Shown: piece after piece, positions 1 to 64,000 of the stretch
How the letters are laid out: each line of letters opens with the position of its first letter
Position numbering within the stretch: the first letter of the stretch is position 1
Assembly (NCBI RefSeq): GCF_013181195.1
Contig: NZ_SMZP01000010.1
Span: 124,001-188,000, forward strand
Reading direction: 5' to 3'
DNA length: 64,000 bases
From: Caulobacter sp. RHG1
Lineage (GTDB): Bacteria; Pseudomonadota; Alphaproteobacteria; Caulobacterales; Caulobacteraceae
Notes under the pieces: generated by a model
The model's input: only the letters and a program-made list of their open reading frames with translations
What the model was told of the DNA's origin: nothing
Databases searched by the model: none
Translations under genes and position numbers: made by a program

Positions 1-231
1 GCCCTCGCGGACCTGGGCCTCGTCGGAGACGTCGACGGTCTGCGCCTTCACCCGGACGCCCAGGCCGGTCAGTTGCTGCTCGGCGGCCAGGTTACGTTCG
101 GCGTTGGAGCCCCAGATGACGATGTCGGCGCCGGCTTGGGCCATGGCCTGAGCCATGCCGAAGCCGATGCCCCGATTGCCGCCGGTGACGAGGGCGACCT
201 TGCCCGACAGGTTGAACGGCGCGTAGGCCAT
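1..231 (-). CDS. SDR family oxidoreductase, N-terminal part (cut by window edge)
   Basis: Translating the minus strand from the ATG at 231 gives 77 open codons that run off the left edge. The protein starts MAYAPFNLSGKVALVTGG and continues NRGIG, which is the Rossmann TGGxxGIG cofactor loop of classical short-chain dehydrogenases near residues 16-23. The family reduces or oxidises alcohols and carbonyls with NAD(P)(H). The catalytic Tyr/Lys region lies outside the window, so the substrate cannot be inferred. The reading frames printed over it on both strands are shadows. A second SDR (bdhA) lies about 2.4 kb away but is not adjacent. Confidence 0.85.
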   Translation of the reverse strand, partial: MAYAPFNLSGKVALVTGGNRGIGFGMAQAMAQAGADIVIWGSNAERNLAAEQQLTGLGVRVKAQTVDVSDEAQVREG

Positions 232-309
232 GGCGAAACCTCCCTCATTCTTCTCGAAACGTTTGTTTGAAGAAGGAGGGCTGACGCGACGCCAGTCAAG
301 AGGTTCGGA

Positions 310-1071
310 TCAAGCCCCCCAGAAGTGGAAGGCGTCCCAGCCCGCGGCGATCGCCGAGCGTGGGACGCCCAGCAGGTCAGTGATCGACAGAGCCGCGCCG
401 AAGATCGGCCGGCTGGCGCCGGGCACGAAGAAGATCAGGCCAAACAGGATCAGGAAGCCGATCCGCTCGATCTTCAACATCCCCGCCCGAACGCCGTCGG
501 GCAGGAACGGCCGCAGGACGCCGTAGCCGTCCAGGCCGGGGATCGGCAGCAGGTTCAGCACCAGCGCGCTACCCTGCAGCATCGCCAGCAGGCTGAGGGC
601 GTTGCGCAGGTCCGGCGAGGCGACGAACGGCAGGGTCACGGCCAGCACCAGCAGCACGGCCAGCGTCCCCAGCGGTCCGGCTAGCGAGGCCAGCGACCGC
701 CAGGCTTTCGAGCGCATCAGGTCCTCGCGCAGATACACCGCCCCGCCCGGAAAACCGATCCCACCCATCGCCAGGGCCAGCAGCGGGATGACGATCGTGG
801 TGACGAGGTCGGAATATTTCAGCGGATCGAGGGTCAGATAGCCCTTCTCGACGATCGTGTGGTCCCCGGCCTTCCAGGCGGCGAAGGCGTGGCCGAACTC
901 GTGGACGCCGACCGACAGAATCCAGGTCGCGGCGACGAAGGCGAAGGTGATCGGCCCCACCGGCGGCAGCTGGGCGGCCACGGCCCAACCCAGACCCACG
1001 CAGGCGGCAATCAGGATCAGGGCGTTGGGCGACAGCGGGGCCCTGGGGGCGCGGGCTTCAAGGACGGTCAT
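310..1071 (-). CDS. Site-2 protease (M50) family membrane metallopeptidase
   Basis: This 253-residue multi-pass membrane protein has the zinc motif HEFGH at residues 57-61. The second conserved M50 motif, NLLPIPGLDG, lies near residues 173-182 and its Asp is the third zinc ligand. Hydrophobic segments surround both motifs (about 15-35, 41-60, 92-112, 130-150, 160-180, 205-220). The family cleaves transmembrane segments of substrate proteins. There is no PDZ domain, so it resembles the minimal Rip/SpoIVFB-like group rather than RseP. It lies 27 bp downstream of the NUDIX gene on the same strand. The substrate is unknown. Confidence 0.88.
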   Translation of the reverse strand: MTVLEARAPRAPLSPNALILIAACVGLGWAVAAQLPPVGPITFAFVAATWILSVGVHEFGHAFAAWKAGDHTIVEKGYLTLDPLKYSDLVTTIVIPLLALAMGGIGFPGGAVYLREDLMRSKAWRSLASLAGPLGTLAVLLVLAVTLPFVASPDLRNALSLLAMLQGSALVLNLLPIPGLDGYGVLRPFLPDGVRAGMLKIERIGFLILFGLIFFVPGASRPIFGAALSITDLLGVPRSAIAAGWDAFHFWGA

Positions 1072-1098
1072 GACTGCGGATTTCGGCTAGCTGGGGCG

Positions 1099-1521
1099 TC
1101 AGCGCAAGCCGAACCGTTCATAGGTCGCGTCGATCATCCGCCGCGTCTCGTCCCATTCGACCATCGCCATGGCCTCGTCACGGGAGACGAACCGCGCCTC
1201 GGCCGCGTCGTCGCCGGCCACCGGCTCGCCGCCGGTCCAGCGGGCGGCGTAGTCGATCAGCACGTAGTGGCGGGTGATCTCGCCACCGGGCCGGGCCGGA
1301 AATACGCCATCGACCACGTCCAGCAGGCCGGTCAATTCGGCGTCGACGCCGGTCTCTTCCTTCAGCTCGCGCAGGGCGGCGACCTCCAGAGTCTCACCCC
1401 ATTCCAGCCGCCCCCCGGGCAAGCTCCACTGCCCCAGGCGCGGCGGCGTGCCCCGGCGGATCAGCAGCACCTCGTCACCGCGCAGGCAGACGACGCCAAC
1501 GCAGGGGACGGGGTTGCTCAT
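1099..1521 (-). CDS. NUDIX hydrolase
   Basis: This 140-residue protein carries a complete Nudix box at residues 37-59 (G-x5-E-x7-RELKEETG-V). These residues bind Mg2+ and hydrolyse nucleoside-diphosphate-linked substrates. The start MSNPVPCVG was chosen because its ATG at 1521 overlaps the stop of the upstream patatin gene by 4 bp (ATGA), indicating translational coupling. The open frame extends further upstream, but only as a shadow of the patatin gene. The substrate (ADP-ribose, an oxidised nucleotide or other) cannot be predicted. Confidence 0.9.
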   Translation of the reverse strand: MSNPVPCVGVVCLRGDEVLLIRRGTPPRLGQWSLPGGRLEWGETLEVAALRELKEETGVDAELTGLLDVVDGVFPARPGGEITRHYVLIDYAARWTGGEPVAGDDAAEARFVSRDEAMAMVEWDETRRMIDATYERFGLR

Positions 1522-2579
1522 GGGAAGCCCACCTTCAGATCGACGCTCGACTTCACGCCGATGCAGGTCCCGCAGTCGGCCAGCCACTGCTCGGCCGCCG
1601 TTCGCCCGCGTTCCTTCAGGTCCGAGAGGAAGCTCCACTCGGTGTTGAACTTGCTCGACATCGAAAGGTCCGCCAGCGGCTTGTCGGCGGTGATGGCGTG
1701 GACCAGCATCCGGCGATAGCGGCCCCGGGCGTTGTCCTTCAACAGGCCCTCGTCCAGCAGCTTCTGCACGAAGCCGATGGCCCGCAGTTCCGACGCCAGC
1801 GAGGCGTTGAAGGTGATCTCGTTCAGCCGGTCCATGATCTCGCCCGGCGTCTTGGGCGTCTCCTCGCGGACGAACGGATTGAGGCTGACGATCAGGATGT
1901 CGTCGGGGGTGTCGTCGTAGAACAGCGGCCACAGCGGCGGATTGGCCAGGAAGCCCCCGTCCCAGTAGGGCTCGCCGTCGATCTCCACGGCCTGGAACAC
2001 CTGCGGCAGGCAGGCGCTGGCCATGATGTGGCGTACGGTCAGCTCGGTCTCGCGGAAGATGACGGACTTGCTGGTCCGCACCGCGGTGGCGGCGATGTAC
2101 AGCTTGATCGGGCTGTTCTCGCGCAGCTGGTCGAAGTTGACCTCGCCCTCCAGGGCGTCGTGCAGCGGGTTCAGGTTGAACGGATTGAACTCGTAGGGGC
2201 TGAACGACAGGGCCAGGGTCTCGGCCATCCGCCAGCCCGGCAGGTTCTTGAACCAGTCGACGCCGCCCGAAAACGCATTGGTCCAGATGGAGGTGTCGCC
2301 GAAGACGTTGCGGCCGCCCTGGCGGTTCACCTGCCGCCAGAAGGCGTCCAGCTTGGCCTTGGCCCCGGCCTTGCCGTCGTCGATCAGGCCCTGGGCCAGG
2401 CAGACGGCGTTCATCGCCCCGGCCGAGGCGGCGGTCACCGCCCGGATCTCCAGGTCTTCTTCCTCGAGCAGGCGATCCAGGATCCCCCACTCAAACGCCC
2501 CATGGGCGCCGCCGCCCTGCAAGGCGAGGCTCAGGTTTCGGCCCGAGGACTTCTTCCTGGTGAAGGGCGGGATCGGCAT
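1518..2579 (-). CDS. Patatin-like phospholipase
   Basis: This 353-residue protein has the patatin signatures in order. A glycine-rich oxyanion loop GGGAHG lies at residues 22-27. The nucleophile is Ser52 in the sequence ASAGA, where the first Gly of the usual GxSxG is Ala. The catalytic DGG (Asp207) lies in YWDGGFLANPPL. Bacterial patatins hydrolyse acyl esters of phospholipids or poly-3-hydroxybutyrate-related lipids. No signal peptide is visible, so it is probably cytoplasmic or peripheral. It overlaps the NUDIX start by 4 bp and lies 12 bp downstream of bdhA, so bdhA, patatin and NUDIX probably form one transcript. Confidence 0.9.
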   Translation of the reverse strand: MPIPPFTRKKSSGRNLSLALQGGGAHGAFEWGILDRLLEEEDLEIRAVTAASAGAMNAVCLAQGLIDDGKAGAKAKLDAFWRQVNRQGGRNVFGDTSIWTNAFSGGVDWFKNLPGWRMAETLALSFSPYEFNPFNLNPLHDALEGEVNFDQLRENSPIKLYIAATAVRTSKSVIFRETELTVRHIMASACLPQVFQAVEIDGEPYWDGGFLANPPLWPLFYDDTPDDILIVSLNPFVREETPKTPGEIMDRLNEITFNASLASELRAIGFVQKLLDEGLLKDNARGRYRRMLVHAITADKPLADLSMSSKFNTEWSFLSDLKERGRTAAEQWLADCGTCIGVKSSVDLKVGFP

Positions 2580-2591
2580 CGGCCTACCCCG

Positions 2592-3389
2592 CTATTGCGC
2601 CACCCAGCCGCCGTCGACCTGGAAGGCCGCGCCATTGGCCGAGGCCCCGGCGTCCGAGACGAGATACAGCAGCATGCCGCCCAGCTGCTCGAAGGTGACG
2701 AACTGCTTGGTCGGCTGGCTGGCCAGGATCACGTCCTTCATCACGGCTTCTTCCGAGATGCCGCGGGCCTTGGCCTGGTCGGCGATCTGAGCCTCGACCA
2801 GCGGAGTCTTCACAAAGCCCGGGCAGATGGCGTTGCAGGTGATGCCGTTCTGGGCGACTTCGAGGGCGACGGTCTTGGTCAGACCCATGATGCCGTGCTT
2901 GGCGGCGACATAGGCGGCCTTGTAGGGCGAGGCGATCAGGGCGTGGGCCGAGGCGATGTTGACGATCCGCCCGCGCCCCTGCTCCTTCATGATCGGCACC
3001 GCCGCCTTGGTGGCGTGGAAGGCCGACGAGAGATTGATGGCGATGATCAGGTCCCACTTGTCGTCGGGGAAGTCCTCGATCGGGGCCACGTGCTGGACGC
3101 CGGCGTTGTTCACCAGAATGTCCAGCTCGCCGAACTCGGCCTTGGCCTGCAGCACCATGTCGGCGATCTGGGCCGGCTTGGTCATGTCGGCGCTGTTGTA
3201 GAGCACCTCGACGCCGTGGCGCTCGGCCATCTCGGCCCGGGCCCGCTCGATGGCGTTCATCTCGCCCAGGCCGTTCATGACGATGTTGACGCCCTGGGCG
3301 GCGAGCGCGTCGGCCAAGGCGTGGCCGATGCCGCTGGTCGAGCCGGTGACGATGGCGACCTGACCCTGCAAACCGAAATCGACGGCCAT
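2592..3389 (-). CDS. bdhA: 3-hydroxybutyrate dehydrogenase (SDR)
   Basis: This 265-residue classical SDR has TGSTSGIG at residues 15-22, NNAG at 94-97, and the catalytic Ser147, Tyr160 and Lys164. The segments NNAGVQHVAPIEDFP and NAICPGFVKTPLVE are typical of D-3-hydroxybutyrate dehydrogenase, which interconverts 3-hydroxybutyrate and acetoacetate with NAD+ in poly-3-hydroxybutyrate breakdown. The ATG at 3389 follows the RBS-like sequence gggagcg. An in-frame ATG at 3422 would add 11 residues but lies in a palindrome that matches the PhaR operator. The adjacent patatin gene could supply a PHB or lipid esterase. Confidence 0.9.
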   Translation of the reverse strand: MAVDFGLQGQVAIVTGSTSGIGHALADALAAQGVNIVMNGLGEMNAIERARAEMAERHGVEVLYNSADMTKPAQIADMVLQAKAEFGELDILVNNAGVQHVAPIEDFPDDKWDLIIAINLSSAFHATKAAVPIMKEQGRGRIVNIASAHALIASPYKAAYVAAKHGIMGLTKTVALEVAQNGITCNAICPGFVKTPLVEAQIADQAKARGISEEAVMKDVILASQPTKQFVTFEQLGGMLLYLVSDAGASANGAAFQVDGGWVAQ

Positions 3390-3400
3390 GCGAGCGCTCC

Positions 3401-3426
3401 CTATATTGCTGCAGCGCAGCATATAG
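3401..3426. promoter_or_regulatory. PhaR-type operator palindrome upstream of bdhA
   Basis: The sequence is an inverted repeat of about 11 bp per arm. Its core at 3409-3419 reads CTGC-AGC-GCAG. This is exactly the CTGC-N3-GCAG sequence described as the binding site of the polyhydroxybutyrate regulator PhaR in Paracoccus. It sits 12-37 bp upstream of the bdhA start codon, where a bound repressor would block initiation. Binding is inferred from sequence only. Confidence 0.6.
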
Positions 3427-3474
3427 CTCGCCCTTGCGATGAGCGAGCCCTTATAAATTCACCACTAGATGAAT

Positions 3475-4242
3475 TCAGGGCTGCAGGCGAGCGAAAACCC
3501 AGTCGGCGTCGGTCGACAGGTCCGCCCGGAAGCCATAGCCATCCAGATCGAAGCCCTTCAGGCCTTCGGCGCGGTCGATGCGGTTATCGATCACGTAGCG
3601 CGCCATGCGGCCGCGGGCCTTCTTGGCGAAGAAGCCCAGCACGCGCAGCTCGTTGCCCTTCTCTTCCTTGAAGTGGCAGGTCACCACCGGCAGTTTCAGG
3701 GCCTTGGCGTCGACGGCGCCGAAATATTCCTGGCTGGCCAGGTTCACCAGCGTCGGGTCGGCGTGGCCCTCGGCGGCGGCGTTCAGGGTCTTGGAGATCG
3801 TCTCGCCCCAGAAGTCGTAGAGATTGCCGCCGCGCTTGGTCTTCAGGCGCGTGCCCATCTCCAGGCGATAGGGCTGCAAGGCGTCAAACGGGCGCAGCAC
3901 GCCATACAGGCCCGACAGGATCCGCAGGTGGTCCTGCGCCCATTCCAGGGCCGGACGGTCCAGCTCGCGGGCGGCCAAGCCGCCATAGACGTCGCCGTTG
4001 AAGGCGATCACCGCCTGCAGGCCGTCTTCCAGCTCGGCGTCGAAGGCCTGAAACCGCTCGCGGTTCAGCTTGGCCAGGGCGTCGGAGATATGCATCAGGC
4101 GCTTGAGATCGGGCGCGGTCAGCTTGCGGGTGACCTTGGCCAGCTCGCCGATCTGCGGTTTCAGCTCGGGCGTGGTGAGGGGCAGCACCGTCTTGGGGGC
4201 GGTGAAGTCCAGCGACTTGGCAGGCGAGATGACCATCAACAT
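3475..4242 (-). CDS. yaaA: Peroxide stress protein YaaA
   Basis: This 255-residue protein matches the YaaA/DUF328 family over its whole length. It has the N-terminal MLMVISPAKSLDF, then FNGDVYGGL, LSGLYGVLRPFD, PYRLEMG and the C-terminal FFAKKARGRMARY. In E. coli YaaA is an OxyR-induced cytoplasmic protein that lowers free iron during H2O2 stress and binds DNA. It stands alone here, with 185 bp to the next gene upstream. No OxyR site was recognised in that leader. Confidence 0.93.
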   Translation of the reverse strand: MLMVISPAKSLDFTAPKTVLPLTTPELKPQIGELAKVTRKLTAPDLKRLMHISDALAKLNRERFQAFDAELEDGLQAVIAFNGDVYGGLAARELDRPALEWAQDHLRILSGLYGVLRPFDALQPYRLEMGTRLKTKRGGNLYDFWGETISKTLNAAAEGHADPTLVNLASQEYFGAVDAKALKLPVVTCHFKEEKGNELRVLGFFAKKARGRMARYVIDNRIDRAEGLKGFDLDGYGFRADLSTDADWVFARLQP

Positions 4243-4427
4243 GGGCCGGGAGATAGAGGCTTCGAGGGAGCTTCGCTAGCGGGGTCACTACGGAATGGCG
4301 CACGGAGCCGCCGCTTCACGCGGCTGGGCGCTGAAGTTGGACGAAAGGGACGCGGCGCGCCGGAGGACGTCCGGAGAATTGGCGTTGATTGCTGCCTGCC
4401 CCTTGCCTGCGCGGCTCTTCGAAACCC

Positions 4428-5408
4428 TTAGCGGGTCAGGGTGACTGACTGGACAGCCCCGCCGCTCACTGACACGCGCGTCGCCAAGGTCCCGCCCTCC
4501 TGCACCAAGTACGACACCGAGCCGCCGGCCGGCGTCTCGATGCTGACGACGGCCGCGACGTAATAGTCGCCGTCGGGCGCCCGGTCGAAGACGAAGACGC
4601 CTTGAGCGTCACAGGTCGCGAACTGAACGTCATGGTCGAACGGCTGCGGCTCCCAGCCGGTGCGACGGCTGAAACCACCCGCCGGTGAGCCGAAGGTCCA
4701 GGCGACAAAGGCTTGGGTGGTTTCGTTGACGGGAAACAGTCGTACCGGACGGCCGGCGCAGGTGCGCTGTTGGCCGTTTCCGGCCCGCAGGAAGGCCGAG
4801 CCCTTGATGACATTGCCGGCATGGACGCGCGGCAGCTCCGGCGCGGCCGGCGGCGGCCCGCCAGCCAAGCGCAAAGGCTCTGCATCGCTGGGCGAAAGGG
4901 GCGGAGGCGGAGGAAGCGGCCGCGAAACCGGAGGCGGAGGCAACGGCGGTTCCGGCTCTGGCGGCGGTTCTGGGGCGGGCGGCGCGGCGGCCCAGGGCGC
5001 AGCCACGGACGGGGCGTCGTAGATCGACGCGGGCTCCAGCTTGAGGAAGGCGGGATTGGGGGTCAGGTCCTGGGTGGCGCCGGTCGTGGAGTCGATCGCA
5101 ATCCCGATCAGTCCGCCGATCAGGACATTGCCCGCCATGCCGGCCGCGCCGGCCTTGGCGGTCTTGTGGGTCACGGTGACGGTCGCCGGCTTGTAGCCAG
5201 GCTTGGTCACCGTCGCGACGAACTCGCTCTTTCGGCTCATGCGGATGGAACACGGCGTGGCCGGACACTGGTGGCCGTGGGTGGTTTCGACCTTGGCGCC
5301 GATCGGATCGCTGCTGACTTCCCAGGCGTCCGTGGTTCCCCGCGTCACCGACGCACAGGCGCCAAGCATGACGCACGCCGACACCGACGCAGCCAGACCA
5401 AGTTTCAT
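4428..5408 (-). CDS. Pro-rich lipoprotein with PEGA-like domain
   Basis: The 326-residue product begins with a lipoprotein signal ending in the lipobox LGAC (Cys18), so it is predicted to be lipid-anchored in the envelope. Residues about 30-85 (SSDPIGAKVE, then PCSIRMSRKSEF and KPGYKPATV) resemble a PEGA-type beta domain. A short Gly-rich hydrophobic patch follows at about 88-107. A proline-rich linker spans roughly 140-180. A C-terminal beta-rich domain (195-326) contains three or four Cys and resembles carboxypeptidase-regulatory folds. The function is unknown. Related proteins are often annotated merely as lipoproteins. Confidence 0.75.
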   Translation of the reverse strand: MKLGLAASVSACVMLGACASVTRGTTDAWEVSSDPIGAKVETTHGHQCPATPCSIRMSRKSEFVATVTKPGYKPATVTVTHKTAKAGAAGMAGNVLIGGLIGIAIDSTTGATQDLTPNPAFLKLEPASIYDAPSVAAPWAAAPPAPEPPPEPEPPLPPPPVSRPLPPPPPLSPSDAEPLRLAGGPPPAAPELPRVHAGNVIKGSAFLRAGNGQQRTCAGRPVRLFPVNETTQAFVAWTFGSPAGGFSRRTGWEPQPFDHDVQFATCDAQGVFVFDRAPDGDYYVAAVVSIETPAGGSVSYLVQEGGTLATRVSVSGGAVQSVTLTR

Positions 5409-5529
5409 CGTCTTCCCCCGCTCGTCACCGACGAGCCTCGATTGCCCGCGCCCATACGCGCATTCAGAGGTTGAACAACGGTGAAGGTCGGCGCTTCTCG
5501 GCCGCCGCCAGGGAGGCTATGCAGCGGCG

Positions 5530-5868
5530 ATGACCTACACTATGGGCCTGATGGCCGCCCTGACCTGGCCTCTGCCGATGATCGTCGCGCTGATCCTGGT
5601 CGCCCGCGACAAGACCCTGAAATATCGCGTGCTGTGGGCGGTGCTGTGCTTCGTCGGCGTCGGCGCGTTCTGGATGCAGATCTCGACCGGCCGCTGGGGC
5701 TTCGTGCCGCTGGCCATCAACCTGCTGGGCCCGGGCTCGCAGCCGGACTTCCTGAAGGCCACCGTCCCCGCCGGGGCCTTCGCGGTGCTGGCCCTGCAGA
5801 CCATGCGCGCGCGCAAGAAGCGGGCGCTGAAAATCCAGGCCGCTAGAACAGAATCCGCGGGTTCATGA
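5530..5868 (+). CDS. Small hypothetical membrane protein
   Basis: This 112-residue protein has predicted membrane segments at about 5-24, 33-52 and 75-92, and a basic cytoplasmic-looking tail (RARKKRALK). It starts at ATG 5530 and its last 26 bp overlap the end of the convergent FAD oxidase gene. Codon use and a consistent hydrophobic profile support it as a real gene. No family was recognised and no function is proposed. Confidence 0.6.
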   Translation: MTYTMGLMAALTWPLPMIVALILVARDKTLKYRVLWAVLCFVGVGAFWMQISTGRWGFVPLAINLLGPGSQPDFLKATVPAGAFAVLALQTMRARKKRALKIQAARTESAGS

Positions 5869-7264
5869 TCCGCTGCGGGTCCAGCGCACCACGGATGGCC
5901 CGCAACGCCGCGACCTCGATCGGATCCTTGTAGGTCAGAGCCTCGCCCGTCTTCATCGCCCCCAGGCCGTGCTCGGCGCTGATCGAGCCTTGGAAGGTGG
6001 CGGTGATGTCGTGGACGATCTTGGCGCCAGCCTCGCGGGCCGCGTCATGGGCGCCATCGTCGCCGCCGTCGGGCTTGAGAACGTCGTAGTGGACATTGCC
6101 GTCGCCGACATGGCCGAAGGCGACGATGCGGGTTCCCGGGAAGGCCGTGGTGACCGCCGCGTCGGCCTGGGCGACGAAGTCGGGGATCTTGGAGACCGGC
6201 ACCGAGACGTCGTGCTTCCACACCGCGCCCTCAGGCTTCTGGCCGGCCGAGTGGCCTTCGCGGATGTGCCAGAAATCCTTCATCTGGCTCTCGGTCTGGG
6301 CGACGGCCGCGTCGGCGATCAGGCCGCGTTCGAACGCCCCTGCCAACAGGCGTTCCAGCGCCGCCTCGGCCGCGCCCGGCTCGCCGCTGGCGATCTCGAT
6401 CAGCACGTACCAGGGATGCTCGCTGGCCAACGGCTCGCGCAGGCCCGGTACGTTGCGGAGGGTCAGGGCAAAGCCCAGCCGGCCCATTAGCTCGAAGGCC
6501 TCGACCGCGCCGCCGGTCTCGTCTTTTGCCCTGGCGAGCAGCTGGATAGCGTCGGCTGGCGAGGCCAGGCCCACGATGGCCACGGCTCGGGAGGCCAGCG
6601 GCGCGTGCAGCTTCAACGAGGCGGCGGTGACGATTCCCAGCGTGCCTTCAGCCCCGATCAGCAGCTGCTTGAGGTCGTAGCCCGTGTTGTCCTTGCGCAG
6701 GCGTTTCAGGCCATTCCAGATCTCGCCATTGGGCAGGACGGCCTCGATCCCCAGCACCTGCTCGCGCATCATGCCATAGCGCAGGACGGCCGTGCCGCCG
6801 GCGTTGGTCGAGATCAGTCCGCCGATCGTGCAGGAGCCTTCCGAGGCCACACCCACGGTAAAGCGGCGGCCGACCTTGGCGGCCTGCTGGTGAGCCTCAT
6901 AGAGGGTGACGCCGGCTTCCAGCACCATCACGTCATCGAGAGGATCGACGTCGCGGACGGCGGTCAGCTTCTTGGTCGACAGCAGGATCTCGCCATGCGG
7001 GATCTGGCCGGCGACCAGGCCGGTATTGCCGCCCTGGGGGGTGATCGCCACGCCTTCGGCGGCGCAGATCCCGACCACGGCGGCGACGTCGGCGGTCGTG
7101 CGCGGCGTGACCAGCAGCGGCGTCTCGCCCCTCCAGCGACCGCGCCATTCCACCAGATGCGGCGCCAGGACGTCGGGATCCTGGCTCCACCCGCCCTCGC
7201 CGAGCACGGCCTTCAGGCGGGAGACGACGCTCTCCAAGTCTTTGGGGGGAACGGGCTTGGTCAT
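5843..7264 (-). CDS. FAD-binding oxidoreductase (D-lactate/2-hydroxyglutarate dehydrogenase type)
   Basis: This 473-residue protein belongs to the FAD-linked oxidase (VAO/PCMH) superfamily. The N-terminal FAD-binding half contains TPQGGNTGLV and the pyrophosphate loop GLISTNAGGTAVLRYG. The C-terminal half carries the GHVGDGNVHYD motif and SAEHGLG near the end, as in D-2-hydroxyglutarate, D-lactate and glycolate dehydrogenases. These enzymes oxidise 2-hydroxyacids and pass electrons to a quinone, cytochrome or ETF. The ATG at 7264 (MTKPVPPKD) was chosen because the upstream in-frame extension overlaps the next gene. The exact substrate is not resolved. Confidence 0.88.
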   Translation of the reverse strand: MTKPVPPKDLESVVSRLKAVLGEGGWSQDPDVLAPHLVEWRGRWRGETPLLVTPRTTADVAAVVGICAAEGVAITPQGGNTGLVAGQIPHGEILLSTKKLTAVRDVDPLDDVMVLEAGVTLYEAHQQAAKVGRRFTVGVASEGSCTIGGLISTNAGGTAVLRYGMMREQVLGIEAVLPNGEIWNGLKRLRKDNTGYDLKQLLIGAEGTLGIVTAASLKLHAPLASRAVAIVGLASPADAIQLLARAKDETGGAVEAFELMGRLGFALTLRNVPGLREPLASEHPWYVLIEIASGEPGAAEAALERLLAGAFERGLIADAAVAQTESQMKDFWHIREGHSAGQKPEGAVWKHDVSVPVSKIPDFVAQADAAVTTAFPGTRIVAFGHVGDGNVHYDVLKPDGGDDGAHDAAREAGAKIVHDITATFQGSISAEHGLGAMKTGEALTYKDPIEVAALRAIRGALDPQRIMNPRILF

Positions 7265-7296
7265 GGGCGAACGATACGCTTCTGGCAGGGTCGATG

Positions 7297-7617
7297 TCAG
7301 TCTTTGAGGGCCGGGTCGGGCAGACCGCGGATGTCGCGCCAGTATTCCTCGCGCACGTCCTCGTCGATCACCGCCGGCTCGCCCGCGCCCTTGTAGAGCC
7401 GGTCTGCGCCATCCTTGCGGGCCCGGGCGATCCAGTACGGCTTGCCGGTGACGCTGCACTCGAAATTGGCCTTCAGGCCCGAGTGGCGCAGCGCCCTGAA
7501 CGACTGGCCGGCATAGTGCAGGGTCTCGCCGCTCTTGGACGAGTTCACCCGCCCGATCCGCGCGGGGCCGTTGATGCCCTTGGACTTGTCCTCGACATAC
7601 ATGATCCGGGATTTCAT
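7297..7617 (-). CDS. Conserved hypothetical protein
   Basis: This 106-residue hydrophilic protein has a short aromatic-rich core (SKSGETLHYAGQSF) and a C-terminal segment with YWIARARKDGADRLY. It has no signal peptide or membrane segment. The start MKSRIMYVEDKSKG at 7617 lies 3 bp from the threonylcarbamoyl-AMP synthase stop, so the two are probably cotranscribed. No domain was recognised. The content suggests a small beta-rich protein. Confidence 0.65.
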   Translation of the reverse strand: MKSRIMYVEDKSKGINGPARIGRVNSSKSGETLHYAGQSFRALRHSGLKANFECSVTGKPYWIARARKDGADRLYKGAGEPAVIDEDVREEYWRDIRGLPDPALKD

Positions 7618-7620
7618 CGA

Positions 7621-8598
7621 CTATCCTACGAAGCCGGCGGCGCGACGCAGCCGGTCATTGATCGCTTCGCCCAGGCCCTCTTCGGGGATGGCCGCCACGG
7701 CGATCGCCGTGGGCTGCGTCCGATCGGCGGCGCGCAGGAACGAGAAGAGATTGGCCGCCGCTTCGCCCAGCGAAGCCGTTGGGCTGAGATTGAACACGCC
7801 CGCCCCGCCCGGCCAGGGACCGAAGGCCAGGAACGCCTCGCCGGCGGCGGGGGTCTTGGCGTTGATCCGCACCGGGGCGTCGGGGGCGTAGTGCAAGGCC
7901 AGGCGGCCGGGCGAGCGCTTGGCGTCATCCTCGGCCTCGGCCAGCGGGCCGACGATCTGCTGCAGTTGCACGCGGGTGACCGCGCCGGGACGTAAGAGAC
8001 GCACCTGGCCCTCCAGCACCGAGACGACGGTCGATTCCAGGCCGACGGCGCAGGGACCGCCATCCAGGGCGGCGGCGGCCTTGTCGCCAGTCTCGGCGAC
8101 GGCGTCGGCGAAGGTGGTCGGGCTGGGCCGGCCCGAGCGGTTGGCCGAGGGCGCCACGACCGCACCGCCGAACGCGTCCAGCACGGCATGCGAAACGGGA
8201 TGGCCCGGCACGCGGATCGCCACGGTGTCCAGACCCGCGCGGGCCAGGTCACAGACGGCTGTCGTGTCCTTGATCGGCGCGACGATGGTCAGCGGGCCCG
8301 GCCAGAATTCCTTGGCCAGCGCCCAGGCGCGGTCGTCGAAGTCGGCGATGCTCGCAGCGGTTTCCAAGTCGGCGACGTGGGCGATCAGCGGGTTGAAGCG
8401 CGGCCGGCCCTTGGCCTCGAAGATCGCCGCCACAGCCGCCGGGTTCGAGGCGTCGGCGCCCAGGCCATAGACGGTCTCGGTCGGCAGCAGGACGAGCCCG
8501 CCCGCGCGCAGGGCGCGGGCGGCGGCCGCTACTTCTTCTTGGCGGTCAGCGAGAAGCTCACCTGCACCTTGGCTGCGATTTGATCCGTCGACGCCCAT
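7621..8598 (-). CDS. L-threonylcarbamoyladenylate synthase (Sua5/TsaC family)
   Basis: The protein has the YrdC-type core (LPTETVYGLGADA, KGRPRFNPLIAHV, VAIRVPGHPVSHAVL, PSANRSGRPSPT). A C-terminal SUA5-like domain follows at about residues 230-325, including the linker SPGRLALHYAPDAP. It makes threonylcarbamoyl-AMP from Thr, bicarbonate and ATP for the t6A37 tRNA modification. Its length of 325 aa fits Sua5 rather than short TsaC. The ATG at 8598 places 70 bp inside the upstream b561 gene. No ATG, GTG or TTG lies between it and the conserved ALRAGGLV segment, so this overlap is probably genuine. Confidence 0.9.
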   Translation of the reverse strand: MGVDGSNRSQGAGELLADRQEEVAAAARALRAGGLVLLPTETVYGLGADASNPAAVAAIFEAKGRPRFNPLIAHVADLETAASIADFDDRAWALAKEFWPGPLTIVAPIKDTTAVCDLARAGLDTVAIRVPGHPVSHAVLDAFGGAVVAPSANRSGRPSPTTFADAVAETGDKAAAALDGGPCAVGLESTVVSVLEGQVRLLRPGAVTRVQLQQIVGPLAEAEDDAKRSPGRLALHYAPDAPVRINAKTPAAGEAFLAFGPWPGGAGVFNLSPTASLGEAAANLFSFLRAADRTQPTAIAVAAIPEEGLGEAINDRLRRAAGFVG

Positions 8599-9821
8599 TC
8601 GCCCTGTCCAACTCCGAACGCGGTCCGGTCGAGGCTGGTTACACCCCGCGCGGTGGCCGTGTCGCCGTCGATCTTCAGGCTGAACGGCAGGCTGAGCGGC
8701 TTTTTGGCCCCGCGCAGGTCCAGGGTCCCGTCGGCGACGTACTTGCCCTCGCCGGTCTTGCGGAACTTGGTCGCGGCGAAGGTCGCCTTGGGATGGGCGG
8801 CGGTGTCGAAGAAGTCACCGCTGGGCAGGCTCTGGTCGCGCTGGTCGTCGCCGGTCGCGGCCGAGGCCATGTCGATGCTGACGGTCAGCTTCGAGCGGTC
8901 CAGGGCTTCGGGCGAGAACAGGATATCGGCGGTCCAGCGGGTGAAGCGCCCCTCGATGGCGCTGCCCGACCAGTCGGCGGTGAAGGCCAGCACGCCACCC
9001 TTCTGGACGGTCCAGGCGACGGGGTCCTTCAGCGGCGATTCCTCGACGGGCGCGGTCGTTTCCGTAGCGGCCGGTGTCTCGGCGGTCGGGGCGACGGGCG
9101 TCACGACGGCCGGGGCCTCGGGCTCGATGGGCTCCTCGATCGGCGCGGGCGCGACTGGCTTGGCCTTGACGGCGGGGGTGTAGAGATAGCCGGCGGCGAT
9201 CACCGCGACGAGGCCAGCCGCAGCCAGCCAGGCGCGGGGCTCTTTCCAGCCGGGCTTGGCGCCGGGGGCCATGTGACCCAGCACTTCGTCCTTGTCGAGG
9301 ATCTGGTGCTTGGCCACCGCGCCCAGGTGCAGGGCCAGCAGCAGGTAGGTGGTCTTGACCAGCACGCCGTGGCCCAGGTCGCCGAACTCGCGCCAGGCCT
9401 GCTTGGCGCCGGCGGCCAGCTCGGGGATCAGCGGCAGGTGCGGCCACGGGATCGTCCCGTAGAGCAGGGTGGGGATCGGCGTGCGGCTGGCCGAGACCAT
9501 GATCCAGCCCGTAAGCGGCAGGCCGATCATGATCACGTAGAAGCCGACATGCACCACCTGCGAGGCGATCTTCTCCCACTTCGGCTGGCCCTCGGGCGCG
9601 GGCGGCGACCTGTGGGTCAGCTTCCAGCCCAGCCGGAACAGGCTGAGCAGCAGGATGGTGATTCCGATGGACTTGTGCAGCTGGACCATCGCGAAGGTGG
9701 ACGGCCCCTTCGGACCATCCCCCATGCGCCAGCCCAGGATGACCTGGAAGATAAGAGCCGCGGCGATCAGCCAGTGAACAACGATCGCCACCGTCGTGTA
9801 ACGCGTACGGGTGTCGGCCAT
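8529..9821 (-). CDS. Cytochrome b561 - YceI domain fusion protein
   Basis: This 430-residue fusion has an N-terminal cytochrome b561 (CybB-like) module at residues 1-195 with four membrane segments. Candidate haem-ligand histidines are His16, His48, His150 and His164. A fifth hydrophobic segment lies at about 197-213. A Pro/Ala/Glu-rich linker (220-265) then leads to a YceI-like lipocalin domain (268-430), placed by topology in the periplasm. b561 proteins move electrons between quinol and periplasmic acceptors, and YceI proteins bind long polyisoprenoids such as quinones. The free YceI gene immediately upstream supports a shared role. The 3' end overlaps the Sua5-family gene. Confidence 0.92.
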   Translation of the reverse strand: MADTRTRYTTVAIVVHWLIAAALIFQVILGWRMGDGPKGPSTFAMVQLHKSIGITILLLSLFRLGWKLTHRSPPAPEGQPKWEKIASQVVHVGFYVIMIGLPLTGWIMVSASRTPIPTLLYGTIPWPHLPLIPELAAGAKQAWREFGDLGHGVLVKTTYLLLALHLGAVAKHQILDKDEVLGHMAPGAKPGWKEPRAWLAAAGLVAVIAAGYLYTPAVKAKPVAPAPIEEPIEPEAPAVVTPVAPTAETPAATETTAPVEESPLKDPVAWTVQKGGVLAFTADWSGSAIEGRFTRWTADILFSPEALDRSKLTVSIDMASAATGDDQRDQSLPSGDFFDTAAHPKATFAATKFRKTGEGKYVADGTLDLRGAKKPLSLPFSLKIDGDTATARGVTSLDRTAFGVGQGEWASTDQIAAKVQVSFSLTAKKK

Positions 9822-9907
9822 CCGTATCTCCCAGGTCGTTATAGGTCTTTACGCTTCGAGCACGTCGAGCGGCGAAACCGCTTACACTTTCGCCTACGTG
9901 CTCTGCC

Positions 9908-10537
9908 TTACTTCTTGTCGAACTCGACTTCGATGTTCAGCGTCACGTCGTCGCCAACCAGCGGGGCGTACTTGCTGACGCCGAACTCGGTGCGCTTGAT
10001 CGTCGTGACAGCCGAGAAGCCGGTCTTGACGCCCGGACCCATGCCCGAGCCGACGCCGTTGAAGGTCACGTCCAGCACCACCGGCTTGGTGACGCCATGC
10101 AGGGTCAGGTCGCCATGGACCTTGCCCTTCTGGCCCGCGCCCGGCTCGATCTTGGTCGAGACGAAGGTGGCGGTCGGGAACTTGTTGGCTTCCAGCCAGC
10201 CGTCGCCGGCCAGTTCCTGGTTGAACTTGATCCCGAAGGCGTCAGGACCGGTCGAGGTGTCGACCGAGGCCGGATCGATGGTCACCGACAGCTTGGCGGC
10301 GGTCGGGTTCTTCGGATCATAGTCGAAGTGGGCGTCGACCTTGGTGAAGCGGAACTGGTAGTTCGAGAAGCCCATGTGGCTGAGCTTGGCGACGACCGAG
10401 GCGTGGGTCTTGTCCAGCACATAGTGGCCGGCCGGCAGATCAGCGGGCTTGGTCGAGGTCACGCCCGGCGCGGCCATCGCGGCGGGGGCCGCGAAGAGGA
10501 CGACGGCGAGAGCAGCGGAGGCGAAAGGACGAAACAT
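9908..10537 (-). CDS. Secreted YceI family protein
   Basis: The 209-residue product begins with a cleavable signal peptide (MFRPFASAALAVVLFAAPAAMAA). A complete YceI domain follows: HYVLDKTHASVVAKLSHMGFS near the mature N-terminus and FPTATFVSTKIEPG in the middle. YceI proteins form periplasmic lipocalin-like barrels that bind isoprenoid or fatty-acyl chains. It lies 86 bp upstream of the b561-YceI fusion on the same strand and is probably cotranscribed with it. Identity to the fused domain is visible at several motifs, including RTEFGV/RTAFGV. Confidence 0.92.
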   Translation of the reverse strand: MFRPFASAALAVVLFAAPAAMAAPGVTSTKPADLPAGHYVLDKTHASVVAKLSHMGFSNYQFRFTKVDAHFDYDPKNPTAAKLSVTIDPASVDTSTGPDAFGIKFNQELAGDGWLEANKFPTATFVSTKIEPGAGQKGKVHGDLTLHGVTKPVVLDVTFNGVGSGMGPGVKTGFSAVTTIKRTEFGVSKYAPLVGDDVTLNIEVEFDKK

Positions 10538-10722
10538 CGGGATTTGCTCCAGGCAAATTAAAACAGGACCAGTTACGGTTTCCCCGACTTAGGAACTTAG
10601 CCATGCGATGGAAGGGACCGGCGATCACGAGGGCGTGATCCGAGGCATAAAGTTCGGGCCGGCTTGGCGACGTAGCGTCAGCCTGCCTAAACAGATCGTC
10701 GATCACCCGGAGTCTGCCGTCG

Positions 10723-12480
10723 ATGACCTACCGCGCCCCCGTTCGCGACCTCGCCTTCTCGCTACGTCATGCCGCCGGCTTCGACCGGCTGGCAGATGCG
10801 TTTCCAGAGGCCGATGCGGACACGGTGACGGCGGTGATCGAAGCGGCCGGCGCCTTCGCCGCCGACGTGCTGGCCCCGCTGAATCGCGGCGGCGACCTGG
10901 TCGGCGCCAAGCTGGAGAACGGCGTGGTTCGCTGCGCGCCCGGCTTCGCCGACGCCTATCAGCAGTTCGCGCGAGGCGGCTGGGCCAGCCTGGCCGCGCC
11001 GGCCGAGCACGGCGGCCAGGGCCTGCCCAAGACGCTGGAGGTCGCGGTGCTAGAAATGGTCCAGGCCGCCAACATGGCGTTTGGCCTGTGCCCGATGCTG
11101 AGCCTAGGCGCGATCGAGGCGCTGGAACATCACGGCACCGACAGCCAGAAAGCGACCTACCTGCCCAAGCTGGTCTCGGGCGAGTGGACCGGCACCATGA
11201 ACCTGACCGAGCCCCAGGCGGGCTCGGACCTCGCGGCCCTGACCACGGTGGCCACGCCCGATGGGAATGGCGGCTGGAAGATCACCGGCCAGAAGATCTT
11301 CATCACCTGGGGCGACCACGACGCGGCCGACAACATCGTCCACCTGGTGCTGGCCCGCACGCCCGACGCGCCTCCCGGCGTGAAGGGCATCTCGCTGTTC
11401 CTGGCGCCGAAGGTGCTGGTCGACGCGGACGGCAAGCTGGGTGAAGCCAACGGCGTCCGTGTCGGCGGCCTGGAGCACAAGCTGGGCATCCACGGCTCGC
11501 CCACCTGCGTCATGCTGTTCGAGGGCGCCAAGGCCGAGCTGGTCGGCGGCCTGGGCGCGGGCCTGCCCAACATGTTCACGATGATGAACGCCGCGCGCCT
11601 GCAGGTCGGCACGCAGGGCGTCGCCATCGCCGAGCGCGCCTATCAGCAGGCGCTCGCCTTCAGCCAGGAGCGCAGCCAGGGTCGCTCGGCCTGGACCGGG
11701 GCCTATCCGGCCCGGCTGTTCGACCATCCGGACGTGCGCCGCACCCTCGTCCTGATGAAGGCCCATATCGAGGCTGCCCGCGGCATCTGCCTGTCGACCG
11801 CCGTCGCCGCCGACCTGGCCCGCGCCGCCACCGACGAGACCGTCCGCACCGCTGCCAAGCTGCGCGAGGAGCTGCTGACCCCGATCGCCAAGGCCTGGTC
11901 GACCGACATCGGCGTGCAGGTGGCCTCGCAGGGCGTGCAAATCCACGGCGGCATGGGCTTCATCGAGGAGACCGGCGCGGCCCAGCACTATCGCGACGCC
12001 CGCATCGCGCCGATTTACGAAGGCACCAACGGCATCCAGGCCATCGACCTGGTCGGCCGCAAGCTGATGCTGGGCGAAGGCCAGGCGGTCGGCGACCTGA
12101 TGGACGACATCCGCGACACGATCGAAGTGCTGGTCGCCGGCGATCTCAAGGCCGTCGGCCTGCGCCTGGAAGCGGCCCTGGACGCGGCGGCCTCGGCCAC
12201 CGCCTGGCTGATCGAACGCCGCACGAAGTCGATGCCCGACGCCCTGTCGGGAGCCACGGCCTATCAGAAGCTGCTGGGCGATGTCGTGGGCGGCTGGATG
12301 CTGGCCAAGGGCGCTCTCGCGGCCGACGGCGAGGCCGATACGGCCTGGGCCGAGAGCAAGCGGGCGTTGGCGCGGGTGTTCGCGGAGTCTGTGCTGGCGC
12401 AGGTCCCGGGCGCTGCCGCGGGCGTGATGCTCGGCGCGGCCGACCTGGAGGCGATGACGCCGGAAGTGCTGGGGGCGTAG
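10723..12480 (+). CDS. Acyl-CoA dehydrogenase (DmdC/FadE-like)
   Basis: This 585-residue flavoprotein has the acyl-CoA dehydrogenase order: an N-terminal helical domain, then [12 protein letters not shown] at about residues 160-171 (FAD/substrate loop), a middle beta domain with [10 protein letters not shown], and a C-terminal helical domain. The C-terminal domain has [13 protein letters not shown] and the segment [13 protein letters not shown] carrying the catalytic Glu. An extra C-terminal region (about 460-585) places it in the larger acyl-CoA dehydrogenase group that includes methylmercaptopropionyl-CoA dehydrogenases. The reaction is alpha,beta-dehydrogenation of an acyl-CoA with ETF as acceptor. 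The chain length preferred is not predictable. Confidence 0.92.
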
Positions 12481-12492
12481 TCGGAAAGATCG

Positions 12493-12591
12493 TGCGTCCT
12501 TCGAGGCTCGCCTACGGCTCGCACCTCAGGATGAGGGACTTCCTAAATTCCTCATCCTGAGGCGTCCGCGTAGCGGGCCTCGAAGGACGCA
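12493..12591. repeat. Dispersed intergenic palindromic repeat, copy 1
   Basis: The outer arms TGCGTCCTTCGAGGC and GCCTCGAAGGACGCA are perfect 15-bp inverted repeats. Nested inside are CCTCAGGATGAGG and CCTCATCCTGAGG. The same arms and core occur again at 29153-29257. It lies between the convergent acyl-CoA dehydrogenase and peroxiredoxin genes and could fold into a long hairpin that stops transcription from both sides. Confidence 0.85.
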
Positions 12592-12596
12592 GAGAC

Positions 12597-13079
12597 TTAA
12601 AGCTGCTCCAGCAGGTACTCGGCCGACGAGACCTTGAACTGGCCGGCTTCCTCGACGTGCAGCTGGGTCACCACGCCGTCCTTGGCGATCAGCGAGTAGC
12701 GCTGCGAGCGGCCGCCCATGCCGAACTTCGAACCGTCGAAGTCCAGGCCGATGGTGCGGGTGAAGTCGCCGTTGCCGTCAGCCAGCAGCAGCACTTCGCC
12801 GTCGATGCCCTGGTCCTTGCCCCAGGCCTTCATCACGAAGACGTCGTTGACCGAGACGCAGGCGATCGTATCGACGCCCTTGGCCTTCAGTTCGGCGGCC
12901 TTCTCCTTGAAGCCCGGCAGGTGCTTGGCCGAGCAGGTGGGCGTGAAGGCCCCCGGCACGGCGAACAGGGCGACGGTCTTGCCCTTGAACAGGTCGTCGC
13001 CGGTGATCGGCGCCGGGCCTTCGGCCGTGCTGGTCATGAAAGTCGCTGCAGGCAGCGTGTCGCCAACCTTGATGGTCAT
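12597..13079 (-). CDS. Peroxiredoxin (Prx5 type)
   Basis: This 160-residue thioredoxin-fold protein carries the Prx5-type active site VPGAFTPTCS with the peroxidatic Cys at residue 49. MGGRSQRYSLI follows in the second half. It reduces H2O2 and organic hydroperoxides, using glutathione/glutaredoxin or thioredoxin as donor. A second Cys lies at about residue 77 (DTIACVSVN). The start MTIKVGDTLPAATF at 13079 was chosen over a longer in-frame extension because it begins exactly at the family N-terminus. Confidence 0.92.
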   Translation of the reverse strand: MTIKVGDTLPAATFMTSTAEGPAPITGDDLFKGKTVALFAVPGAFTPTCSAKHLPGFKEKAAELKAKGVDTIACVSVNDVFVMKAWGKDQGIDGEVLLLADGNGDFTRTIGLDFDGSKFGMGGRSQRYSLIAKDGVVTQLHVEEAGQFKVSSAEYLLEQL

Positions 13080-13221
13080 CCGTCCCAATTCCTTGTGTTC
13101 GAAAAGATCGCGCACCCGAGATAGACCTCGCGCGCCTGAACGCCAAGGAACAAGCGGCGGGGCCGTAAGGTTTCCTTGATCCGACCTTGAAACCGAAGCC
13201 TGGAAGGCCAATCCTCAGTCC

Positions 13222-13812
13222 ATGGCCAGCCTGATCGAAGATGACGAAGACACCGATTTCCTGACCGGCCGGCTGCTGGTCGCGATGCCCGGCATCGACG
13301 ACGAGCGCTTCGAGCGCACGGTGCTCTATCTGTGCGCCCATGACGAGGAGCAGGCCATGGGTGTGGCGGTCAACCGCCCGATCGACGGCCTGTCGGTGTT
13401 CGAGCTGCTGGACCGCCTGGGCGTGAAGTCCGAGATCCAGGCCCCCAGCGACCTGGTGCTGCTGGGCGGGCCGATCGAGCGCGAGCGTGGCTTTGTCCTG
13501 CACACCGACGACTTCAACTCGCCGGACTCGACCCTGCCGGTGGCCGACGGCGTGGGCCTGACCGCCACCCGCGACGTGCTGGACGCCATGGCCAGCGCCA
13601 TCCACCGCCCGCGCAAGGCGGTGCTGGCCCTGGGCTATGCCGGCTGGGGTCCGGGGCAGCTGGAGCAGGAGCTGCGCGACAACATCTGGCTGATCTGCGA
13701 CGCCGACGAGGGCCTGCTGTTCGACGAGGACCACGAGCACAAGTGGACCCGGGCGTTGGCGAAGCTTGGGATTACGGCGGATCACCTGTCGGCGACGGCG
13801 GGGCGGGCTTAA
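13222..13812 (+). CDS. YqgE/AlgH family protein
   Basis: This 196-residue protein matches the UPF0301 (YqgE/AlgH) family from end to end. It has FLTGRLLVAMPGIDDERFERTV at the N-terminus, GVAVNRPIDGL, LLGGPIERERGFVLH, and GYAGWGPGQLEQEL in the C-terminal half. The family is cytoplasmic and of unknown biochemical function; AlgH was first linked to alginate regulation in Pseudomonas. It is divergent from the peroxiredoxin gene, with about 140 bp between starts, and is followed by a repeat. Confidence 0.93.
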   Translation: MASLIEDDEDTDFLTGRLLVAMPGIDDERFERTVLYLCAHDEEQAMGVAVNRPIDGLSVFELLDRLGVKSEIQAPSDLVLLGGPIERERGFVLHTDDFNSPDSTLPVADGVGLTATRDVLDAMASAIHRPRKAVLALGYAGWGPGQLEQELRDNIWLICDADEGLLFDEDHEHKWTRALAKLGITADHLSATAGRA

Positions 13813-13818
13813 GCGCTT

Positions 13819-13925
13819 GCCCCCTCCGCGCCTTCGGCGCTCCTCCCCCAAATGGGGAAGAGGGGTCTGCGTCTGCCCCCTCCGGGGGGCGGACGACCTG
13901 CGAAGCAGGTCAGGTGGGGGCCTGC
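13819..13925. repeat. Palindrome-rich intergenic repeat
   Basis: This segment between convergent yqgE and pdeA is packed with short palindromes: CCCCCAAATGGGG, CCCCCTCCGGGGGG and ACCTGCGAAGCAGGT. A related short block, TCCCCCAATTGGCGGGGA, occurs near 31440. The arrangement suggests a dispersed intergenic element, and it may also serve as a bidirectional terminator. Confidence 0.55.
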
Positions 13926-13937
13926 TGAGCTAGCCGC

Positions 13938-15605
13938 CTAGCCCCGCGCCTTCACCGGCGCGGCGCCGTCCACATAGGCCTCGTTCAAGTACACCTCGGC
14001 CTCCTGCGGCGACAGGGCCGGCGCATAGCCGAAGCCCTGGCCGTAGTCGCAGCCCAGCGATTGCAGCGCATGGGCCATCTCGGCGTTCTCGACGCCTTCG
14101 GCGACGACTTCCAGGTCCAGGTCCTGGCCCAGCTTGACGACCGAGCGGACGATCTTGGCCGAGCCGGCGTTGCCGCCCATGGTGCGGACGAAGTAGCGGT
14201 CGATCTTCAGCGTGTCGAACGGCAGGCGCGTCAGATACGACAGCGACGAGAAGCCGGTGCCGAAGTCGTCCAGGGCCAGGCCGGCGCCGGCTTCGCGCAG
14301 GGTCTTGAGGATCACCGCGGCCCGCTCGGGGTCGCGCATGATGTCGCTCTCGGTGACTTCCAGCTTCAGGGCGCCGCGCGGCAGACGGTTGATGCGCAGG
14401 GTCTCGGCCACGTCGGCCACTAGGCCTGGGCGGTCGATCTCGCCGGTCGACAGGTTGACGCTGACGGTCAGGCTACCCATCGCCGGATGCGCGTCACGCC
14501 AGGCCGCCAGCTGTTTGGCGGCCGAGTGCATCATGTGCGCGCCCAGCTCGCTCATCAGCCCCATCTCTTCGATCAGCGGCAGGAACTCGTCGGGCGGCAG
14601 CATGCCCCGGCGCGGATGGATCCAGCGGGCCAGGGCCTCGAAGCCGGACAGCGCGCCGGTCGACAGGCGCACCACGGGCTGGAAATAGGGAACGATCTCG
14701 CCACGGCCGATGGCCCCGCGCAGGTCGGCTTCCAGGGCCAGACGCGACAGGCCGTCGGTCTCCATGGCGCGACCATAGGCGGCGGCTCCGCCCCGGCCAG
14801 CGGCGGCGGCGGCCTCGACGGCCAGTTCGGCGCGACGGATCAGCTCGGCGGCGTCAGGCGCGTCGAGCCCCCCTTCGGCCGAAACCGCGCCGATCGAGAG
14901 GGTCGGGTGGATGTCGAAGCCGGCGATGCGCAGCGGTTGCTCCAGCGCGGCGCGCAGCATCTCGGCCGGCGCATAGCCCTGAGGCGAGCACAGGACGGCG
15001 AACTCGTCCTCGCCGACGCGTCCCATCAGAGTGTCGCTCGGGAAGGCCGCGACCAGACGCGATCCCAAGGCGGCCAACACCAGGTCGGCGCGCTCGTGGC
15101 CAAGAGCCTCGTTCAGGCGGCGCAGGCGATCCAGGTCGGCGACGACCAGCTCATGGACGCCGTCGCGCGACAGACGCTCGCGGGCACGGGCGATGAAGCT
15201 GCGACGATCGAGAAGACCCGTCAGCTCGCAGCGCTCCGAGGCGGCGAATTTCGTTTCGGGAGCGACGACGCCGGCGGCGCGCACGCCCTCCTCCAGCCAT
15301 ACGCCACGCCACAGGCAGGTCTCGCCGCCACGCACGCGGAAGCGGGCGACGACCTCGGAGCCGGGCTCCCGGACCTTCAGAACTTCTTCGGCCTGGGCGC
15401 GGTCCTGCGGCAGGGCCAGGGCCCGGAAGGCGGCGGACGAGCACTCGGGGGCCAGCGGGCCAAGACCCAGCGCCCGCGCCGCGCCGTTCAGGCGCAGCCG
15501 GTCGGCTTCAGGTTCCCAGATCCACAGCGCGACGTCGGCCCCGCCCAACGCTTCCAGCGTGGCCGTGGTGTCCCAGATCCGTCGCTCACCCGTCCGAAAA
15601 GACAT
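13938..15605 (-). CDS. pdeA: PdeA-type cyclic-di-GMP phosphodiesterase (PAS-GGDEF-EAL)
   Basis: The 555-residue product has an N-terminal PAS-like region (about 14-115). A degenerate GGDEF domain follows in which the motif is GEDEF (residues 198-202), then an EAL domain with EAL at 323-325, EVTE at 416-419 and DDFG at 446-449. An intact EAL hydrolyses cyclic-di-GMP. A GEDEF domain does not make it, but binds GTP and stimulates the EAL in Caulobacter PdeA (CC3396). The protein ends in Arg-Gly, the C-terminal residues reported to be needed for CpdR/ClpXP degradation of PdeA. The ATG at 15605 gives the PdeA-like length. Confidence 0.85.
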   Translation of the reverse strand: MSFRTGERRIWDTTATLEALGGADVALWIWEPEADRLRLNGAARALGLGPLAPECSSAAFRALALPQDRAQAEEVLKVREPGSEVVARFRVRGGETCLWRGVWLEEGVRAAGVVAPETKFAASERCELTGLLDRRSFIARARERLSRDGVHELVVADLDRLRRLNEALGHERADLVLAALGSRLVAAFPSDTLMGRVGEDEFAVLCSPQGYAPAEMLRAALEQPLRIAGFDIHPTLSIGAVSAEGGLDAPDAAELIRRAELAVEAAAAAGRGGAAAYGRAMETDGLSRLALEADLRGAIGRGEIVPYFQPVVRLSTGALSGFEALARWIHPRRGMLPPDEFLPLIEEMGLMSELGAHMMHSAAKQLAAWRDAHPAMGSLTVSVNLSTGEIDRPGLVADVAETLRINRLPRGALKLEVTESDIMRDPERAAVILKTLREAGAGLALDDFGTGFSSLSYLTRLPFDTLKIDRYFVRTMGGNAGSAKIVRSVVKLGQDLDLEVVAEGVENAEMAHALQSLGCDYGQGFGYAPALSPQEAEVYLNEAYVDGAAPVKARG

Positions 15606-15640
15606 ACGCGTCCCAAAAGTCCGGGCATGGGCCCCAGCGC

Positions 15641-16219
15641 CTAATCGGGCGCAACCATGCCGAACAGACGATGATCTCGCCAACCGCCGTTAATTTTCAA
15701 ATAAGCGGGCGCGTATCCTTCCTCGCGGAAGCCACATTTCATCAACAGGCTGGCCGAGGCGTCGTTCTCGGGCATGCAGGCCGCCTCCAGGCGGTGGAGC
15801 CCCAAACCCTGGAAGGAAAAGCGGATCAGCGTCTCGACGGCGTCGGCCATGTGGCCTTGGCGCGTGAACGGCTGGCCGATCCAGTAGCCGATCGTCCCAG
15901 TCTGGGCGACACCACGTCGCACGTGGAAAAGACGCACGGCGCCGATCAGGGCGTCGTCTTCCCGACGGAAAATGAAGAACGGATAGGCGTCGCCCATCTC
16001 GATCTCGCGGGCATAGGCCGCCAGACGAGCCCGAAAGGCGCCCCGGCTGAGATCGTTTTCAGGCCAGGTCGGTTCCCAGGGCTCGAGGAAGTCGCGCGAT
16101 CGGGCGCGCAGGGTCGCCCAGGGCCGATGGTCCTGCGGCCGCGGCGGACGCAGATAGACCCCACGCCCGGTCAGTTGCTGGCGAGGGCGGGCTTTCAGAA
16201 ACGGCAGCAAAACGGACAC
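15641..16219 (-). CDS. GNAT acetyltransferase (RimJ/RimL-like)
   Basis: This 192-residue protein has the RimJ-type arrangement. VYLRPPRPQDH lies near the N-terminus, then IGYWIGQPFTRQGHMADA as the acetyl-CoA binding segment (QxxGxA-like), and RLEAACMPENDASASLLMKCGFREEG near the end. RimJ acetylates the N-terminus of ribosomal protein S5, but related proteins modify antibiotics or small metabolites, so the target is uncertain. It lies 35 bp before pdeA and 44 bp after the M16 peptidase on the same strand. Confidence 0.88.
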   Translation of the reverse strand: MSVLLPFLKARPRQQLTGRGVYLRPPRPQDHRPWATLRARSRDFLEPWEPTWPENDLSRGAFRARLAAYAREIEMGDAYPFFIFRREDDALIGAVRLFHVRRGVAQTGTIGYWIGQPFTRQGHMADAVETLIRFSFQGLGLHRLEAACMPENDASASLLMKCGFREEGYAPAYLKINGGWRDHRLFGMVAPD

Positions 16220-16263
16220 TTGGGGCGAGCTTCAGGATCAATCACGGTCGCCACCTTCCACCG

Positions 16264-17535
16264 TCAGGATGCGGAGAACAACGCCTTGTCGAACGCCTCG
16301 CCCGCCTTCAGGGACGACTTGGCGCCGAGCACGGCGGTGGCGGCGCGACGGCCCGACAGGAGACGCGCGGCCAGGCGGGCGACGTCGGCGGGGGTGACGG
16401 CGTCGACCTCGGCGGCCAGCTCGGTCGGCGGATAAAGACGATCGAACAGCAGCACCTGCCCCGCGCCCTGCTCGGCGCGCGACAGAGGCTGCTCACGGGC
16501 CATGAACATGTGGGCCTTCAGCTGGGCCTTGGCGCGGGCCAGTTCGGCGGGCTCGATGCGCTCGGCCAGCTTCAGGATCTCGCCGGCGCAGACCTTGGCC
16601 GTCTCCACCGCATCGCCGGCCGCGCAGCCGGCATAGACGCCCAACGCGCCGTGGTCGGCGTAGGTGTCGGCATAGGCGTCGATATTGTAGGCCAGACCGC
16701 GCTTCTCGCGGGCTTCCTGGAACAGGCGCGAGGACATGCCGCCACCCAGGCACTCGGCGAAGATCCGCAGGGCGAAATAGTCGTCCTCGCGCGAACCGCA
16801 GGCCGGCAGCATGAAGACCAGATGCGCTTGTTCCAGCTTGCGGGCCTCGGCCTGCGGGCCGCCGACAAAGGCGGCCGGAGCCGGCACGTCAGCGCCGGGC
16901 GTGGCGGGCAAATCACCGAACGCGCGCTCAGCGGCGGCCATCAGCTCGGCTTCGTTCACGGCGCCCGTGGCGCTGACCACCAGGCGGTCTGCGGCGTAGA
17001 GAGCCCCGCGCCAGTCAGACAGGGCCTCGACGGTGGCGGCCTCGACCGTGGCGTCGCTGCCCAGGATCGGACGGCCCACAGGATGGTCGCCCCAGCAGGC
17101 GCGCTGGATCAGGTCGAAGACATAGTCGTCGGGCGCGTCGGCGGCCTCGGCGATCTCTTGGGCGACGACCTGCTTCTCGCGGGTCAGGTCGGCGGGATCC
17201 AGGGTCGGCCGCAGGACGAGGTCGGCGATGACATCCATGCCCAGATCCAGCCCGCCCTTCAGGGCCCGCACCTGGAAGCTGGTGCGCTCATAGCCGGTGG
17301 CGGCGTTGATCGAGCCGCCTTCGCTCTCGATGACCTCGACGATGTCGCGCGACGAGCGGGCCCCAGCCCCCTTGAACACCATGTGCTCCAGGAGGTGCGA
17401 CCAGCCCGAGCGCGCCGTATCCTCATAGGCCGCCCCGCGCCCCGCCACGACAGTGAGCGCCAGGGTTTCAAGGCCCGGCATCGGGTCACAGACGACGCGG
17501 ACGCCGTTCTTCAGGGTGCGGAGGGAGGCGGTCAT
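16264..17535 (-). CDS. M16 family zinc metallopeptidase
   Basis: This 423-residue pitrilysin/processing-peptidase homologue has the inverted zinc motif HLLEH at residues 47-51 and a downstream Glu-rich helix (QEIAEAADAPDDYVFD). The C-terminal half contains REKRGLAYNIDAY, typical of mitochondrial-processing-peptidase-like M16B members. These enzymes degrade short peptides. There is no clear signal peptide. Following thrC on the same strand is a recurrent arrangement in alphaproteobacteria. Confidence 0.92.
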   Translation of the reverse strand: MTASLRTLKNGVRVVCDPMPGLETLALTVVAGRGAAYEDTARSGWSHLLEHMVFKGAGARSSRDIVEVIESEGGSINAATGYERTSFQVRALKGGLDLGMDVIADLVLRPTLDPADLTREKQVVAQEIAEAADAPDDYVFDLIQRACWGDHPVGRPILGSDATVEAATVEALSDWRGALYAADRLVVSATGAVNEAELMAAAERAFGDLPATPGADVPAPAAFVGGPQAEARKLEQAHLVFMLPACGSREDDYFALRIFAECLGGGMSSRLFQEAREKRGLAYNIDAYADTYADHGALGVYAGCAAGDAVETAKVCAGEILKLAERIEPAELARAKAQLKAHMFMAREQPLSRAEQGAGQVLLFDRLYPPTELAAEVDAVTPADVARLAARLLSGRRAATAVLGAKSSLKAGEAFDKALFSAS

Positions 17536-17581
17536 GTGGCGCGGTATCTAGGACGCCGCGCCCATAAACGCCAGTGCGGCC

Positions 17582-18979
17582 TCAGCTATTGGCCGCGAAG
17601 GTCCGCACGAAGGCCTTGATGGTCGCGCCGTCGGCTGGCAGCCGCTCGAACTTCTCGGGCTTCCTGGAGAGGTCCGGCGTGGCGCGCGGGGTCGAGGGCA
17701 GCAGGCCCGTGGCGGCCTGGACCGCTTCGGGGAACTTGGCCGGGTGGGCGGTCGACAGCACCACGACCGGCACCGACGCAGGCACGTCGACGCCGACCGC
17801 CGCGGCCAGGCCGACGGCGGTGTGGGGGTCGATGACCTCGCCGGTCTCGTTCAGGGTCGAGAGCATGGTCTTGGCGGTGTCGGCCTCGGTGACCGACGCG
17901 CCGCGGAACAACTCGCACATCCAGGCGTAGGCGGCCGGCGGGATATCCAGCAGGCCGGTGTCGGCGAAGGCGCGGAAGGCCCGGCCGGTCTCGGTGCCGT
18001 CCCGGCGGACGGCTTCGAAGTAGAGGCGCTCGAAGTTGGAGGCGACCTGGATGTCCATGGCCGGGCTCTGGGTCGCGGCCACCGCGCCGCGCGCATAGCG
18101 GCCGGTCTCGAAGGCGCGGGCCAGGATGTCGTTGGAGTTGGTCGCCGCCGTCACCGAATGGATCGGCAGGCCCAGCTTCTTGGCCACGAAGGCCGCATAG
18201 GCGTCGCCGAAATTGCCCGTGGGGACGACGAAGGCCACTTCACGGTTCGGTGCGCCCAAGGCGACGGCCGAGGTGAAGTAGTAGACGCTCTGGGCCGCGA
18301 TCCGCGCCCAGTTGATCGAGTTGACGCCCGACAGGTCCACGGCGTGGCGGAACTGGTCGTCCTGGAAGGCCGACTTGACGATGTGCTGGCAGTCGTCAAA
18401 CGAACCCAGCACCGAGACGCAGGCGACATTGCCATCGACGGCCGTGGTCATGAACCGGCGCTGCACCTCGCTGATGCGGCCTTCCGGGAAGAGCGCGACG
18501 ATGCGAGCGTTCTTGCGGCCGCGGAACGCCTCGACGGCCGCGCCGCCGGTGTCGCCCGAGGTGGCGCAGATGATGGTCATCTTCCGCGACTGACGCTCCA
18601 GCACGTAGTCGTACAGCCGGCCCAGCAGCTGCATCGCCACGTCCTTGAACGCCAGGGTCGGACCGTGGAACAGCTCAAGCAGGTAGCGGTTGGCGGTCAG
18701 TTGCTTGACCGGCACGACGGCCGTGTGAGCGAAGGTGGCGTAGGCCTCCTCGCACATGTGCCGCAGGTCGTCGGCCGGGATGTCGTCGCCGACGAACTTG
18801 CCGACCACGGCGGCGGCCACCTCGGCATAGGGCTTTCCCGCGAAGCCCGCGATCTCGGCGGCCGAGAAGGCCGGCCATTCGGAGGGCACGTACAGGCCGC
18901 CGTCGGGGGCCAGGCCGGCCAGCACCGCATCGAGGAAGCCGATGGTCGCGGCCTGGCCGCGGGTCGATACGTAGCGCAT
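17582..18979 (-). CDS. thrC: Threonine synthase
   Basis: This 465-residue PLP enzyme converts O-phosphohomoserine to threonine. The N-terminus MRYVSTRGQA and the segment GLAPDGGLYVP are diagnostic. The PLP lysine is Lys112 in HGPTLAFKDVA, and CATSGDTGGAAVEAF forms the phosphate loop. The ATG at 18979 overlaps the stop of the SURF1 gene (TGATG), so translation of the two is probably coupled. The longer open frame upstream is a shadow of SURF1. This ties amino-acid synthesis to the end of the cytochrome oxidase transcript. Confidence 0.96.
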   Translation of the reverse strand: MRYVSTRGQAATIGFLDAVLAGLAPDGGLYVPSEWPAFSAAEIAGFAGKPYAEVAAAVVGKFVGDDIPADDLRHMCEEAYATFAHTAVVPVKQLTANRYLLELFHGPTLAFKDVAMQLLGRLYDYVLERQSRKMTIICATSGDTGGAAVEAFRGRKNARIVALFPEGRISEVQRRFMTTAVDGNVACVSVLGSFDDCQHIVKSAFQDDQFRHAVDLSGVNSINWARIAAQSVYYFTSAVALGAPNREVAFVVPTGNFGDAYAAFVAKKLGLPIHSVTAATNSNDILARAFETGRYARGAVAATQSPAMDIQVASNFERLYFEAVRRDGTETGRAFRAFADTGLLDIPPAAYAWMCELFRGASVTEADTAKTMLSTLNETGEVIDPHTAVGLAAAVGVDVPASVPVVVLSTAHPAKFPEAVQAATGLLPSTPRATPDLSRKPEKFERLPADGATIKAFVRTFAANS

Positions 18980-19662
18980 CAGGGTCTCAATCTCCGCCAG
19001 AGCATGGCGGCATAGATAAACAGCAGGGTTACGGCAAGACCGAACCACGTCAGGGCGTATTCCAGGTGCCGATTGGAAATTTCTACCGGCAAGGGCGCCA
19101 CGGTGACACCGTCGACCTTGGGCGAGACCTGTTCTGCCATCAGCACGTGGTGCGAGGGCTTGGGCCCCATCAGGGTTTCGATGATCCGCTTGCGCTCGTC
19201 GCCGCCAAGCTGGTCGGAGGCCGCGAGCACACCGATCACCTTGGCCGGCGGCGCGAAGGCCTTTTGGCCGCCCGTCGGCTGACCCGTAAGCGCATCGACG
19301 ACGCCCAGGTCGACAAGGATCGCGCTGTTGACGGCTCCGGAGAGCTGACAGACCGCTTGGGCGCGCCATACGATGTCGCCGTCACGGATGCCGTAGACCA
19401 GAGGCAGGTCAGCGCGGGCCGAAGCCGGCGCACAGTTCGCCTCGACGCGGGTCCAGGAGACATCTTCACCCTTTGCGGCGGCCGCCAGCACCGGGGCCAG
19501 CGGCACGGCCGGCGCGGCCTTCAGCTTCTCCAGGCGGACCAGCAGGTCCTCCTTCCAGGCCAGGCGCTTCATCTGCCAGGCGCCGAGACCGCACAGGATC
19601 ACGAACGAGATGGCGACGGCGATGGTCAGGCCGAAGGGGAAACCAGGCTTCTTCTCAGACAT
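18979..19662 (-). CDS. SURF1 family cytochrome oxidase assembly protein
   Basis: This 227-residue protein has the SURF1 topology: one N-terminal membrane helix (about 11-28), a periplasmic domain, and a C-terminal helix (about 204-222) ending in basic residues. The segments LGAWQMKRLAWKEDLL near the N-terminus and NRHLEYALTWFGLA near the end are characteristic. SURF1 (Shy1) helps insert haem a into subunit I of aa3 oxidases. Its position beyond ctaE fits this job. Confidence 0.93.
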   Translation of the reverse strand: MSEKKPGFPFGLTIAVAISFVILCGLGAWQMKRLAWKEDLLVRLEKLKAAPAVPLAPVLAAAAKGEDVSWTRVEANCAPASARADLPLVYGIRDGDIVWRAQAVCQLSGAVNSAILVDLGVVDALTGQPTGGQKAFAPPAKVIGVLAASDQLGGDERKRIIETLMGPKPSHHVLMAEQVSPKVDGVTVAPLPVEISNRHLEYALTWFGLAVTLLFIYAAMLWRRLRP

Positions 19663-20032
19663 CGCCCCGCCCCGCTTCCGAAGCCTTCTGGGCGTACTGG
19701 GCGGCGACCATCAGTCCCTTGGCCGGGCGCATCAGGCCCAGGGTGATGACGAACACCGCCGGCAGCCACACGACCAGCAGCGCCCACACCGGCCAGTTCC
19801 AGGCGAACATCGAGAACAGCGCCCCGAACGCGCAGATCGTCCCGGCGATCAGGATCACGAAGGTCGCCGCGCCGTCGCCGGTCTCGTACTTGGAAAGGTC
19901 AAAGCCGCAGGCTTCGCAGGCCGGGGCCACCTTCAGGAAGCCCTCGAACAGATGCCCCTCGCCGCAGTGGGGACACAGGCTGCGCGCGCCGGCGCTGTAG
20001 GGGTTGGTCGCAAAAGAAGAAGGATGGGTCAT
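19655..20032 (-). CDS. DUF983 membrane protein
   Basis: This 125-residue protein begins with two CxxC pairs (CPHCGEGHLF at about 20-29 and CEACGFD at 36-42) that form a zinc-ribbon. Two hydrophobic segments follow at about 57-77 and 80-102. DUF983 genes sit by cytochrome oxidase clusters in many alphaproteobacteria, suggesting an assembly role, but the function is not established. Its 3' end overlaps the SURF1 start by 8 bp. Confidence 0.88.
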   Translation of the reverse strand: MTHPSSFATNPYSAGARSLCPHCGEGHLFEGFLKVAPACEACGFDLSKYETGDGAATFVILIAGTICAFGALFSMFAWNWPVWALLVVWLPAVFVITLGLMRPAKGLMVAAQYAQKASEAGRGDV

Positions 20033-20045
20033 TATGGACGCCCGA

Positions 20046-20084
20046 AACGAAAAAGGCCCGGAACGCTGGTCTGCGTTCCGGGCC
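20046..20084 (-). terminator. Intrinsic terminator after ctaE
   Basis: A perfect 12-bp stem (GGCCCGGAACGC/GCGTTCCGGGCC at 20055-20066 and 20073-20084, 6-nt loop) is followed on the minus strand by TTTTTCGTT. It lies 18 bp after the ctaE stop and just before the DUF983 start. It could separate or attenuate the assembly genes relative to the structural genes. Confidence 0.9.
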
Positions 20085-20101
20085 CCTCTGATCCTAGGAT
20101 C

Positions 20102-20974
20102 TTAGTGAGCCGAGGCCCCGAAGATCACGTAGATGAACGCGAACAGGAACAGCCAGACCACGTCCACGAAGTGCCAGTACCAGGCGGCCGCTTCGAAGCC
20201 GAAGTGCTGCTTGGGCGTGAAGGCGCCGTTCATCAGGCGGATCAGGCAGACGATCAGGAAGATCGTGCCGACGAACACGTGGAAGCCGTGGAAGCCGGTC
20301 GCCAGGAAGAAGGTCGAGCCATAGAGGCCCGAGTTCACGGCGGCTTCCGAGTAGAACAGCTGCTCGTGGTTGATGTGGGCGTACTCGACCACCTGGATGC
20401 AGGTGAACAGCGCGCCCAGCAGCACGGTCAGGATCAGGCCCCACTTGGCGCCCTTGCGGTCGCCGACCTGCAGAGCATGGTGAGCCCAGGTGACCGTCGT
20501 GCCCGAGAGCAGCAGGGTCAGGGTGTTGACCAGCGGCAGGCGCCAGGCCGAGACGGTCTCGACGCCGGCCGGCGGCCAGGTGGCCCAGGCGGTGCGGACT
20601 TCCTCGATGGTCGAGAGTTCACGATGGCCGTGGAACAGGGCCATTTCGAAGAACATCCAGAACCACGCCACGAAGAACATCACTTCCGAAGCGATGAACA
20701 GGATCATGCCGTAGCGCAGGCCGATCGAGACGACCGGGGTGTGGTCGCCGACCTTGGCTTCCTTGGCCACGTCCGACCACCAGCCGAACATGGTGTAGAG
20801 GACGCCGGCCAGGCCTGCGGCGAAGATCGCCCAGTTGCCCTTTTCCAGACCCAGGAAACCACCCTTGACCCAGCCGATCAGGCCGACGGCCATGACGACG
20901 GAAGCCATCGAGCCGACGAACGGCCACGGGCTGGGCGGAAGGATGTGATAATCGTGTTTAACGGCGCCGGCCAT
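20102..20974 (-). CDS. ctaE: Cytochrome c oxidase subunit III
   Basis: The 290-residue protein has seven predicted membrane helices and the subunit III signatures HDYHILPPSPWPFVGS at the N-terminus, FWMFFEMALFHG in helix III and GFHGFHVFVGTIFL near the end, with the conserved Glu in helix III. Subunit III stabilises the core of the aa3 oxidase and supports proton uptake. It starts at ATG 20974, 70 bp downstream of ctaG, and is followed by a strong terminator. Confidence 0.96.
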   Translation of the reverse strand: MAGAVKHDYHILPPSPWPFVGSMASVVMAVGLIGWVKGGFLGLEKGNWAIFAAGLAGVLYTMFGWWSDVAKEAKVGDHTPVVSIGLRYGMILFIASEVMFFVAWFWMFFEMALFHGHRELSTIEEVRTAWATWPPAGVETVSAWRLPLVNTLTLLLSGTTVTWAHHALQVGDRKGAKWGLILTVLLGALFTCIQVVEYAHINHEQLFYSEAAVNSGLYGSTFFLATGFHGFHVFVGTIFLIVCLIRLMNGAFTPKQHFGFEAAAWYWHFVDVVWLFLFAFIYVIFGASAH

Positions 20975-21044
20975 GTTGCTGCTAACCCTTATATCCCTCT
21001 GATCACGGCGCTGGTCCCCCTACGCCGCAGTCCTTAAGTGAACG

Positions 21045-21701
21045 CTATAGCCCTCTCGACGGCGTGCCGCCAAGAGGTTCCACGATGCGAGGCGAGGTCG
21101 CCGCCGCCACCTTGTCGTTTTTGTCGCCTTCGACCGCCGGGAAGAACGTGTAGCTGAGCGTGATCTCGTTCTTGCCCTTGGTCTCGGGATCGTCGACGAA
21201 CTTCGGATCCACAAAGTAGACGATCGGGAATTCCACCGTCTGGTGGGGCTGGATCGTCTGGCTGGTGAAGCAGAAGCATTCCAGTTTCTGGAAGTACGGC
21301 CCCGCCGATTCCGGCACGACGTTGTAGAGCGCGCGGCCGGTGATCGGCTTGTCGGTGGGATTGCTGACCTTGAAGAAGGCCAGGCCCGTCTCGCCGATGC
21401 GCAGGTCCTGGCTGGCCTGCAGGGTCTGGAAGGTCCAGGGCAGGTCGCGCAGGTTGGCGTCGAATCGGACGGTGATCTTGCGATCCAGGATCGTGGTCGG
21501 AGCGGCCTCGGCCTTGCGGACCGTGCCGTCGAAGCCGGTGACCTGGCAGAACAGCTTGTACAGCGGTACGGCCGCATAGGCCGCGCCGACCATGCCGAAG
21601 AAGGCCGCGCCGCAGATCAGCGCCACCCGGCCGTTTCGGCGGGCCATGGCTTCCTGCGCGGTCTCCGGGCCCTTCGGGGCCTTAGGCGTGCGGGTGAACA
21701 T
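21045..21701 (-). CDS. ctaG: Cytochrome c oxidase assembly protein CtaG (Cox11)
   Basis: This 218-residue protein has one N-terminal membrane helix (about 26-46) and a periplasmic Cox11 domain. The copper-binding CFCF motif is Cys142/Cys144 in KLECFCFTSQTI, with the family segments AAVPLYKLFCQVTGF and VYFVDPKFVDD. Cox11 delivers copper to the CuB site of subunit I. The start overlaps a 52-residue membrane protein gene by 20 bp, giving tight coupling within the oxidase cluster. Confidence 0.95.
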   Translation of the reverse strand: MFTRTPKAPKGPETAQEAMARRNGRVALICGAAFFGMVGAAYAAVPLYKLFCQVTGFDGTVRKAEAAPTTILDRKITVRFDANLRDLPWTFQTLQASQDLRIGETGLAFFKVSNPTDKPITGRALYNVVPESAGPYFQKLECFCFTSQTIQPHQTVEFPIVYFVDPKFVDDPETKGKNEITLSYTFFPAVEGDKNDKVAAATSPRIVEPLGGTPSRGL

Positions 21702-21840
21702 TGCCGGCGAGCCTCACCAGGGTGACCACGAACACCAGGATGACGAAGGTGACCAGGCCCAGGGCCAGGGCCAGGTTGCGGCCATTGCGGGCCTTCTTGG
21801 CCGCCTCTTGGGCGTCCTTGGTGTCGAGCGGTTGGTTCAC
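21682..21840 (-). CDS. Small membrane protein (CoxF-like) in oxidase operon
   Basis: A 52-residue reading frame starts at GTG 21840, overlaps the ctaB stop by 4 bp (GTGA), and ends 20 bp inside ctaG. The product starts VNQPLDTKDAQEAAKKARNG. It has a charged N-terminus with KKARNGRN, one hydrophobic helix of about 22 residues (LALALGLVTFVILVFVVTLV), then RLAGNVHPHA. This looks like the small CoxF-type ORF found between ctaB and ctaG in other alphaproteobacteria, whose role is unclear. It is easily missed because it is short and starts with GTG. Confidence 0.85.
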   Translation of the reverse strand: MNQPLDTKDAQEAAKKARNGRNLALALGLVTFVILVFVVTLVRLAGNVHPHA

Positions 21841-22841
21841 TTCAGCAGCTCCAGCGCCTGCAGCCCCACCACGGCCTCGCCCAACAGGGCGGCGAACAGG
21901 GCGAACAGATAGAGGATCGAGAAGGCGAACAGGTTACGGGCGGCCTTGGCCCCCGCGGCCTTCTCGTCTTCGGAGACGTCGTACAGGGCCCGGTCGGCCA
22001 GGCGCGGATCGGCCGCGTCGCCCGCCTTGCTGACGAAGACTCGCCAGGCCAGGACCAGGAACACCAGATCGCCCAGGGCCGCGACGGCCAGGTACAGCGG
22101 ACCGCCCAGGCCGGTGAAGGCCGGGATCAGGCAGATAGGGGTGAAGATCAGGCTGTAGATCAGGATCTGCTTGCGGGTCTCGCGCGCGCCCTTGACCACC
22201 GGCAGCATCGGCACGCCGGCCTTGGCATAGTCGGTGGTGACGTACAGCGACAGCGCCCAGAAGTGCGGCGGCGTCCAGAAGAAGATGATGGCGACCATCA
22301 GCCAGGCGTTCAGCGGGGCCGAGCCCGTGGCGGCAGCCCAGCCGATCGCGGGCGGCAGGGCTCCGGCCAGACCGCCGATGACGATGTTCTGCGCCGTCCA
22401 GCGCTTCAGCCACATCGTGTAGACGACGGCGTAGAAGACGATGGTGAAGGCCAGCAGGCCCGCGGCGAACCAGTTGATGGCGAAGCCGAGGAACATCACT
22501 GACAGCAGGCTGAGCACGACGCCGAGGGTGGCCGCCTCCTCGCCCTTGACCTTGCCGGCCGGGACGGGACGGCCGCGGGTGCGGCGCATCTGCTGGTCGA
22601 TATCGGCGTCGTACCACATGTTCAGCGCGCCCGAGGCCCCGGCCCCGACGGCGATGCAGAGAACGGCGATCGCGCCCAGCACGGGGTGGATCGGCGCACG
22701 GGCGGCCAGCAGGCCGGTCAGGCCGGTGAACACCACCAGCGACATCACGCGCGGCTTCATCAGCTGGAAGTAATCCTGCCAGCGCGCGGTTTCGGTCGTG
22801 TCCGAAACGGTGTCCGGAGTCATGGCGGCGGTCTTCGACAT
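21837..22841 (-). CDS. ctaB: Protohaem IX farnesyltransferase
   Basis: This 334-residue UbiA-family prenyltransferase has about nine membrane helices. The Asp-rich motif lies in NMWYDADIDQQMRRTRGRP and the second conserved loop in KRWTAQNIVIGG. It transfers farnesyl to haem b to make haem o for the aa3 oxidase. Its start at 22841 lies 98 bp from ctaD, with a hairpin between them. The downstream GTG start overlaps its stop. Confidence 0.96.
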   Translation of the reverse strand: MSKTAAMTPDTVSDTTETARWQDYFQLMKPRVMSLVVFTGLTGLLAARAPIHPVLGAIAVLCIAVGAGASGALNMWYDADIDQQMRRTRGRPVPAGKVKGEEAATLGVVLSLLSVMFLGFAINWFAAGLLAFTIVFYAVVYTMWLKRWTAQNIVIGGLAGALPPAIGWAAATGSAPLNAWLMVAIIFFWTPPHFWALSLYVTTDYAKAGVPMLPVVKGARETRKQILIYSLIFTPICLIPAFTGLGGPLYLAVAALGDLVFLVLAWRVFVSKAGDAADPRLADRALYDVSEDEKAAGAKAARNLFAFSILYLFALFAALLGEAVVGLQALELLK

Positions 22842-22875
22842 GGTGATTGAAATATAGCGGTCTTTAATGGGCGAA

Positions 22876-22913
22876 GGGCGCGGCCCAGACCCTTAAGGAT
22901 CCTGGCCGCGCCC
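22876..22913 (-). terminator. Hairpin between ctaD and ctaB
   Basis: A 10-bp GC stem (GGGCGCGGCC/GGCCGCGCCC at 22876-22885 and 22904-22913) encloses the small palindrome CCTTAAGG. The minus-strand tail is not U-rich (TTCGCCCATT), so it may be an mRNA-stability or attenuation element rather than a strong terminator. It follows the ctaD stop by 27 bp. Confidence 0.5.
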
Positions 22914-22939
22914 CCGTTTAGCGTAATTAGGTCAACAGC

Positions 22940-24622
<1,683 letters not shown>

Positions 24623-24633
24623 CTACAGGTATC

Positions 24634-25578
24634 TTAGGCCGCCGGCGCGGCGGGAGCCGCGGCCGGGACGGAAGCGGGAGCGGCGGCCGGAGCCGAGGCG
24701 GGGGTCGCAGCAGCAGCGGCGGCGCCTGCATCAGCAGGAGCGGCCGGCGCGGCGGCCGGAGCCGGCGGAGCGGTCTTGGAAGCGACCCAGGCGTCGAACT
24801 GCGCCTGCGTCACGACCTGGATCTCGATCGGCATGTTGGCGTGGTCGACGCCGCACAGTTCCGAGCACTGACCGTAGAACACGCCGGTCTTCTCGGCCTT
24901 GAACCAGGTTTCGTTCAGGCGGCCCGGGATGGCGTCGATCTTCAGACCGAAGGCCGGCAGGGCGAAGGCGTGGATGACGTCGGCGCCGGTGACCTGCACG
25001 CGGACGACCTGGTTCACAGGGACGACCATCGCGTTGTCGGCGGCCAGCAGGTACGGGACCTTCTTGGCGTCGGCCTGTTCCTTGGTCAGCGGCAGCGACA
25101 CGATCTCGCTGACCTTCTGGTCAGGATATTCGTAGCCCCAGTACCACTGATAGCCCGTGGCCTTCACGGTCATGTAGGGCTTGGGCATGTCGTTGTAGTG
25201 GAACAGCAGCCGGAACGAGAAGATGGCGATGACCATCAGGATCAGCACCGGGACCAGGGTCCAGATGATCTCGATCGTGGTGTTGTGGCTGAACTTGGCC
25301 GGAACCGGGTTCGCCTTCTTGTTGTAGCGCACCGCAATCCAGATCAGCAGGCCCAGCACCAGCAAGGTGATGGCCGTGATGATCGGCAGCAGGATGATGT
25401 TGTGGAACCAGATCGCGTGGTGCTTCAGCTCCGACGCGGCGGGTTGCAGGTCGATGGCCCCCGGCGTGGGTTGGCCCATCAGATCTTCGGCGAGGGCGTG
25501 CCCCGCGAAAACGACACTGGCGGCGAGCGCGCTGGCGCCCGTCAAGACCCGCCGAATCCCCGAAAATTGCGCCTTCAT
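24634..25578 (-). CDS. ctaC: Cytochrome c oxidase subunit II
   Basis: With the ATG at 25578 the product is 314 aa. It has a signal peptide (MKAQFSGIRRVLTGASALAA followed by a cleavage-like GHALA) and two helices (about 59-82 and 104-126). A periplasmic cupredoxin domain carries all CuA ligands (His203, Cys238, Glu240, Cys242, His246, Met249). An Ala/Pro-rich C-tail (about 265-314) is unusual in length. A GTG 48 bp upstream would extend the frame, but it overlaps an FNR/FixK-like box and spoils the signal peptide. It accepts electrons from cytochrome c. Confidence 0.94.
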   Translation of the reverse strand: MKAQFSGIRRVLTGASALAASVVFAGHALAEDLMGQPTPGAIDLQPAASELKHHAIWFHNIILLPIITAITLLVLGLLIWIAVRYNKKANPVPAKFSHNTTIEIIWTLVPVLILMVIAIFSFRLLFHYNDMPKPYMTVKATGYQWYWGYEYPDQKVSEIVSLPLTKEQADAKKVPYLLAADNAMVVPVNQVVRVQVTGADVIHAFALPAFGLKIDAIPGRLNETWFKAEKTGVFYGQCSELCGVDHANMPIEIQVVTQAQFDAWVASKTAPPAPAAAPAAPADAGAAAAAATPASAPAAAPASVPAAAPAAPAA

Positions 25579-25606
25579 ATCCCTCACGGCCCGTTTCGGC
25601 GGCGTT

Positions 25607-25620
25607 TTGACATCGATCAA
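25607..25620. promoter_or_regulatory. FNR/FixK-like box upstream of ctaC
   Basis: TTGACATCGATCAA differs at one position from the FNR/FixK consensus TTGAT-N4-ATCAA. It lies 29 bp upstream of the ctaC start. At this distance a bound activator would place the transcription start at or inside the start codon, so repression under low oxygen is the more natural reading. It is a sequence match only. Confidence 0.4.
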
Positions 25621-25875
25621 TGTCACAGCGCGCCGACTTGCTTATTACGACCCCGATGATGGCGGGAGCCACGACCGACAAGGTCCAAAAGGACACGCGT
25701 CGACGCCCAGCCCGCCCCAAGAGGCCGATCCACGGGGCTGCATACGCGCATCGTCCCCGGTTGCCAAGCACCAGAGACCACGCTCTGAGCATGGGATTGG
25801 CGCGCCCCGCCTCAAGCCCCCGAAAAACCTGCGCCGCAACGGCTTTCCTCAATTTCCGCATCATTACGTATTGTT

Positions 25876-25897
25876 CATGGCAAGGTACCTTGTGATG
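25876..25897. promoter_or_regulatory. Candidate PadR operator
   Basis: CAAGGTACCTTG at 25881-25892 is a perfect 12-bp palindrome. Two bases outward on each side the symmetry resumes with CAT and ATG, giving a 22-bp dyad. A further half-site-like AGTACCTGG follows at 25901. It lies 47 bp upstream of the padR start, where a winged-helix autorepressor would bind. The promoter elements around it are not clear. Confidence 0.6.
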
Positions 25898-25944
25898 CTC
25901 AGTACCTGGCGGTAGAAGAGAGCATCCAAGGAGGCGAGGACGAC

Positions 25945-26271
25945 GTGCCGGAAGCCATTGAAATCCAATTGAAGAAAGGCGTGCTGGCGCTGTGCGTGCT
26001 GGCCCTGCTCTCGCACGCCGACAACTACGCCTACGAGATCGCCAGCAGGCTGACGAAGGACATCGATATGGGGGAAGGGACGATCTATCCGCTGATGCGC
26101 CGCATGCAGTCGGATGGACTGGTGGAAACCTATCTGGTCGAGAGCCAGAGCGGGCCGCCGCGCAAGTATTATCGCCTGACGGCCGCTGGCCGTCGCAGCT
26201 TCGAGCAGCAGAAGGCCGAATGGGCGACGTTCTCGAACGCCGTCAACGCCATCGTGGGAGCCGCCGCATGA
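25945..26271 (+). CDS. PadR family transcriptional regulator
   Basis: This 108-residue protein has the short PadR winged-helix form (PadR-s2 type): KKGVLALCVLALLSHADNYAYEIASRL, then MGEGTIYPLMRRMQSDGLV with the recognition helix, then the wing PPRKYYRLTAAGRR. It starts at GTG 25945 after a strong RBS (aaggaggcgagga). Such regulators usually repress their own operon and respond to membrane stress or aromatic or drug ligands. The stop overlaps the next ATG (ATGA). Confidence 0.94.
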   Translation: MPEAIEIQLKKGVLALCVLALLSHADNYAYEIASRLTKDIDMGEGTIYPLMRRMQSDGLVETYLVESQSGPPRKYYRLTAAGRRSFEQQKAEWATFSNAVNAIVGAAA

Positions 26272-26831
26272 CCCGCGCCGAGTTCATGACCCGCCTGCGT
26301 CGGGGTCTCGCCGGCCTGCCGGTGACCACGATCGCCGACATCGTCGCCGACCACGAAGCCCACTTCGCCGACGCCGAGGCCGCTGGCCGCAGCGAAGCCG
26401 AGGTGGCCGCCGCCCTGGGCGATCCCGATCGCCTGGCCCGCGAACTGCGCGCCGAGAACGGCCTCAAGCAATGGGAGGAACGCAAGAACCCCTCCAACGC
26501 CCTGGCCGCCGTCATCGCCCTGCTGGGCCTGGGGGCGCTGGACATCATGTTCCTGCTGCCCCTGCTGATGGGGGTGCTGGCTTCGCTGGTCGGGCTGCTG
26601 TTCGCCGTGGTGGCGATCTTCGTCGCCGGCGGCTTCGTCTTCGCCGTCGGCCCGCTGACGGGACCGCCCGGCGGCCCGATCACCGCTTTCCTGAGCGGCA
26701 TCGGCCTGATGGGCATGGCGACTTGCCTGGGCGCCCTGCTGACCATCGTCACGGTCGGCGTCTTCAACGCGGTCGTCTGGTACGCCCGCCTTCACTTCCG
26801 GCTTCTGAAGCCGGCCATGGACCAAGCTTAG
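26268..26831 (+). CDS. DUF1700 (HAAS-like) membrane protein
   Basis: The 187-residue protein starts at ATG 26268, overlapping the padR stop by 4 bp. An N-terminal helical DUF1700 region (about 1-80: EFMTRLRRGLAGLP, AEVAAALGDPDRLAREL) is followed by three hydrophobic stretches (about 80-100, 102-133 and 140-170). DUF1700 proteins are regularly paired with PadR regulators and DUF4097/GIN proteins and are thought to sense or signal at the membrane. No enzymatic motif is visible. Confidence 0.88.
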   Translation: MTRAEFMTRLRRGLAGLPVTTIADIVADHEAHFADAEAAGRSEAEVAAALGDPDRLARELRAENGLKQWEERKNPSNALAAVIALLGLGALDIMFLLPLLMGVLASLVGLLFAVVAIFVAGGFVFAVGPLTGPPGGPITAFLSGIGLMGMATCLGALLTIVTVGVFNAVVWYARLHFRLLKPAMDQA

Positions 26832-26851
26832 CGGGACAAGGAGGGGACACC

Positions 26852-27667
26852 ATGTTGATCCGCAATTCGCTCATCGTCGCCGGGGCCAGCTTTGCGCTCG
26901 CCATCGGCTGCTTCGCCGGGGTGGCGGCCATCGCCGGCCCCGAGATCCTCAAGAACGGCTGGACCTTCCCGCTGAACGAGGGCGACACCATCGTCGTCCG
27001 GGAGAACGGCAAGGTGTTCCGCGCCAGCGGCAGCCACGTGGGGCCAGGTCGCCGCATCGCGCCCAGCATCGACCGCACCTTCGCCTGGACGGGCAAGGAC
27101 GAGCTGCGCATCGACCTGCCGGTCGACGTCGTCTTCGTCCAGGGCGCCGAAGCCAAGATCGTCGCCTCGGGCCCCAAGGCCTATATCGACCGCCTCCGCG
27201 TCGACGGCGGCCATATCAGCCTGGACGACAATGACGGCGCCGACCACGACAGCGTCACCATCAGCGCCCTGGGCGTGCACATCCAGAGCGACTCCGACCG
27301 GGTGAAGATCACGGTCATCGCCCCGGACGTGACCAAGTTCGACGTGCGCGGCTCCGGCGATCTCGACATCCGCAAGTACGACCACCCGTCCTTCGCGGTG
27401 TCGGTCAGCGGCAGCGGCGACGTCGAGGCCTCGGGCCGAACCGACGCCGTGGCGATCGACAATTCCGGGTCCGGCTACGCCAACCTCGGCGACCTGAAGG
27501 CCAAGACCGCAGTCGCTGACATCTCCGGCAGCGGCGGCGGCGCGCTCTTCGCCACGACCCTCGCCCGGATCGACATCTCCGGCAGCGGCGACCTGGAGCT
27601 GCGCACCGAACCCAAGACGGTGAACAGCGAGATCAGCGGCTCCGGCGAGATCCGCCGGGAATACTGA
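26852..27667 (+). CDS. GIN-domain (DUF2807-like) secreted protein
   Basis: The 271-residue product has a signal peptide (MLIRNSLIVAGASFALAIGC). Its right-handed beta-helix-like C-terminal half has repeated V/I-SGSGD units (GSGDLDI, GSGDVEA, NSGSGYANL, SGSGDLEL, SGSGEIR), the hallmark of GIN/DUF2807 adhesin-like domains. It begins at ATG 26852 after the RBS aaggagggg. Together with PadR and DUF1700 it forms a three-gene operon that probably deals with envelope stress. The exact role is unknown. Confidence 0.9.
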   Translation: MLIRNSLIVAGASFALAIGCFAGVAAIAGPEILKNGWTFPLNEGDTIVVRENGKVFRASGSHVGPGRRIAPSIDRTFAWTGKDELRIDLPVDVVFVQGAEAKIVASGPKAYIDRLRVDGGHISLDDNDGADHDSVTISALGVHIQSDSDRVKITVIAPDVTKFDVRGSGDLDIRKYDHPSFAVSVSGSGDVEASGRTDAVAIDNSGSGYANLGDLKAKTAVADISGSGGGALFATTLARIDISGSGDLELRTEPKTVNSEISGSGEIRREY

Positions 27668-27717
27668 GACAAAGGGGCGGGGTGACGGACGCGTTCGGAA
27701 CGCCTACCTGTAGGCTT

Positions 27718-29148
27718 ATGAACGCTCCCATCTCCGCTCCTTCCCTGCTGGACGCCGCCGGCGTCGATCGTGAACGCGCCCAGGCGATCCTGGGCGAGGC
27801 CCTGGCCGGCGCCGACGACGGCGAGTTGTTCCTCGAACGCTCCGAGAGCGAGGCCTTCGTCTTCGACGACGGACGCCTCAAGAGCGCCTCCTACGATTCG
27901 GGCGAGGGTTTCGGCCTGCGCGTGGTGGCCGGCGAGACGGCCGGCTACGCCCATGCCGCCGAGATTTCCGAGGCCGCCATCGGCCGCGCCGCCGATTCGG
28001 CCAGGCTGGCCAAGCGCGGCTACGCCGGCGTCTCGGCGGAAGGTCCCCGCTCGACCAACGAAAAGCTCTATGGCGAAGACAATCCGGTCAGCGCCCCCGA
28101 CTTCTCCGACAAGGTCAGCCTGCTCCAGGAAATCGACGCCTTCGCTCGCGCCCGCGACCCGCGCGTCGTCCAGGTCATGGCCTCGATGGCCGGCGAGCGC
28201 CGCGTGGTCGAGATCCTGCGGGCCGACGGCAAGCTGATCCGCGACGTGCGTCCGCTGGTGCGGGTCAATGTCCAGGTCACCGTCGAGAAGGATGGCCGCC
28301 GCGAGACCGGCAATTCCGGCGCCGGCGGCCGCGCCGGCTTCTCAGCCTGGATCAGCCCCGACAAGTGGCAGGGTCAGGTCGACGAGGCCCTGCGCATGGC
28401 GCTGGTCAATCTCGACGCCGTCGCCTGTCCCGCCGGCGAGATGGACGTGGTCCTGGGCCCGGGCTGGAACGGCGTGCTGCTGCACGAGGCCGTCGGCCAC
28501 GGCCTGGAAGGCGACTTCAACCGCAAGGGCATTTCGGCCTTCTCCGGCCGCATCGGCGAACGTGTGGCCGCCAAGGGCGTCACTGTGTTCGATGACGGCT
28601 CGCTGGCCGGCCGCCGCGGCTCGCTGACCGTCGATGACGAAGGCACGCCCACCGAACGCACCGTGCTGATCGAGGATGGCATCCTGGTGGGCTACATGCA
28701 CGACCGCATGTCGGCCCGCCTGATGGGTATGAAAGCCACCGGCAACGGCCGCCGCCAGTCCTACGCTCACATGCCGATGCCGCGCATGACCAACACCGGC
28801 ATGCTGGCCGGCAATGACGATCCGCAGGAGATGATCGCCTCGCTGAAGCGTGGCCTCTACTGCGCCAATTTCGGCGGCGGCCAGGTCGACATCACCAACG
28901 GCAAGTTCGTCTTCCAGTGCACCGAGGCCTATCTGGTCGAGGACGGCAAGATCACCGCCCCGGTCAAGGGCGCCACCCTGATCGGCGACGGCCCCAGCGC
29001 CCTGACCCGCGTGACCATGATCGGCAACGACTTCGACTTCGACCCCGGCATCGGCGTGTGCGGCAAGTCCGGCCAGGGCGTCCCGGTGGGCGTGGGCCAG
29101 CCGAGCCTGAAGATCACCGGGCTGACCGTGGGCGGCACGGCGGTTTAA
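27718..29148 (+). CDS. tldD: TldD metallopeptidase
   Basis: This 476-residue TldD/PmbA family member has the zinc motif HEAVGH (His256-Glu257-x3-His261) within the family sequence LLHEAVGHGLEGDFNRKG. The C-terminal part has KITAPVKGATLIGDGP and GKSGQGVPVGVGQP. TldD with TldE/PmbA degrades unfolded peptides and matures modified peptides such as microcin B17, and takes part in CcdA turnover. The ATG at 27718 (MNAPISAPS) was preferred to the GTG at 27682, which has no family support. No tldE is next to it here. Confidence 0.95.
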   Translation: MNAPISAPSLLDAAGVDRERAQAILGEALAGADDGELFLERSESEAFVFDDGRLKSASYDSGEGFGLRVVAGETAGYAHAAEISEAAIGRAADSARLAKRGYAGVSAEGPRSTNEKLYGEDNPVSAPDFSDKVSLLQEIDAFARARDPRVVQVMASMAGERRVVEILRADGKLIRDVRPLVRVNVQVTVEKDGRRETGNSGAGGRAGFSAWISPDKWQGQVDEALRMALVNLDAVACPAGEMDVVLGPGWNGVLLHEAVGHGLEGDFNRKGISAFSGRIGERVAAKGVTVFDDGSLAGRRGSLTVDDEGTPTERTVLIEDGILVGYMHDRMSARLMGMKATGNGRRQSYAHMPMPRMTNTGMLAGNDDPQEMIASLKRGLYCANFGGGQVDITNGKFVFQCTEAYLVEDGKITAPVKGATLIGDGPSALTRVTMIGNDFDFDPGIGVCGKSGQGVPVGVGQPSLKITGLTVGGTAV

Positions 29149-29152
29149 TCCC

Positions 29153-29257
29153 TGCGTCCTTCGAGGCCCACTACGCGGGCGCCTCAGGATGAGGAACTCG
29201 TTGCACTAGCGACCTCATCCTGAGGTGCGCGCTCCTGAGCGCGCCTCGAAGGACGCA
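29153..29257. repeat. Dispersed intergenic palindromic repeat, copy 2
   Basis: This copy shares the TGCGTCCTTCGAGGC and GCCTCGAAGGACGCA arms and the CCTCAGGATGAGG core with the copy at 12493-12591, but the inner spacers differ. It follows the tldD stop by 4 bp. Its placement immediately 3' of a gene, as in copy 1, suggests it works as a transcript end or stability element. Confidence 0.85.
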
Positions 29258-29297
29258 CGGCGCTCCCCAACCTGTCTCAGGTTTAATCCACCTTTCG

Positions 29298-29474
29298 CGC
29301 TTGTAACTGTCCCCGAAGCGTCGCCGCACGCACGGTGCGCGGACTTCGGGTTGGAGCGGAAACGGCCTTCATGACTTGAGCCGTCACGAAGGCCGGTCCA
29401 CCCGAAGGTGAGGCGCGGCCCCTCTGCGCCTCGGTGGAGGACCCCGGTGAGCGCCGGGGTCCTTCGATCCTTTA
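29298..29474. ncRNA. Unclassified structured intergenic segment with terminator hairpin
   Basis: Four successive stem-loops can be drawn. A (29312-29350) has arms CCCGAAG/CTTCGGG with an inner GC stem. B (29364-29394) has GGCCTTC/GAAGGCC plus an inner TGAC/GTCA. C (29410-29432) has GAGGCGC/GCGCCTC. D (29438-29463) has AGGACCCCGG/CCGGGGTCCT, followed on the plus strand by TTCGATCCTTT. D looks like an intrinsic terminator for a plus-strand transcript. No known riboswitch, 6S, SRP, RNase P or tmRNA signature was recognised. It occupies the rest of the gap between tldD and the POT transporter after the repeat. Strand and independent transcription are unproven. Confidence 0.45.
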
Positions 29475-31376
29475 AGCCTGCCCCGAAACGCTGGGATCGG
29501 CGACCAGCTTGGCGTCGGTGTCGTCCGCGCCGTGCGACCACTTCTTGAGGATCGGCGACAGCGCCAGGAACAGCACGCCCAGGCCGATGGCGGCCAGGCC
29601 GATCACCTTGAAGACCAGCAACGACTGAGCCATGGCGGCGGCGGGATCCAGGACCTGGCCGCCGATGGTCTCGGTCGAGGCGATGGCGGCGATCCAGCTG
29701 CCGAACAGGTTGGCCATGGCCAGGGCCATGTACCAGACGGCCATCACGAACGAGACCATCTGCAGCGGCGACAGCTTGGTCATCTGCGACAGGCCCACAG
29801 GCGACATGCACATCTCGCCGGTGGTGTGCAGCATGTACATCAGCACCAGGAAGACCAGCGGCATCTTGAAGGCGCCGTCGGCGAACTGGGCCCCGACCAG
29901 CAGGATCAGGAAGCCAGCCCCGACCTGGATCAGCGAGAGGCCGAACTTGATCATTGGGTTGGGGTTCCTGCCGCGCGCGGTCAGCACAGTCCACAGGGCG
30001 GCGAAGACCGGGGCGAAGATCAGGATCCAGCCGGCGTTGATGGCCTGGGTCTGGGCGGCGTTGAAGTCGGTGTTGATCCAGAACTTGCCCGCCGTGGAAA
30101 TTCCGGCTGCGGCCAGCTGGCCGGGCGCGCCCAGCACCACCGAACCGCCGAACCATTCGACCGGCTTGGACAGCAGCTTCAGATCGACATTGGTCGCCGC
30201 GAACAGGTTCAGCGACGAACCGGCCTGTTCGAACAGGGTCCAGAACACCACCGCGCCCAGCACCAGCACCGTGGCCAGCAGCAGGCGTTCACGCTCAACC
30301 TTCTCGCACTTGGCGAAGGCGAACCACAGGATGTAGCCCAGCGAGCCGAACATGCCGGCCAGCAGGGTGACATTGACCACTGGCGTGCGCTGCACGACCA
30401 GGAACACCGCCAGCACGGCCAGCAGCGAGACGCCGTAGATCAGCACTTCGCGGGTGACAGGGCCGGCCACCTTCTCCTTCAGCTTGGCGTTCGCCGGCGG
30501 CTCGCCCTTGCCCAGCAGCCAGGGCTTGCCCAGCACGAAGATCACGAAGCCGGCCAGCATGCCCAGGCCGGCCGCGCCGAAGCCGGCCCACCATCCGAAA
30601 TTGACGCCGAGGATGCCGCACAGGATCGACGCCCAGAACGAGCCCAGATTGATGCCGTAGTAGTAGAGGGTGAAGCCGGGATCGCGCCGCGGATCGCCCT
30701 GCGGATATAGCTGGCCGACGAGGGCCGCGACGTTCGACTTCATGAAGCCTACGCCGACGATGATCAGCGAGAGGGCCAGCCAGAAGATGTTCAGATACAG
30801 CGGCTCGCGACCGGTAACGTCCAGCTTGTACTCGCCCTTGGGCAGAACGGCCGGCAGCGGCGCGGCGGCGGGCAGATCCTTGATCGCGAAGTCGCCCTTC
30901 GGGGTCGCGGTGACCTCGTAGGGCTTGCCGGCGACGACCAGCTTGGCGGTGCGCGCCTCGCCTCGGCCTTCCGACTGGAACTCATAGACCTGGCCGCCAT
31001 AGGCCAGCGTCTGGACCGCGGGCTTGCCCTCGACCGCCATGGCCAGGTGTCCGGCCACCAGGAGCAGGGCGCCGAACGCCACCGCCTTGCGAGTGCCCAG
31101 ATAGCGGTCGGCCAGGAAGCCGCCCAGCAGGGGCACGATATAGACCAGCGAGGTGTAGGAGCCGTAGTGGCCGCTAGCCGCCTTCGGATCGAACAGGAAG
31201 TGCTGGGTCAGGTAGAAGATCAGCAGCGCCCGCATGCCGTAGTAGGAGAAGCGCTCCCACATCTCGGCCAGGAAACAGATGATCAGGCCGCGCGGATGGC
31301 CTTTCAGTAGCTGCACGAGAACAGGAATGCCGGTCACGAGCGTGACCAGGATGCCCCCGGCGATGACGATATTCAT
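29472..31376 (-). CDS. POT/PTR2 family peptide transporter
   Basis: This 634-residue MFS transporter has the POT signature ExxERFxYYG (Glu38 to Gly47) in helix I and about twelve to fourteen membrane helices. It has a soluble insert (about residues 105-190) between early helices, seen in a subset of proteobacterial members, and FTLYYYGINLGSFW for the second PTR2 signature. It imports di- and tripeptides with protons. The ATG at 31376 (MNIVIAGGIL) was chosen because the 30 residues upstream are Gly/Ser-rich repeat sequence, not protein-like. Confidence 0.94.
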   Translation of the reverse strand: MNIVIAGGILVTLVTGIPVLVQLLKGHPRGLIICFLAEMWERFSYYGMRALLIFYLTQHFLFDPKAASGHYGSYTSLVYIVPLLGGFLADRYLGTRKAVAFGALLLVAGHLAMAVEGKPAVQTLAYGGQVYEFQSEGRGEARTAKLVVAGKPYEVTATPKGDFAIKDLPAAAPLPAVLPKGEYKLDVTGREPLYLNIFWLALSLIIVGVGFMKSNVAALVGQLYPQGDPRRDPGFTLYYYGINLGSFWASILCGILGVNFGWWAGFGAAGLGMLAGFVIFVLGKPWLLGKGEPPANAKLKEKVAGPVTREVLIYGVSLLAVLAVFLVVQRTPVVNVTLLAGMFGSLGYILWFAFAKCEKVERERLLLATVLVLGAVVFWTLFEQAGSSLNLFAATNVDLKLLSKPVEWFGGSVVLGAPGQLAAAGISTAGKFWINTDFNAAQTQAINAGWILIFAPVFAALWTVLTARGRNPNPMIKFGLSLIQVGAGFLILLVGAQFADGAFKMPLVFLVLMYMLHTTGEMCMSPVGLSQMTKLSPLQMVSFVMAVWYMALAMANLFGSWIAAIASTETIGGQVLDPAAAMAQSLLVFKVIGLAAIGLGVLFLALSPILKKWSHGADDTDAKLVADPSVSGQA

Positions 31377-31597
31377 ACGCGAGCCTTGAAACGTGACGAG
31401 TTGGCCGGACAAAGACCCCCCGGTCAAATCGCCCTCGCCTCCCCCAATTGGCGGGGAGAAGATCACGCAGCGGATGGTTTCACAAGCAACGGCTTGCCGA
31501 TCGCTTGGCGAACTTTCACCCCTTTGCGAGCCTGGATTGAAGCTTTGCGGCGATTTCGTGCGTTTCCCTCACGAACCCTTTCATGCGGAAGCGCCCG

Positions 31598-32140
31598 ATG
31601 AAGATTCCCGACGAAAGCCATCCGATCACGATCAGCCGCGCCCCGACCACGGTGCGGGTGCTGTTCGAAGGCCACGAGATCGCCGACAGCGATGATGTCC
31701 TGGTGCTGCAGGAGGCCAGCTATCCGCCGGTCTACTACTTCCCGCGCCAGGACGTGCAGATGCTGTTCCTGCGCCGCACCGACAAGACCAGCCACTGCCC
31801 CTACAAGGGCGACGCCGCGTACTTCACCATCTATCGCGACGCTCAGGTGATCGAGGATGCGGTGTGGTCCTACGAGACGCCGTTCGCAGCGGTCGACCGG
31901 ATCAAGGAACGGGTGGCCTTCTATCCCGAGCACGTCGAGTTCCAGCTGGGCGCGCTGACCGCGGCTCAAACGGAAGCGCGCGACGTGGACGAGATCGTCC
32001 GCCACACCGACAGCGGCTCGGGCAGCAGCCAAGCCCCGCATTGGCAGCCCAATGTGTCGATGCCCGATCCGGAGCGCACCGAGCACGAGATCGACACGCC
32101 GTCCGTGGACCAGCCTTACAAGGGCGTTGGCGCGATCTAA
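31598..32140 (+). CDS. DUF427 domain protein
   Basis: This 180-residue protein contains the DUF427 fold: VRVLFEGHEIADSDDVLVLQE, then YFPRQDVQMLFLRRTDKTSHCPYKGDAAYF, then FYPEHVEFQLG. The CPYKG-type motif is conserved. The C-terminal 40 residues are acidic and flexible. The ATG at 31598 follows the RBS-like ggaag. The alternative ATG at 31583 adds five residues. The biochemical function of this family is not established. It is transcribed divergently from the POT gene. Confidence 0.88.
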   Translation: MKIPDESHPITISRAPTTVRVLFEGHEIADSDDVLVLQEASYPPVYYFPRQDVQMLFLRRTDKTSHCPYKGDAAYFTIYRDAQVIEDAVWSYETPFAAVDRIKERVAFYPEHVEFQLGALTAAQTEARDVDEIVRHTDSGSGSSQAPHWQPNVSMPDPERTEHEIDTPSVDQPYKGVGAI

Positions 32141-32236
32141 CGGATTTTCAGGAGGGGAGCCGGGCTTAAGCCCGCCTTAACCGATGGGAGCGTGACCATG
32201 AGGTTCAGCTCCCGGCAGAGGGGCGCGGAGGAAATC

Positions 32237-32383
32237 ATGGCCTACGTCACCTACCACCGGACGGACGCTGTTCACGCGACGATTCACCCGCAGCGCAAGC
32301 TTGCCTGGGGTCGGCTGTTCGCCCTGGCCGCGGCGATCGGCCTGTGGGCAGGCCTGATCGCCGCCGCGAGAGCGATCTTCTAG
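32237..32383 (+). CDS. Small membrane protein
   Basis: The 48-residue product begins MAYVTYHRTDAVHATI and has one hydrophobic helix near its C-terminus (LFALAAAIGLWAGLIAAARA). The ATG at 32237 is preceded by an excellent RBS (ggaggaaatc). Longer in-frame starts at GTG 32192 and ATG 32198 have poorer context. Its last 4 bp overlap the convergent periplasmic protein gene. The function is unknown. Confidence 0.65.
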   Translation: MAYVTYHRTDAVHATIHPQRKLAWGRLFALAAAIGLWAGLIAAARAIF

Positions 32384-32886
32384 TGCTTGTGTGCGGGAGC
32401 GCCAACGCTCCCGCCGCCGAGATTGATCACCTTGATGGCGGACACCATGCGCGCGCCGCGCGCTGGGCGCAGGTCGCCCTCGACGATCAGACGGAACGGT
32501 CCCTGCCCCTCGCCCATCGGCGCGCCGTCGGCCTTGTCGGCCAGGATCATGCGATTGGCGCGCGTGCCTGGATCCGCCTCGGCCAGGCCGAAGGCGACCT
32601 TGTAGCCGTCGCCGGCCTCGACCAGCACCACATTGGCCAGGGCCGGACCGCGCAGCGCCTGGCCCGTCGGCGCCCCCGCCTTGGCCAGGACGTCGATCAG
32701 CAGCGGGCCTTCATAGACATGCGATTCGCCATGGCCGGCGAAGGTCACCGTCTGGCGCGGCAGGGCGGCGATGTCGGCGGCGCTCAGCGTCACCGACTGC
32801 CCCGCGGGCCCGGTCAGAACCAGGGTTTGGGCGGCGACTGGAGACGCCAGCAGCGCCAGCGCGACGAGGGACGAAAGAAGGCGCAT
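32380..32886 (-). CDS. Periplasmic protein with oxidoreductase molybdopterin-type fold
   Basis: The 168-residue product has a signal peptide (MRLLSSLVALALLASPVAAQ). The mature part has the beta-rich pattern LTGPAGQSVTLSAADIAALP, HVYEGPLLIDVLAKAGAP and GPFRLIVEGDLRPARGARMV, which resembles the sulfite-oxidase/molybdopterin-binding fold. The cysteine that would bind the cofactor is missing, so it may be a non-catalytic relative. The start at 32886 was preferred to one 30 bp upstream because it begins the signal peptide. Confidence 0.72.
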   Translation of the reverse strand: MRLLSSLVALALLASPVAAQTLVLTGPAGQSVTLSAADIAALPRQTVTFAGHGESHVYEGPLLIDVLAKAGAPTGQALRGPALANVVLVEAGDGYKVAFGLAEADPGTRANRMILADKADGAPMGEGQGPFRLIVEGDLRPARGARMVSAIKVINLGGGSVGAPAHKH

Positions 32887-32940
32887 TGATCGACTCGTTA
32901 TGAAGCGAAGCTCCATAACGACAGTCTTTGCCGCTTCCCG

Positions 32941-34302
32941 CTAGTAGGCGCAGTCGGTGAAGACGCGGCCGATGTCGCCCTGCCACTCGCCATTGTACAG
33001 CGACAGCAACTTCTCGGCCGGAGTGATCCCGCTGTCGGCGATCTGCTCCAGCTCGCCCAGATAGATGGTCTCGTCCAGGAAGCCGCCGTTCATGTGGGCG
33101 CGGCCCTTCAGGCCAGACTTGGCGATGGCCACGAAGTCCTTGGCCACGTCCTGCGCCGAGCGGCCGGCGACCTGCGCCTTCAGGCCCAGGCGCGGCACGT
33201 CGCGGCGCAGGCCTTCACGGTCTTCGATCGTCCAGTCCTTGCAGAGGTCCCAAGCCGCCGCCAGGGCCGCGTCGTCATAGAACACGCCGGTCCACAGGGC
33301 CGGCAGAGCGCACAGGCGGCTCCACGGACCAGCATCGGCGCCGCGCATTTCCAGATAGGTCTTGAGGCGAACTTCCGGGAAGGCGGTGGTGGTGTGGTCG
33401 GCCCAATCCTTCATCGTGGCAATCTCGCCCGGCAGCTCGGGCAGCTTGCCCTCGATGAAGTCACGGAAGCTGCGACCGGCGACGTCGATATATTTGTCGC
33501 CGCGCTTGACGAAGTACATCGGCACGTCCAGCGCGTAGCGGGCGTAGCGCTCGAAGTCGAAGCCATCCTCGAAAACGAAGTCCAGCAGGCCCGTGCGGTT
33601 GGGGTCGGTGTCGGTCCAGACGTTGGCGCGCGCCGAGAGGAAGCCGTTCGGCTTGCCCTCGGTGAACGGCGAATTGGCGAACAAAGCCGTAGCGATCGGC
33701 TGCAGGGCCAGGCTCATGCGGAACTTGGCGACCATGTCCGCTTCGCTGGAGAAGTCGAGATTGGCCTGCACCGTGCAGGTGCGCAGCATCATGTCGAGGC
33801 CGAGATTGCCGACCTTGGGCATGTAGTTGCGCATGATCACGTACCGGCCCTTGGGCATGATCGGCACCTGTTCCCGGGTCCACAGCGGCGAGAAGCCCAG
33901 GCCCGTGAATCCCAGGCCCAGTTCGTCGGCGACGGTCTTGACCTCGTCCAGGTGCTGACCCGTCTCCTCGCAGATGTCGTGCATGGTCGCCAGCGGCGCG
34001 CCCGACAGCTCGAACTGGCCGCCCGGCTCCAGGCTGACATTGGCGCCGTTGCGCTCCAGGCCGATGAGGACCTCGCCCTCCATGACCGGCTTCCAGCCGA
34101 AGCGCTGAAGCCCCGTCAGCAGGGCGTAGATGCCCTTGTCGCCCTCATAGGGGACCGGTTCGTGCGAGCCGAGATAGAAGCCGAACTTCTCGTGCTCGGC
34201 GCCGACGCGGAAGGCGTCCTTGGGCTTGCTGCCCTGGGCGAAATATTCGGTCAGATCGGCGAGCGTCAGCTGACGATCTTGAACGCTAGCGGTGTCGGCC
34301 AT
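32941..34302 (-). CDS. gshA: Glutamate-cysteine ligase
   Basis: This 453-residue protein belongs to the plant/alphaproteobacterial (GCS2) type. It has FRVGAEHEKFGFYLG near residues 32-46, LEPGGQFELSGAPL for the substrate and Mg2+ site, RNYMPKVGNLGLDMMLRTCTVQANLDF in the middle, and KTYLEMRGADAGPW with the catalytic Arg region. It forms gamma-glutamylcysteine for glutathione. The ATG at 34302 (MADTASVQD) follows an SD-like gggaggggc. The longer frame upstream lacks family similarity. Confidence 0.94.
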   Translation of the reverse strand: MADTASVQDRQLTLADLTEYFAQGSKPKDAFRVGAEHEKFGFYLGSHEPVPYEGDKGIYALLTGLQRFGWKPVMEGEVLIGLERNGANVSLEPGGQFELSGAPLATMHDICEETGQHLDEVKTVADELGLGFTGLGFSPLWTREQVPIMPKGRYVIMRNYMPKVGNLGLDMMLRTCTVQANLDFSSEADMVAKFRMSLALQPIATALFANSPFTEGKPNGFLSARANVWTDTDPNRTGLLDFVFEDGFDFERYARYALDVPMYFVKRGDKYIDVAGRSFRDFIEGKLPELPGEIATMKDWADHTTTAFPEVRLKTYLEMRGADAGPWSRLCALPALWTGVFYDDAALAAAWDLCKDWTIEDREGLRRDVPRLGLKAQVAGRSAQDVAKDFVAIAKSGLKGRAHMNGGFLDETIYLGELEQIADSGITPAEKLLSLYNGEWQGDIGRVFTDCAY

Positions 34303-34381
34303 GCAAGCCGCCCCTCCCCAGGGAATGATGCTGCGGGAGGATGGAAACGAAGTCCCTCCGCCGACGGCGAAACGCGATGTC

Positions 34382-34404
34382 ACGCCCAGTTGGGCGTTTT
34401 CTTT
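34382..34404 (+). terminator. Orphan terminator-like hairpin on the plus strand
   Basis: ACGCCC-AGTT-GGGCGT is followed by TTTTCTTT, a good intrinsic terminator for plus-strand RNA. No plus-strand gene ends here, as gshA and rsmE are both on the minus strand. It would end a transcript antisense to the gshA leader. Confidence 0.6.
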
Positions 34405-34437
34405 CAGAACCTCAAGGGGCGACCTTGAGCATAATGT

Positions 34438-35154
34438 TCAGCGCCAATCTCCTGCAGCGGCCTGCCACAAGGTCATCGCCGAGATCGCGGCGGTGTCGGC
34501 GCGCAGGATGCGCGGGCCCAGCGACACCGGCGTGACGAAGGAAAGCCCCCGCAGCCGCTCGCGTTCCTCGGGCGCGAACCCGCCTTCGGGACCGATCAGG
34601 ATGGCTGCCGGACCGCCGGTTCCGGCCAGCGCTTCGATCGCGGGTTTCGCATCGCCGCCCTCGTCGCAGAACACCAGGCGGCGAGCCGGGTCCCAGGCGT
34701 CCAGGATCTTGTCCAGCTTCTCGGGGTCGGCGACCTCGGGCACGTCCAGACGGCCGGTCTGCTCAGCGGCTTCCATGGCGATGGCGTCCAGGCGGCCCAG
34801 CTTGACGAAGTCGACATTGGTTCGCCGCGTCACCGCCAACCGCACTCTGCGCGCCCCCAGCTCGGCGGCCTTCTCGACGATGGTCTCGACCCGGCTGCGC
34901 TTGACCATGGCGATGATCAGATCGAGGTCGGGCCCCAGCTCCATCGGACGGGTCTGGTCCTCGGCCTTCAGCAGGCAGCCGCGCTTGGTCGACTCGATGA
35001 GGGTGGCGCGCCACTCGCCGTCGCGGCCGTTGAACAGCAGAAGCTCGGCCCCTACCGCCAGACGCATGACCGCAGTCAGATAGCGCGATTGGTCGACGGT
35101 GGGCACGACGCCGGCCCCGGCGGAGAGGTCGTTGGGAACGAAGAGACGGATCAT
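34438..35154 (-). CDS. rsmE: 16S rRNA (uracil1498-N3)-methyltransferase
   Basis: This 238-residue SPOUT-class methyltransferase has the RsmE order. An N-terminal PUA-like region (MIRLFVPNDLSAG, SRYLTAVMRLAVG) is followed by EKAAELGARRVRLAVTRRTN, and the knot motif ILIGPEGGFAPEERERL lies near residues 182-200. LGPRILRADTAAIS makes the second knot loop. It methylates U1498 of 16S rRNA using SAM. It starts 46 bp from the divergent PPK2 gene and lies 135 bp upstream of gshA on the same strand. Confidence 0.95.
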   Translation of the reverse strand: MIRLFVPNDLSAGAGVVPTVDQSRYLTAVMRLAVGAELLLFNGRDGEWRATLIESTKRGCLLKAEDQTRPMELGPDLDLIIAMVKRSRVETIVEKAAELGARRVRLAVTRRTNVDFVKLGRLDAIAMEAAEQTGRLDVPEVADPEKLDKILDAWDPARRLVFCDEGGDAKPAIEALAGTGGPAAILIGPEGGFAPEERERLRGLSFVTPVSLGPRILRADTAAISAMTLWQAAAGDWR

Positions 35155-35200
35155 GGCGTCCTTCTAGCGCATCTCTTCTTTTCGGGGGTAGGCTGACGTC

Positions 35201-35962
35201 ATGAGCAAGCACGACGACTACGAAAACGAACTCATGCAGCTGCAGCTCGCCCTGATCGAGATGCAGAAGAAGGCCATCGCCGACGACTGGAAGATCCTGG
35301 CAGTCTTCGAGGGCCGCGACTCGGCCGGCAAGGACGGCACGATCGCCCGAGTCACCCAGCATCTGTCCAAGCGCGCCACCACCGTCGTGGCCCTGCCTAA
35401 GCCGAACGAGCGCGAACGCAGCGAATGGTACTTCCAGCGCTATGTCGACTACCTGCCGGCCGCCGGCGAGGCGGTGCTGTTCAACCGCTCCTGGTACAAC
35501 CGGGCGGGGGTCGAGCGGGTGATGGGCTTCTCGACGCCAGAGCAGCAGGAGCAGTTCCTGCGCGACGTGCCGGCCTTCGAGCGGATGCTGGTCGAGAACG
35601 GCCTGCGCTACGTGAAGTTCTGGCTCGACATCAGCCGCGACGAGCAGGCCGAGCGCCTCAAAGCCCGCCGCGATGATCCTCTGAAGGCCTTCAAGACCAG
35701 CGACCTGGACAAGGTCGCCCAGGACAAGTGGGACGACTACACCAAGGCCCGCGACGAGATGCTGATGCGCACCCACAGCGACGTCGCCCCGTGGATCTGC
35801 GTGCGCGCCGACCACAAGAAGGAAGCCCGGCTCAACGTCATCCGCTGGCTGCTGCACGCCGCCGGCGACAAGAAGCTGGTCAAGGGCGTCGCCAAGCCGG
35901 ACCCGAGCGTCATCTTCTCGTTCGAGCCCGCGGCGCTGGAGGACGGGCGGCTGGCGCGGTAG
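35201..35962 (+). CDS. ppk2: Polyphosphate kinase 2 family protein
   Basis: This 253-residue PPK2 has Walker A GRDSAGKDG at residues 38-46. ERSEWYFQRYVDYLPAAGE and FNRSWYNRAGVERVMG cover Walker B and the lid. The C-terminal part has RADHKKEARLNVIRWLL. PPK2 enzymes use polyphosphate to phosphorylate nucleoside mono- or diphosphates. A single PPK2 domain of this length fits class I (diphosphate) members. The gene is divergent from rsmE with 46 bp between starts. Confidence 0.93.
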   Translation: MSKHDDYENELMQLQLALIEMQKKAIADDWKILAVFEGRDSAGKDGTIARVTQHLSKRATTVVALPKPNERERSEWYFQRYVDYLPAAGEAVLFNRSWYNRAGVERVMGFSTPEQQEQFLRDVPAFERMLVENGLRYVKFWLDISRDEQAERLKARRDDPLKAFKTSDLDKVAQDKWDDYTKARDEMLMRTHSDVAPWICVRADHKKEARLNVIRWLLHAAGDKKLVKGVAKPDPSVIFSFEPAALEDGRLAR

Positions 35963-36042
35963 ACCCGCTTCTCGGTTCGAAAAGCCCCTTTCCGACAGGG
36001 CGCGAGCGTGGTGCTGTACCCGAAACGGAGAAGCGCCCTCGC

Positions 36043-37788
36043 ATGGACGACACCAAGACGACCCGGACCACCGCCTTCACCCGCCTGGGGATCGGCCTGG
36101 CCCAGGGCATTGCGATGTTCCTGCTACAGAAGGCCGACGAGTCCAAGGCCTGGCCCGCGACGCAGCCGATGCTGTACGCGCCGCTGCTGATCTGCGCCTT
36201 GATGGTCCCGATGATCCCGCTGGCGGCGCTGTCGGCCATGCGGCGCCAGGCTCTGATCGCCTGGAGCCTGATCGCCGCCGCCCTGGCCGTGATCCTGGCC
36301 ATCCACGCCGCCTGGACCGGCGCCGGACCCGAACGCTATGGCGCAGGACCGTTGTCCCCGCCGCTGTTCATCGCCGTCGCGGCCCTCCTCTTCATCGCCC
36401 ACCACCTGGTCCAGCCGGCCGAGGCGGTCTCTAAGCCGGTCGCGCCCTACGAGGACTATTTCGACCTGGTGGGCACCAATGCGGTGCGCCTGTTCCTGTC
36501 CCTGGCCTTCACCGGCGCGTTCTGGCTGCTGCTGTTCCTGGCCGGGGCGCTGTTCAAGCTGATCGGCGTCGACGCCATCCAGAAGCTGATCGGCGAGACC
36601 GCCTTCGCCTTCCCGGCCACCGGCCTGATGTTCGCCGCCGCCGTGCACATGGCCGTGCAACTGACCGAGGCCCGCGCCGGCCTGGTCCGCGGCGTGCGCA
36701 CCGTGGCCCTGGTGCTGCTGGCCTGGCTGCTGCCGCTGATGGTCGTGATCGCCGGCGGCTTCCTGGCCAGCCTGCCGTTCACGGGCCTGGCCCCGCTGTG
36801 GGGCACCAAGGCCGCCGCGGCCCTGCTGCTGTCGGCCGCCGCCGCCCTGATCATCCTGATCAACGCCGCCTATCAGGATGGCGTCGAGCCGCCGCACCTG
36901 ATTTTGCGCTGGTCTGCGCGGATCGCCAGCCTGCTGCTGATCCCGATCGTCGTGCTGACCGCCTATGCGCTGTGGCTGCGGATCGACCAGTATGGCCTGA
37001 CCCCGGACCGCGTCCTGGCCTCCACCTATCTGGTCGTCGCCGCCGGCTTCACGGTCGGCTACACCCTCGCCGCTTTGAAACCGGCGCCCTGGATGAAGCC
37101 GCTGGAGCCCACCAACCTGATCATGGCCGCCGTCTCGGTCCTGCTGCTGATCGCCCTGTTCACCCCGATCGCCGACCCCGCGCGCCTGTCGGTGAACAGT
37201 CAGGTCAAGCGGCTGGAGACCGGCAAGATCGCGCCCGACAAGTTCGACTTCCAGTTCCTGCGCTTCGACAGCGGACGCTATGGTCGCGACGGGCTGGCCC
37301 GGCTGAAGGCCAGCAGCAACACCGACATCGCCGAGCGCGCCCGCAAGGCCCAGGCCCAGACCGCCAAGGACTTCCGCCCGCTGAACGCCCCCGAAGGCGG
37401 CGTGATCGCCGTCTATCCCGCCGGCCGCACCCTGCCCGACAGCTTCCGCAATCAGGACTGGACCAAGAACGATTCCGGCTCGGTCTGCGGCTATGCCGGC
37501 ATGCGCTGCTCGGCCCTGCTGCTGGATGTCGACGGCGACGGCGTCGAGGAGGTGCTGCTGACCAACGGCGCCATGCTGGACGTCATGTCGCTGGCCAATG
37601 GCGAATGGCGCAAGGTGGCCGACGTCTCAACGTCCTGCGAGGGCGTCGACCTGGATGCGGCCCTGAAGGCCGGGACGGTCCGCATGGGCGAGCCGGAGGC
37701 CCGCCGCGACTTGATGCTGGGCGACCAGCGCCTAGTGCTGCGCCCGGCGGCGAAAGGCTGCGGGGTGGCTACGCCATCCCCGCGCTGA
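36043..37788 (+). CDS. DUF4153 membrane protein with C-terminal soluble domain
   Basis: This 581-residue protein starts MDDTKTTRTTAFTRLG (ATG 36043). It has about eleven to twelve membrane segments over residues 15-395, consistent with DUF4153, and a soluble C-terminal half (about 400-581). The latter contains LLLDVDGDGVEEVLLTNGA, a calcium-binding-like Asp-rich loop of the FG-GAP type. Longer frames upstream overlap PPK2 and are shadows. The 3' end overlaps the convergent ABC gene by 20 bp. No function is established. Confidence 0.85.
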   Translation: MDDTKTTRTTAFTRLGIGLAQGIAMFLLQKADESKAWPATQPMLYAPLLICALMVPMIPLAALSAMRRQALIAWSLIAAALAVILAIHAAWTGAGPERYGAGPLSPPLFIAVAALLFIAHHLVQPAEAVSKPVAPYEDYFDLVGTNAVRLFLSLAFTGAFWLLLFLAGALFKLIGVDAIQKLIGETAFAFPATGLMFAAAVHMAVQLTEARAGLVRGVRTVALVLLAWLLPLMVVIAGGFLASLPFTGLAPLWGTKAAAALLLSAAAALIILINAAYQDGVEPPHLILRWSARIASLLLIPIVVLTAYALWLRIDQYGLTPDRVLASTYLVVAAGFTVGYTLAALKPAPWMKPLEPTNLIMAAVSVLLLIALFTPIADPARLSVNSQVKRLETGKIAPDKFDFQFLRFDSGRYGRDGLARLKASSNTDIAERARKAQAQTAKDFRPLNAPEGGVIAVYPAGRTLPDSFRNQDWTKNDSGSVCGYAGMRCSALLLDVDGDGVEEVLLTNGAMLDVMSLANGEWRKVADVSTSCEGVDLDAALKAGTVRMGEPEARRDLMLGDQRLVLRPAAKGCGVATPSPR

Positions 37789-39562
37789 TCGCGTTCAGGC
37801 GGGCATAGACCCCGCCCTGCGTCGCCAACTGGTCGTGACGACCTTCCTCGACGACCTGACCGTTCTGGAAGACCAGGATGCGGTCGGCGCCGCGCACCGT
37901 CGACAGGCGGTGGGCGATGACGATCGTGGTCCGGCCGTCCATCAGCGCCTCGGCGGCGGCCTGGACCAGGCCCTCGGTCTCGACGTCCAGCGACGAGGTC
38001 GCCTCGTCCATCACCAGGATGGGCGCGTCGGCCAGGAAGGCGCGAGCGATGGCCACACGCTGGCGCTCGCCGCCCGACAGCTTGACGCCGCGCTCTCCGA
38101 CCAGGGTGTCGTAGCCTTTCGGCAGGCGCAGGATGAACTCGTGGGCGCGGGCCTTCTTGGCCGCCGCCTCGATCTCCTCGCGGGTGGCGTCCGGCTTGGC
38201 GTAGGCGATGTTTTCCCAGAGCGTGCGGTGGAACAGGGCCGGATCCTGCGGCACCACCGCGATGGCCCGGCGCAGCGATGTCTGAGTGACCTTGGAAACG
38301 TCCTGGCCATCGATCAGGATTGTCCCGTCCTGCAGGTCGTGCAGGCGCTGGACCAGCTTGACGAAGGTCGACTTGCCCGAGCCCGTCGGGCCGACGAGGG
38401 CCACTCGCTCGCCAGGCGCGATCTTCAGGCTGAAATGGTCGTACAGCGGCGCGCCCGCCGCCTTGTAGCGGAAGGTCACGTCGCGGAACTCGATGCTGCC
38501 GGATGCGGGCAGGAAGTCAGGGGCCCCAGGCGCATCGGCGATCTGCGGCGACAGGGTGGTCCACGCGGCCACGTCCTCGGCGTCGTCCAGGCCCTTCTGC
38601 AGCATGCGGATGTTCTCGCCCAGGTTCCGCAGATAGCCGCTCATCAGCATGAAGGCGGTGATGGCGAAAGCGACGTCGCCGGGCGTGGCCGTGCCCTTGG
38701 CCCAGCCCCAGACCATCGCCCCGGTCAGGCCGGCCTGCAGCACGACCAGCAGCAGGTTCTGGCCCAGCCATACATTGGTGAAGCGCACCCAGGTGACCAT
38801 GATCGCGTCGCGCCAGGCGGCCGTGACCTCGGCCAGACGCTCGCCCTCGCGCTGCTCGGCGCCGAAGCTCTTCACGGTCGGGTTCGAGGTCACCGCGTCG
38901 GCCAGAGCCCCGCCGATCCTGGAGTCCAGGGCGTTGGACCGCAGATTGCTGGGGCGCACATAGCGCTCGGTGATCCACAGGTTGACGCCCAGATAGGCGA
39001 CCACCACGACCAGCGAGATGACGCCGGCCAGCGGCTGGCGCAGCAGCATGGCGAACGACAGGCCGACCAGCACGATGATGCCCGGCCCCAGCCAGATCGT
39101 GACCGCGTCGGTGACGCTGTCATAGCCCCACATGGCGCGGGTCAGCTTGCGCACCGTCGCGCCGGCGAAGCTGTCGGCGTGCCAGTCCGACGAGAAGGCC
39201 TGCACCTTGGCGAAGCCCTCGTTGGTCATCTCCTCCATGTTCCGGGCCGCCAGCGGGATCCAGAACCGGTGGGCGATGTTGCGGATGATCGCGAAGGCGA
39301 AATAGACGCCGACGAACAGACCCAGCGCCGTCCAGGCCTCGCTGTCGCCACGCGGCTTGCTGGCGACGGTGTCGACGAGGTAGCCGGAGGCGTAGGGCAG
39401 GGCCAGGTCGAAGGCCACCGCCACCAGGGTCAGTCCGACGCCGAAGCCGAACAGCACCGGCCGCCGCTTCCAGAACTGGGCGACGAAGCCCAGCACTTGG
39501 CGGTTCGACAGGGCGCGCTTGCGGGGCCCGGCTTCGTCTTCATCGTCGAGAATGTCGGTCAT
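37769..39562 (-). CDS. ABC transporter, permease-ATPase fusion
   Basis: The 597-residue half-transporter has an N-terminal six-helix exporter domain (about 30-330). The ATPase has Walker A GPTGSGKST at 391-399, Q-loop near VVPQD at about 436-440, signature LSGGERQR at 495-502 and Walker B ILVMDE at 515-520. This is the MsbA/multidrug exporter architecture, acting as a homodimer or heterodimer. No second half-transporter lies next to it. The substrate is unknown. Confidence 0.94.
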   Translation of the reverse strand: MTDILDDEDEAGPRKRALSNRQVLGFVAQFWKRRPVLFGFGVGLTLVAVAFDLALPYASGYLVDTVASKPRGDSEAWTALGLFVGVYFAFAIIRNIAHRFWIPLAARNMEEMTNEGFAKVQAFSSDWHADSFAGATVRKLTRAMWGYDSVTDAVTIWLGPGIIVLVGLSFAMLLRQPLAGVISLVVVVAYLGVNLWITERYVRPSNLRSNALDSRIGGALADAVTSNPTVKSFGAEQREGERLAEVTAAWRDAIMVTWVRFTNVWLGQNLLLVVLQAGLTGAMVWGWAKGTATPGDVAFAITAFMLMSGYLRNLGENIRMLQKGLDDAEDVAAWTTLSPQIADAPGAPDFLPASGSIEFRDVTFRYKAAGAPLYDHFSLKIAPGERVALVGPTGSGKSTFVKLVQRLHDLQDGTILIDGQDVSKVTQTSLRRAIAVVPQDPALFHRTLWENIAYAKPDATREEIEAAAKKARAHEFILRLPKGYDTLVGERGVKLSGGERQRVAIARAFLADAPILVMDEATSSLDVETEGLVQAAAEALMDGRTTIVIAHRLSTVRGADRILVFQNGQVVEEGRHDQLATQGGVYARLNAISAGMA

Positions 39563-39604
39563 GGCGCGGGCTAGATAGGCGCTTTCGCCGGCCGGCGCGA
39601 CCCG

Positions 39605-39883
39605 TCAGGTGCGCGACTTGCGACCGCCGCCGAACGGTCGCCAGCGCAGAAACCAGATGATCGCCGGCCCGACGATCGGCGTGCGCAGCAGCGGACGCAC
39701 CGTGTGCGGACGGGTCTTGAGGAAGCAGACCACCGCCCCGATCCAGAACACGGTGGTCGGCATGCCCGGCACGACGACGCCCACTGCGCCGGTCGCCACC
39801 AAGGCGCCGCCCAGCCCGTCCAGCGCCCAGCGTTCGGCGCGGGTCAGGCGGCGACGCGGCTTGCGGCGAGGCTTGAGACTCAT
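39605..39883 (-). CDS. YbaN/DUF454 family membrane protein
   Basis: The 92-residue product starts at ATG 39883 (MSLKPRRKPRRR). It has the DUF454 core GAVGVVVPGMPTTVFWIGAVVCFLKTRP with two hydrophobic segments and LLRTPIVGPAIIWFLRW after it. The N-terminus is strongly basic. YbaN-like proteins are small inner-membrane proteins of unknown function. A second protein with the same pattern lies just upstream (39936-40181), so the two look like tandem paralogues. Confidence 0.85.
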   Translation of the reverse strand: MSLKPRRKPRRRLTRAERWALDGLGGALVATGAVGVVVPGMPTTVFWIGAVVCFLKTRPHTVRPLLRTPIVGPAIIWFLRWRPFGGGRKSRT

Positions 39884-39935
39884 TTGCAAGAGTTAGCGCG
39901 TCACGGGGCGGGTTCAAACCCCGGAGCAACCCTGA

Positions 39936-40181
39936 TCAAGCCGCCGGCGCCAGGTCTCCGAATGGCGGCGCCGGCTGGCGCTCCAGGCCGCGACGGATGC
40001 GCGGCCCGAACTTGGTCGCCGAGGTCAGGCGCGCGACCATGGCCCGGTCGCCGGCCCGCGCGAACAGGCGGCCCGCGGCGGTCCACAGCGCGGTGGTCGC
40101 CGGGTGAGGCAGGACGATCCCCGCCCCCGCGCCGGCCAGCAGCAGGCTCCAAGCCGAGACACGAAGGGCGGCGGTGGCCAT
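39936..40181 (-). CDS. Small DUF454-like protein
   Basis: The 81-residue product has LLLAGAGAGIVLPHPATTAL, then WTAAGRLFARAG, then LTSATKFGPRIRRGLE. This aligns by eye with the DUF454 core of the downstream neighbour at the conserved G-x-VLP-x3-TT and GP-x-I positions. It starts at ATG 40181, preceded by aggag, and lies 12 bp after the katA stop. The function is unknown. Cotranscription with katA is likely. Confidence 0.65.
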   Translation of the reverse strand: MATAALRVSAWSLLLAGAGAGIVLPHPATTALWTAAGRLFARAGDRAMVARLTSATKFGPRIRRGLERQPAPPFGDLAPAA

Positions 40182-40193
40182 GGTCAGGCTCCT

Positions 40194-41648
40194 CTATTCG
40201 GCCGCGATGTCGTCGACCGACACCCCGACCCGCTGCGCGACGCCGGCGGCATAGGCCGGATCGGCGCGGTGGAAGTGGACCAGCTGGCGCTTGATGATCT
40301 CCACCGGCACGCCCTGCATGGCCGCGGCGATGTTGTCGAACAGCTGACGCTGCTGGTCGGGGCTCATCAACCGGAACAGGTCGCCCGGCTGACTGTAGTC
40401 ATCGTTCCCGTCGCGGTGATTGAACCGGTCCGCGTCGCCGTGGATCGGCAGCGGCGGCTCGGCCACGGACGGATCCTCGACCGGCCCGCCGAAGCTGTTC
40501 GGCTCATACCAGGCGTCGGTGCGCGGGGGGCTGTCGAACCGCATCGCGCCGTCGGCGTGGTAGTGGTTCACCGGGCAGCGCGGACGATTGACCGGCAGCG
40601 CCTCGTAGTGCGTGCCGATCCGATAGCGGTGGGCGTCGGCATAGGCGAAGATCCGCGCCTGCAGCATCTTGTCCGGCGAGAAGCCGATGCCCGGGACGAT
40701 GTTCGATGGCGAGAACGAGCTCTGCTCGACCTCGGCGAAATAGTTGTCCGGGTTGCGGTTCAGCTCCAGCACGCCGACCTCGATCAGCGGGAACTCGCCG
40801 TGCGGCCAGACCTTGGTCAGGTCGAACGGATTCCAGCGGAACGTCTGCGCCTGCGCCTCCGTCATGATCTGCACGTAGAAGGTCCAGCGCGGGAAGTCGC
40901 CGCCCTCGATGGCTTCGAACAGGTCGCGCTGGGCGCTCTCGCGGTCATTGGCGATGACCGCGTTGCCCTCGGCGTTGGTCCAGTTCTTGATGCCCTGCTG
41001 GGTCTTGAAGTGGAACTTGACCCACACGCGCTCATTGGCGGCGTTCAGGAAGCTGTAGGTGTGGCTGCCAAAGCCGTGCACGTGGCGATAGCTCTGCGGC
41101 AGGCCCCGGTCCGAGAACAGGGTCGTCACCTGGTGCAGGCTCTCGGGGCTCAGGCTCCAGAAGTCCCACATCGCTGTCGGCGAGCGCAGGTTCGAGACCG
41201 GGTGGCGCTTCTGGGTGCGGATGAAGTCGGGGAATTTCAGCGGGTCGCGGACGAAGAACACCGGGGTGTTGTTGCCGACCAGGTCCCAGTTGCCCTCCTC
41301 GGTATAGACCTTCAGCGCAAAGCCGCGCACGTCGCGCTCCGCGTCGGCCGCGCCGCGCTCGCCGGCCACGGTCGAGAAGCGCAGCAGGATCTCGCTTTCC
41401 GCGCCCGGCTGCAGGGCCTTGGCCTTGGTGTAGGCGCTGATGTCGTGGGTGATCTTCAACGTGCCATAGGCGGCCGAACCCTTGGCGTGGACGACCCGCT
41501 CGGGCACGCGCTCGCGGTTCTGGTGGGCCAGCTTTTCCAGCAGCTGGTAGTCCTGCATCAGCAGCGGGCCGCGCGGTCCGGCGCTGATCGAATTCTGGTT
41601 GTCAGCGATCGGCGCACCAGCGCTGGTCGTCATCGTGGTCTTGGTCAT
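40194..41648 (-). CDS. katA: Catalase (haem, monofunctional)
   Basis: This 484-residue clade-3 type catalase has the active-site His54 in [12 protein letters not shown], Asn127 in [11 protein letters not shown], and the haem Tyr336 in [14 protein letters not shown]. It converts H2O2 to water and O2. The length suits a small-subunit enzyme. It starts at ATG 41648. A second ATG lies at codon 6 (MTTSAGAP). A candidate OxyR site lies 62-98 bp upstream. No catalase-peroxidase is nearby. Confidence 0.96.
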
Positions 41649-41709
41649 CAGAGTCCCTCTCGGCCGAGTTCGTGGGGGAGACCTTCGCCGTCTCAGCGCA
41701 ATAAAGCCA

Positions 41710-41746
41710 ATTGATCGTTTCTGGCGACAGGATCGGAATTATCTAT
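41710..41746. promoter_or_regulatory. Possible OxyR site upstream of katA
   Basis: ATCGGAATTATCTAT at 41732-41746 matches the OxyR half-site ATAGNTNNNANCTAT at all but two defined positions. A weaker copy, ATTGATCGTTTCTGG at 41710-41724, starts exactly 22 bp away, the tandem spacing of OxyR sites. It lies between divergent katA and ubiA. It is a weak consensus match, not proof. Confidence 0.35.
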
Positions 41747-41782
41747 CGCGCGCGGCGGACGTGGCGGGTTAAGCCTCGCCGC

Positions 41783-42718
41783 ATGAGCGACACCGCCATC
41801 CTGCCCGACGCCGCCGCGACCAACTGGGTCGACCGTCACGCGCCGCCCGCCTTGCGCCCCTGGCTGAAGCTGGGCCGGTTCGACCGGCCGGCGGGGATCT
41901 GGCTCTTGATGCTGCCCGGCTGGCAAGGCATCGCCCTGGCCGCCGCCGAGCAGGGCCGCTGGCCCAGCGTCTGGCTGCTGCTGGCGGTGTTCGTGGGCGC
42001 GGCCCTAATGCGGGCGGCCGGCTGCGCCTTCAACGACATCGTCGACCGCGACTTCGACGCCCAGGTCGCTCGCACCGCCATGCGCCCGATCCCGGCCGGG
42101 CTGATCACCGTCAAGCAGGCCTGGCTGTTCCTGGTCGGCTGCAGCCTGGTCAGCCTGTTGATCCTGCTAACCCTGGGCTGGGTGGCGATCGGGCTGGGCG
42201 TGTTGTCGCTGGGCCTGGTGGCCGGCTACCCGTTCATGAAGCGCATCACCTGGTGGCCGCAAGCGTGGCTCGGCCTGACCTTCAACTGGGGCGCCCTGCT
42301 GGGCTACGCCGCCGCCACCGGCCATCTGTCGTGGTCGGCCGCCCTGCTCTATGCGGCGGGCATCTTCTGGACCCTGGGCTACGACACGATCTACGCGATC
42401 CAGGACATCGAGGACGACGCCCTGGCCGGCATCAAGTCCTCGACCCGCCGCCTGGGCGCCCACGTCCAGCTGGGCGTGGCGGGCTTCTACGCCGCCGCCT
42501 TCGTGCTGGTCGTCGCCGCCGCCTGGGTCGGCAATCTGGGCCCGCTGTTCCTGCCGTTCGCCGGCCTCTTCGCCCTGCACCTGTCGCGCCAAGCCGCCGC
42601 CATCAACGTCAATGACGGCCCCGGCGCGCTGAAGCTGTTCAAGTCCAACGCCATCGCCGGGTTGCTGGTGGTCATCGGCCTGACGGCGGGGCTCTGGAAG
42701 CCCGGCGTCAGCTTCTAG
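41783..42718 (+). CDS. ubiA: 4-hydroxybenzoate polyprenyltransferase
   Basis: This 311-residue UbiA prenyltransferase has the first Asp motif NDIVDRDFD at residues 84-92 and the second in YDTIYAIQDIEDD (about 198-210), within a nine-helix membrane fold. It attaches the polyprenyl tail to 4-hydroxybenzoate in ubiquinone synthesis. The ATG at 41783 (MSDTAILPDA) was chosen; longer extensions cross the katA promoter. The stop overlaps the convergent gene by 4 bp. Confidence 0.95.
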   Translation: MSDTAILPDAAATNWVDRHAPPALRPWLKLGRFDRPAGIWLLMLPGWQGIALAAAEQGRWPSVWLLLAVFVGAALMRAAGCAFNDIVDRDFDAQVARTAMRPIPAGLITVKQAWLFLVGCSLVSLLILLTLGWVAIGLGVLSLGLVAGYPFMKRITWWPQAWLGLTFNWGALLGYAAATGHLSWSAALLYAAGIFWTLGYDTIYAIQDIEDDALAGIKSSTRRLGAHVQLGVAGFYAAAFVLVVAAAWVGNLGPLFLPFAGLFALHLSRQAAAINVNDGPGALKLFKSNAIAGLLVVIGLTAGLWKPGVSF

Positions 42719-43065
42719 AACGGCCCCTGACTGTAGACGCGGTCCATGACCGTGTTCAGCTGGCGGATGCGACCGTCATAGCTCTTGGCCAGGCAGCTCT
42801 GGTTGGCCCCGCAGCGCTTGCGCGCCTGCAGCCAGTCGCGCTGGTCGTCCATGATCGCGCCGCGGCCGCCCATCGGCACGAGATGGCGGGTGATGCCGTA
42901 CAGCTGGTCCAGCCGCACGTCCTGGTCGTTGAGGTCGCGGTTGGCGCAGATCGCCTTCTCGTCAGCCGTGCGAGCCTTGCGGCAGTCGAAGCTGGCCGCC
43001 GCCGCGGGCGCTGCGCCGGCGGCGCAGACAGCGGTCAGGAGAAGAGCAGAGATCAGGCGGCGCAT
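42715..43065 (-). CDS. Secreted DUF1311/LprI-like small Cys-rich protein
   Basis: The 116-residue product has a signal peptide (MRRLISALLLTAVCAAGAAP). A mature domain with FDCRKARTADEKAICANRDL follows, the LprI/DUF1311 pattern, with further Cys at CGANQSCLAKSYDGRI. LprI-type proteins inhibit lysozyme. The ATG at 43065 follows an RBS-like ggag; the one at 43095 spoils the signal peptide. It is divergent from the desaturase gene. Confidence 0.82.
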   Translation of the reverse strand: MRRLISALLLTAVCAAGAAPAAAASFDCRKARTADEKAICANRDLNDQDVRLDQLYGITRHLVPMGGRGAIMDDQRDWLQARKRCGANQSCLAKSYDGRIRQLNTVMDRVYSQGPF

Positions 43066-43121
43066 ATCGGGCTCCGGAGTGTGACGTCGGGTCATGCTGT
43101 CTGCCTCAAGCTGAATGTGGG

Positions 43122-44078
43122 ATGATCCGTTCCATGGCTGTCGCGCCGCGTGTCAAACCGCAGGATCTTTTCACGCCCGCCGAATGGACGCGAGTGTCCG
43201 CACGCTCGTCCTGGCGAGGCCTCATGATGGTCGCCCACGCCTGGGGGGTGATCCTCGCCGCCGGCGCGCTGTTCGTCGCCTTCCCCAATCCGCTGACCTA
43301 CGTGATCGCCGTGATGCTGATCGGCGCGCGGCAGCTGGGCCTGGCCATCCTGATGCACGAGGCCGCCCATGGAGGCCTGCACCCGAACCTCAAGGTCAAC
43401 GACTGGGTCGGCGAATGGCTGTGCGCGGCCCCGACCGGCGCCTCCCTGGCCAGCTACCGCCCCTATCACCTGACCCACCACAAATACGCCCAGCAGGCCG
43501 AGGACCCCGACCTGATCCTGTCGGCGCCCTTCCCGACCACCCTAGCGTCCCTGCGCCGCAAGATCGTCCGCGACCTGACCGGCCAGACCTTCTTCAAGCA
43601 GCGGTTCGGGCCCTTGCTGGGCCGTATGAAGGGCGATCAGCCCAAGGGCGCGATCTTCGCCGGCGAAGTGGCGCGGCAGATGCCGTTCCTGCTGTGGAAC
43701 CTGGGCATTCTCGTCGTGCTGTCGGCGTTCGGTCTCTGGTGGGCCTGGCTGGCGCTGTGGATCGTGCCGATGGCGACCTGGTTCCCGCTGGTCACCCGCC
43801 TGCGCAACATCGCCGAGCACGCCTTGGTGGCCAAGAACGAGCCCGACCCGTTCCGCCACGCCCGCACGACGAAGGCCAACTGGCTGGAGCGCGCCCTGAT
43901 CGCGCCCTACCACGTCAACTTCCACGCTGAGCACCACATGTTCATGCACACCCCGTGCTGGAACCTGCCCCTGGCCCACCGCCTGTTGGAGGAGAAGGGC
44001 CTGACCCAGGGCATGCTGACCGCGCCGGGATATCTGACCGTGCTGAAGGCGGCGTCGAGCAAACCGGTCGCCGCCTAA
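43122..44078 (+). CDS. Fatty acid desaturase
   Basis: This 318-residue membrane di-iron protein has all three histidine boxes: HEAAH (79-83), HLTHH (116-120) and HAEHH (268-272). Membrane segments lie between and around them (about 45-78 and 188-222). The family introduces double bonds or hydroxyls into acyl chains, and some members act on carotenoids or sphingolipids. Two in-frame ATGs (43122 and 43134) are possible. The exact substrate is not assigned. Confidence 0.9.
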   Translation: MIRSMAVAPRVKPQDLFTPAEWTRVSARSSWRGLMMVAHAWGVILAAGALFVAFPNPLTYVIAVMLIGARQLGLAILMHEAAHGGLHPNLKVNDWVGEWLCAAPTGASLASYRPYHLTHHKYAQQAEDPDLILSAPFPTTLASLRRKIVRDLTGQTFFKQRFGPLLGRMKGDQPKGAIFAGEVARQMPFLLWNLGILVVLSAFGLWWAWLALWIVPMATWFPLVTRLRNIAEHALVAKNEPDPFRHARTTKANWLERALIAPYHVNFHAEHHMFMHTPCWNLPLAHRLLEEKGLTQGMLTAPGYLTVLKAASSKPVAA

Positions 44079-44102
44079 TCTGGGCCGTGCTCTAAGCGCG
44101 GC

Positions 44103-44762
44103 ATGATCGTCCAGACCCTGGAAGGCCGCCGCGCCTTCATTCGCGACAACACACGCCTGCAGGCCCCGCCGCACACGCCGGAGCTGTCGCTGCATCTGGC
44201 TGACGAGATCACCCCGATCTGGAAGCTGACCGAGGAAGCGCTGGAGGAGATCGGCCTGCCGCCGCCGTTCTGGGCGTTTGCGTGGGCCGGGGGCCAGGCC
44301 CTGGCGCGCTATATCCTCGACCATCCCGAGATCGTCGCCGGCAAGCGCGTGGTCGACTTCGCCACCGGCTCGGGCATCGTCGCGATCGCGGCGATGAAGG
44401 CCGGCGCGACGAGCGTGCTGGCCGCCGACATCGACGTGTTCTGCGAGGCGGCCGTGGGCCTCAACGCGCAGGCCAACGACGTCGCGGTCAGCTTCACCGA
44501 CGTCAACCTGCTGGACGCTCCGCCACCGGAGACCGACGTGCTGCTGGCCGGCGACATCTGCTACGAAAAGCCCATGGCCGAGGCGGTGATGGACTGGCTG
44601 CGGCAGGGCCGGGCCAACGGCGCCAGCGTGCTGATCGGCGATCCGGGCCGGACCTACTTCCGCAAGGACGACCTGGTGAAGCTGGCCGAATACCAGGTCG
44701 AGACCACTCGCGAGCTCGAGGATTTCGCCGTCAAGCGCACCAGCGTCTGGACTCTGCCCTGA
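44103..44762 (+). CDS. Class I SAM methyltransferase (ETF-beta lysine methyltransferase-like)
   Basis: This 219-residue protein has an N-terminal LSLHLADEITPIWKLTEE. PPPFWAFAWAGGQALARYI precedes the SAM motif I VVDFATGSGIVAIAA, with ADID as motif II. The segment FWAFAWAGGQALARY is characteristic of the METTL20/ETFBKMT group, which methylates lysines of electron-transfer flavoprotein beta and is known in alphaproteobacteria. I infer that specificity only from this resemblance. It follows the desaturase on the same strand with a 24-bp gap. Confidence 0.85.
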   Translation: MIVQTLEGRRAFIRDNTRLQAPPHTPELSLHLADEITPIWKLTEEALEEIGLPPPFWAFAWAGGQALARYILDHPEIVAGKRVVDFATGSGIVAIAAMKAGATSVLAADIDVFCEAAVGLNAQANDVAVSFTDVNLLDAPPPETDVLLAGDICYEKPMAEAVMDWLRQGRANGASVLIGDPGRTYFRKDDLVKLAEYQVETTRELEDFAVKRTSVWTLP

Positions 44763-44806
44763 CGGCCCAATAGAACATTTGAAGAACATTGTTTGAGGAG
44801 AGCGCC

Positions 44807-45160
44807 ATGCGCGAAGACGGCAAGATCGACTACATCGAATGGCCCGGCGGCGATCTCCCGGCGACCAAGAGCTTCTATTCCGCCGCTTTCGGCTGGAGCT
44901 TCGTCGACTACGGTCCCGACTATGTCGCCTTCGAGGGTCAGGGGACCGATGGCGGTTTCGCCAAGCCGCAGGAAGGCTCTTCCGACCGCCCGCTGGTCAT
45001 CCTCTACGCCACCGACCTGGAAGCCATGCTCGAAAAGGTGACAAAGGCCGGCGGCGTGATCACCGCGCCGATCTTCAGCTTCCCGGGCGGCCGCCGCTTC
45101 CACTTCACCGATCCGTCCGGCAACGAGCTGGGCGTGTGGAGCGATGCGGGCGTCGCGTAA
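44807..45160 (+). CDS. VOC family protein
   Basis: This 117-residue vicinal-oxygen-chelate fold protein has IDYIEWPGGDLPATKSFYSAAFGWSF at the N-terminus and RRFHFTDPSGNELGVWSD at the end, the glyoxalase/bleomycin-resistance-like arrangement. A candidate metal Glu lies in GNELGVW. It begins at ATG 44807 after gaggagagcgcc. Such short VOC proteins bind small metabolites or drugs. The substrate is unknown. Confidence 0.9.
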   Translation: MREDGKIDYIEWPGGDLPATKSFYSAAFGWSFVDYGPDYVAFEGQGTDGGFAKPQEGSSDRPLVILYATDLEAMLEKVTKAGGVITAPIFSFPGGRRFHFTDPSGNELGVWSDAGVA

Positions 45161-45163
45161 GGC

Positions 45164-46030
45164 CTAAAAGCGCGGGTGGAACGCCCTGGGCGTCCACCCG
45201 AAGTCGCGCGTCGCCTCGGCCGAGTCGAACGCCAGATCCTGGCCCATCCGCGCGCCCATGGCCGTGGTGGCGCCGGGATAGAACGGCTTGGCCAGCTTCA
45301 TAAGCAAAGCAAACAGCCAGACCGGCAGCGGCAGGACGCGCGGCGGCTTGTCGAGGCCGGCGAAGATCCGCTCGACCATCACGCGGTAGGTCACGGTCTC
45401 GCCGCCGACAAGGTCGTAGGCCCGGTTCTGCGCCGCCGGCGATGCGGCGGCCGCCAGCGCCCCGGACGCCAGGTCCGCCGCGTGGACCGGCTGGCGCAGA
45501 CCCCGGCCGCCGCCCAGCAGCGGCATGACTCCGAAGCGCTTCACCAGCTTGGCGATGCGGCTGACATTGCCGTCGCGGCCCTCGTCATAGATCAGGGTCG
45601 GCCGCAGGATGGTCCAGGCCACGCCGTGCGCCTCGCACCAGGCCTCGACCGCGGCCTCCGCGTCGGCCAGCGCCTTGGCCACGGCCCGCTCGCCAGCGTC
45701 TGGAGAGGCCTCCTTGGTGAACCGGCTGGTCGAGGAAAAGGCCACCAGCCGCGTCATCCCCGCCGCCTTGAGGGCCAGCAGGGCGTCGGGCAACAGCCAG
45801 ATCGGCGACAGCGAGAACACGGTGACGATCTGCGGCAGGATCAGCCGAGGATCCTTCAGGTCGCCGGCGATCCACTGCGCGCCACCGATGGCCCCACCTG
45901 TTGATTGCGTCCGGCTCAGGGCGACGGCGTCCAGGCCGACCTGGGCCAGGGCGGCCATGATCCACCGGCCGATCAGGCTGGTCGCGCCCAGCACCAGCAC
46001 CGGCGCCTTCAGGGTATTCTCAAGCGTCAT
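45164..46030 (-). CDS. NAD(P)-binding sugar epimerase-type protein
   Basis: This 288-residue extended SDR has the Rossmann motif LVLGATSLIGRWIMAAL at residues 11-27. TILRPTLIYDEGRDGNV follows in the middle. It resembles the complex-I-NDUFA9/atypical SDR group, with no clear YxxxK pair visible at the usual position. The ATG at 46030 (MTLENTLKAP) was chosen over a longer frame. Its 5' end is 34 bp from the divergent MmcQ/YjbR gene. The role is unknown. Confidence 0.82.
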   Translation of the reverse strand: MTLENTLKAPVLVLGATSLIGRWIMAALAQVGLDAVALSRTQSTGGAIGGAQWIAGDLKDPRLILPQIVTVFSLSPIWLLPDALLALKAAGMTRLVAFSSTSRFTKEASPDAGERAVAKALADAEAAVEAWCEAHGVAWTILRPTLIYDEGRDGNVSRIAKLVKRFGVMPLLGGGRGLRQPVHAADLASGALAAAASPAAQNRAYDLVGGETVTYRVMVERIFAGLDKPPRVLPLPVWLFALLMKLAKPFYPGATTAMGARMGQDLAFDSAEATRDFGWTPRAFHPRF

Positions 46031-46064
46031 TCCGCTCCTATAGTCCGCCGCGACGGAGGTTCCC

Positions 46065-46424
46065 ATGACTTACGAAGAGGTCCGCGCCTTCGCCCTTGGC
46101 CTGCCTGGCGTCGAAGACGGCACGGCCTATGGCCGCCCCTGCCTGAAGGCGCATGGCAAGTTCCTGACCCGCCTGTTCGAGGACGGCCAAAGCCTGGTCT
46201 GCCCCGCCGTACCGTTCGACGAGCGCGAGATGCTGGTCGAGGCCGAGCCAGAGGTGGTTCACTTCACCGACCACTTCAAGAACTATCCCTACGTCCTGCT
46301 CCGCCTGCCCCATGCCGATCCCGGCGTGGTCCGCAGCCTGGTCACCCGCCAATGGCGCGCGACCGCGCCAAAGAAGGTGCTCAAGGCCTGGGACGAAACC
46401 CATTGCGCGCCTATATCGGCCTGA
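46065..46424 (+). CDS. MmcQ/YjbR family protein
   Basis: This 119-residue protein has the family start MTYEEVRAFALGLPGVEDG. The middle AYGRPCLKAHGKFLTRLFEDG is followed by VLLRLPHADPGVVRSLVTRQWRATAPKKVL. The fold resembles the CyaY-like/double-wing family with suggested DNA binding, but function is not proved. It lies 20 bp upstream of the aldo/keto reductase on the same strand. Confidence 0.88.
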   Translation: MTYEEVRAFALGLPGVEDGTAYGRPCLKAHGKFLTRLFEDGQSLVCPAVPFDEREMLVEAEPEVVHFTDHFKNYPYVLLRLPHADPGVVRSLVTRQWRATAPKKVLKAWDETHCAPISA

Positions 46425-46444
46425 CCGCTTTTCCGGAGCCCTCC

Positions 46445-47284
46445 ATGTCCAAGCTCGTTCCCGCCGTCCGCTCGGGCGACGTCCTCATCCCCGCCCTCGG
46501 CTTTGGAACCTGGCAGCTGGAGAACGGCACGGCCACACCGCTGGTCGAGAAGGCGCTGGAGGTCGGCTACCGCCACATCGACACCGCCCAGATCTATGGC
46601 AACGAGGCCGACGTCGGCGCGGCCATCAAGACCAGCGGCGTCAAGCGCGACGAGATCTTCCTGACCACCAAGGTCTGGATCGACCAGTTCCGCGACGGCG
46701 ACCTGCAGCGCTCGGCCGAGATCAGCCTTGAGAAGCTGGGCGTCGACCATGTCGACCTCCTGCTGCTGCACTGGCCCAAGCCGGATGTGCCGCTGGCCGA
46801 GACCCTGAAGGCCCTGAACGAAGTCCAGTCGCGCGGCCTGACCCGCGCCATCGGCCTGTCGAACTTCCCATCGGCCCAGCTGGAAGAAGCCGCCAAGCTG
46901 TCGGACGCCCCGATCGCCACCGATCAGGTCGAGTACCACCCCTATCTGTCGCTCAAGACCCTGAAGGCCAAGGCCGACGCCCTGGGGACCTCGATCACCG
47001 CCTGGTCGCCGCTGGCCCAGGGCAAGGTCGCCCAGGACCCGGTTCTGGTCGACATCGGCGCCGCCCACGGCAAGACCCCGGGCCAGGTCACCCTCCGCTG
47101 GCTGATCCAGCAGGGCGTCATCGCCATCCCCCGCACCAGTAACCCGGCCCGCATCGCCGAGAACTTCGACGTGCTGGACTTCAGCCTGTCCGAAGACGAG
47201 ATGACCCGCATCCACGGCCTGGCCCGTCCCGACGGCCGTCTGGGCGACTGGCTGGACAAGGCCTACGCCTGGGACGCGGAATAG
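46445..47284 (+). CDS. Aldo/keto reductase (2,5-diketo-D-gluconate reductase-like)
   Basis: This 279-residue protein has the AKR active-site pattern GYRHIDTAQIYGNEADVG (Asp and Tyr of the tetrad), FLTTKVW (Lys), LLLLHWPKP (His) and the cofactor loop IPRTSNPARIAENFDVLDF. This is the prokaryotic AKR type also used for 2,5-diketogluconate or methylglyoxal reduction. It uses NADPH. It is followed by a palindromic hairpin. Confidence 0.92.
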   Translation: MSKLVPAVRSGDVLIPALGFGTWQLENGTATPLVEKALEVGYRHIDTAQIYGNEADVGAAIKTSGVKRDEIFLTTKVWIDQFRDGDLQRSAEISLEKLGVDHVDLLLLHWPKPDVPLAETLKALNEVQSRGLTRAIGLSNFPSAQLEEAAKLSDAPIATDQVEYHPYLSLKTLKAKADALGTSITAWSPLAQGKVAQDPVLVDIGAAHGKTPGQVTLRWLIQQGVIAIPRTSNPARIAENFDVLDFSLSEDEMTRIHGLARPDGRLGDWLDKAYAWDAE

Positions 47285-47293
47285 GCAGCAGCC

Positions 47294-47326
47294 CCGTCCT
47301 TCCGGACTCAAGGCCCGGAAGGACGG
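47294..47326. terminator. Strong palindromic hairpin after the aldo/keto reductase
   Basis: CCGTCCTTCCGG at 47294-47305 and CCGGAAGGACGG at 47315-47326 form a perfect 12-bp stem with a 9-nt loop. It lies 9 bp after the stop and lacks a U-tract, so termination or mRNA 3'-end protection is likely rather than certain. Confidence 0.65.
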
Positions 47327-47440
47327 AAGAGGCCGGGCCAAGCAAAACTCCCTCCGCTTCCAGACGAAAGCCGTTCCATCCACACCCAAAAGCGCCTAGG
47401 TAAGCCTCAACCTGAGCATAACTTACCAGGGGCAGGGACG

Positions 47441-48715
47441 ATGGACGACGCGGGCATGAGCTTGCAGGCGACGATGGCGGGGATGGGCCGGACGGCTCGC
47501 GAAGGCGCGCGTGCGCTTCGCCTCGCCACGCCAGAGCAGCGCACCGCCGCCATCCAGGCCATGGCCGCCGCCATCCGCGCCGACGCCCCCGCCATCCTGG
47601 CCGCCAACGCCAAGGACCTGGCCAAGGCGACGTCCAACGGCGTCTCAGGCCCGATGCTGGATCGCCTGGCCCTCGATGAAGCGCGCCTCGCCGGCGTCGC
47701 CGACGGCGTCGAGGCGGTGGCCAACATCCCCGATCCGATCGGCGTGGCCACCTCGCGCTGGACCCGGCCCAACGGCCTGGACATCAGCCGCGTGCGCACC
47801 CCGATCGGCGTGATCGCCATGATCTATGAGAGCCGCCCGAACGTGACCGCCGACGCCGCAGCGCTATGCGTGCGCTCGGGCAATGCGGTGATCCTGCGCG
47901 GCGGGTCCGAGTGCATCCACTCCAACCTGGCCATCCACGCTTCAATTGAACGCGGCCTCAAGAGCGCCGGCCTGCCCGCCGCCGCCGTCCAGGCGGTGAA
48001 GACCGCCGACCGCGCGGCCGTGGGCTTCATCCTGGCCGGCCTGGACAAGTCCATCGACCTGATCATCCCGCGCGGCGGCAAGAGCCTGGTCGCCCGCGTC
48101 CAGGCCGAGGCCCGCGCCCCGGTGCTGGGCCACCTGGAAGGCCTGAACCACGTCTTCGTCCATGCCGGCGCCGACGTGAAGAAGGCGGTCGACATCGTCG
48201 TCAACGCCAAGCTGCGCCGGGTTTCGGTCTGCGGTTCGGCCGAGACCCTGCTGATCGACAAGGCCGCCGCCGACAAGTTGCTGCCGCCGATCGCCGACGC
48301 CCTGATCCGGGCTGGCTGCGAGCTGCGCGGCGACGCCGCCGCCCGCGCGGTCGAGCCATCGATGAAGGCCGCGACGCCCGACGACTGGACCACCGAATAT
48401 CTGGCGGCGATCCTGGCCGTGGCCGTGGTCGACGGCGTCGAGGGGGCGGCCAAGCACATCGCCACCTACGGCTCGGGCCACACTGACGCGATCGTCACCG
48501 AGGACGCCGGCGCCGCCGAAGCCTTCGTGGCCGCGGTCGACAGCGCCATCGTGCTGGTCAACGCCTCGACCCAGTTCGCCGACGGCGGCGAGTTCGGCTT
48601 CGGGGCCGAGATCGGCATCGCCACCGACAAGCTTCACGCCCGCGGCCCGGTTGGGGCCGAGCAACTGACGACGTTCAAATATGTGGTTCGCGGGACCGGC
48701 CAGACTCGTCCCTGA
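47441..48715 (+). CDS. proA: Glutamate-5-semialdehyde dehydrogenase
   Basis: This 424-residue ALDH-superfamily protein has the ProA signatures [42 protein letters not shown] and the catalytic Cys in [14 protein letters not shown]. It reduces gamma-glutamyl phosphate to the semialdehyde with NADPH in proline synthesis. The end [21 protein letters not shown] is also typical. Its 3' end may overlap nadD by 35 bp. proB is not adjacent. Confidence 0.95.
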
Positions 48716-49331
48716 GGCCGGCCGGCCTAACGCTCAGCGTCTCGGCTTCCATCTGGAGCCGGGCATGCGCGTGGGCCTGTTCGGCGGCAGCTTCAACCCG
48801 GCGCACGAGGGTCACGCCCACGTGGCCGAGACGGCCATGCGCCGTCTGGAGCTGGACCGCGTCATCTGGCTGGTGTCGCCGCAGAACCCGCTGAAGTCGT
48901 CGCACGAGACCCGGCCGGTGGCCGAGCGCATGGCCGGCGCCCGCCGCTGGGCGCGCGGCTCGGGCATGATCGTCTCCGACGCCGAGACGCGGCTGAACTC
49001 GCAGTACACGATCGACACGCTGCGCGTGCTGAGAGCGCGCTTTCCCGGCGTGAAATTCGTCTGGGTGATGGGCGCCGACAGCCTGGCCACCTTCCACCGC
49101 TGGCGGGGCTGGACCCAGATCATGCGCGAAGTGCCCGTGGCGGTGATCTCGCGCCCGTGGATTTCGCTGAAGGCCCGCACCTCGCCGGCCGCCCGCCGCT
49201 TCGCCTTCGCCCGCTGGCCCGCCAGCGCGGCGGCCAAGCTTCCGGACGCCAAATCGCCGGCCTGGGTCTATCTGACCGGCCCGCTGAACTTCGCGTCCTC
49301 CACAGCGATGCGAGCGCGGCAGAAGGGCTAG
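48681..49331 (+). CDS. nadD: Nicotinate-nucleotide adenylyltransferase
   Basis: The protein has the adenylyltransferase motif [14 protein letters not shown] near its N-terminus, then [15 protein letters not shown], the [16 protein letters not shown] strand, and the C-terminal ASSTAMRAR motif (SSTxxR). It makes NaAD from NaMN and ATP. The ATG at 48681 gives 216 aa but overlaps proA and has no clear RBS. The ATG at 48765 ([10 protein letters not shown]) follows tctggag and would give 188 aa. I keep the longer frame because similar N-terminal tails occur in alphaproteobacterial homologues. Confidence 0.88.
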
Positions 49332-49729
49332 GCGCCCGGCGCGGCCTCGAGCGTGACCACCATCCTGAACGGCGCCCCGCCCAGGGCCACCGCCGCCGGC
49401 TGGCCCGGTTTGACGAGCAGGGCCGGCTTGGCCTCGATCCGCTCACCTGTCGACAGGACGATGTCCATCGTCGACGAAACGTCCACGGAATCGGATCCGG
49501 CGCGAGGACGGGCGATCAGGCTCATGCTGACGCCATGCCCCTCGGCGTCACGGATCACGATCACGGCCCGCTCACCGGCGCGCACCGTCAGGCGAGGCTG
49601 GCCCACCAGCCGCTCACCATCCGTCAGCTTCAACGAGACCGCATAGGCGGGTCCCTCGGCCGCGGCGGCGGGTGCGAAAACCAGTAGTCCTGTCGCGAAC
49701 AGCGCCGCTCCGACCAAGCCCCGAACCAT
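49328..49729 (-). CDS. Hypothetical secreted protein
   Basis: The 133-residue product has a signal peptide (MVRGLVGAALFATGLLVFAP then AAAAEG). The mature region is a beta-rich domain of about 105 residues with alternating V/R/I strands (GQPRLTVRAGERAVIVIRD) and no Cys. No family was recognised; it resembles small periplasmic proteins of unknown role. The ATG at 49729 follows gaggg. It converges with nadD, overlapping it by 4 bp. Confidence 0.7.
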   Translation of the reverse strand: MVRGLVGAALFATGLLVFAPAAAAEGPAYAVSLKLTDGERLVGQPRLTVRAGERAVIVIRDAEGHGVSMSLIARPRAGSDSVDVSSTMDIVLSTGERIEAKPALLVKPGQPAAVALGGAPFRMVVTLEAAPGA

Positions 49730-49883
49730 GGATCCCTCAAGGATTGAACGCCTCGCCCCATGCGCGACACAGGCGACTTGAGTCATGCTTCGCGCACGCT
49801 GTCGAGCCGCCCAAAGCCGCGCTTGCAGTGCGGCCAAACGACGTTTGACCATCAACCCCTCACTTTCCGCCCAATTCCGTGCT

Positions 49884-50354
49884 ATGGGGGATATCCACAG
49901 CGACCCCATAAGGAGCAATCCGCTGCGTAGCGACCCCGCGCTTAATGCGCACGAAGACCCGGCCGGCGCCGAGTCCTCGACTGAATCCCCGGGCCTGAGT
50001 CTGCCCCTGGACATCCAGGCGCTGGAGCGCCTGATCCTGACCCGCCTCGACGACGACAAGGCGCAGGACATCGTCCACATCGACTTGACGGACAAGAGCT
50101 CGGTCGCCGACAGCCTGATCGTGGCGTCGGGCCGTTCGCACCGCCACGTCGGCGCTCTGGCCGACCACATCCTGCGCGCCCTGAAGGAAAACGGCTTCGG
50201 CAAGGCGCGGGTCGAAGGCCTGCCGCACTGCGACTGGGTGCTGATCGACGCCGGTGACGTCGTCGTCCACCTGTTCCGTCCCGAAGTGCGCAGCTTCTAC
50301 AACATCGAGAAGATCTGGGCGGTCGACGCACCGCACCGCACCGCGGCGAACTGA
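49884..50354 (+). CDS. rsfS: Ribosome silencing factor
   Basis: This 156-residue protein contains the RsfS (Iojap-like) core VHIDLTDKSSVADSLIVASGRSHRHVGALADHIL, then CDWVLIDAGDVVVHLFRPEVRSFYNIEKIW. RsfS binds ribosomal protein L14 and keeps 50S subunits from joining in starvation. The ATG at 49884 leaves a flexible N-terminus of about 45 residues. Longer frames reach 49785 but carry a low-complexity start. It is about 2 kb upstream of rlmH. Confidence 0.93.
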   Translation: MGDIHSDPIRSNPLRSDPALNAHEDPAGAESSTESPGLSLPLDIQALERLILTRLDDDKAQDIVHIDLTDKSSVADSLIVASGRSHRHVGALADHILRALKENGFGKARVEGLPHCDWVLIDAGDVVVHLFRPEVRSFYNIEKIWAVDAPHRTAAN

Positions 50355-50364
50355 TCTTCCGCGC

Positions 50365-50392
50365 GCGGCGATGGCGTCAGACCCATCGCCGC
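50365..50392. terminator. Hairpin between convergent rsfS and GNAT genes
   Basis: GCGGCGATGG and CCATCGCCGC (50365-50374 and 50383-50392) form a perfect 10-bp stem with an 8-nt loop. It lies 11 bp after rsfS and 11 bp before the end of the opposing gene, so it can serve both. There is no U-tract. Confidence 0.6.
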
Positions 50393-50402
50393 GACGGCCG
50401 CC

Positions 50403-50900
50403 TCAGGCCAGCTCCAGCACATAGAGATGCGTGTCGTCCTCGCCCTCGAACGCCATGTCGGCGAGGGTGAACCCTGCGCGCGTCAGCATCGCTGCAGACG
50501 CGTGGTTGTCGGGATAGATCAGCGCCCGCAGCTGAGTCGCGCCCCGCTCCTGGGCCGCTGCGATCAGACCGCCCAGGATCTCACGACCCAGGCCCCGCCC
50601 TTGCCAGGCGCGGGAAAGGCCGTAGATCAGTTCCTCGCCGCCCTCGGGCGGTCGCGCCATTCCGGCCCAGCCGACCAGCGCGCCGCTCTCACGATCGAGC
50701 ACCGCCGCCGTGCCATAGCCGTGGCGAGCCACGTTCTCGCCTGAACGCAAGATCCACTCGGCCGTCGCCGCACGGCCCAAGGGCTGGCCGTCGCCGACAA
50801 AACGCATCACCTCCGGGTCGCCGGCGATGGCGGCCAGAGCGTCGAGGTCTGCCGGCTGGAACGGCCGAACGAGCAGGCGGGGCGTCTGGAAGGCGGTCAT
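50403..50900 (-). CDS. GNAT acetyltransferase
   Basis: This 165-residue protein has the RimJ-like fold: LLVRPFQPADLDALAAI at the start, then LIYGLSRAWQGRGLGREIL as the acetyl-CoA loop (RxxGxG), and IYPDNHASAAMLTRAGFTLAD near the end. The target cannot be inferred. It starts at ATG 50900, divergent from the secreted hydrolase gene. Confidence 0.88.
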   Translation of the reverse strand: MTAFQTPRLLVRPFQPADLDALAAIAGDPEVMRFVGDGQPLGRAATAEWILRSGENVARHGYGTAAVLDRESGALVGWAGMARPPEGGEELIYGLSRAWQGRGLGREILGGLIAAAQERGATQLRALIYPDNHASAAMLTRAGFTLADMAFEGEDDTHLYVLELA

Positions 50901-50965
50901 GACGAAGGTTTAAGCTGCGACCTTCTATGGAACCAGCGATGCTGCTCGCCTGTGTGGGGGCTTGC

Positions 50966-52378
50966 ATGAAAATTGGTATTCTGGCGGCGGTCGCGTTGGG
51001 ACTGGCCGCTCTGGCCGGCGTGTCGACCGCCCTGGCCGCGCCCTTCGAGCATGCCGAGGACGGGTTCGAACCCTGCCCCGACGCCGACGGCGCGCTGGCG
51101 GGATCGCAGTGTGCTCGCTTTCTGTCGCCGCTGGACCCAAGCGACCTGAAGCTGGGCCACGCTGAACTGTTCGTGCGCCGCTTTCCCGCCCAGGGCGCCT
51201 CGCGCGGCCAGGTCTGGCTGATCGCTGGCGGTCCAGGCGAGTCCGGGGCCAGCTTCTATCCGCTGCTCGACACCTTCCGGGCGGCGTTCCCTGGCTACGA
51301 CCTGATGATCCCAGACCATCGCGGCACGGGCTTCTCGACGCGCCTGTGCCCCGCGGAAGAAAGCCCCGACGGCCCCGGCGGAGCCGCCCTGCAAGGCGCG
51401 GAATGGGCCACATGCTTGCCCGCACTGGCGACGCCCCGCGCCAAGGCCTTCACCATCAGCAACGCCGCTCGCGATCTGTCGGCTCTTATGAACCGCTATG
51501 GCGAGAAGCAGCCGACCTTCCTCTACGGCGTCTCATACGGAACCCAGCTGGTGCTGCGGGTGCTGGCCATCGCGCCGCCCAAGCGCCTGGACGGGGTGAT
51601 CCTCGACTCGCTGGTTCCGCCGGATGGCGATGCCGCCCTCGACCTGAGCCACCGCTCGGTGGTGGTCGATCAGGTCGGCCGGCAGGTTCTGGCGCGCTGC
51701 GACGCCGACGCGGCCTGCCGCGCCCGCCTGGGCGGCTCGGCGATGGAGGCCTATCGCACGGTGCTGGATGATCCGGCCAAGGCGGCGCTGGTTCCCGGCG
51801 GCAAGCCCAAGCTGTTCTTCGGCGCTCTGCTGGACGCGCCGCCGCTGCGCGCGCGCATCCCCGAGCTGATCGCCGCCCTGCGCGCCGGCGACGCCGAGCC
51901 GTTGAAGCAGGCCCGGACCGATCTGGAGACGCTCGGCGCGCCGTTCGGCGACTTCCCGCAAGCGCCGCTGTCGATCCCGCTGGTCAGCCTGATCAGCGCC
52001 TCTGAGAACAACGCTCGCCCCGCCATGACCAAGGCTGACGTCGAGGCCGAAGCGGAAGGGCTGCTGTTTGTCAGCAGCCTGCCCGGCCAGCTGGTCGGCG
52101 GGGCGGCCGACGCCTACCCGCGCGACGCCTTCTTCGGGAAGCGTCCAGGCAAGCTGCCGCCGACCCAGGTGCTGCAGGGGGATCTCGACCCGAAGACGCC
52201 GCTGGCGGGCGCTGAAGCCCAGGTGACGGCGCTGAAAGCCGCCGGCCCCATCGCCTTGCAGGCCGTCCAGGGCGGTCCGCACTTCCTGGCCTTCACCGCG
52301 CCGGGCTGCTTCGTCGCCGCGGCCCGGGCTTTCGTCGCGACGAAGCGGCCCGTTCGTGGCACATGCTCGCTGGAATGA
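50966..52378 (+). CDS. Secreted alpha/beta hydrolase (TAP-like peptidase)
   Basis: The 470-residue product has a signal peptide (MKIGILAAVALGLAALAGV). Its alpha/beta hydrolase fold shows GGPGESG (88-94), DHRGTG (117-122) and the nucleophile Ser190 in GVSYGT. The Asp lies in LQGDLDPKTP and the His in GGPHFLAF. This pattern matches the tripeptidyl-aminopeptidase-like (S33) group. An earlier ATG at 50927 would hide the signal peptide. Its stop overlaps the rlmH start (ATGA). Confidence 0.87.
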   Translation: MKIGILAAVALGLAALAGVSTALAAPFEHAEDGFEPCPDADGALAGSQCARFLSPLDPSDLKLGHAELFVRRFPAQGASRGQVWLIAGGPGESGASFYPLLDTFRAAFPGYDLMIPDHRGTGFSTRLCPAEESPDGPGGAALQGAEWATCLPALATPRAKAFTISNAARDLSALMNRYGEKQPTFLYGVSYGTQLVLRVLAIAPPKRLDGVILDSLVPPDGDAALDLSHRSVVVDQVGRQVLARCDADAACRARLGGSAMEAYRTVLDDPAKAALVPGGKPKLFFGALLDAPPLRARIPELIAALRAGDAEPLKQARTDLETLGAPFGDFPQAPLSIPLVSLISASENNARPAMTKADVEAEAEGLLFVSSLPGQLVGGAADAYPRDAFFGKRPGKLPPTQVLQGDLDPKTPLAGAEAQVTALKAAGPIALQAVQGGPHFLAFTAPGCFVAAARAFVATKRPVRGTCSLE

Positions 52379-52839
52379 AGATCACCATCCTCACCGTCGG
52401 GAAGCTGGGCCGCATGGTCGAGGCGCAGCTGGCCGTGGACTACGCCGCCCGCGCCACCGCTTCTGGCCGCGCCCTGGCCCTGGGTCCGGTGGACATCCTT
52501 GAGGTCGAGGCCAAGAAGCCGGGCAAGGCCGCCGAGGCCGAGGTGCTGCGCCCGCACCTGGAAGGCGCCTATGTCATCGCCTGCGACGAGCACGGCAAGG
52601 CCTGGAAGAGCCGCGCCTTCTCCGACCACCTGGCCCGGCTGCGCGACGACGGCAATCGGCGCGTGGTGTTCCTGATCGGCGGGGCCGACGGCCTGGATCC
52701 TTCGATCCTGTCGGCCGCCAACGAGACCATGGCCTTCGGGATCCAGACCTGGCCCCACGCCATGGCCCGGGCGATGCTGGCCGAGCAGATCTATCGCGCC
52801 GCCACCATCCTGTCGGGCTCGCCCTATCACCGCGATTGA
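52375..52839 (+). CDS. rlmH: 23S rRNA (pseudouridine1915-N3)-methyltransferase
   Basis: This 154-residue SPOUT methyltransferase has the RlmH start MKITILTVGKL, then FLIGGADGLDPSIL near residues 99-112 as the knot/SAM loop, and the C-terminal LAEQIYRAATILSGSPYHRD, which is diagnostic. It methylates pseudouridine 1915 of 23S rRNA. The ATG at 52375 overlaps the hydrolase stop. The next gene starts 15 bp later. Confidence 0.95.
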   Translation: MKITILTVGKLGRMVEAQLAVDYAARATASGRALALGPVDILEVEAKKPGKAAEAEVLRPHLEGAYVIACDEHGKAWKSRAFSDHLARLRDDGNRRVVFLIGGADGLDPSILSAANETMAFGIQTWPHAMARAMLAEQIYRAATILSGSPYHRD

Positions 52840-52854
52840 GGCACTAAGGGCCTG

Positions 52855-53913
52855 ATGCTTCGCCGCCCTTCGCGCCTTCTGCTGATCCTGTGCGCCCTCG
52901 CCGTGCCCACGGCTGTGGTCGCCTGGCAGCGCGCCGAGAAGGGCGCGCTTGAGCAGCGGGCCAAGGATCGCCAGCAGGCCGCCGACACGCGCCGCGAGAT
53001 CCAGGACCTGCGGGCCGAGCTGGACCGCCTGGACCACGCCCGCATCGCCGCCGGGGCCGATGTCGACGCCAAGCGCGCAAGGCTGGAAACCCTGAACGCC
53101 CGCGAGCGCTCGATCCTGGCGGACCTGGGCCGCAACCGGCAGCGGCTGTCGCAGTTGCTGTCGGCCCTGCAGTTCTTCCGTCGCGATCCGCCGCCGGCCC
53201 TGCTGGTCTCGCCCGACAACGCCCGCGACGCGGTGCGGGCGGCGATCCTGATCCGCGCCATGACGCCCGACCTGCAGCACCGCGCCGAGGCCTATGCCCG
53301 CCAGGCGACCGCCGTCGGGACCCTGCGCCGCGAGGCCGCCGCCGCCTCGGCCGAGCTGTTCACCGCCGAGAGCGTGGTCGCCGACCGCAAGGGCGAGATC
53401 GAACGACTGATCATCGAGAAGACCCAGTTGGAGCGCGCCTTCGCTCAACAGGCCATGGCCGAGGAAAGCGAACTGCGCACCCTGGGCGCGCTGACGGACG
53501 GACTGGGCGGCAAGGTCGAGGCCACCGGCCCGCTACACCTGCGCGCCCCGGCGGCCGGCGCCATCGTCAGCCGCTTCGGCCAGGAGACTCCCGCCGGCGG
53601 CAAGTCGCCCGGCCTGACGATCCGCACCGGCAAGGGTCAGGCGGTCACCGCCCCGGCGAACGGAACCATCGAATATGCCGGCGCGCTGAACGGCTGGGGA
53701 GCCGTGGTCATCCTTCGGTCACAGGGCGCCTACCATCTGATCCTCGGCGGCCTGGACCAGGTCACCGCCGCGCCCGGACAATCTGTCGCGGCCGGCGCCC
53801 CGATCGGAAAGATGGCTAGCGATGTATCCTCCGATCCGGAGCTCTATATGGAGGTCCGTGAGAATGGCGAACCGGCCGATCCGGAACGCTGGCTCAAACA
53901 GGAGTCGCGGTAG
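52855..53913 (+). CDS. LytM/EnvC-like murein hydrolase activator
   Basis: The 352-residue product has an N-terminal signal or anchor (about 1-24) and a long coiled coil (about 28-210, rich in Glu/Arg/Ala). A C-terminal M23/LytM domain begins near RAPAAGAIVSRFGQETP. The zinc His of LytM (the usual HxGxD and HxH) are missing (KSPGLTI and GAYHLILG), so it is probably a non-catalytic activator like EnvC. In Caulobacter the EnvC-like LytM factor is called LdpF. It precedes ctpA. Confidence 0.86.
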   Translation: MLRRPSRLLLILCALAVPTAVVAWQRAEKGALEQRAKDRQQAADTRREIQDLRAELDRLDHARIAAGADVDAKRARLETLNARERSILADLGRNRQRLSQLLSALQFFRRDPPPALLVSPDNARDAVRAAILIRAMTPDLQHRAEAYARQATAVGTLRREAAAASAELFTAESVVADRKGEIERLIIEKTQLERAFAQQAMAEESELRTLGALTDGLGGKVEATGPLHLRAPAAGAIVSRFGQETPAGGKSPGLTIRTGKGQAVTAPANGTIEYAGALNGWGAVVILRSQGAYHLILGGLDQVTAAPGQSVAAGAPIGKMASDVSSDPELYMEVRENGEPADPERWLKQESR

Positions 53914-53929
53914 TCGGCTCTTTTGATAA

Positions 53930-53953
53930 GGTGACTGTCTCACGATAGTCACC
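53930..53953 (+). terminator. Stem-loop between the LytM gene and ctpA
   Basis: GGTGACTGTC-TCAC-GATAGTCACC folds as a 10-bp stem with one G-U pair. It has no U-tract (GTCGGGTTGG follows) and lies 16 bp after the stop. It could be an attenuator or operator; the arms could also be bound by a dimeric protein as DNA. Confidence 0.45.
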
Positions 53954-54019
53954 GTCGGGTTGGACGGGGCTAAATTGGTTGCGGCGCCGCGCGCCGCGTA
54001 GGGAGCCTTCAGGGCCTTA

Positions 54020-55411
54020 ATGCGCAAGTATCTGCTCATCGGTGTTTCGGCTTTCGTTCTCGGCGCGGGGGCCATGGCTTATGTCAGCCCGATCGCCCAG
54101 GCGAACATCGCCCCCAAGACCAAGACCTACAAACTGCTGGAGCTGTTCGGCGACGTGCTCGGCACGGTCGAGGACCAGTACGTCACCGAGGTCGACGACA
54201 AGAAGCTGATCGAGGCCGCGCTGGACGGCATGCTGACCAGCCTGGACCCGCACTCCGGCTATCTGTCGCCCGACAGCTATGAAGACATGCAGGACACCAC
54301 CCGCGGCGAGTACGGCGGCCTGGGCCTGGAAGTCACCAGCGAGGACGGCGTCGTCAAGGTCGTCTCGCCGATGGACGGCACGCCGGCCGATCGCGCGGGC
54401 GTCAAGGCCGGCGACTACATCACCGCCGTCAACAGCCAGAGCGTGTTGGGCCTGACCGTCAATGAGGCGGTCAAGCAGATGCGCGGCGCGCCCGGCGAGC
54501 CGGTCACCCTGACCATCGCCCGCGACAAGACCGACCCGTTCGACGTCAAGCTGGTGCGCGAGATCATCAAGCCCAAGGCCGCCATCGCCCGGATGGAAGG
54601 CTCCTATGGCTATGTCCGCCTGCCGGGCTTCAACGAAAAGGCCACCGACGCCGTCTCGGCCGCGATCACCGACCTGCGGGCCAAGAATCCGCAGATGAAG
54701 GGCCTGATCCTGGACCTGCGCAACAACCCCGGCGGTCTGCTGGACCAGGCGGTCGGCGTGTCCGACCTGTTCCTGGACGGCGGCGAGGTGGTCAGCCAGC
54801 GCGGTCGCGATCCGCGCAACATCCAGCGCTACAACGCCAAGCCCGGCGATCTGCTGAACGGCATGAAGATGGTCGTGCTGATCAACCAGGGCTCGGCCTC
54901 GGCCGCAGAGATCGTCGCCGGCGCCCTGCAGGATCGCCATCGCGCCGAACTCGTGGGCCTGACCAGCTTCGGCAAGGGCTCGGTGCAGACCGTCATCCCG
55001 CTGCGCGGCGGGGCCGACGGCGCTCTGAAGCTGACCACGGCCAAGTACTTCACGCCGTCGGGCCGCTCGATCCAGAAGACCGGCATCGCGCCGGACCTCG
55101 AGGTCGCCCAGACCCGCGACCAGGCCCAGGACATCGCCAACCGCGTCTGGTTCAGCGAGGCCAGCTTCAAGAACGCTCTGAACGCCGACGAGGGCAAGTC
55201 GCGGGTCGCCCCGCACGCCCCGGCCGAGGCGCCGCCGACTGGCTTCGACGACAAGAAGGACGACTTCCAGCTGCAGCGCGCCATCGCCGTGCTGAACGCC
55301 GGCTCGGTCGCCGCCACGCCGAAGCTGCCCAAGCCAGCCGCCAAGGTCGCCGACATCACCGCCAAGGCCGCCACCGCCGCGGGCAAGGCGGCGCCGTCAC
55401 AGAACAAGTAA
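54020..55411 (+). CDS. ctpA: S41 family C-terminal processing protease
   Basis: This 463-residue protein has a signal/anchor (about 1-22), a PDZ domain (about 100-172) and the S41 protease core. By the spacing of E. coli Prc the catalytic dyad is Ser294 in GSASAAEIVAGA and Lys319 in SFGKGSVQT, with Asp305. LDLRNNPGGLLDQAV is diagnostic. The enzyme trims envelope proteins. The C-terminal 70 residues are Ala/Lys/Pro-rich. It is followed by a good terminator. Confidence 0.94.
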   Translation: MRKYLLIGVSAFVLGAGAMAYVSPIAQANIAPKTKTYKLLELFGDVLGTVEDQYVTEVDDKKLIEAALDGMLTSLDPHSGYLSPDSYEDMQDTTRGEYGGLGLEVTSEDGVVKVVSPMDGTPADRAGVKAGDYITAVNSQSVLGLTVNEAVKQMRGAPGEPVTLTIARDKTDPFDVKLVREIIKPKAAIARMEGSYGYVRLPGFNEKATDAVSAAITDLRAKNPQMKGLILDLRNNPGGLLDQAVGVSDLFLDGGEVVSQRGRDPRNIQRYNAKPGDLLNGMKMVVLINQGSASAAEIVAGALQDRHRAELVGLTSFGKGSVQTVIPLRGGADGALKLTTAKYFTPSGRSIQKTGIAPDLEVAQTRDQAQDIANRVWFSEASFKNALNADEGKSRVAPHAPAEAPPTGFDDKKDDFQLQRAIAVLNAGSVAATPKLPKPAAKVADITAKAATAAGKAAPSQNK

Positions 55412-55436
55412 GACGGTCCCCTTCGGGATCAGATGG

Positions 55437-55474
55437 ACGCCGCTCCGGGAAACCGGGGCGGCGTTCTTCGTTTC
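55437..55474 (+). terminator. Intrinsic terminator after ctpA
   Basis: ACGCCGCTCCGG and CCGGGGCGGCGT (55437-55448 and 55453-55464) form a 12-bp stem with a T-G wobble, a GAAA loop and the tail TCTTCGTTTC. It lies 26 bp downstream of the ctpA stop. Confidence 0.85.
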
Positions 55475-55565
55475 GGGGTCCGCGTCCCCACGCCGCAGGC
55501 GCGAAGGCGTTCCTAAGCGCCTTGTTAACCATATGTTCGAAGCTTCCCCGTTAGCGTCCCGGACC

Positions 55566-56747
55566 ATGGCCGTCACGTTCTCGCGCAAGCCCGCCTATGC
55601 CGCCGCCGCGCCCGCTTCGGGCGGGACGGGCGGCGATCTGCGCGCCAAGCTGATGAGCGCCCTGACCAATCCCTATATCGGCGCCAGCGCCGCAGCCTGC
55701 CTGTTCCTGGCCTCGGCCGCCGCCCTCGTCCTGATCACCAGCGACCCCAAGGCCGGCGCGCCGACGATCCGGCTGGGCCTGGACAAGATCGGCGCGACCA
55801 AGAACGCGCCGGAAGGCTGGCGCGACGCCTTGGGCGCCGGCGCGCACGAGTCGGGCCTCGCGCCCGGCCAGATGAACCTGTCCAGCAATCCGTTCGCCCC
55901 GGTGACCAGCGAGGGCGGCGAGCCCCCCATGGCGATGGGCGAGCAGGTCCTGCCTCCCGTCCAGCAAGGCCCCGGCCTGGCTCAAGCGCCGATGGCCGGC
56001 CTCACCGCGCCGGGGCCGAGCGGCGGTCAGCTGCCGATCATCGCCGCCGACGGCCGCACCGTCGCCGACGCCTATGCCCGCCCGTTCACGCCGAATGGCC
56101 GCCCCAAGGTGTCGGTCGTCATCGGCGGCCTGGGCCTCAACGCCCAGACCACCCGTGCCGCGATCGAGACCCTGCCGGGCGAGATCACCCTGTCGTTCGC
56201 CCCCTATGCCGACGGCTTGCAGGGCTGGATCGACCTGGCCCGCGCCCACGGTCACGAAGTGCTGCTGGAAACGCCGATGGAGCCGGCCGACTATCCGGCC
56301 AACGACCCGGGTCCCTACACCCTGATCGCCGCCAACCGGCCCGAGGACACCGTCCGCAAGCTGGAATGGCTGATGTCGCGCGCCACCGGCTATTTCGGCC
56401 TGTCGAACTATCTGGGCGCCCGCTTCGTCGACAACGACCAGGCGATGAACACCTTCAATGCGACGCTGAAGGCCCGAGGCCTGGCGTTCGTGGACGACGG
56501 CCTGGCCGCCCGCCGCGCCGGCCCGATCCCGCGCGCCTCGGCCGACCGGGTGATCGACGACGAACTGGCCGCCGGCGCCATCGACGCCCAGCTACGGGCT
56601 CTGGAGACCGGCGCCAACGGCCGCGGGCAAGCCCTGGGCTCCGGCTTCGCCTATCCCGTGACCATCAACCAGGTGCGCGCCTGGGCCGCCGGCTTGCCTG
56701 CCAGAGGCCTGCAACTTGCCCCAGCGTCAGCTTTGGCGCACCGCTAG
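55566..56747 (+). CDS. Divergent polysaccharide deacetylase family protein
   Basis: This 393-residue protein has an N-terminal helix (about 42-64), a Gly/Pro-rich linker (to about 160), and a NodB-like (DUF610/YibQ) domain. The domain runs from VSVVIGGLGLNAQTTRAAIETLPGEITLSFAPYA to HEVLLETPMEPADYPANDPGP and RATGYFGLSNYLGARF. Several catalytic residues of classical NodB enzymes look absent, so deacetylase activity is unsure. The ATG at 55566 was chosen. It lies 49 bp upstream of rppH. Confidence 0.88.
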   Translation: MAVTFSRKPAYAAAAPASGGTGGDLRAKLMSALTNPYIGASAAACLFLASAAALVLITSDPKAGAPTIRLGLDKIGATKNAPEGWRDALGAGAHESGLAPGQMNLSSNPFAPVTSEGGEPPMAMGEQVLPPVQQGPGLAQAPMAGLTAPGPSGGQLPIIAADGRTVADAYARPFTPNGRPKVSVVIGGLGLNAQTTRAAIETLPGEITLSFAPYADGLQGWIDLARAHGHEVLLETPMEPADYPANDPGPYTLIAANRPEDTVRKLEWLMSRATGYFGLSNYLGARFVDNDQAMNTFNATLKARGLAFVDDGLAARRAGPIPRASADRVIDDELAAGAIDAQLRALETGANGRGQALGSGFAYPVTINQVRAWAAGLPARGLQLAPASALAHR

Positions 56748-56796
56748 GCCACAGGCAGACTGGCGTACCGCCGTTTCTCCTGATCTAAAGCTTGGC

Positions 56797-57285
56797 ATGA
56801 CCGAGCGTGAGTACCCCAAGCATCGTCCCAATGTCGGCGTGGTTCTCTTCCACCCCGACGGCCGCGTGTGGCTAGGTCGACGCTATCGGCAGGCCCCGCC
56901 CTACAATTGGCAGTTCCCGCAGGGCGGCGTCGACGACGGCGAGGACCTGGAAGCCGCCGCGCGTCGCGAGCTGGCCGAAGAGACCGGCGTCACCTCGGTG
57001 GAGCTGCTGGCGCGCACCGAGGGGTGGATCACCTACGACTTCCCCCCCGAGATCCTGTCCGACCCGAAGTTCTCGCGCGGCTGGCTGGGCCAGAAGCAGG
57101 TGTGGTTCGCCTATCGCTTCGTCGGCGAAGAGTCCGAGATCGATCTGACGGCGGACGAACACATCGAGTTCGACGCCTGGAAGTGGGGCAGGCTCGACGA
57201 AACGCCCGAACTGATCGTACCTTTCAAGCGCGGCGTCTACGAGGCGGTGGTCGTCGCATTCCAGGGATTTGCGCGCGGCGCCTGA
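56797..57285 (+). CDS. rppH: RNA pyrophosphohydrolase
   Basis: This 162-residue Nudix protein begins with YPKHRPNVGVVLFHPDGRVW and has the Nudix box at residues 43-65 (GGVDDGEDLEAAARRELAEE). The insertions GWITYDFPPEIL and RGWLGQKQVWFAYRFVGEE are diagnostic for RppH/IalA. It removes pyrophosphate from mRNA 5' ends to start decay. The ATG at 56797 was selected; the TTG at 56716 overlaps the deacetylase gene. Confidence 0.95.
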   Translation: MTEREYPKHRPNVGVVLFHPDGRVWLGRRYRQAPPYNWQFPQGGVDDGEDLEAAARRELAEETGVTSVELLARTEGWITYDFPPEILSDPKFSRGWLGQKQVWFAYRFVGEESEIDLTADEHIEFDAWKWGRLDETPELIVPFKRGVYEAVVVAFQGFARGA

Positions 57286-57307
57286 GCGGCGCGCTGGGGA
57301 GAACGGT

Positions 57308-58726
57308 ATGGCGGGTACGGTTCTGTTGATCCACGGCTACGGTTGCGCCGGCGATGTCTGGGCGCCGATCGCTGCGCGCCTGCGCGCCGAGGGCTACCGC
57401 GTCGAGGCGCCCACCATTCGCTCGGCCGTGCGCACGGTCGAAGGCCCCCGTGCGGGTCTCGCAGGCCTGACCCTGGCCGACTATGTCGCCGAGATGAGCG
57501 CCCTGGCCCAGAGCCTGGCCAAGGAGACCGGCGAGAAGCCGATCGTCTTCGGCCACTCCATGGGCGGACTGATCGCCCAGAAGATCGCCGAGGCCGGCCA
57601 TGCGGCCGCCCTCGTGCTGTTCGCCACCGCCTCGCCGGCCGACGCGCGCGGCAAGCCGAAACTCTCGCCGGTCTTCACCTTCCTGAACATGGCCCTGCAG
57701 TCCAAGCCCGAGACCCGGGCGGGTAAGATGTGGAAGCCGGGCTTCAAGTTCGGCGTGGTCAACGCCGTGCCGGCCGACCGCCACGACGGCCTCTACGCCA
57801 AGATGGTCCATGACAGCGGCCAGGTGCTGGCCGACCTGGCCTGGCCGGACAAGGACCCCAACAAGGCCGCGCATGTCGACGCCGCCAAGGTGACCGTGCC
57901 AGTCCTGGTGCTGGCCGGCGCCCAGGATCGCACGACGCCCGTCGAGGACGTGCGCCGCGTCGGCAAGAAGTACGCCGGCGCAGACTACCGCGAATACCCC
58001 AGCAACGCCCATTACTTGATAGATGAGCCCAACACGATGAGCATCCTCGACGACGTGATCGCCTGGCTGACCGGTAAACCCAAGGCCAAGGCCCCGGAAC
58101 CGGCCAAGACCGAAGCGCCCAAGGCCGCGGCGCCTGCGCCGACGCCAGCTCCCGCCCCCGCGCCGACCCTGGCGCCTGAACCCGTGAAGACGGCCGAGCC
58201 GGCGCCTGTCGCCGCGGCTCCGGAACCCGCGCCTGCTCCGGCCCCGGCCCCGGCCCCGGCCCCGAAGGCCGCCGCCAAGCCGAAGACCCCAGCCAAGCCG
58301 AAGGCCGTCACTCCGGCTGCTCCAGCCGCCGCCAAGCCGGCGCCGAAAGCCAAGGCCCCGGCCGCCGAAAAGACCACTCCGGCCCCGAAGGCGGCCGCGC
58401 CCAAGAAGGCCGCAACGCCCGCCAAGGCCCCGGCCAAACCGAAAGCCGCCGAAACCGCCGCCGCTCCGAAGGCTGCGGCCCCGAAAGCTGCCGCCAAGCC
58501 TAAGGCCGCTCCGGCTCCGAAGGCGGCTCCCGCGGCCAAGGCTGCTCCGAAGGCCGCACCGGCCCCGAAAGCGGCGGCCGTGAAAGCCCCCGCAAAGCCT
58601 AAGGCGGCCGCCGCCCCCAAGACCGCTGCTCCGAAGGCTGCTGCGAAACCCGCCGCGCCCAAGGCCGCCCCGGCCAAAAAGCCTGCGACAACGGCGACCG
58701 CCAAAACCTCGCCCAAGTCGAAATAG
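57308..58726 (+). CDS. Alpha/beta hydrolase with a histone-H1-like Ala/Lys/Pro tail
   Basis: The 472-residue protein has an alpha/beta hydrolase domain (1-255) with Ser84 in FGHSMGG, Asp207 in LAGAQDRTT and His235 in SNAHYLI. A tail of about 215 residues follows, made almost wholly of A, P and K (repeats such as KPKAA and APKAAA), like histone H1 or AlgP tails. The tail is strongly basic and low complexity. It could bind DNA, polyphosphate or cell-envelope polymers; the domain's substrate is unknown. The ATG is at 57308. Confidence 0.88.
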   Translation: MAGTVLLIHGYGCAGDVWAPIAARLRAEGYRVEAPTIRSAVRTVEGPRAGLAGLTLADYVAEMSALAQSLAKETGEKPIVFGHSMGGLIAQKIAEAGHAAALVLFATASPADARGKPKLSPVFTFLNMALQSKPETRAGKMWKPGFKFGVVNAVPADRHDGLYAKMVHDSGQVLADLAWPDKDPNKAAHVDAAKVTVPVLVLAGAQDRTTPVEDVRRVGKKYAGADYREYPSNAHYLIDEPNTMSILDDVIAWLTGKPKAKAPEPAKTEAPKAAAPAPTPAPAPAPTLAPEPVKTAEPAPVAAAPEPAPAPAPAPAPAPKAAAKPKTPAKPKAVTPAAPAAAKPAPKAKAPAAEKTTPAPKAAAPKKAATPAKAPAKPKAAETAAAPKAAAPKAAAKPKAAPAPKAAPAAKAAPKAAPAPKAAAVKAPAKPKAAAAPKTAAPKAAAKPAAPKAAPAKKPATTATAKTSPKSK

Positions 58727-58790
58727 ACGGTGTAGGCTGTGCCCGTCGGCCATACGGTCGACGGGGTTTCAGTCGGGTTCAAGGGCGTTC

Positions 58791-59540
58791 ATGCGCGCAC
58801 CGGTCATCATGGTCCACGGCGCGTTCTGCGGCGGCTGGACCTTCGACGCTTTCCGCCAGCCTTTCGAGGCGGCCGGCCATCCCGTGATCACGCCCGACCT
58901 CGTCGGTCACGACGGCAAGACCGCAGTGGCCGGCGTCTCGATGAGCGACTACGCCCGCCAGGTCGCGCAGCTGGTCCGAACCTGCGAGACCCCGCCGATC
59001 CTGGTCGGCCACTCGCTGGGCGGCCTCGTTGCCCAGATGGCCGCCAGTCGCGCCAAGATTTCGAAGTTGATTTTGCTGGCCCCGTCCGCGCCGTGGGGCG
59101 TGTCGGGCGCGAGCCTCGAGGAGGCGGCCTCGGCCGTCAGTCTCTACACGCTCGGCCCGTACTGGATGCAGGCCATCGCGCCGGACTACGGCGTGGTGCG
59201 CCGCTACAGCGTCGACAAGCTGGAACGCCCCGAGCGCAAGGCGATCTTCGCCCGCATGACGGCCGAGAGCGGCCGGGCGCTGTGGGAGACGCTGAACTGG
59301 TGGCTGGACCCGTTCATGACCACCTCGGTGTCCTCGCCGGGCTGCCCGGTGCTGGCGATCGCCGGCGGCCAGGACGTCATCCATCCGCCTGCGACGGTCC
59401 GCCAGACGGCCGCGCGCCTGGGCGGGGCGGTCGAGGTCTTCCCTGAGATGAGCCACTGGCTGCCCGGCGAACCGGGCTGGGAGGCCGTGGCCGCCCGCTG
59501 CCTGGCGTTCATCGACGCCGAGAACCGCGCGGCGGCCTAG
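58791..59540 (+). CDS. Alpha/beta hydrolase
   Basis: This 249-residue hydrolase has VIMVHGAFCGGWTFDAF near the start and Ser75 in LVGHSLGG. The Asp lies in IAGGQDVIHPP and the His in EMSHWLPGEPGW. It lacks the basic tail of the preceding hydrolase but follows it by 64 bp on the same strand. Esterase, lactonase or haloalkane-type activity is possible; no signature decides among them. Confidence 0.88.
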   Translation: MRAPVIMVHGAFCGGWTFDAFRQPFEAAGHPVITPDLVGHDGKTAVAGVSMSDYARQVAQLVRTCETPPILVGHSLGGLVAQMAASRAKISKLILLAPSAPWGVSGASLEEAASAVSLYTLGPYWMQAIAPDYGVVRRYSVDKLERPERKAIFARMTAESGRALWETLNWWLDPFMTTSVSSPGCPVLAIAGGQDVIHPPATVRQTAARLGGAVEVFPEMSHWLPGEPGWEAVAARCLAFIDAENRAAA

Positions 59541-59549
59541 CCTGCGCGC

Positions 59550-59870
59550 CTACGGCGCGCTGAACACCTTCAACCCCAGAATGCCCGAGACGATCAGGGC
59601 CAGGCACACCAGGCGCGCGGCCGTGGCCGGCTCCTTGAACAGCACGATGCCGACAATCGCCGTGCCGACAGCGCCGATCCCGGTCCACACGGCATAGGCC
59701 GTGCCCAGCGGCAGGGTCCGCACCGCCCAGCCCAGCAGGCCCATGGACAGCGCCAGGCTGATCGCCGTCAGCACGGTGGGAACGAGCTTGGTGAAGCCCT
59801 CGGTATATTTCAGGCCGACGGCCCAACCGATCTCGAACAGTCCGGCGATGAAGAGAATGAACCAGGCCAC
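59550..59870 (-). CDS. SMR family efflux protein (SugE/Gdx-type)
   Basis: This 106-residue, four-helix SMR protein starts [19 protein letters not shown] at GTG 59870 after the RBS aagggg. The conserved Glu14 lies in helix I and the core [16 protein letters not shown] is present. SugE/Gdx members export guanidinium ion, while Emr members export quaternary ammonium drugs. The strong guanidine-II element immediately upstream points to guanidinium. The longer frame upstream of the GTG covers the riboswitch and is not coding. Confidence 0.92.
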
Positions 59871-59977
59871 GACGAGCCCCTTTTCTTGAAAAGGTGGGGT
59901 CGTCCCCGGGATAACAGCTGTTGCGAGCGGCGGAGAGGCCGCCAAAAGCAAAAGGCGCGGGGGTCGTCCCCCGCGCC
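59871..59977 (-). promoter_or_regulatory. Guanidine-II (mini-ykkC) riboswitch
   Basis: On the minus strand there are two hairpins with identical ACGA loops. P1 (59954-59977) is GGCGCGGGGG-ACGA-CCCCCGCGCC, and P2 (59896-59907) is GGGG-ACGA-CCCC. Paired ACGR-loop hairpins are the defining feature of the guanidine-II class. They are separated by 46 nt that contain a further GGCGG/CCGCC hairpin and the palindrome AACAGCTGTT. Downstream of P2, CCTTTT can pair with the AAAAGG that overlaps the RBS, suggesting translational control. The next gene is a SugE/Gdx exporter, as expected. Confidence 0.88.
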
Positions 59978-60019
59978 TCGCTTGCATAGAACCCGTGCCC
60001 GCAAGGGGCAAGGAGAGCC

Positions 60020-60706
60020 TTAGCGGCTGGTCGTGCTGTACAGGACCTGGGCGCGCTCATAATTCTTGCCGACCGAGCTCTCGTCCAGCTTCTTCAGGCG
60101 CATGTAGACCAGGCCCGCGTGACCGCCGGCCCAAGCATCGTCCCACGAGACCGTCAGGCGACGGAAGTCGCTGCCGACCGTCTGGTCGTTGCGGATCAGG
60201 CGCAGCTGCGGGCTGTTCTCCCAGGTCGCCCAGTCGTGCAGGGCGTCGGCCAGGGCCTGGGCCTGAGCGTCGCCTTGCGCGTAGTCGATGGTGACCGTGC
60301 AGACGTTCTTGTTCGAGCCCGGGTTGTCGAGCGTGATGTTGTACGGCTTGCCCAGATCGAGGACCCACTGTTCCTTCTTCTTCTTCAGGCCGTTTTCCTT
60401 GACCAGCGCGGCGAAGTCGCCACCGGCGACCGACGGCTTGCAGATCTTGTCCAGCACGTCGAGCAGCTTCAGCGACACCGGGTCGGTCGTGCGCGGACCG
60501 CGGACCGGGGCGCTGTATTCAGCCGGCGCAGCGCCCGCAGCGGGAGCGGCGACCGGCGGCGCGGCCTGGTCGGCGGCGGGCGCGGCTTGGTCGACCGGAG
60601 CAGCTTGAGCAGCAGGAGCGGCGGCAGGCGCGGCGGTCTGCTCTTGGGCGACGGCGGTGGTCGAGACCGCGCCGATGGCGATCAGGCTGGCGAGCGCAAG
60701 GCGCAT
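60020..60706 (-). CDS. Secreted protein with Ala/Pro-rich linker, function unknown
   Basis: The 228-residue product starts at ATG 60706 with a signal peptide ([21 protein letters not shown]). A linker rich in Ala, Pro and Gln (about 22-75) leads to a globular domain with [20 protein letters not shown], an [13 protein letters not shown] strand and [17 protein letters not shown]. Two Cys (in KICKP and NVCTV) could form a disulfide. The pattern is typical of caulobacterial secreted hypothetical proteins. No function is proposed. Confidence 0.72.
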
Positions 60707-60900
60707 AGGCTGGATATCCCCAACTAGACAGAGGTCGGCATTAAAACCGACCGACGATCCCTCGCAACCCTTATGGCGACAGATTGGGGCGGAGATTGGG
60801 TCACAGCTGTAATTTTGTTGCTCCGCGGGCGCTGAGCATGACGGTTGAATGACAAAACCCTCCGCCTCATGACGAAGGTGCATGCCGCCAAAGGGGGCAC

Positions 60901-60939
60901 ACGAACGAAAACGCCCCCGATCCTGTCGGACCGAGGGCG
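60901..60939 (-). terminator. Intrinsic terminator of the ATP synthase operon
   Basis: Read on the minus strand, CGCCCTCGGTCC and GGATCGGGGGCG pair over 12 bp with two G-U wobbles and a GACA loop. TTTTCGTTCGT follows. It lies 25 bp after the atpC stop, as expected for the operon end. Confidence 0.85.
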
Positions 60940-60964
60940 CTTCGATAGCTTTACGAAGAGGCGG

Positions 60965-61225
60965 TTAGGCCGCTTCGACGGCGTGCTCGGCCAGGATGGT
61001 CAGACCGTCGGGACCGACATCGGCGAAACCGCCCTGGATGTCGAACACCTTGGTCGTCGCGCCGTCCTTCACGGTCACCTGGCCTTCGCGCAGGGTGGTC
61101 ATGAACGGAGCGTGGCCGGCCAGGACGCCGAAGTCGCCTTCCGAACCCGGAGCCTGGACCAGGTCCACGTCGCCGGAGAACAGTTCACGCTCGGGCGCGA
61201 CCAGGGAAAAGTGCAGCTTGGCCAT
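60965..61225 (-). CDS. atpC: ATP synthase epsilon subunit, short form
   Basis: This 86-residue protein starts MAKLHFSLVAPERELFSGDVD and covers the beta-sandwich domain, including GSEGDFGVLAGHAPFMTTL. It ends before the C-terminal two-helix domain of longer epsilon subunits (about 130-140 aa in E. coli). The missing domain normally inhibits ATP hydrolysis. Alphaproteobacteria often use a separate zeta inhibitor. Its start overlaps the stop of the small upstream gene (TGATG). It is the last gene before the operon terminator. Confidence 0.93.
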   Translation of the reverse strand: MAKLHFSLVAPERELFSGDVDLVQAPGSEGDFGVLAGHAPFMTTLREGQVTVKDGATTKVFDIQGGFADVGPDGLTILAEHAVEAA

Positions 61226-61475
61226 CAGTTGAAGGTCTCCTCGACGCTGCCCAGGGCGGCTTCGATGTCTTCGTCGGTCTGGATCTCGGTCCCGCAGAAC
61301 GGGCAGAAGTGGATCGTGGCCAGCAGCACGCCGGTCTCGCCCTCTTCTTCCCGCTCGCCGAGATTCAGCAGGATCAGACCGCTGTCGTGCTCGATGAGGC
61401 TGGCGGTCGGGTCCGGAGACACGGCTTCCGCCAGCTCTTCACAGCAGAATTGGCCCAGATCGGCGTCTTCGGTCA

Positions 61476-61476
<1 letters not shown>
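61225..61476 (-). CDS. Small CxxC protein inserted between atpD and atpC
   Basis: The 83-residue acidic protein starts MTEDADLGQFCCEELAEAV and carries Cys11/Cys12 and a CPFC motif (Cys58, Cys61) within IHFCPFCGTEIQ, like half of a zinc ribbon or a redox pair. It overlaps the atpD stop by one base (TAATG) and the atpC start (TGATG), so all three are translationally coupled. No F-type ATP synthase subunit has this sequence. A role in assembly, metal handling or redox control of F1 is possible but unproved. Confidence 0.75.
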
Positions 61477-63152
<1,676 letters not shown>

Positions 63153-63157
63153 CTAGA

Positions 63158-64000
63158 TCAGACGGCTTCTGCGCCGGAGATGATCTCGATCAGCTCTTTG
63201 GTGATCTGGGCCTGGCGGGAACGGTTATACTCGAGGGTGTAGCGCTTGATCATGTCGCCCGCGTTGCGCGTGGCGTTGTCCATGGCGGTCATCTGGCTGG
63301 CGTAGAAACCAGCCATGTTGTCGAGCAGGGCCGACAGGATCTGAACCGTCAGGTTACGCGGCAGCAGCGTCTCGAGGATGGCCTCTTCCGAGGGCTCGTA
63401 CTCGTAGACCGCCGTCGGGCCGGTCGGGGCGGCGACGCCCTCGACCGTCGCCGGGATCAGCTGCAGCGCCGTCGGGGTCTGGACGACCACCGACTTGAAG
63501 CGGCTGTAGAACAGCGTGACCACGTCGGTCTCCCCGGCCTCATAGAGGCGCGTGACGACGTCGGCGATCGGCTGGGCGACCGACAGGGTGAACTGGCGAT
63601 AGGCCGACAGATCGAAATTCTCGACCACCTTGGCGCCGTACGGGCGCTTCAGCTGGGCGCTGACCTTCTTGCCGACGCAGACGATCTTCACGTCCTTGCC
63701 TTCGGCGATCAGGCCGTCGATGTGCTGGCGCGCAGCGCGGACGATCGACGACGTGAAGCCGCCGGCCAGACCGCGATCGGCGGCCGCGACGATGATCAGG
63801 TGACGATCATCGCGGCCCGTGCCGGTCAGCAGGGCCGGAGCCCCGTCGCCGGACACGCCGGCCGCCAGGTTGGCGATCACCGAAGCCAGGCGCCGGGCGT
63901 AAGGACGAGCCGCTTCGGCCGCGTCCTGGCTCCGGCGCAGCTTGGCCGCCGCCACCATCTGCATCGCTTTCGTGATCTTCTGCGTCGCCTTGACGCTCGA
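63158..64000 (-). CDS. atpG: ATP synthase gamma subunit (N-terminus beyond window)
   Basis: The frame is open from the right edge. The first visible residues [20 protein letters not shown] are the conserved gamma N-terminal helix, and the C-terminal [30 protein letters not shown] is also diagnostic. Typical gamma subunits have roughly ten more N-terminal residues (MPSLKDxRNRI-like), which lie outside the window, so ATG codons inside this sequence are not the true start. Gamma is the rotor shaft of F1. Confidence 0.96.

Follow-up and report, generated by a model that had tools for sequence, protein, structure and literature searches.

A very probable guanidine-II riboswitch with a long linker upstream of a SugE/Gdx-type SMR gene in Caulobacter sp. 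RHG1

Introduction

Guanidine-II (mini-ykkC) riboswitches are built from two hairpins whose ACGA loops each bind one guanidinium ion, and these hairpins kiss. In Rfam the class is modelled as RF01068, i.e., two hairpins with ACGR loops and G-C closing pairs before a sugE/SMR gene. For the linker between the hairpins, the available part of PMC7544219 gives a range of 7-40 nt, which is descriptive and not a requirement. In Pseudomonas aeruginosa, the accessible portion of PMC9561414 describes translational control by hiding of the Shine-Dalgarno sequence, with a P0 helix between the flanks and an anti-Shine-Dalgarno in the 5' flank and linker; it also states that, until then, direct biochemical evidence for the guanidine-II switching step had been missing. 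In the E. coli sugE leader, the anti-Shine-Dalgarno is placed in the linker (PMC9094411, available text), and Rho-dependent premature termination is reported (PMC7815308, available text). The excerpt of PMC3766115 gives 67 mini-ykkC sites over its genomes and has Caulobacterales among its lineages, so the group was covered by earlier surveys. On the protein side, the closest described system is Gdx-Clo (SugE, PDB 6WK5), with the ion-holding or binding residues E13, W16, S42 and W62 and a GXG fulcrum, according to PMC9574504.

Here, we describe a leader on the minus strand of the window (i.e., the whole 64,000-nucleotide stretch of DNA that was analysed), which is very probably a guanidine-II (mini-ykkC) riboswitch turning on a guanidinium exporter. 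Like the members of RF01068, it presents two ACGR-loop hairpins with G-C closing pairs before an SMR gene; unlike them, it has a 46-nt linker containing a third hairpin, scores under the gathering threshold, carries a terminator-like tail on its first hairpin (P1), and is predicted to mask the start with its second hairpin (P2) itself. The control that we propose would be translational, as in P. aeruginosa, whereas the predicted partner of the start region is here the loop and arms of P2 rather than an anti-Shine-Dalgarno in the 5' flank and linker. The leader shares its class and target gene with E. coli sugE, from which it differs in its linker, unrelated in sequence by reading. Among the papers listed in searches of an open-licence library, none describes it in its title or abstract opening. 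It is ordinary in kind, well supported and slightly unusual in build: a new copy of a known class.

Results

Architecture of the leader

The leader lies between an upstream open frame and the SMR gene, both read in the same direction, and comprises the following features:

60883-60020, minus strand: upstream co-directional open frame, listed with 287 aa, ending 40-43 nt before P1
59977-59954, minus strand: P1 hairpin, GGCGCGGGGG-ACGA-CCCCCGCGCC, 10-bp GC stem and ACGA loop (from the sequence and a partial RF01068 match)
59953-59908, minus strand: linker from P1 to P2, exactly 46 nt (from the sequence)
59943-59929, minus strand: third hairpin, in the linker, GGCGG-CCTCT-CCGCC, without an ACGR loop
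59922-59913, minus strand: palindrome in the linker, AACAGCTGTT, 10 bp (from the sequence)
59907-59896, minus strand: P2 hairpin, GGGG-ACGA-CCCC, 4 bp (from the sequence)
59894-59879, minus strand: CCTTTT-CAAG-AAAAGG hairpin (folding prediction) covering the Shine-Dalgarno, with CCTTTT at 59894-59889
59884-59877, minus strand: Shine-Dalgarno-like AAAAGGGG, 6 nt before the start, putative in its role
59876-59868, minus strand: CTCGTC and the GTG start codon (59870-59868), complementary to the P2 loop and 3' arm (GACGA / ACGAC)
59870-59550, minus strand: SMR-family gene of the SugE/Gdx subtype, 106 aa, GTG start

The sequence-only reading had described two hairpins with identical ACGA loops and GC-rich stems upstream of a GTG-started SMR gene, and this description, coordinates included, proved correct. 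Both direct reading and a script check found the ACGA loops of P1 and P2 closed by G-C pairs, and they likewise bore out the 46-nt linker with its third hairpin and 10-bp palindrome. We asked how readily such a pair arises by chance by shuffling the 149 nt from the upstream stop codon to the GTG with dinucleotides preserved: 0 of 100,000 shuffles contained a pair of ACGR hairpins with stems of 4 bp or more, and 670 contained a single one. The bare octamer pair (GGACGRCC-N30-60-GGACGRCC) occurs at 6 places in the 5.63-Mb own genome, and the reversed control pattern at 54. The bare pair is thus common enough, and the specificity is carried by the paired arms together with the position before an SMR gene.

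As for the linker, it was also considered as a genomic repeat, an idea that was rejected: a second copy is absent from the own genome (next match, E 1.06). The third hairpin was similarly rejected as a conserved extra domain, as it was not seen in the linkers of the relatives compared, including those of intermediate length (L012, L023, L167 and L168). Both the third hairpin and the palindrome look lineage-specific.

Conservation and covariation among relatives

Homologues of the SMR protein (E<=1e-10) were found in 131 of 199 genomes of the family, and 70 leaders were compared, 30 at loci returned by the homologue search and 40 at further places chosen by hand. Where protein identity was at least 70%, two GGACGRCC octamers were present in 30 of 36 leaders (the window included), the remaining six dividing into three with one octamer and a changed P1 and three without any; among more distant leaders, 1 of 34 had two octamers. 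Among the 30 two-octamer leaders besides the window, 28 have their octamers 20-26 nt apart; the distance is 38 nt in L012, 36 nt in L023 and 56 nt in the window. In line with the earlier remark that the linker is longer than usual, 46 nt also falls outside the 7-40 nt found in the available part of PMC7544219.

The stems themselves show compensatory change. Across 28 of the 30 two-octamer relatives (window excluded; L012 and L023 dropped for length), both sides of the pair had changed at 11 of 15 stem pairs, and the resulting covariation score was reached in 0 of 500 shuffles. The loops and inner pairs are constant in this set because its rows were chosen for having the octamers.

Several leaders of the same family carry decayed loops, i.e., GCGA and CAGG in L013 and ATGA in the P1 of L038, while L041 and L044 have no octamer. 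In two others (L025 and L028), P2 is separated from the start by ~55-60 additional nt, which include an inverted-repeat-like insert (gcgttttcttcacgcga...gaaaacgc).

Assignment to the guanidine-II class

When the window was searched with Rfam at the gathering threshold, no match was returned. In a permissive search, RF01068 (Guanidine-II) was the best family over the leader, with 29.2 bits and an E value of 0.00028 (261-nt search). The sequence-only reading had held that a guanidine-II covariance score under threshold would speak against it, and formally the leader does fall short (29.2 bits against 32), the cut-off being an annotation threshold and not a structural feature of the class. Within the own genome, the leader was the best of 13 RF01068 matches (next, 18.3 bits), with none of them over the cut-off in this one genome. 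Both controls, Caulobacter vibrioides and E. coli, were over it.

Scores across the genus account for the shortfall. Of 75 genomes of the genus, 40 hold a covariance match over the RF01068 cut-off and 43 hold one at E<=0.01, counted whatever gene stands behind it. The scores drop with linker length, from ~50-56 bits for short linkers to 29.2 here; four genomes with longer linkers are still over the cut-off (G203, 39.6; G126, 39.5; G202, 39.1; and G138, 36.1 bits). Because scores in the genus fall with the linker and so many of its genomes exceed the cut-off, we regard the leader as a class member just missed by the Rfam model. A model built from the relatives with the window excluded (R1) gave 42.8 bits on the window (E 7.8e-9). 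Both models align the third hairpin as P2, since it stands at the usual distance from P1, and their scores therefore rest mainly on P1; the true P2 by itself yields 16.2 bits (Rfam) and 13.6 bits (R1). The second R1 match in the own genome (27.8 bits, E 0.003, at C12:138513) is a T-tailed hairpin without an ACGR loop followed by one ggggacgcccc, and was taken as chance. In practical terms, it is the linker that makes automatic annotation miss this leader, and copies with long linkers are lost at the Rfam cut-off.

The exporter gene

The 106-aa protein matches Pfam PF00893 (Small Multidrug Resistance) and passes the NCBIfam SugE profile PRK11431 (144.5 bits, cut-off 126), all other SMR models remaining under their cut-offs. 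Its closest solved chain is PDB 6wk5 (E 6e-35), aligned end to end, and like that protein, Gdx-Clo, it has the catalytic and binding residues, i.e., E13, W16, S42 and W62, along with G64-I-G66. It also has Y59, which we take to be the tyrosine switch of Gdx-type SMR proteins. The gene stands alone, its neighbour on the far side being on the opposite strand. That the target is a SugE/Gdx-type exporter gene, as first proposed, is upheld by the profile, the nearest structure and the residues in place; judging from its sequence, the protein probably expels guanidinium, a toxic small molecule. With the hairpins, the compensatory changes and the genus-wide scores, this gene identity supports the reading of the locus as a guanidine-II leader with its exporter.

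A predicted switch between P2 and the start region

In order to see how the leader might control initiation, we examined its predicted folds. P1 was present in every low-energy structure of the window leader, and P2 was opened: its loop and arms were paired to GGGG, to codons 2-4 and, across the start codon, to G-U-C-G-U. Forcing P2 to form cost 2.0 (long fragment), 4.7 (ensemble) or 5.9 kcal/mol (short fragment).

The same analysis was applied to 31 of the 36 leaders with at least 70% identity, those without an octamer (L013, L041 and L044) or with a long tail (L025 and L028) being dropped. The leaders were grouped, after the results were seen, into the 19 closest same-genus ones and the rest. 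In 17 of the 19, the alternative P2/start fold was preferred by no less than 3.7 kcal/mol, and the refolding appeared in 0 of the 12 others, three of them from the same genus. For each of the 17, no more than 8% of shuffled tails matched this preference; the count of P2-start pairs, taken by itself, stood out less, with 0 to 29% of shuffles as high.

We then compared the cost of opening the Shine-Dalgarno and start region with and without P1 and P2 imposed, in 28 leaders (L038, L040 and L042, with one octamer, were also dropped). Among the 19, the mean fell from 13.3 to 8.3 kcal/mol and the cost was lower in 17; among the 9 others, it was lower in 2, with means of 8.7 and 9.2 kcal/mol. In the window, opening both elements went from 14.0 to 9.4 kcal/mol, and opening the Shine-Dalgarno alone from 9.9 to 8.3 kcal/mol, a small drop because the CCTTTT/AAAAGG hairpin stays when P2 is imposed. 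This hairpin had been suggested to hide the ribosome-binding site when guanidine is absent. It is indeed predicted to cover the Shine-Dalgarno, but in both states, which makes the larger P2/start refolding the better switch candidate.

We thus infer the following course of events from folding and from the behaviour of the class. Without guanidinium, P1 would already be folded while P2 would refold into a longer hairpin with the Shine-Dalgarno and start region, and initiation would be poor, the start region being paired with P2. With guanidinium, each ACGA loop would, by analogy with the class, bind one ion and P1 and P2 would kiss; kissing would hold P2 in its own hairpin, release the start region and allow the exporter to be made. 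Given that P2 is predicted to refold with the ribosome-binding and start region, its formation should ease initiation. If this competition is right, the leader is a very short, easily tested translational switch.

P1, the upstream gene and alternative explanations

P1 is also terminator-like, since it is followed by TTTTGCTTTT. With its stem counted as 59979-59952, it is one of 3 such sites in 1.4 kb, where 0.7 (sd 0.8) would be expected. The upstream open frame (287 aa) had no Pfam or NCBIfam match; in all 21 close two-octamer leaders, P1 is preceded at 32-65 nt by the end of a co-directional open frame, and 17 of these 21 have at least 4 T within 8 nt after P1, versus 3 of 10 more distant leaders. 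Given its U-rich tail and its place close behind the upstream gene, P1 may end the transcripts of that gene too. A sigma-70 promoter scan of the locus found none. By eye, close relatives have a TATCTA-like motif immediately ahead of P1, of which the window shows a weak version (TTCTATGCAAG).

A tentative picture, to which we give rather less than an even chance, is that of a riboswitch compacted in this lineage: P1 would double as the terminator of the upstream gene, the promoter of the exporter would lie between the stop codon and P1, and P2 would itself serve as the expression platform, pairing with the start region through its ligand-binding loop, such that ligand binding and release of the start are one event and neither a separate anti-Shine-Dalgarno nor a P0 helix is used. 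A hairpin shared by riboswitch and upstream terminator would be a neat double use.

The terminator-like tail could also mean that this guanidine-II riboswitch works mainly by ending transcription early, through Rho or a hairpin, and not on initiation, much as the E. coli sugE leader of the same class has a Rho-dependent 3' end 76 nt after its transcription start (PMC7815308). We consider this unlikely, since the 10-bp GC stem of P1 should form without ligand, and termination via a stabilised P1 would have the wrong sign for an exporter, as expression would fall when guanidine rises; in addition, most of the 10 leaders that are more distant do not show the T-rich tail, and the class is called exclusively translational in the accessible portion of PMC9561414.

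It is quite improbable that the leader is instead a decaying copy whose function was lost through its long linker. The linker does lie beyond the published range (PMC7544219, available part), and degenerate leaders without octamers exist in the genus (L013, L041 and L044), yet the window keeps the loops and stems of both hairpins intact, along with the CTCGTC start context, and the genomes with intermediate linkers (G126, G138, G202 and G203) stay over the Rfam cut-off. Finally, we give hardly any credence to the notion that there is no riboswitch at all, with P1 serving solely as intrinsic terminator for the upstream gene and P2 having arisen by chance: P1 with TTTTGCTTTT does score as terminator-like ~40 nt past the upstream stop codon, and the T-rich tail does follow P1 in 17 of 21 close leaders, but a terminator has no need of an ACGA loop, 30 of 36 leaders carry the two loops, which are kept also where the tail is missing (it is present in 3 of 10 distant leaders), and two such hairpins arose in none of the 100,000 shuffles.

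Other putative guanidine-type leaders in relatives

Apart from the leader preferred here as a guanidine-II riboswitch, some SMR genes of relatives are preceded by a variant leader, with a P2-like CCGGG-ACGG-CCCGG hairpin and a first hairpin of the GAGG-CCACGT-CCTC type, i.e., with a hexaloop (L049, L061, L062, L065, L071, L073, L074, L075, L078, L183, L185, L217, L218, L219 and L220); the loop of the first hairpin is AACGA in L066 and CAACGA in L226. Rfam gave no match at E<=0.5 on 11 variant-leader loci. Covariation in the first stem of the variant is modest, with 4 pairs changed on both sides, a number that 20 of 500 shuffles also gave, and its P2 never varies. The variant may be a guanidine-II subtype whose P1 has changed.

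Of 299 family genomes, 69 contain the pattern GAGGCCACGTCCTC (reversed control, 14), not always beside SMR genes. A variant-leader model found 11 of 385 class genomes at E<=0.001, the strongest (G678, G313 and G624) being outside the family and two of them having been used in the model. A class-wide search with the variant pattern hit 55 of 385 genomes, mostly chance by look, the reversed control giving as many or more, and was set aside. One variant copy lies upstream of an ATP synthase A chain gene (L217:3488-3538, minus strand), in a stretch whose eight longest open frames listed include no SMR gene.

Two further kinds of leader were seen. At L171 / L217 (G201:C1, ~2422000), a cation/proton exchanger gene rather than an SMR gene directly follows a guanidine-II match whose 38 bits exceed the cut-off; the exchanger matches Pfam Na_Ca_ex and is ChaA-like, below the NCBIfam cut-offs. 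In another genome of the same family, a Guanidine-III riboswitch over its cut-off (56.1 bits) precedes an SMR gene (L047), and the leaders L048, L052, L055 and L057-L060 resemble it by eye.
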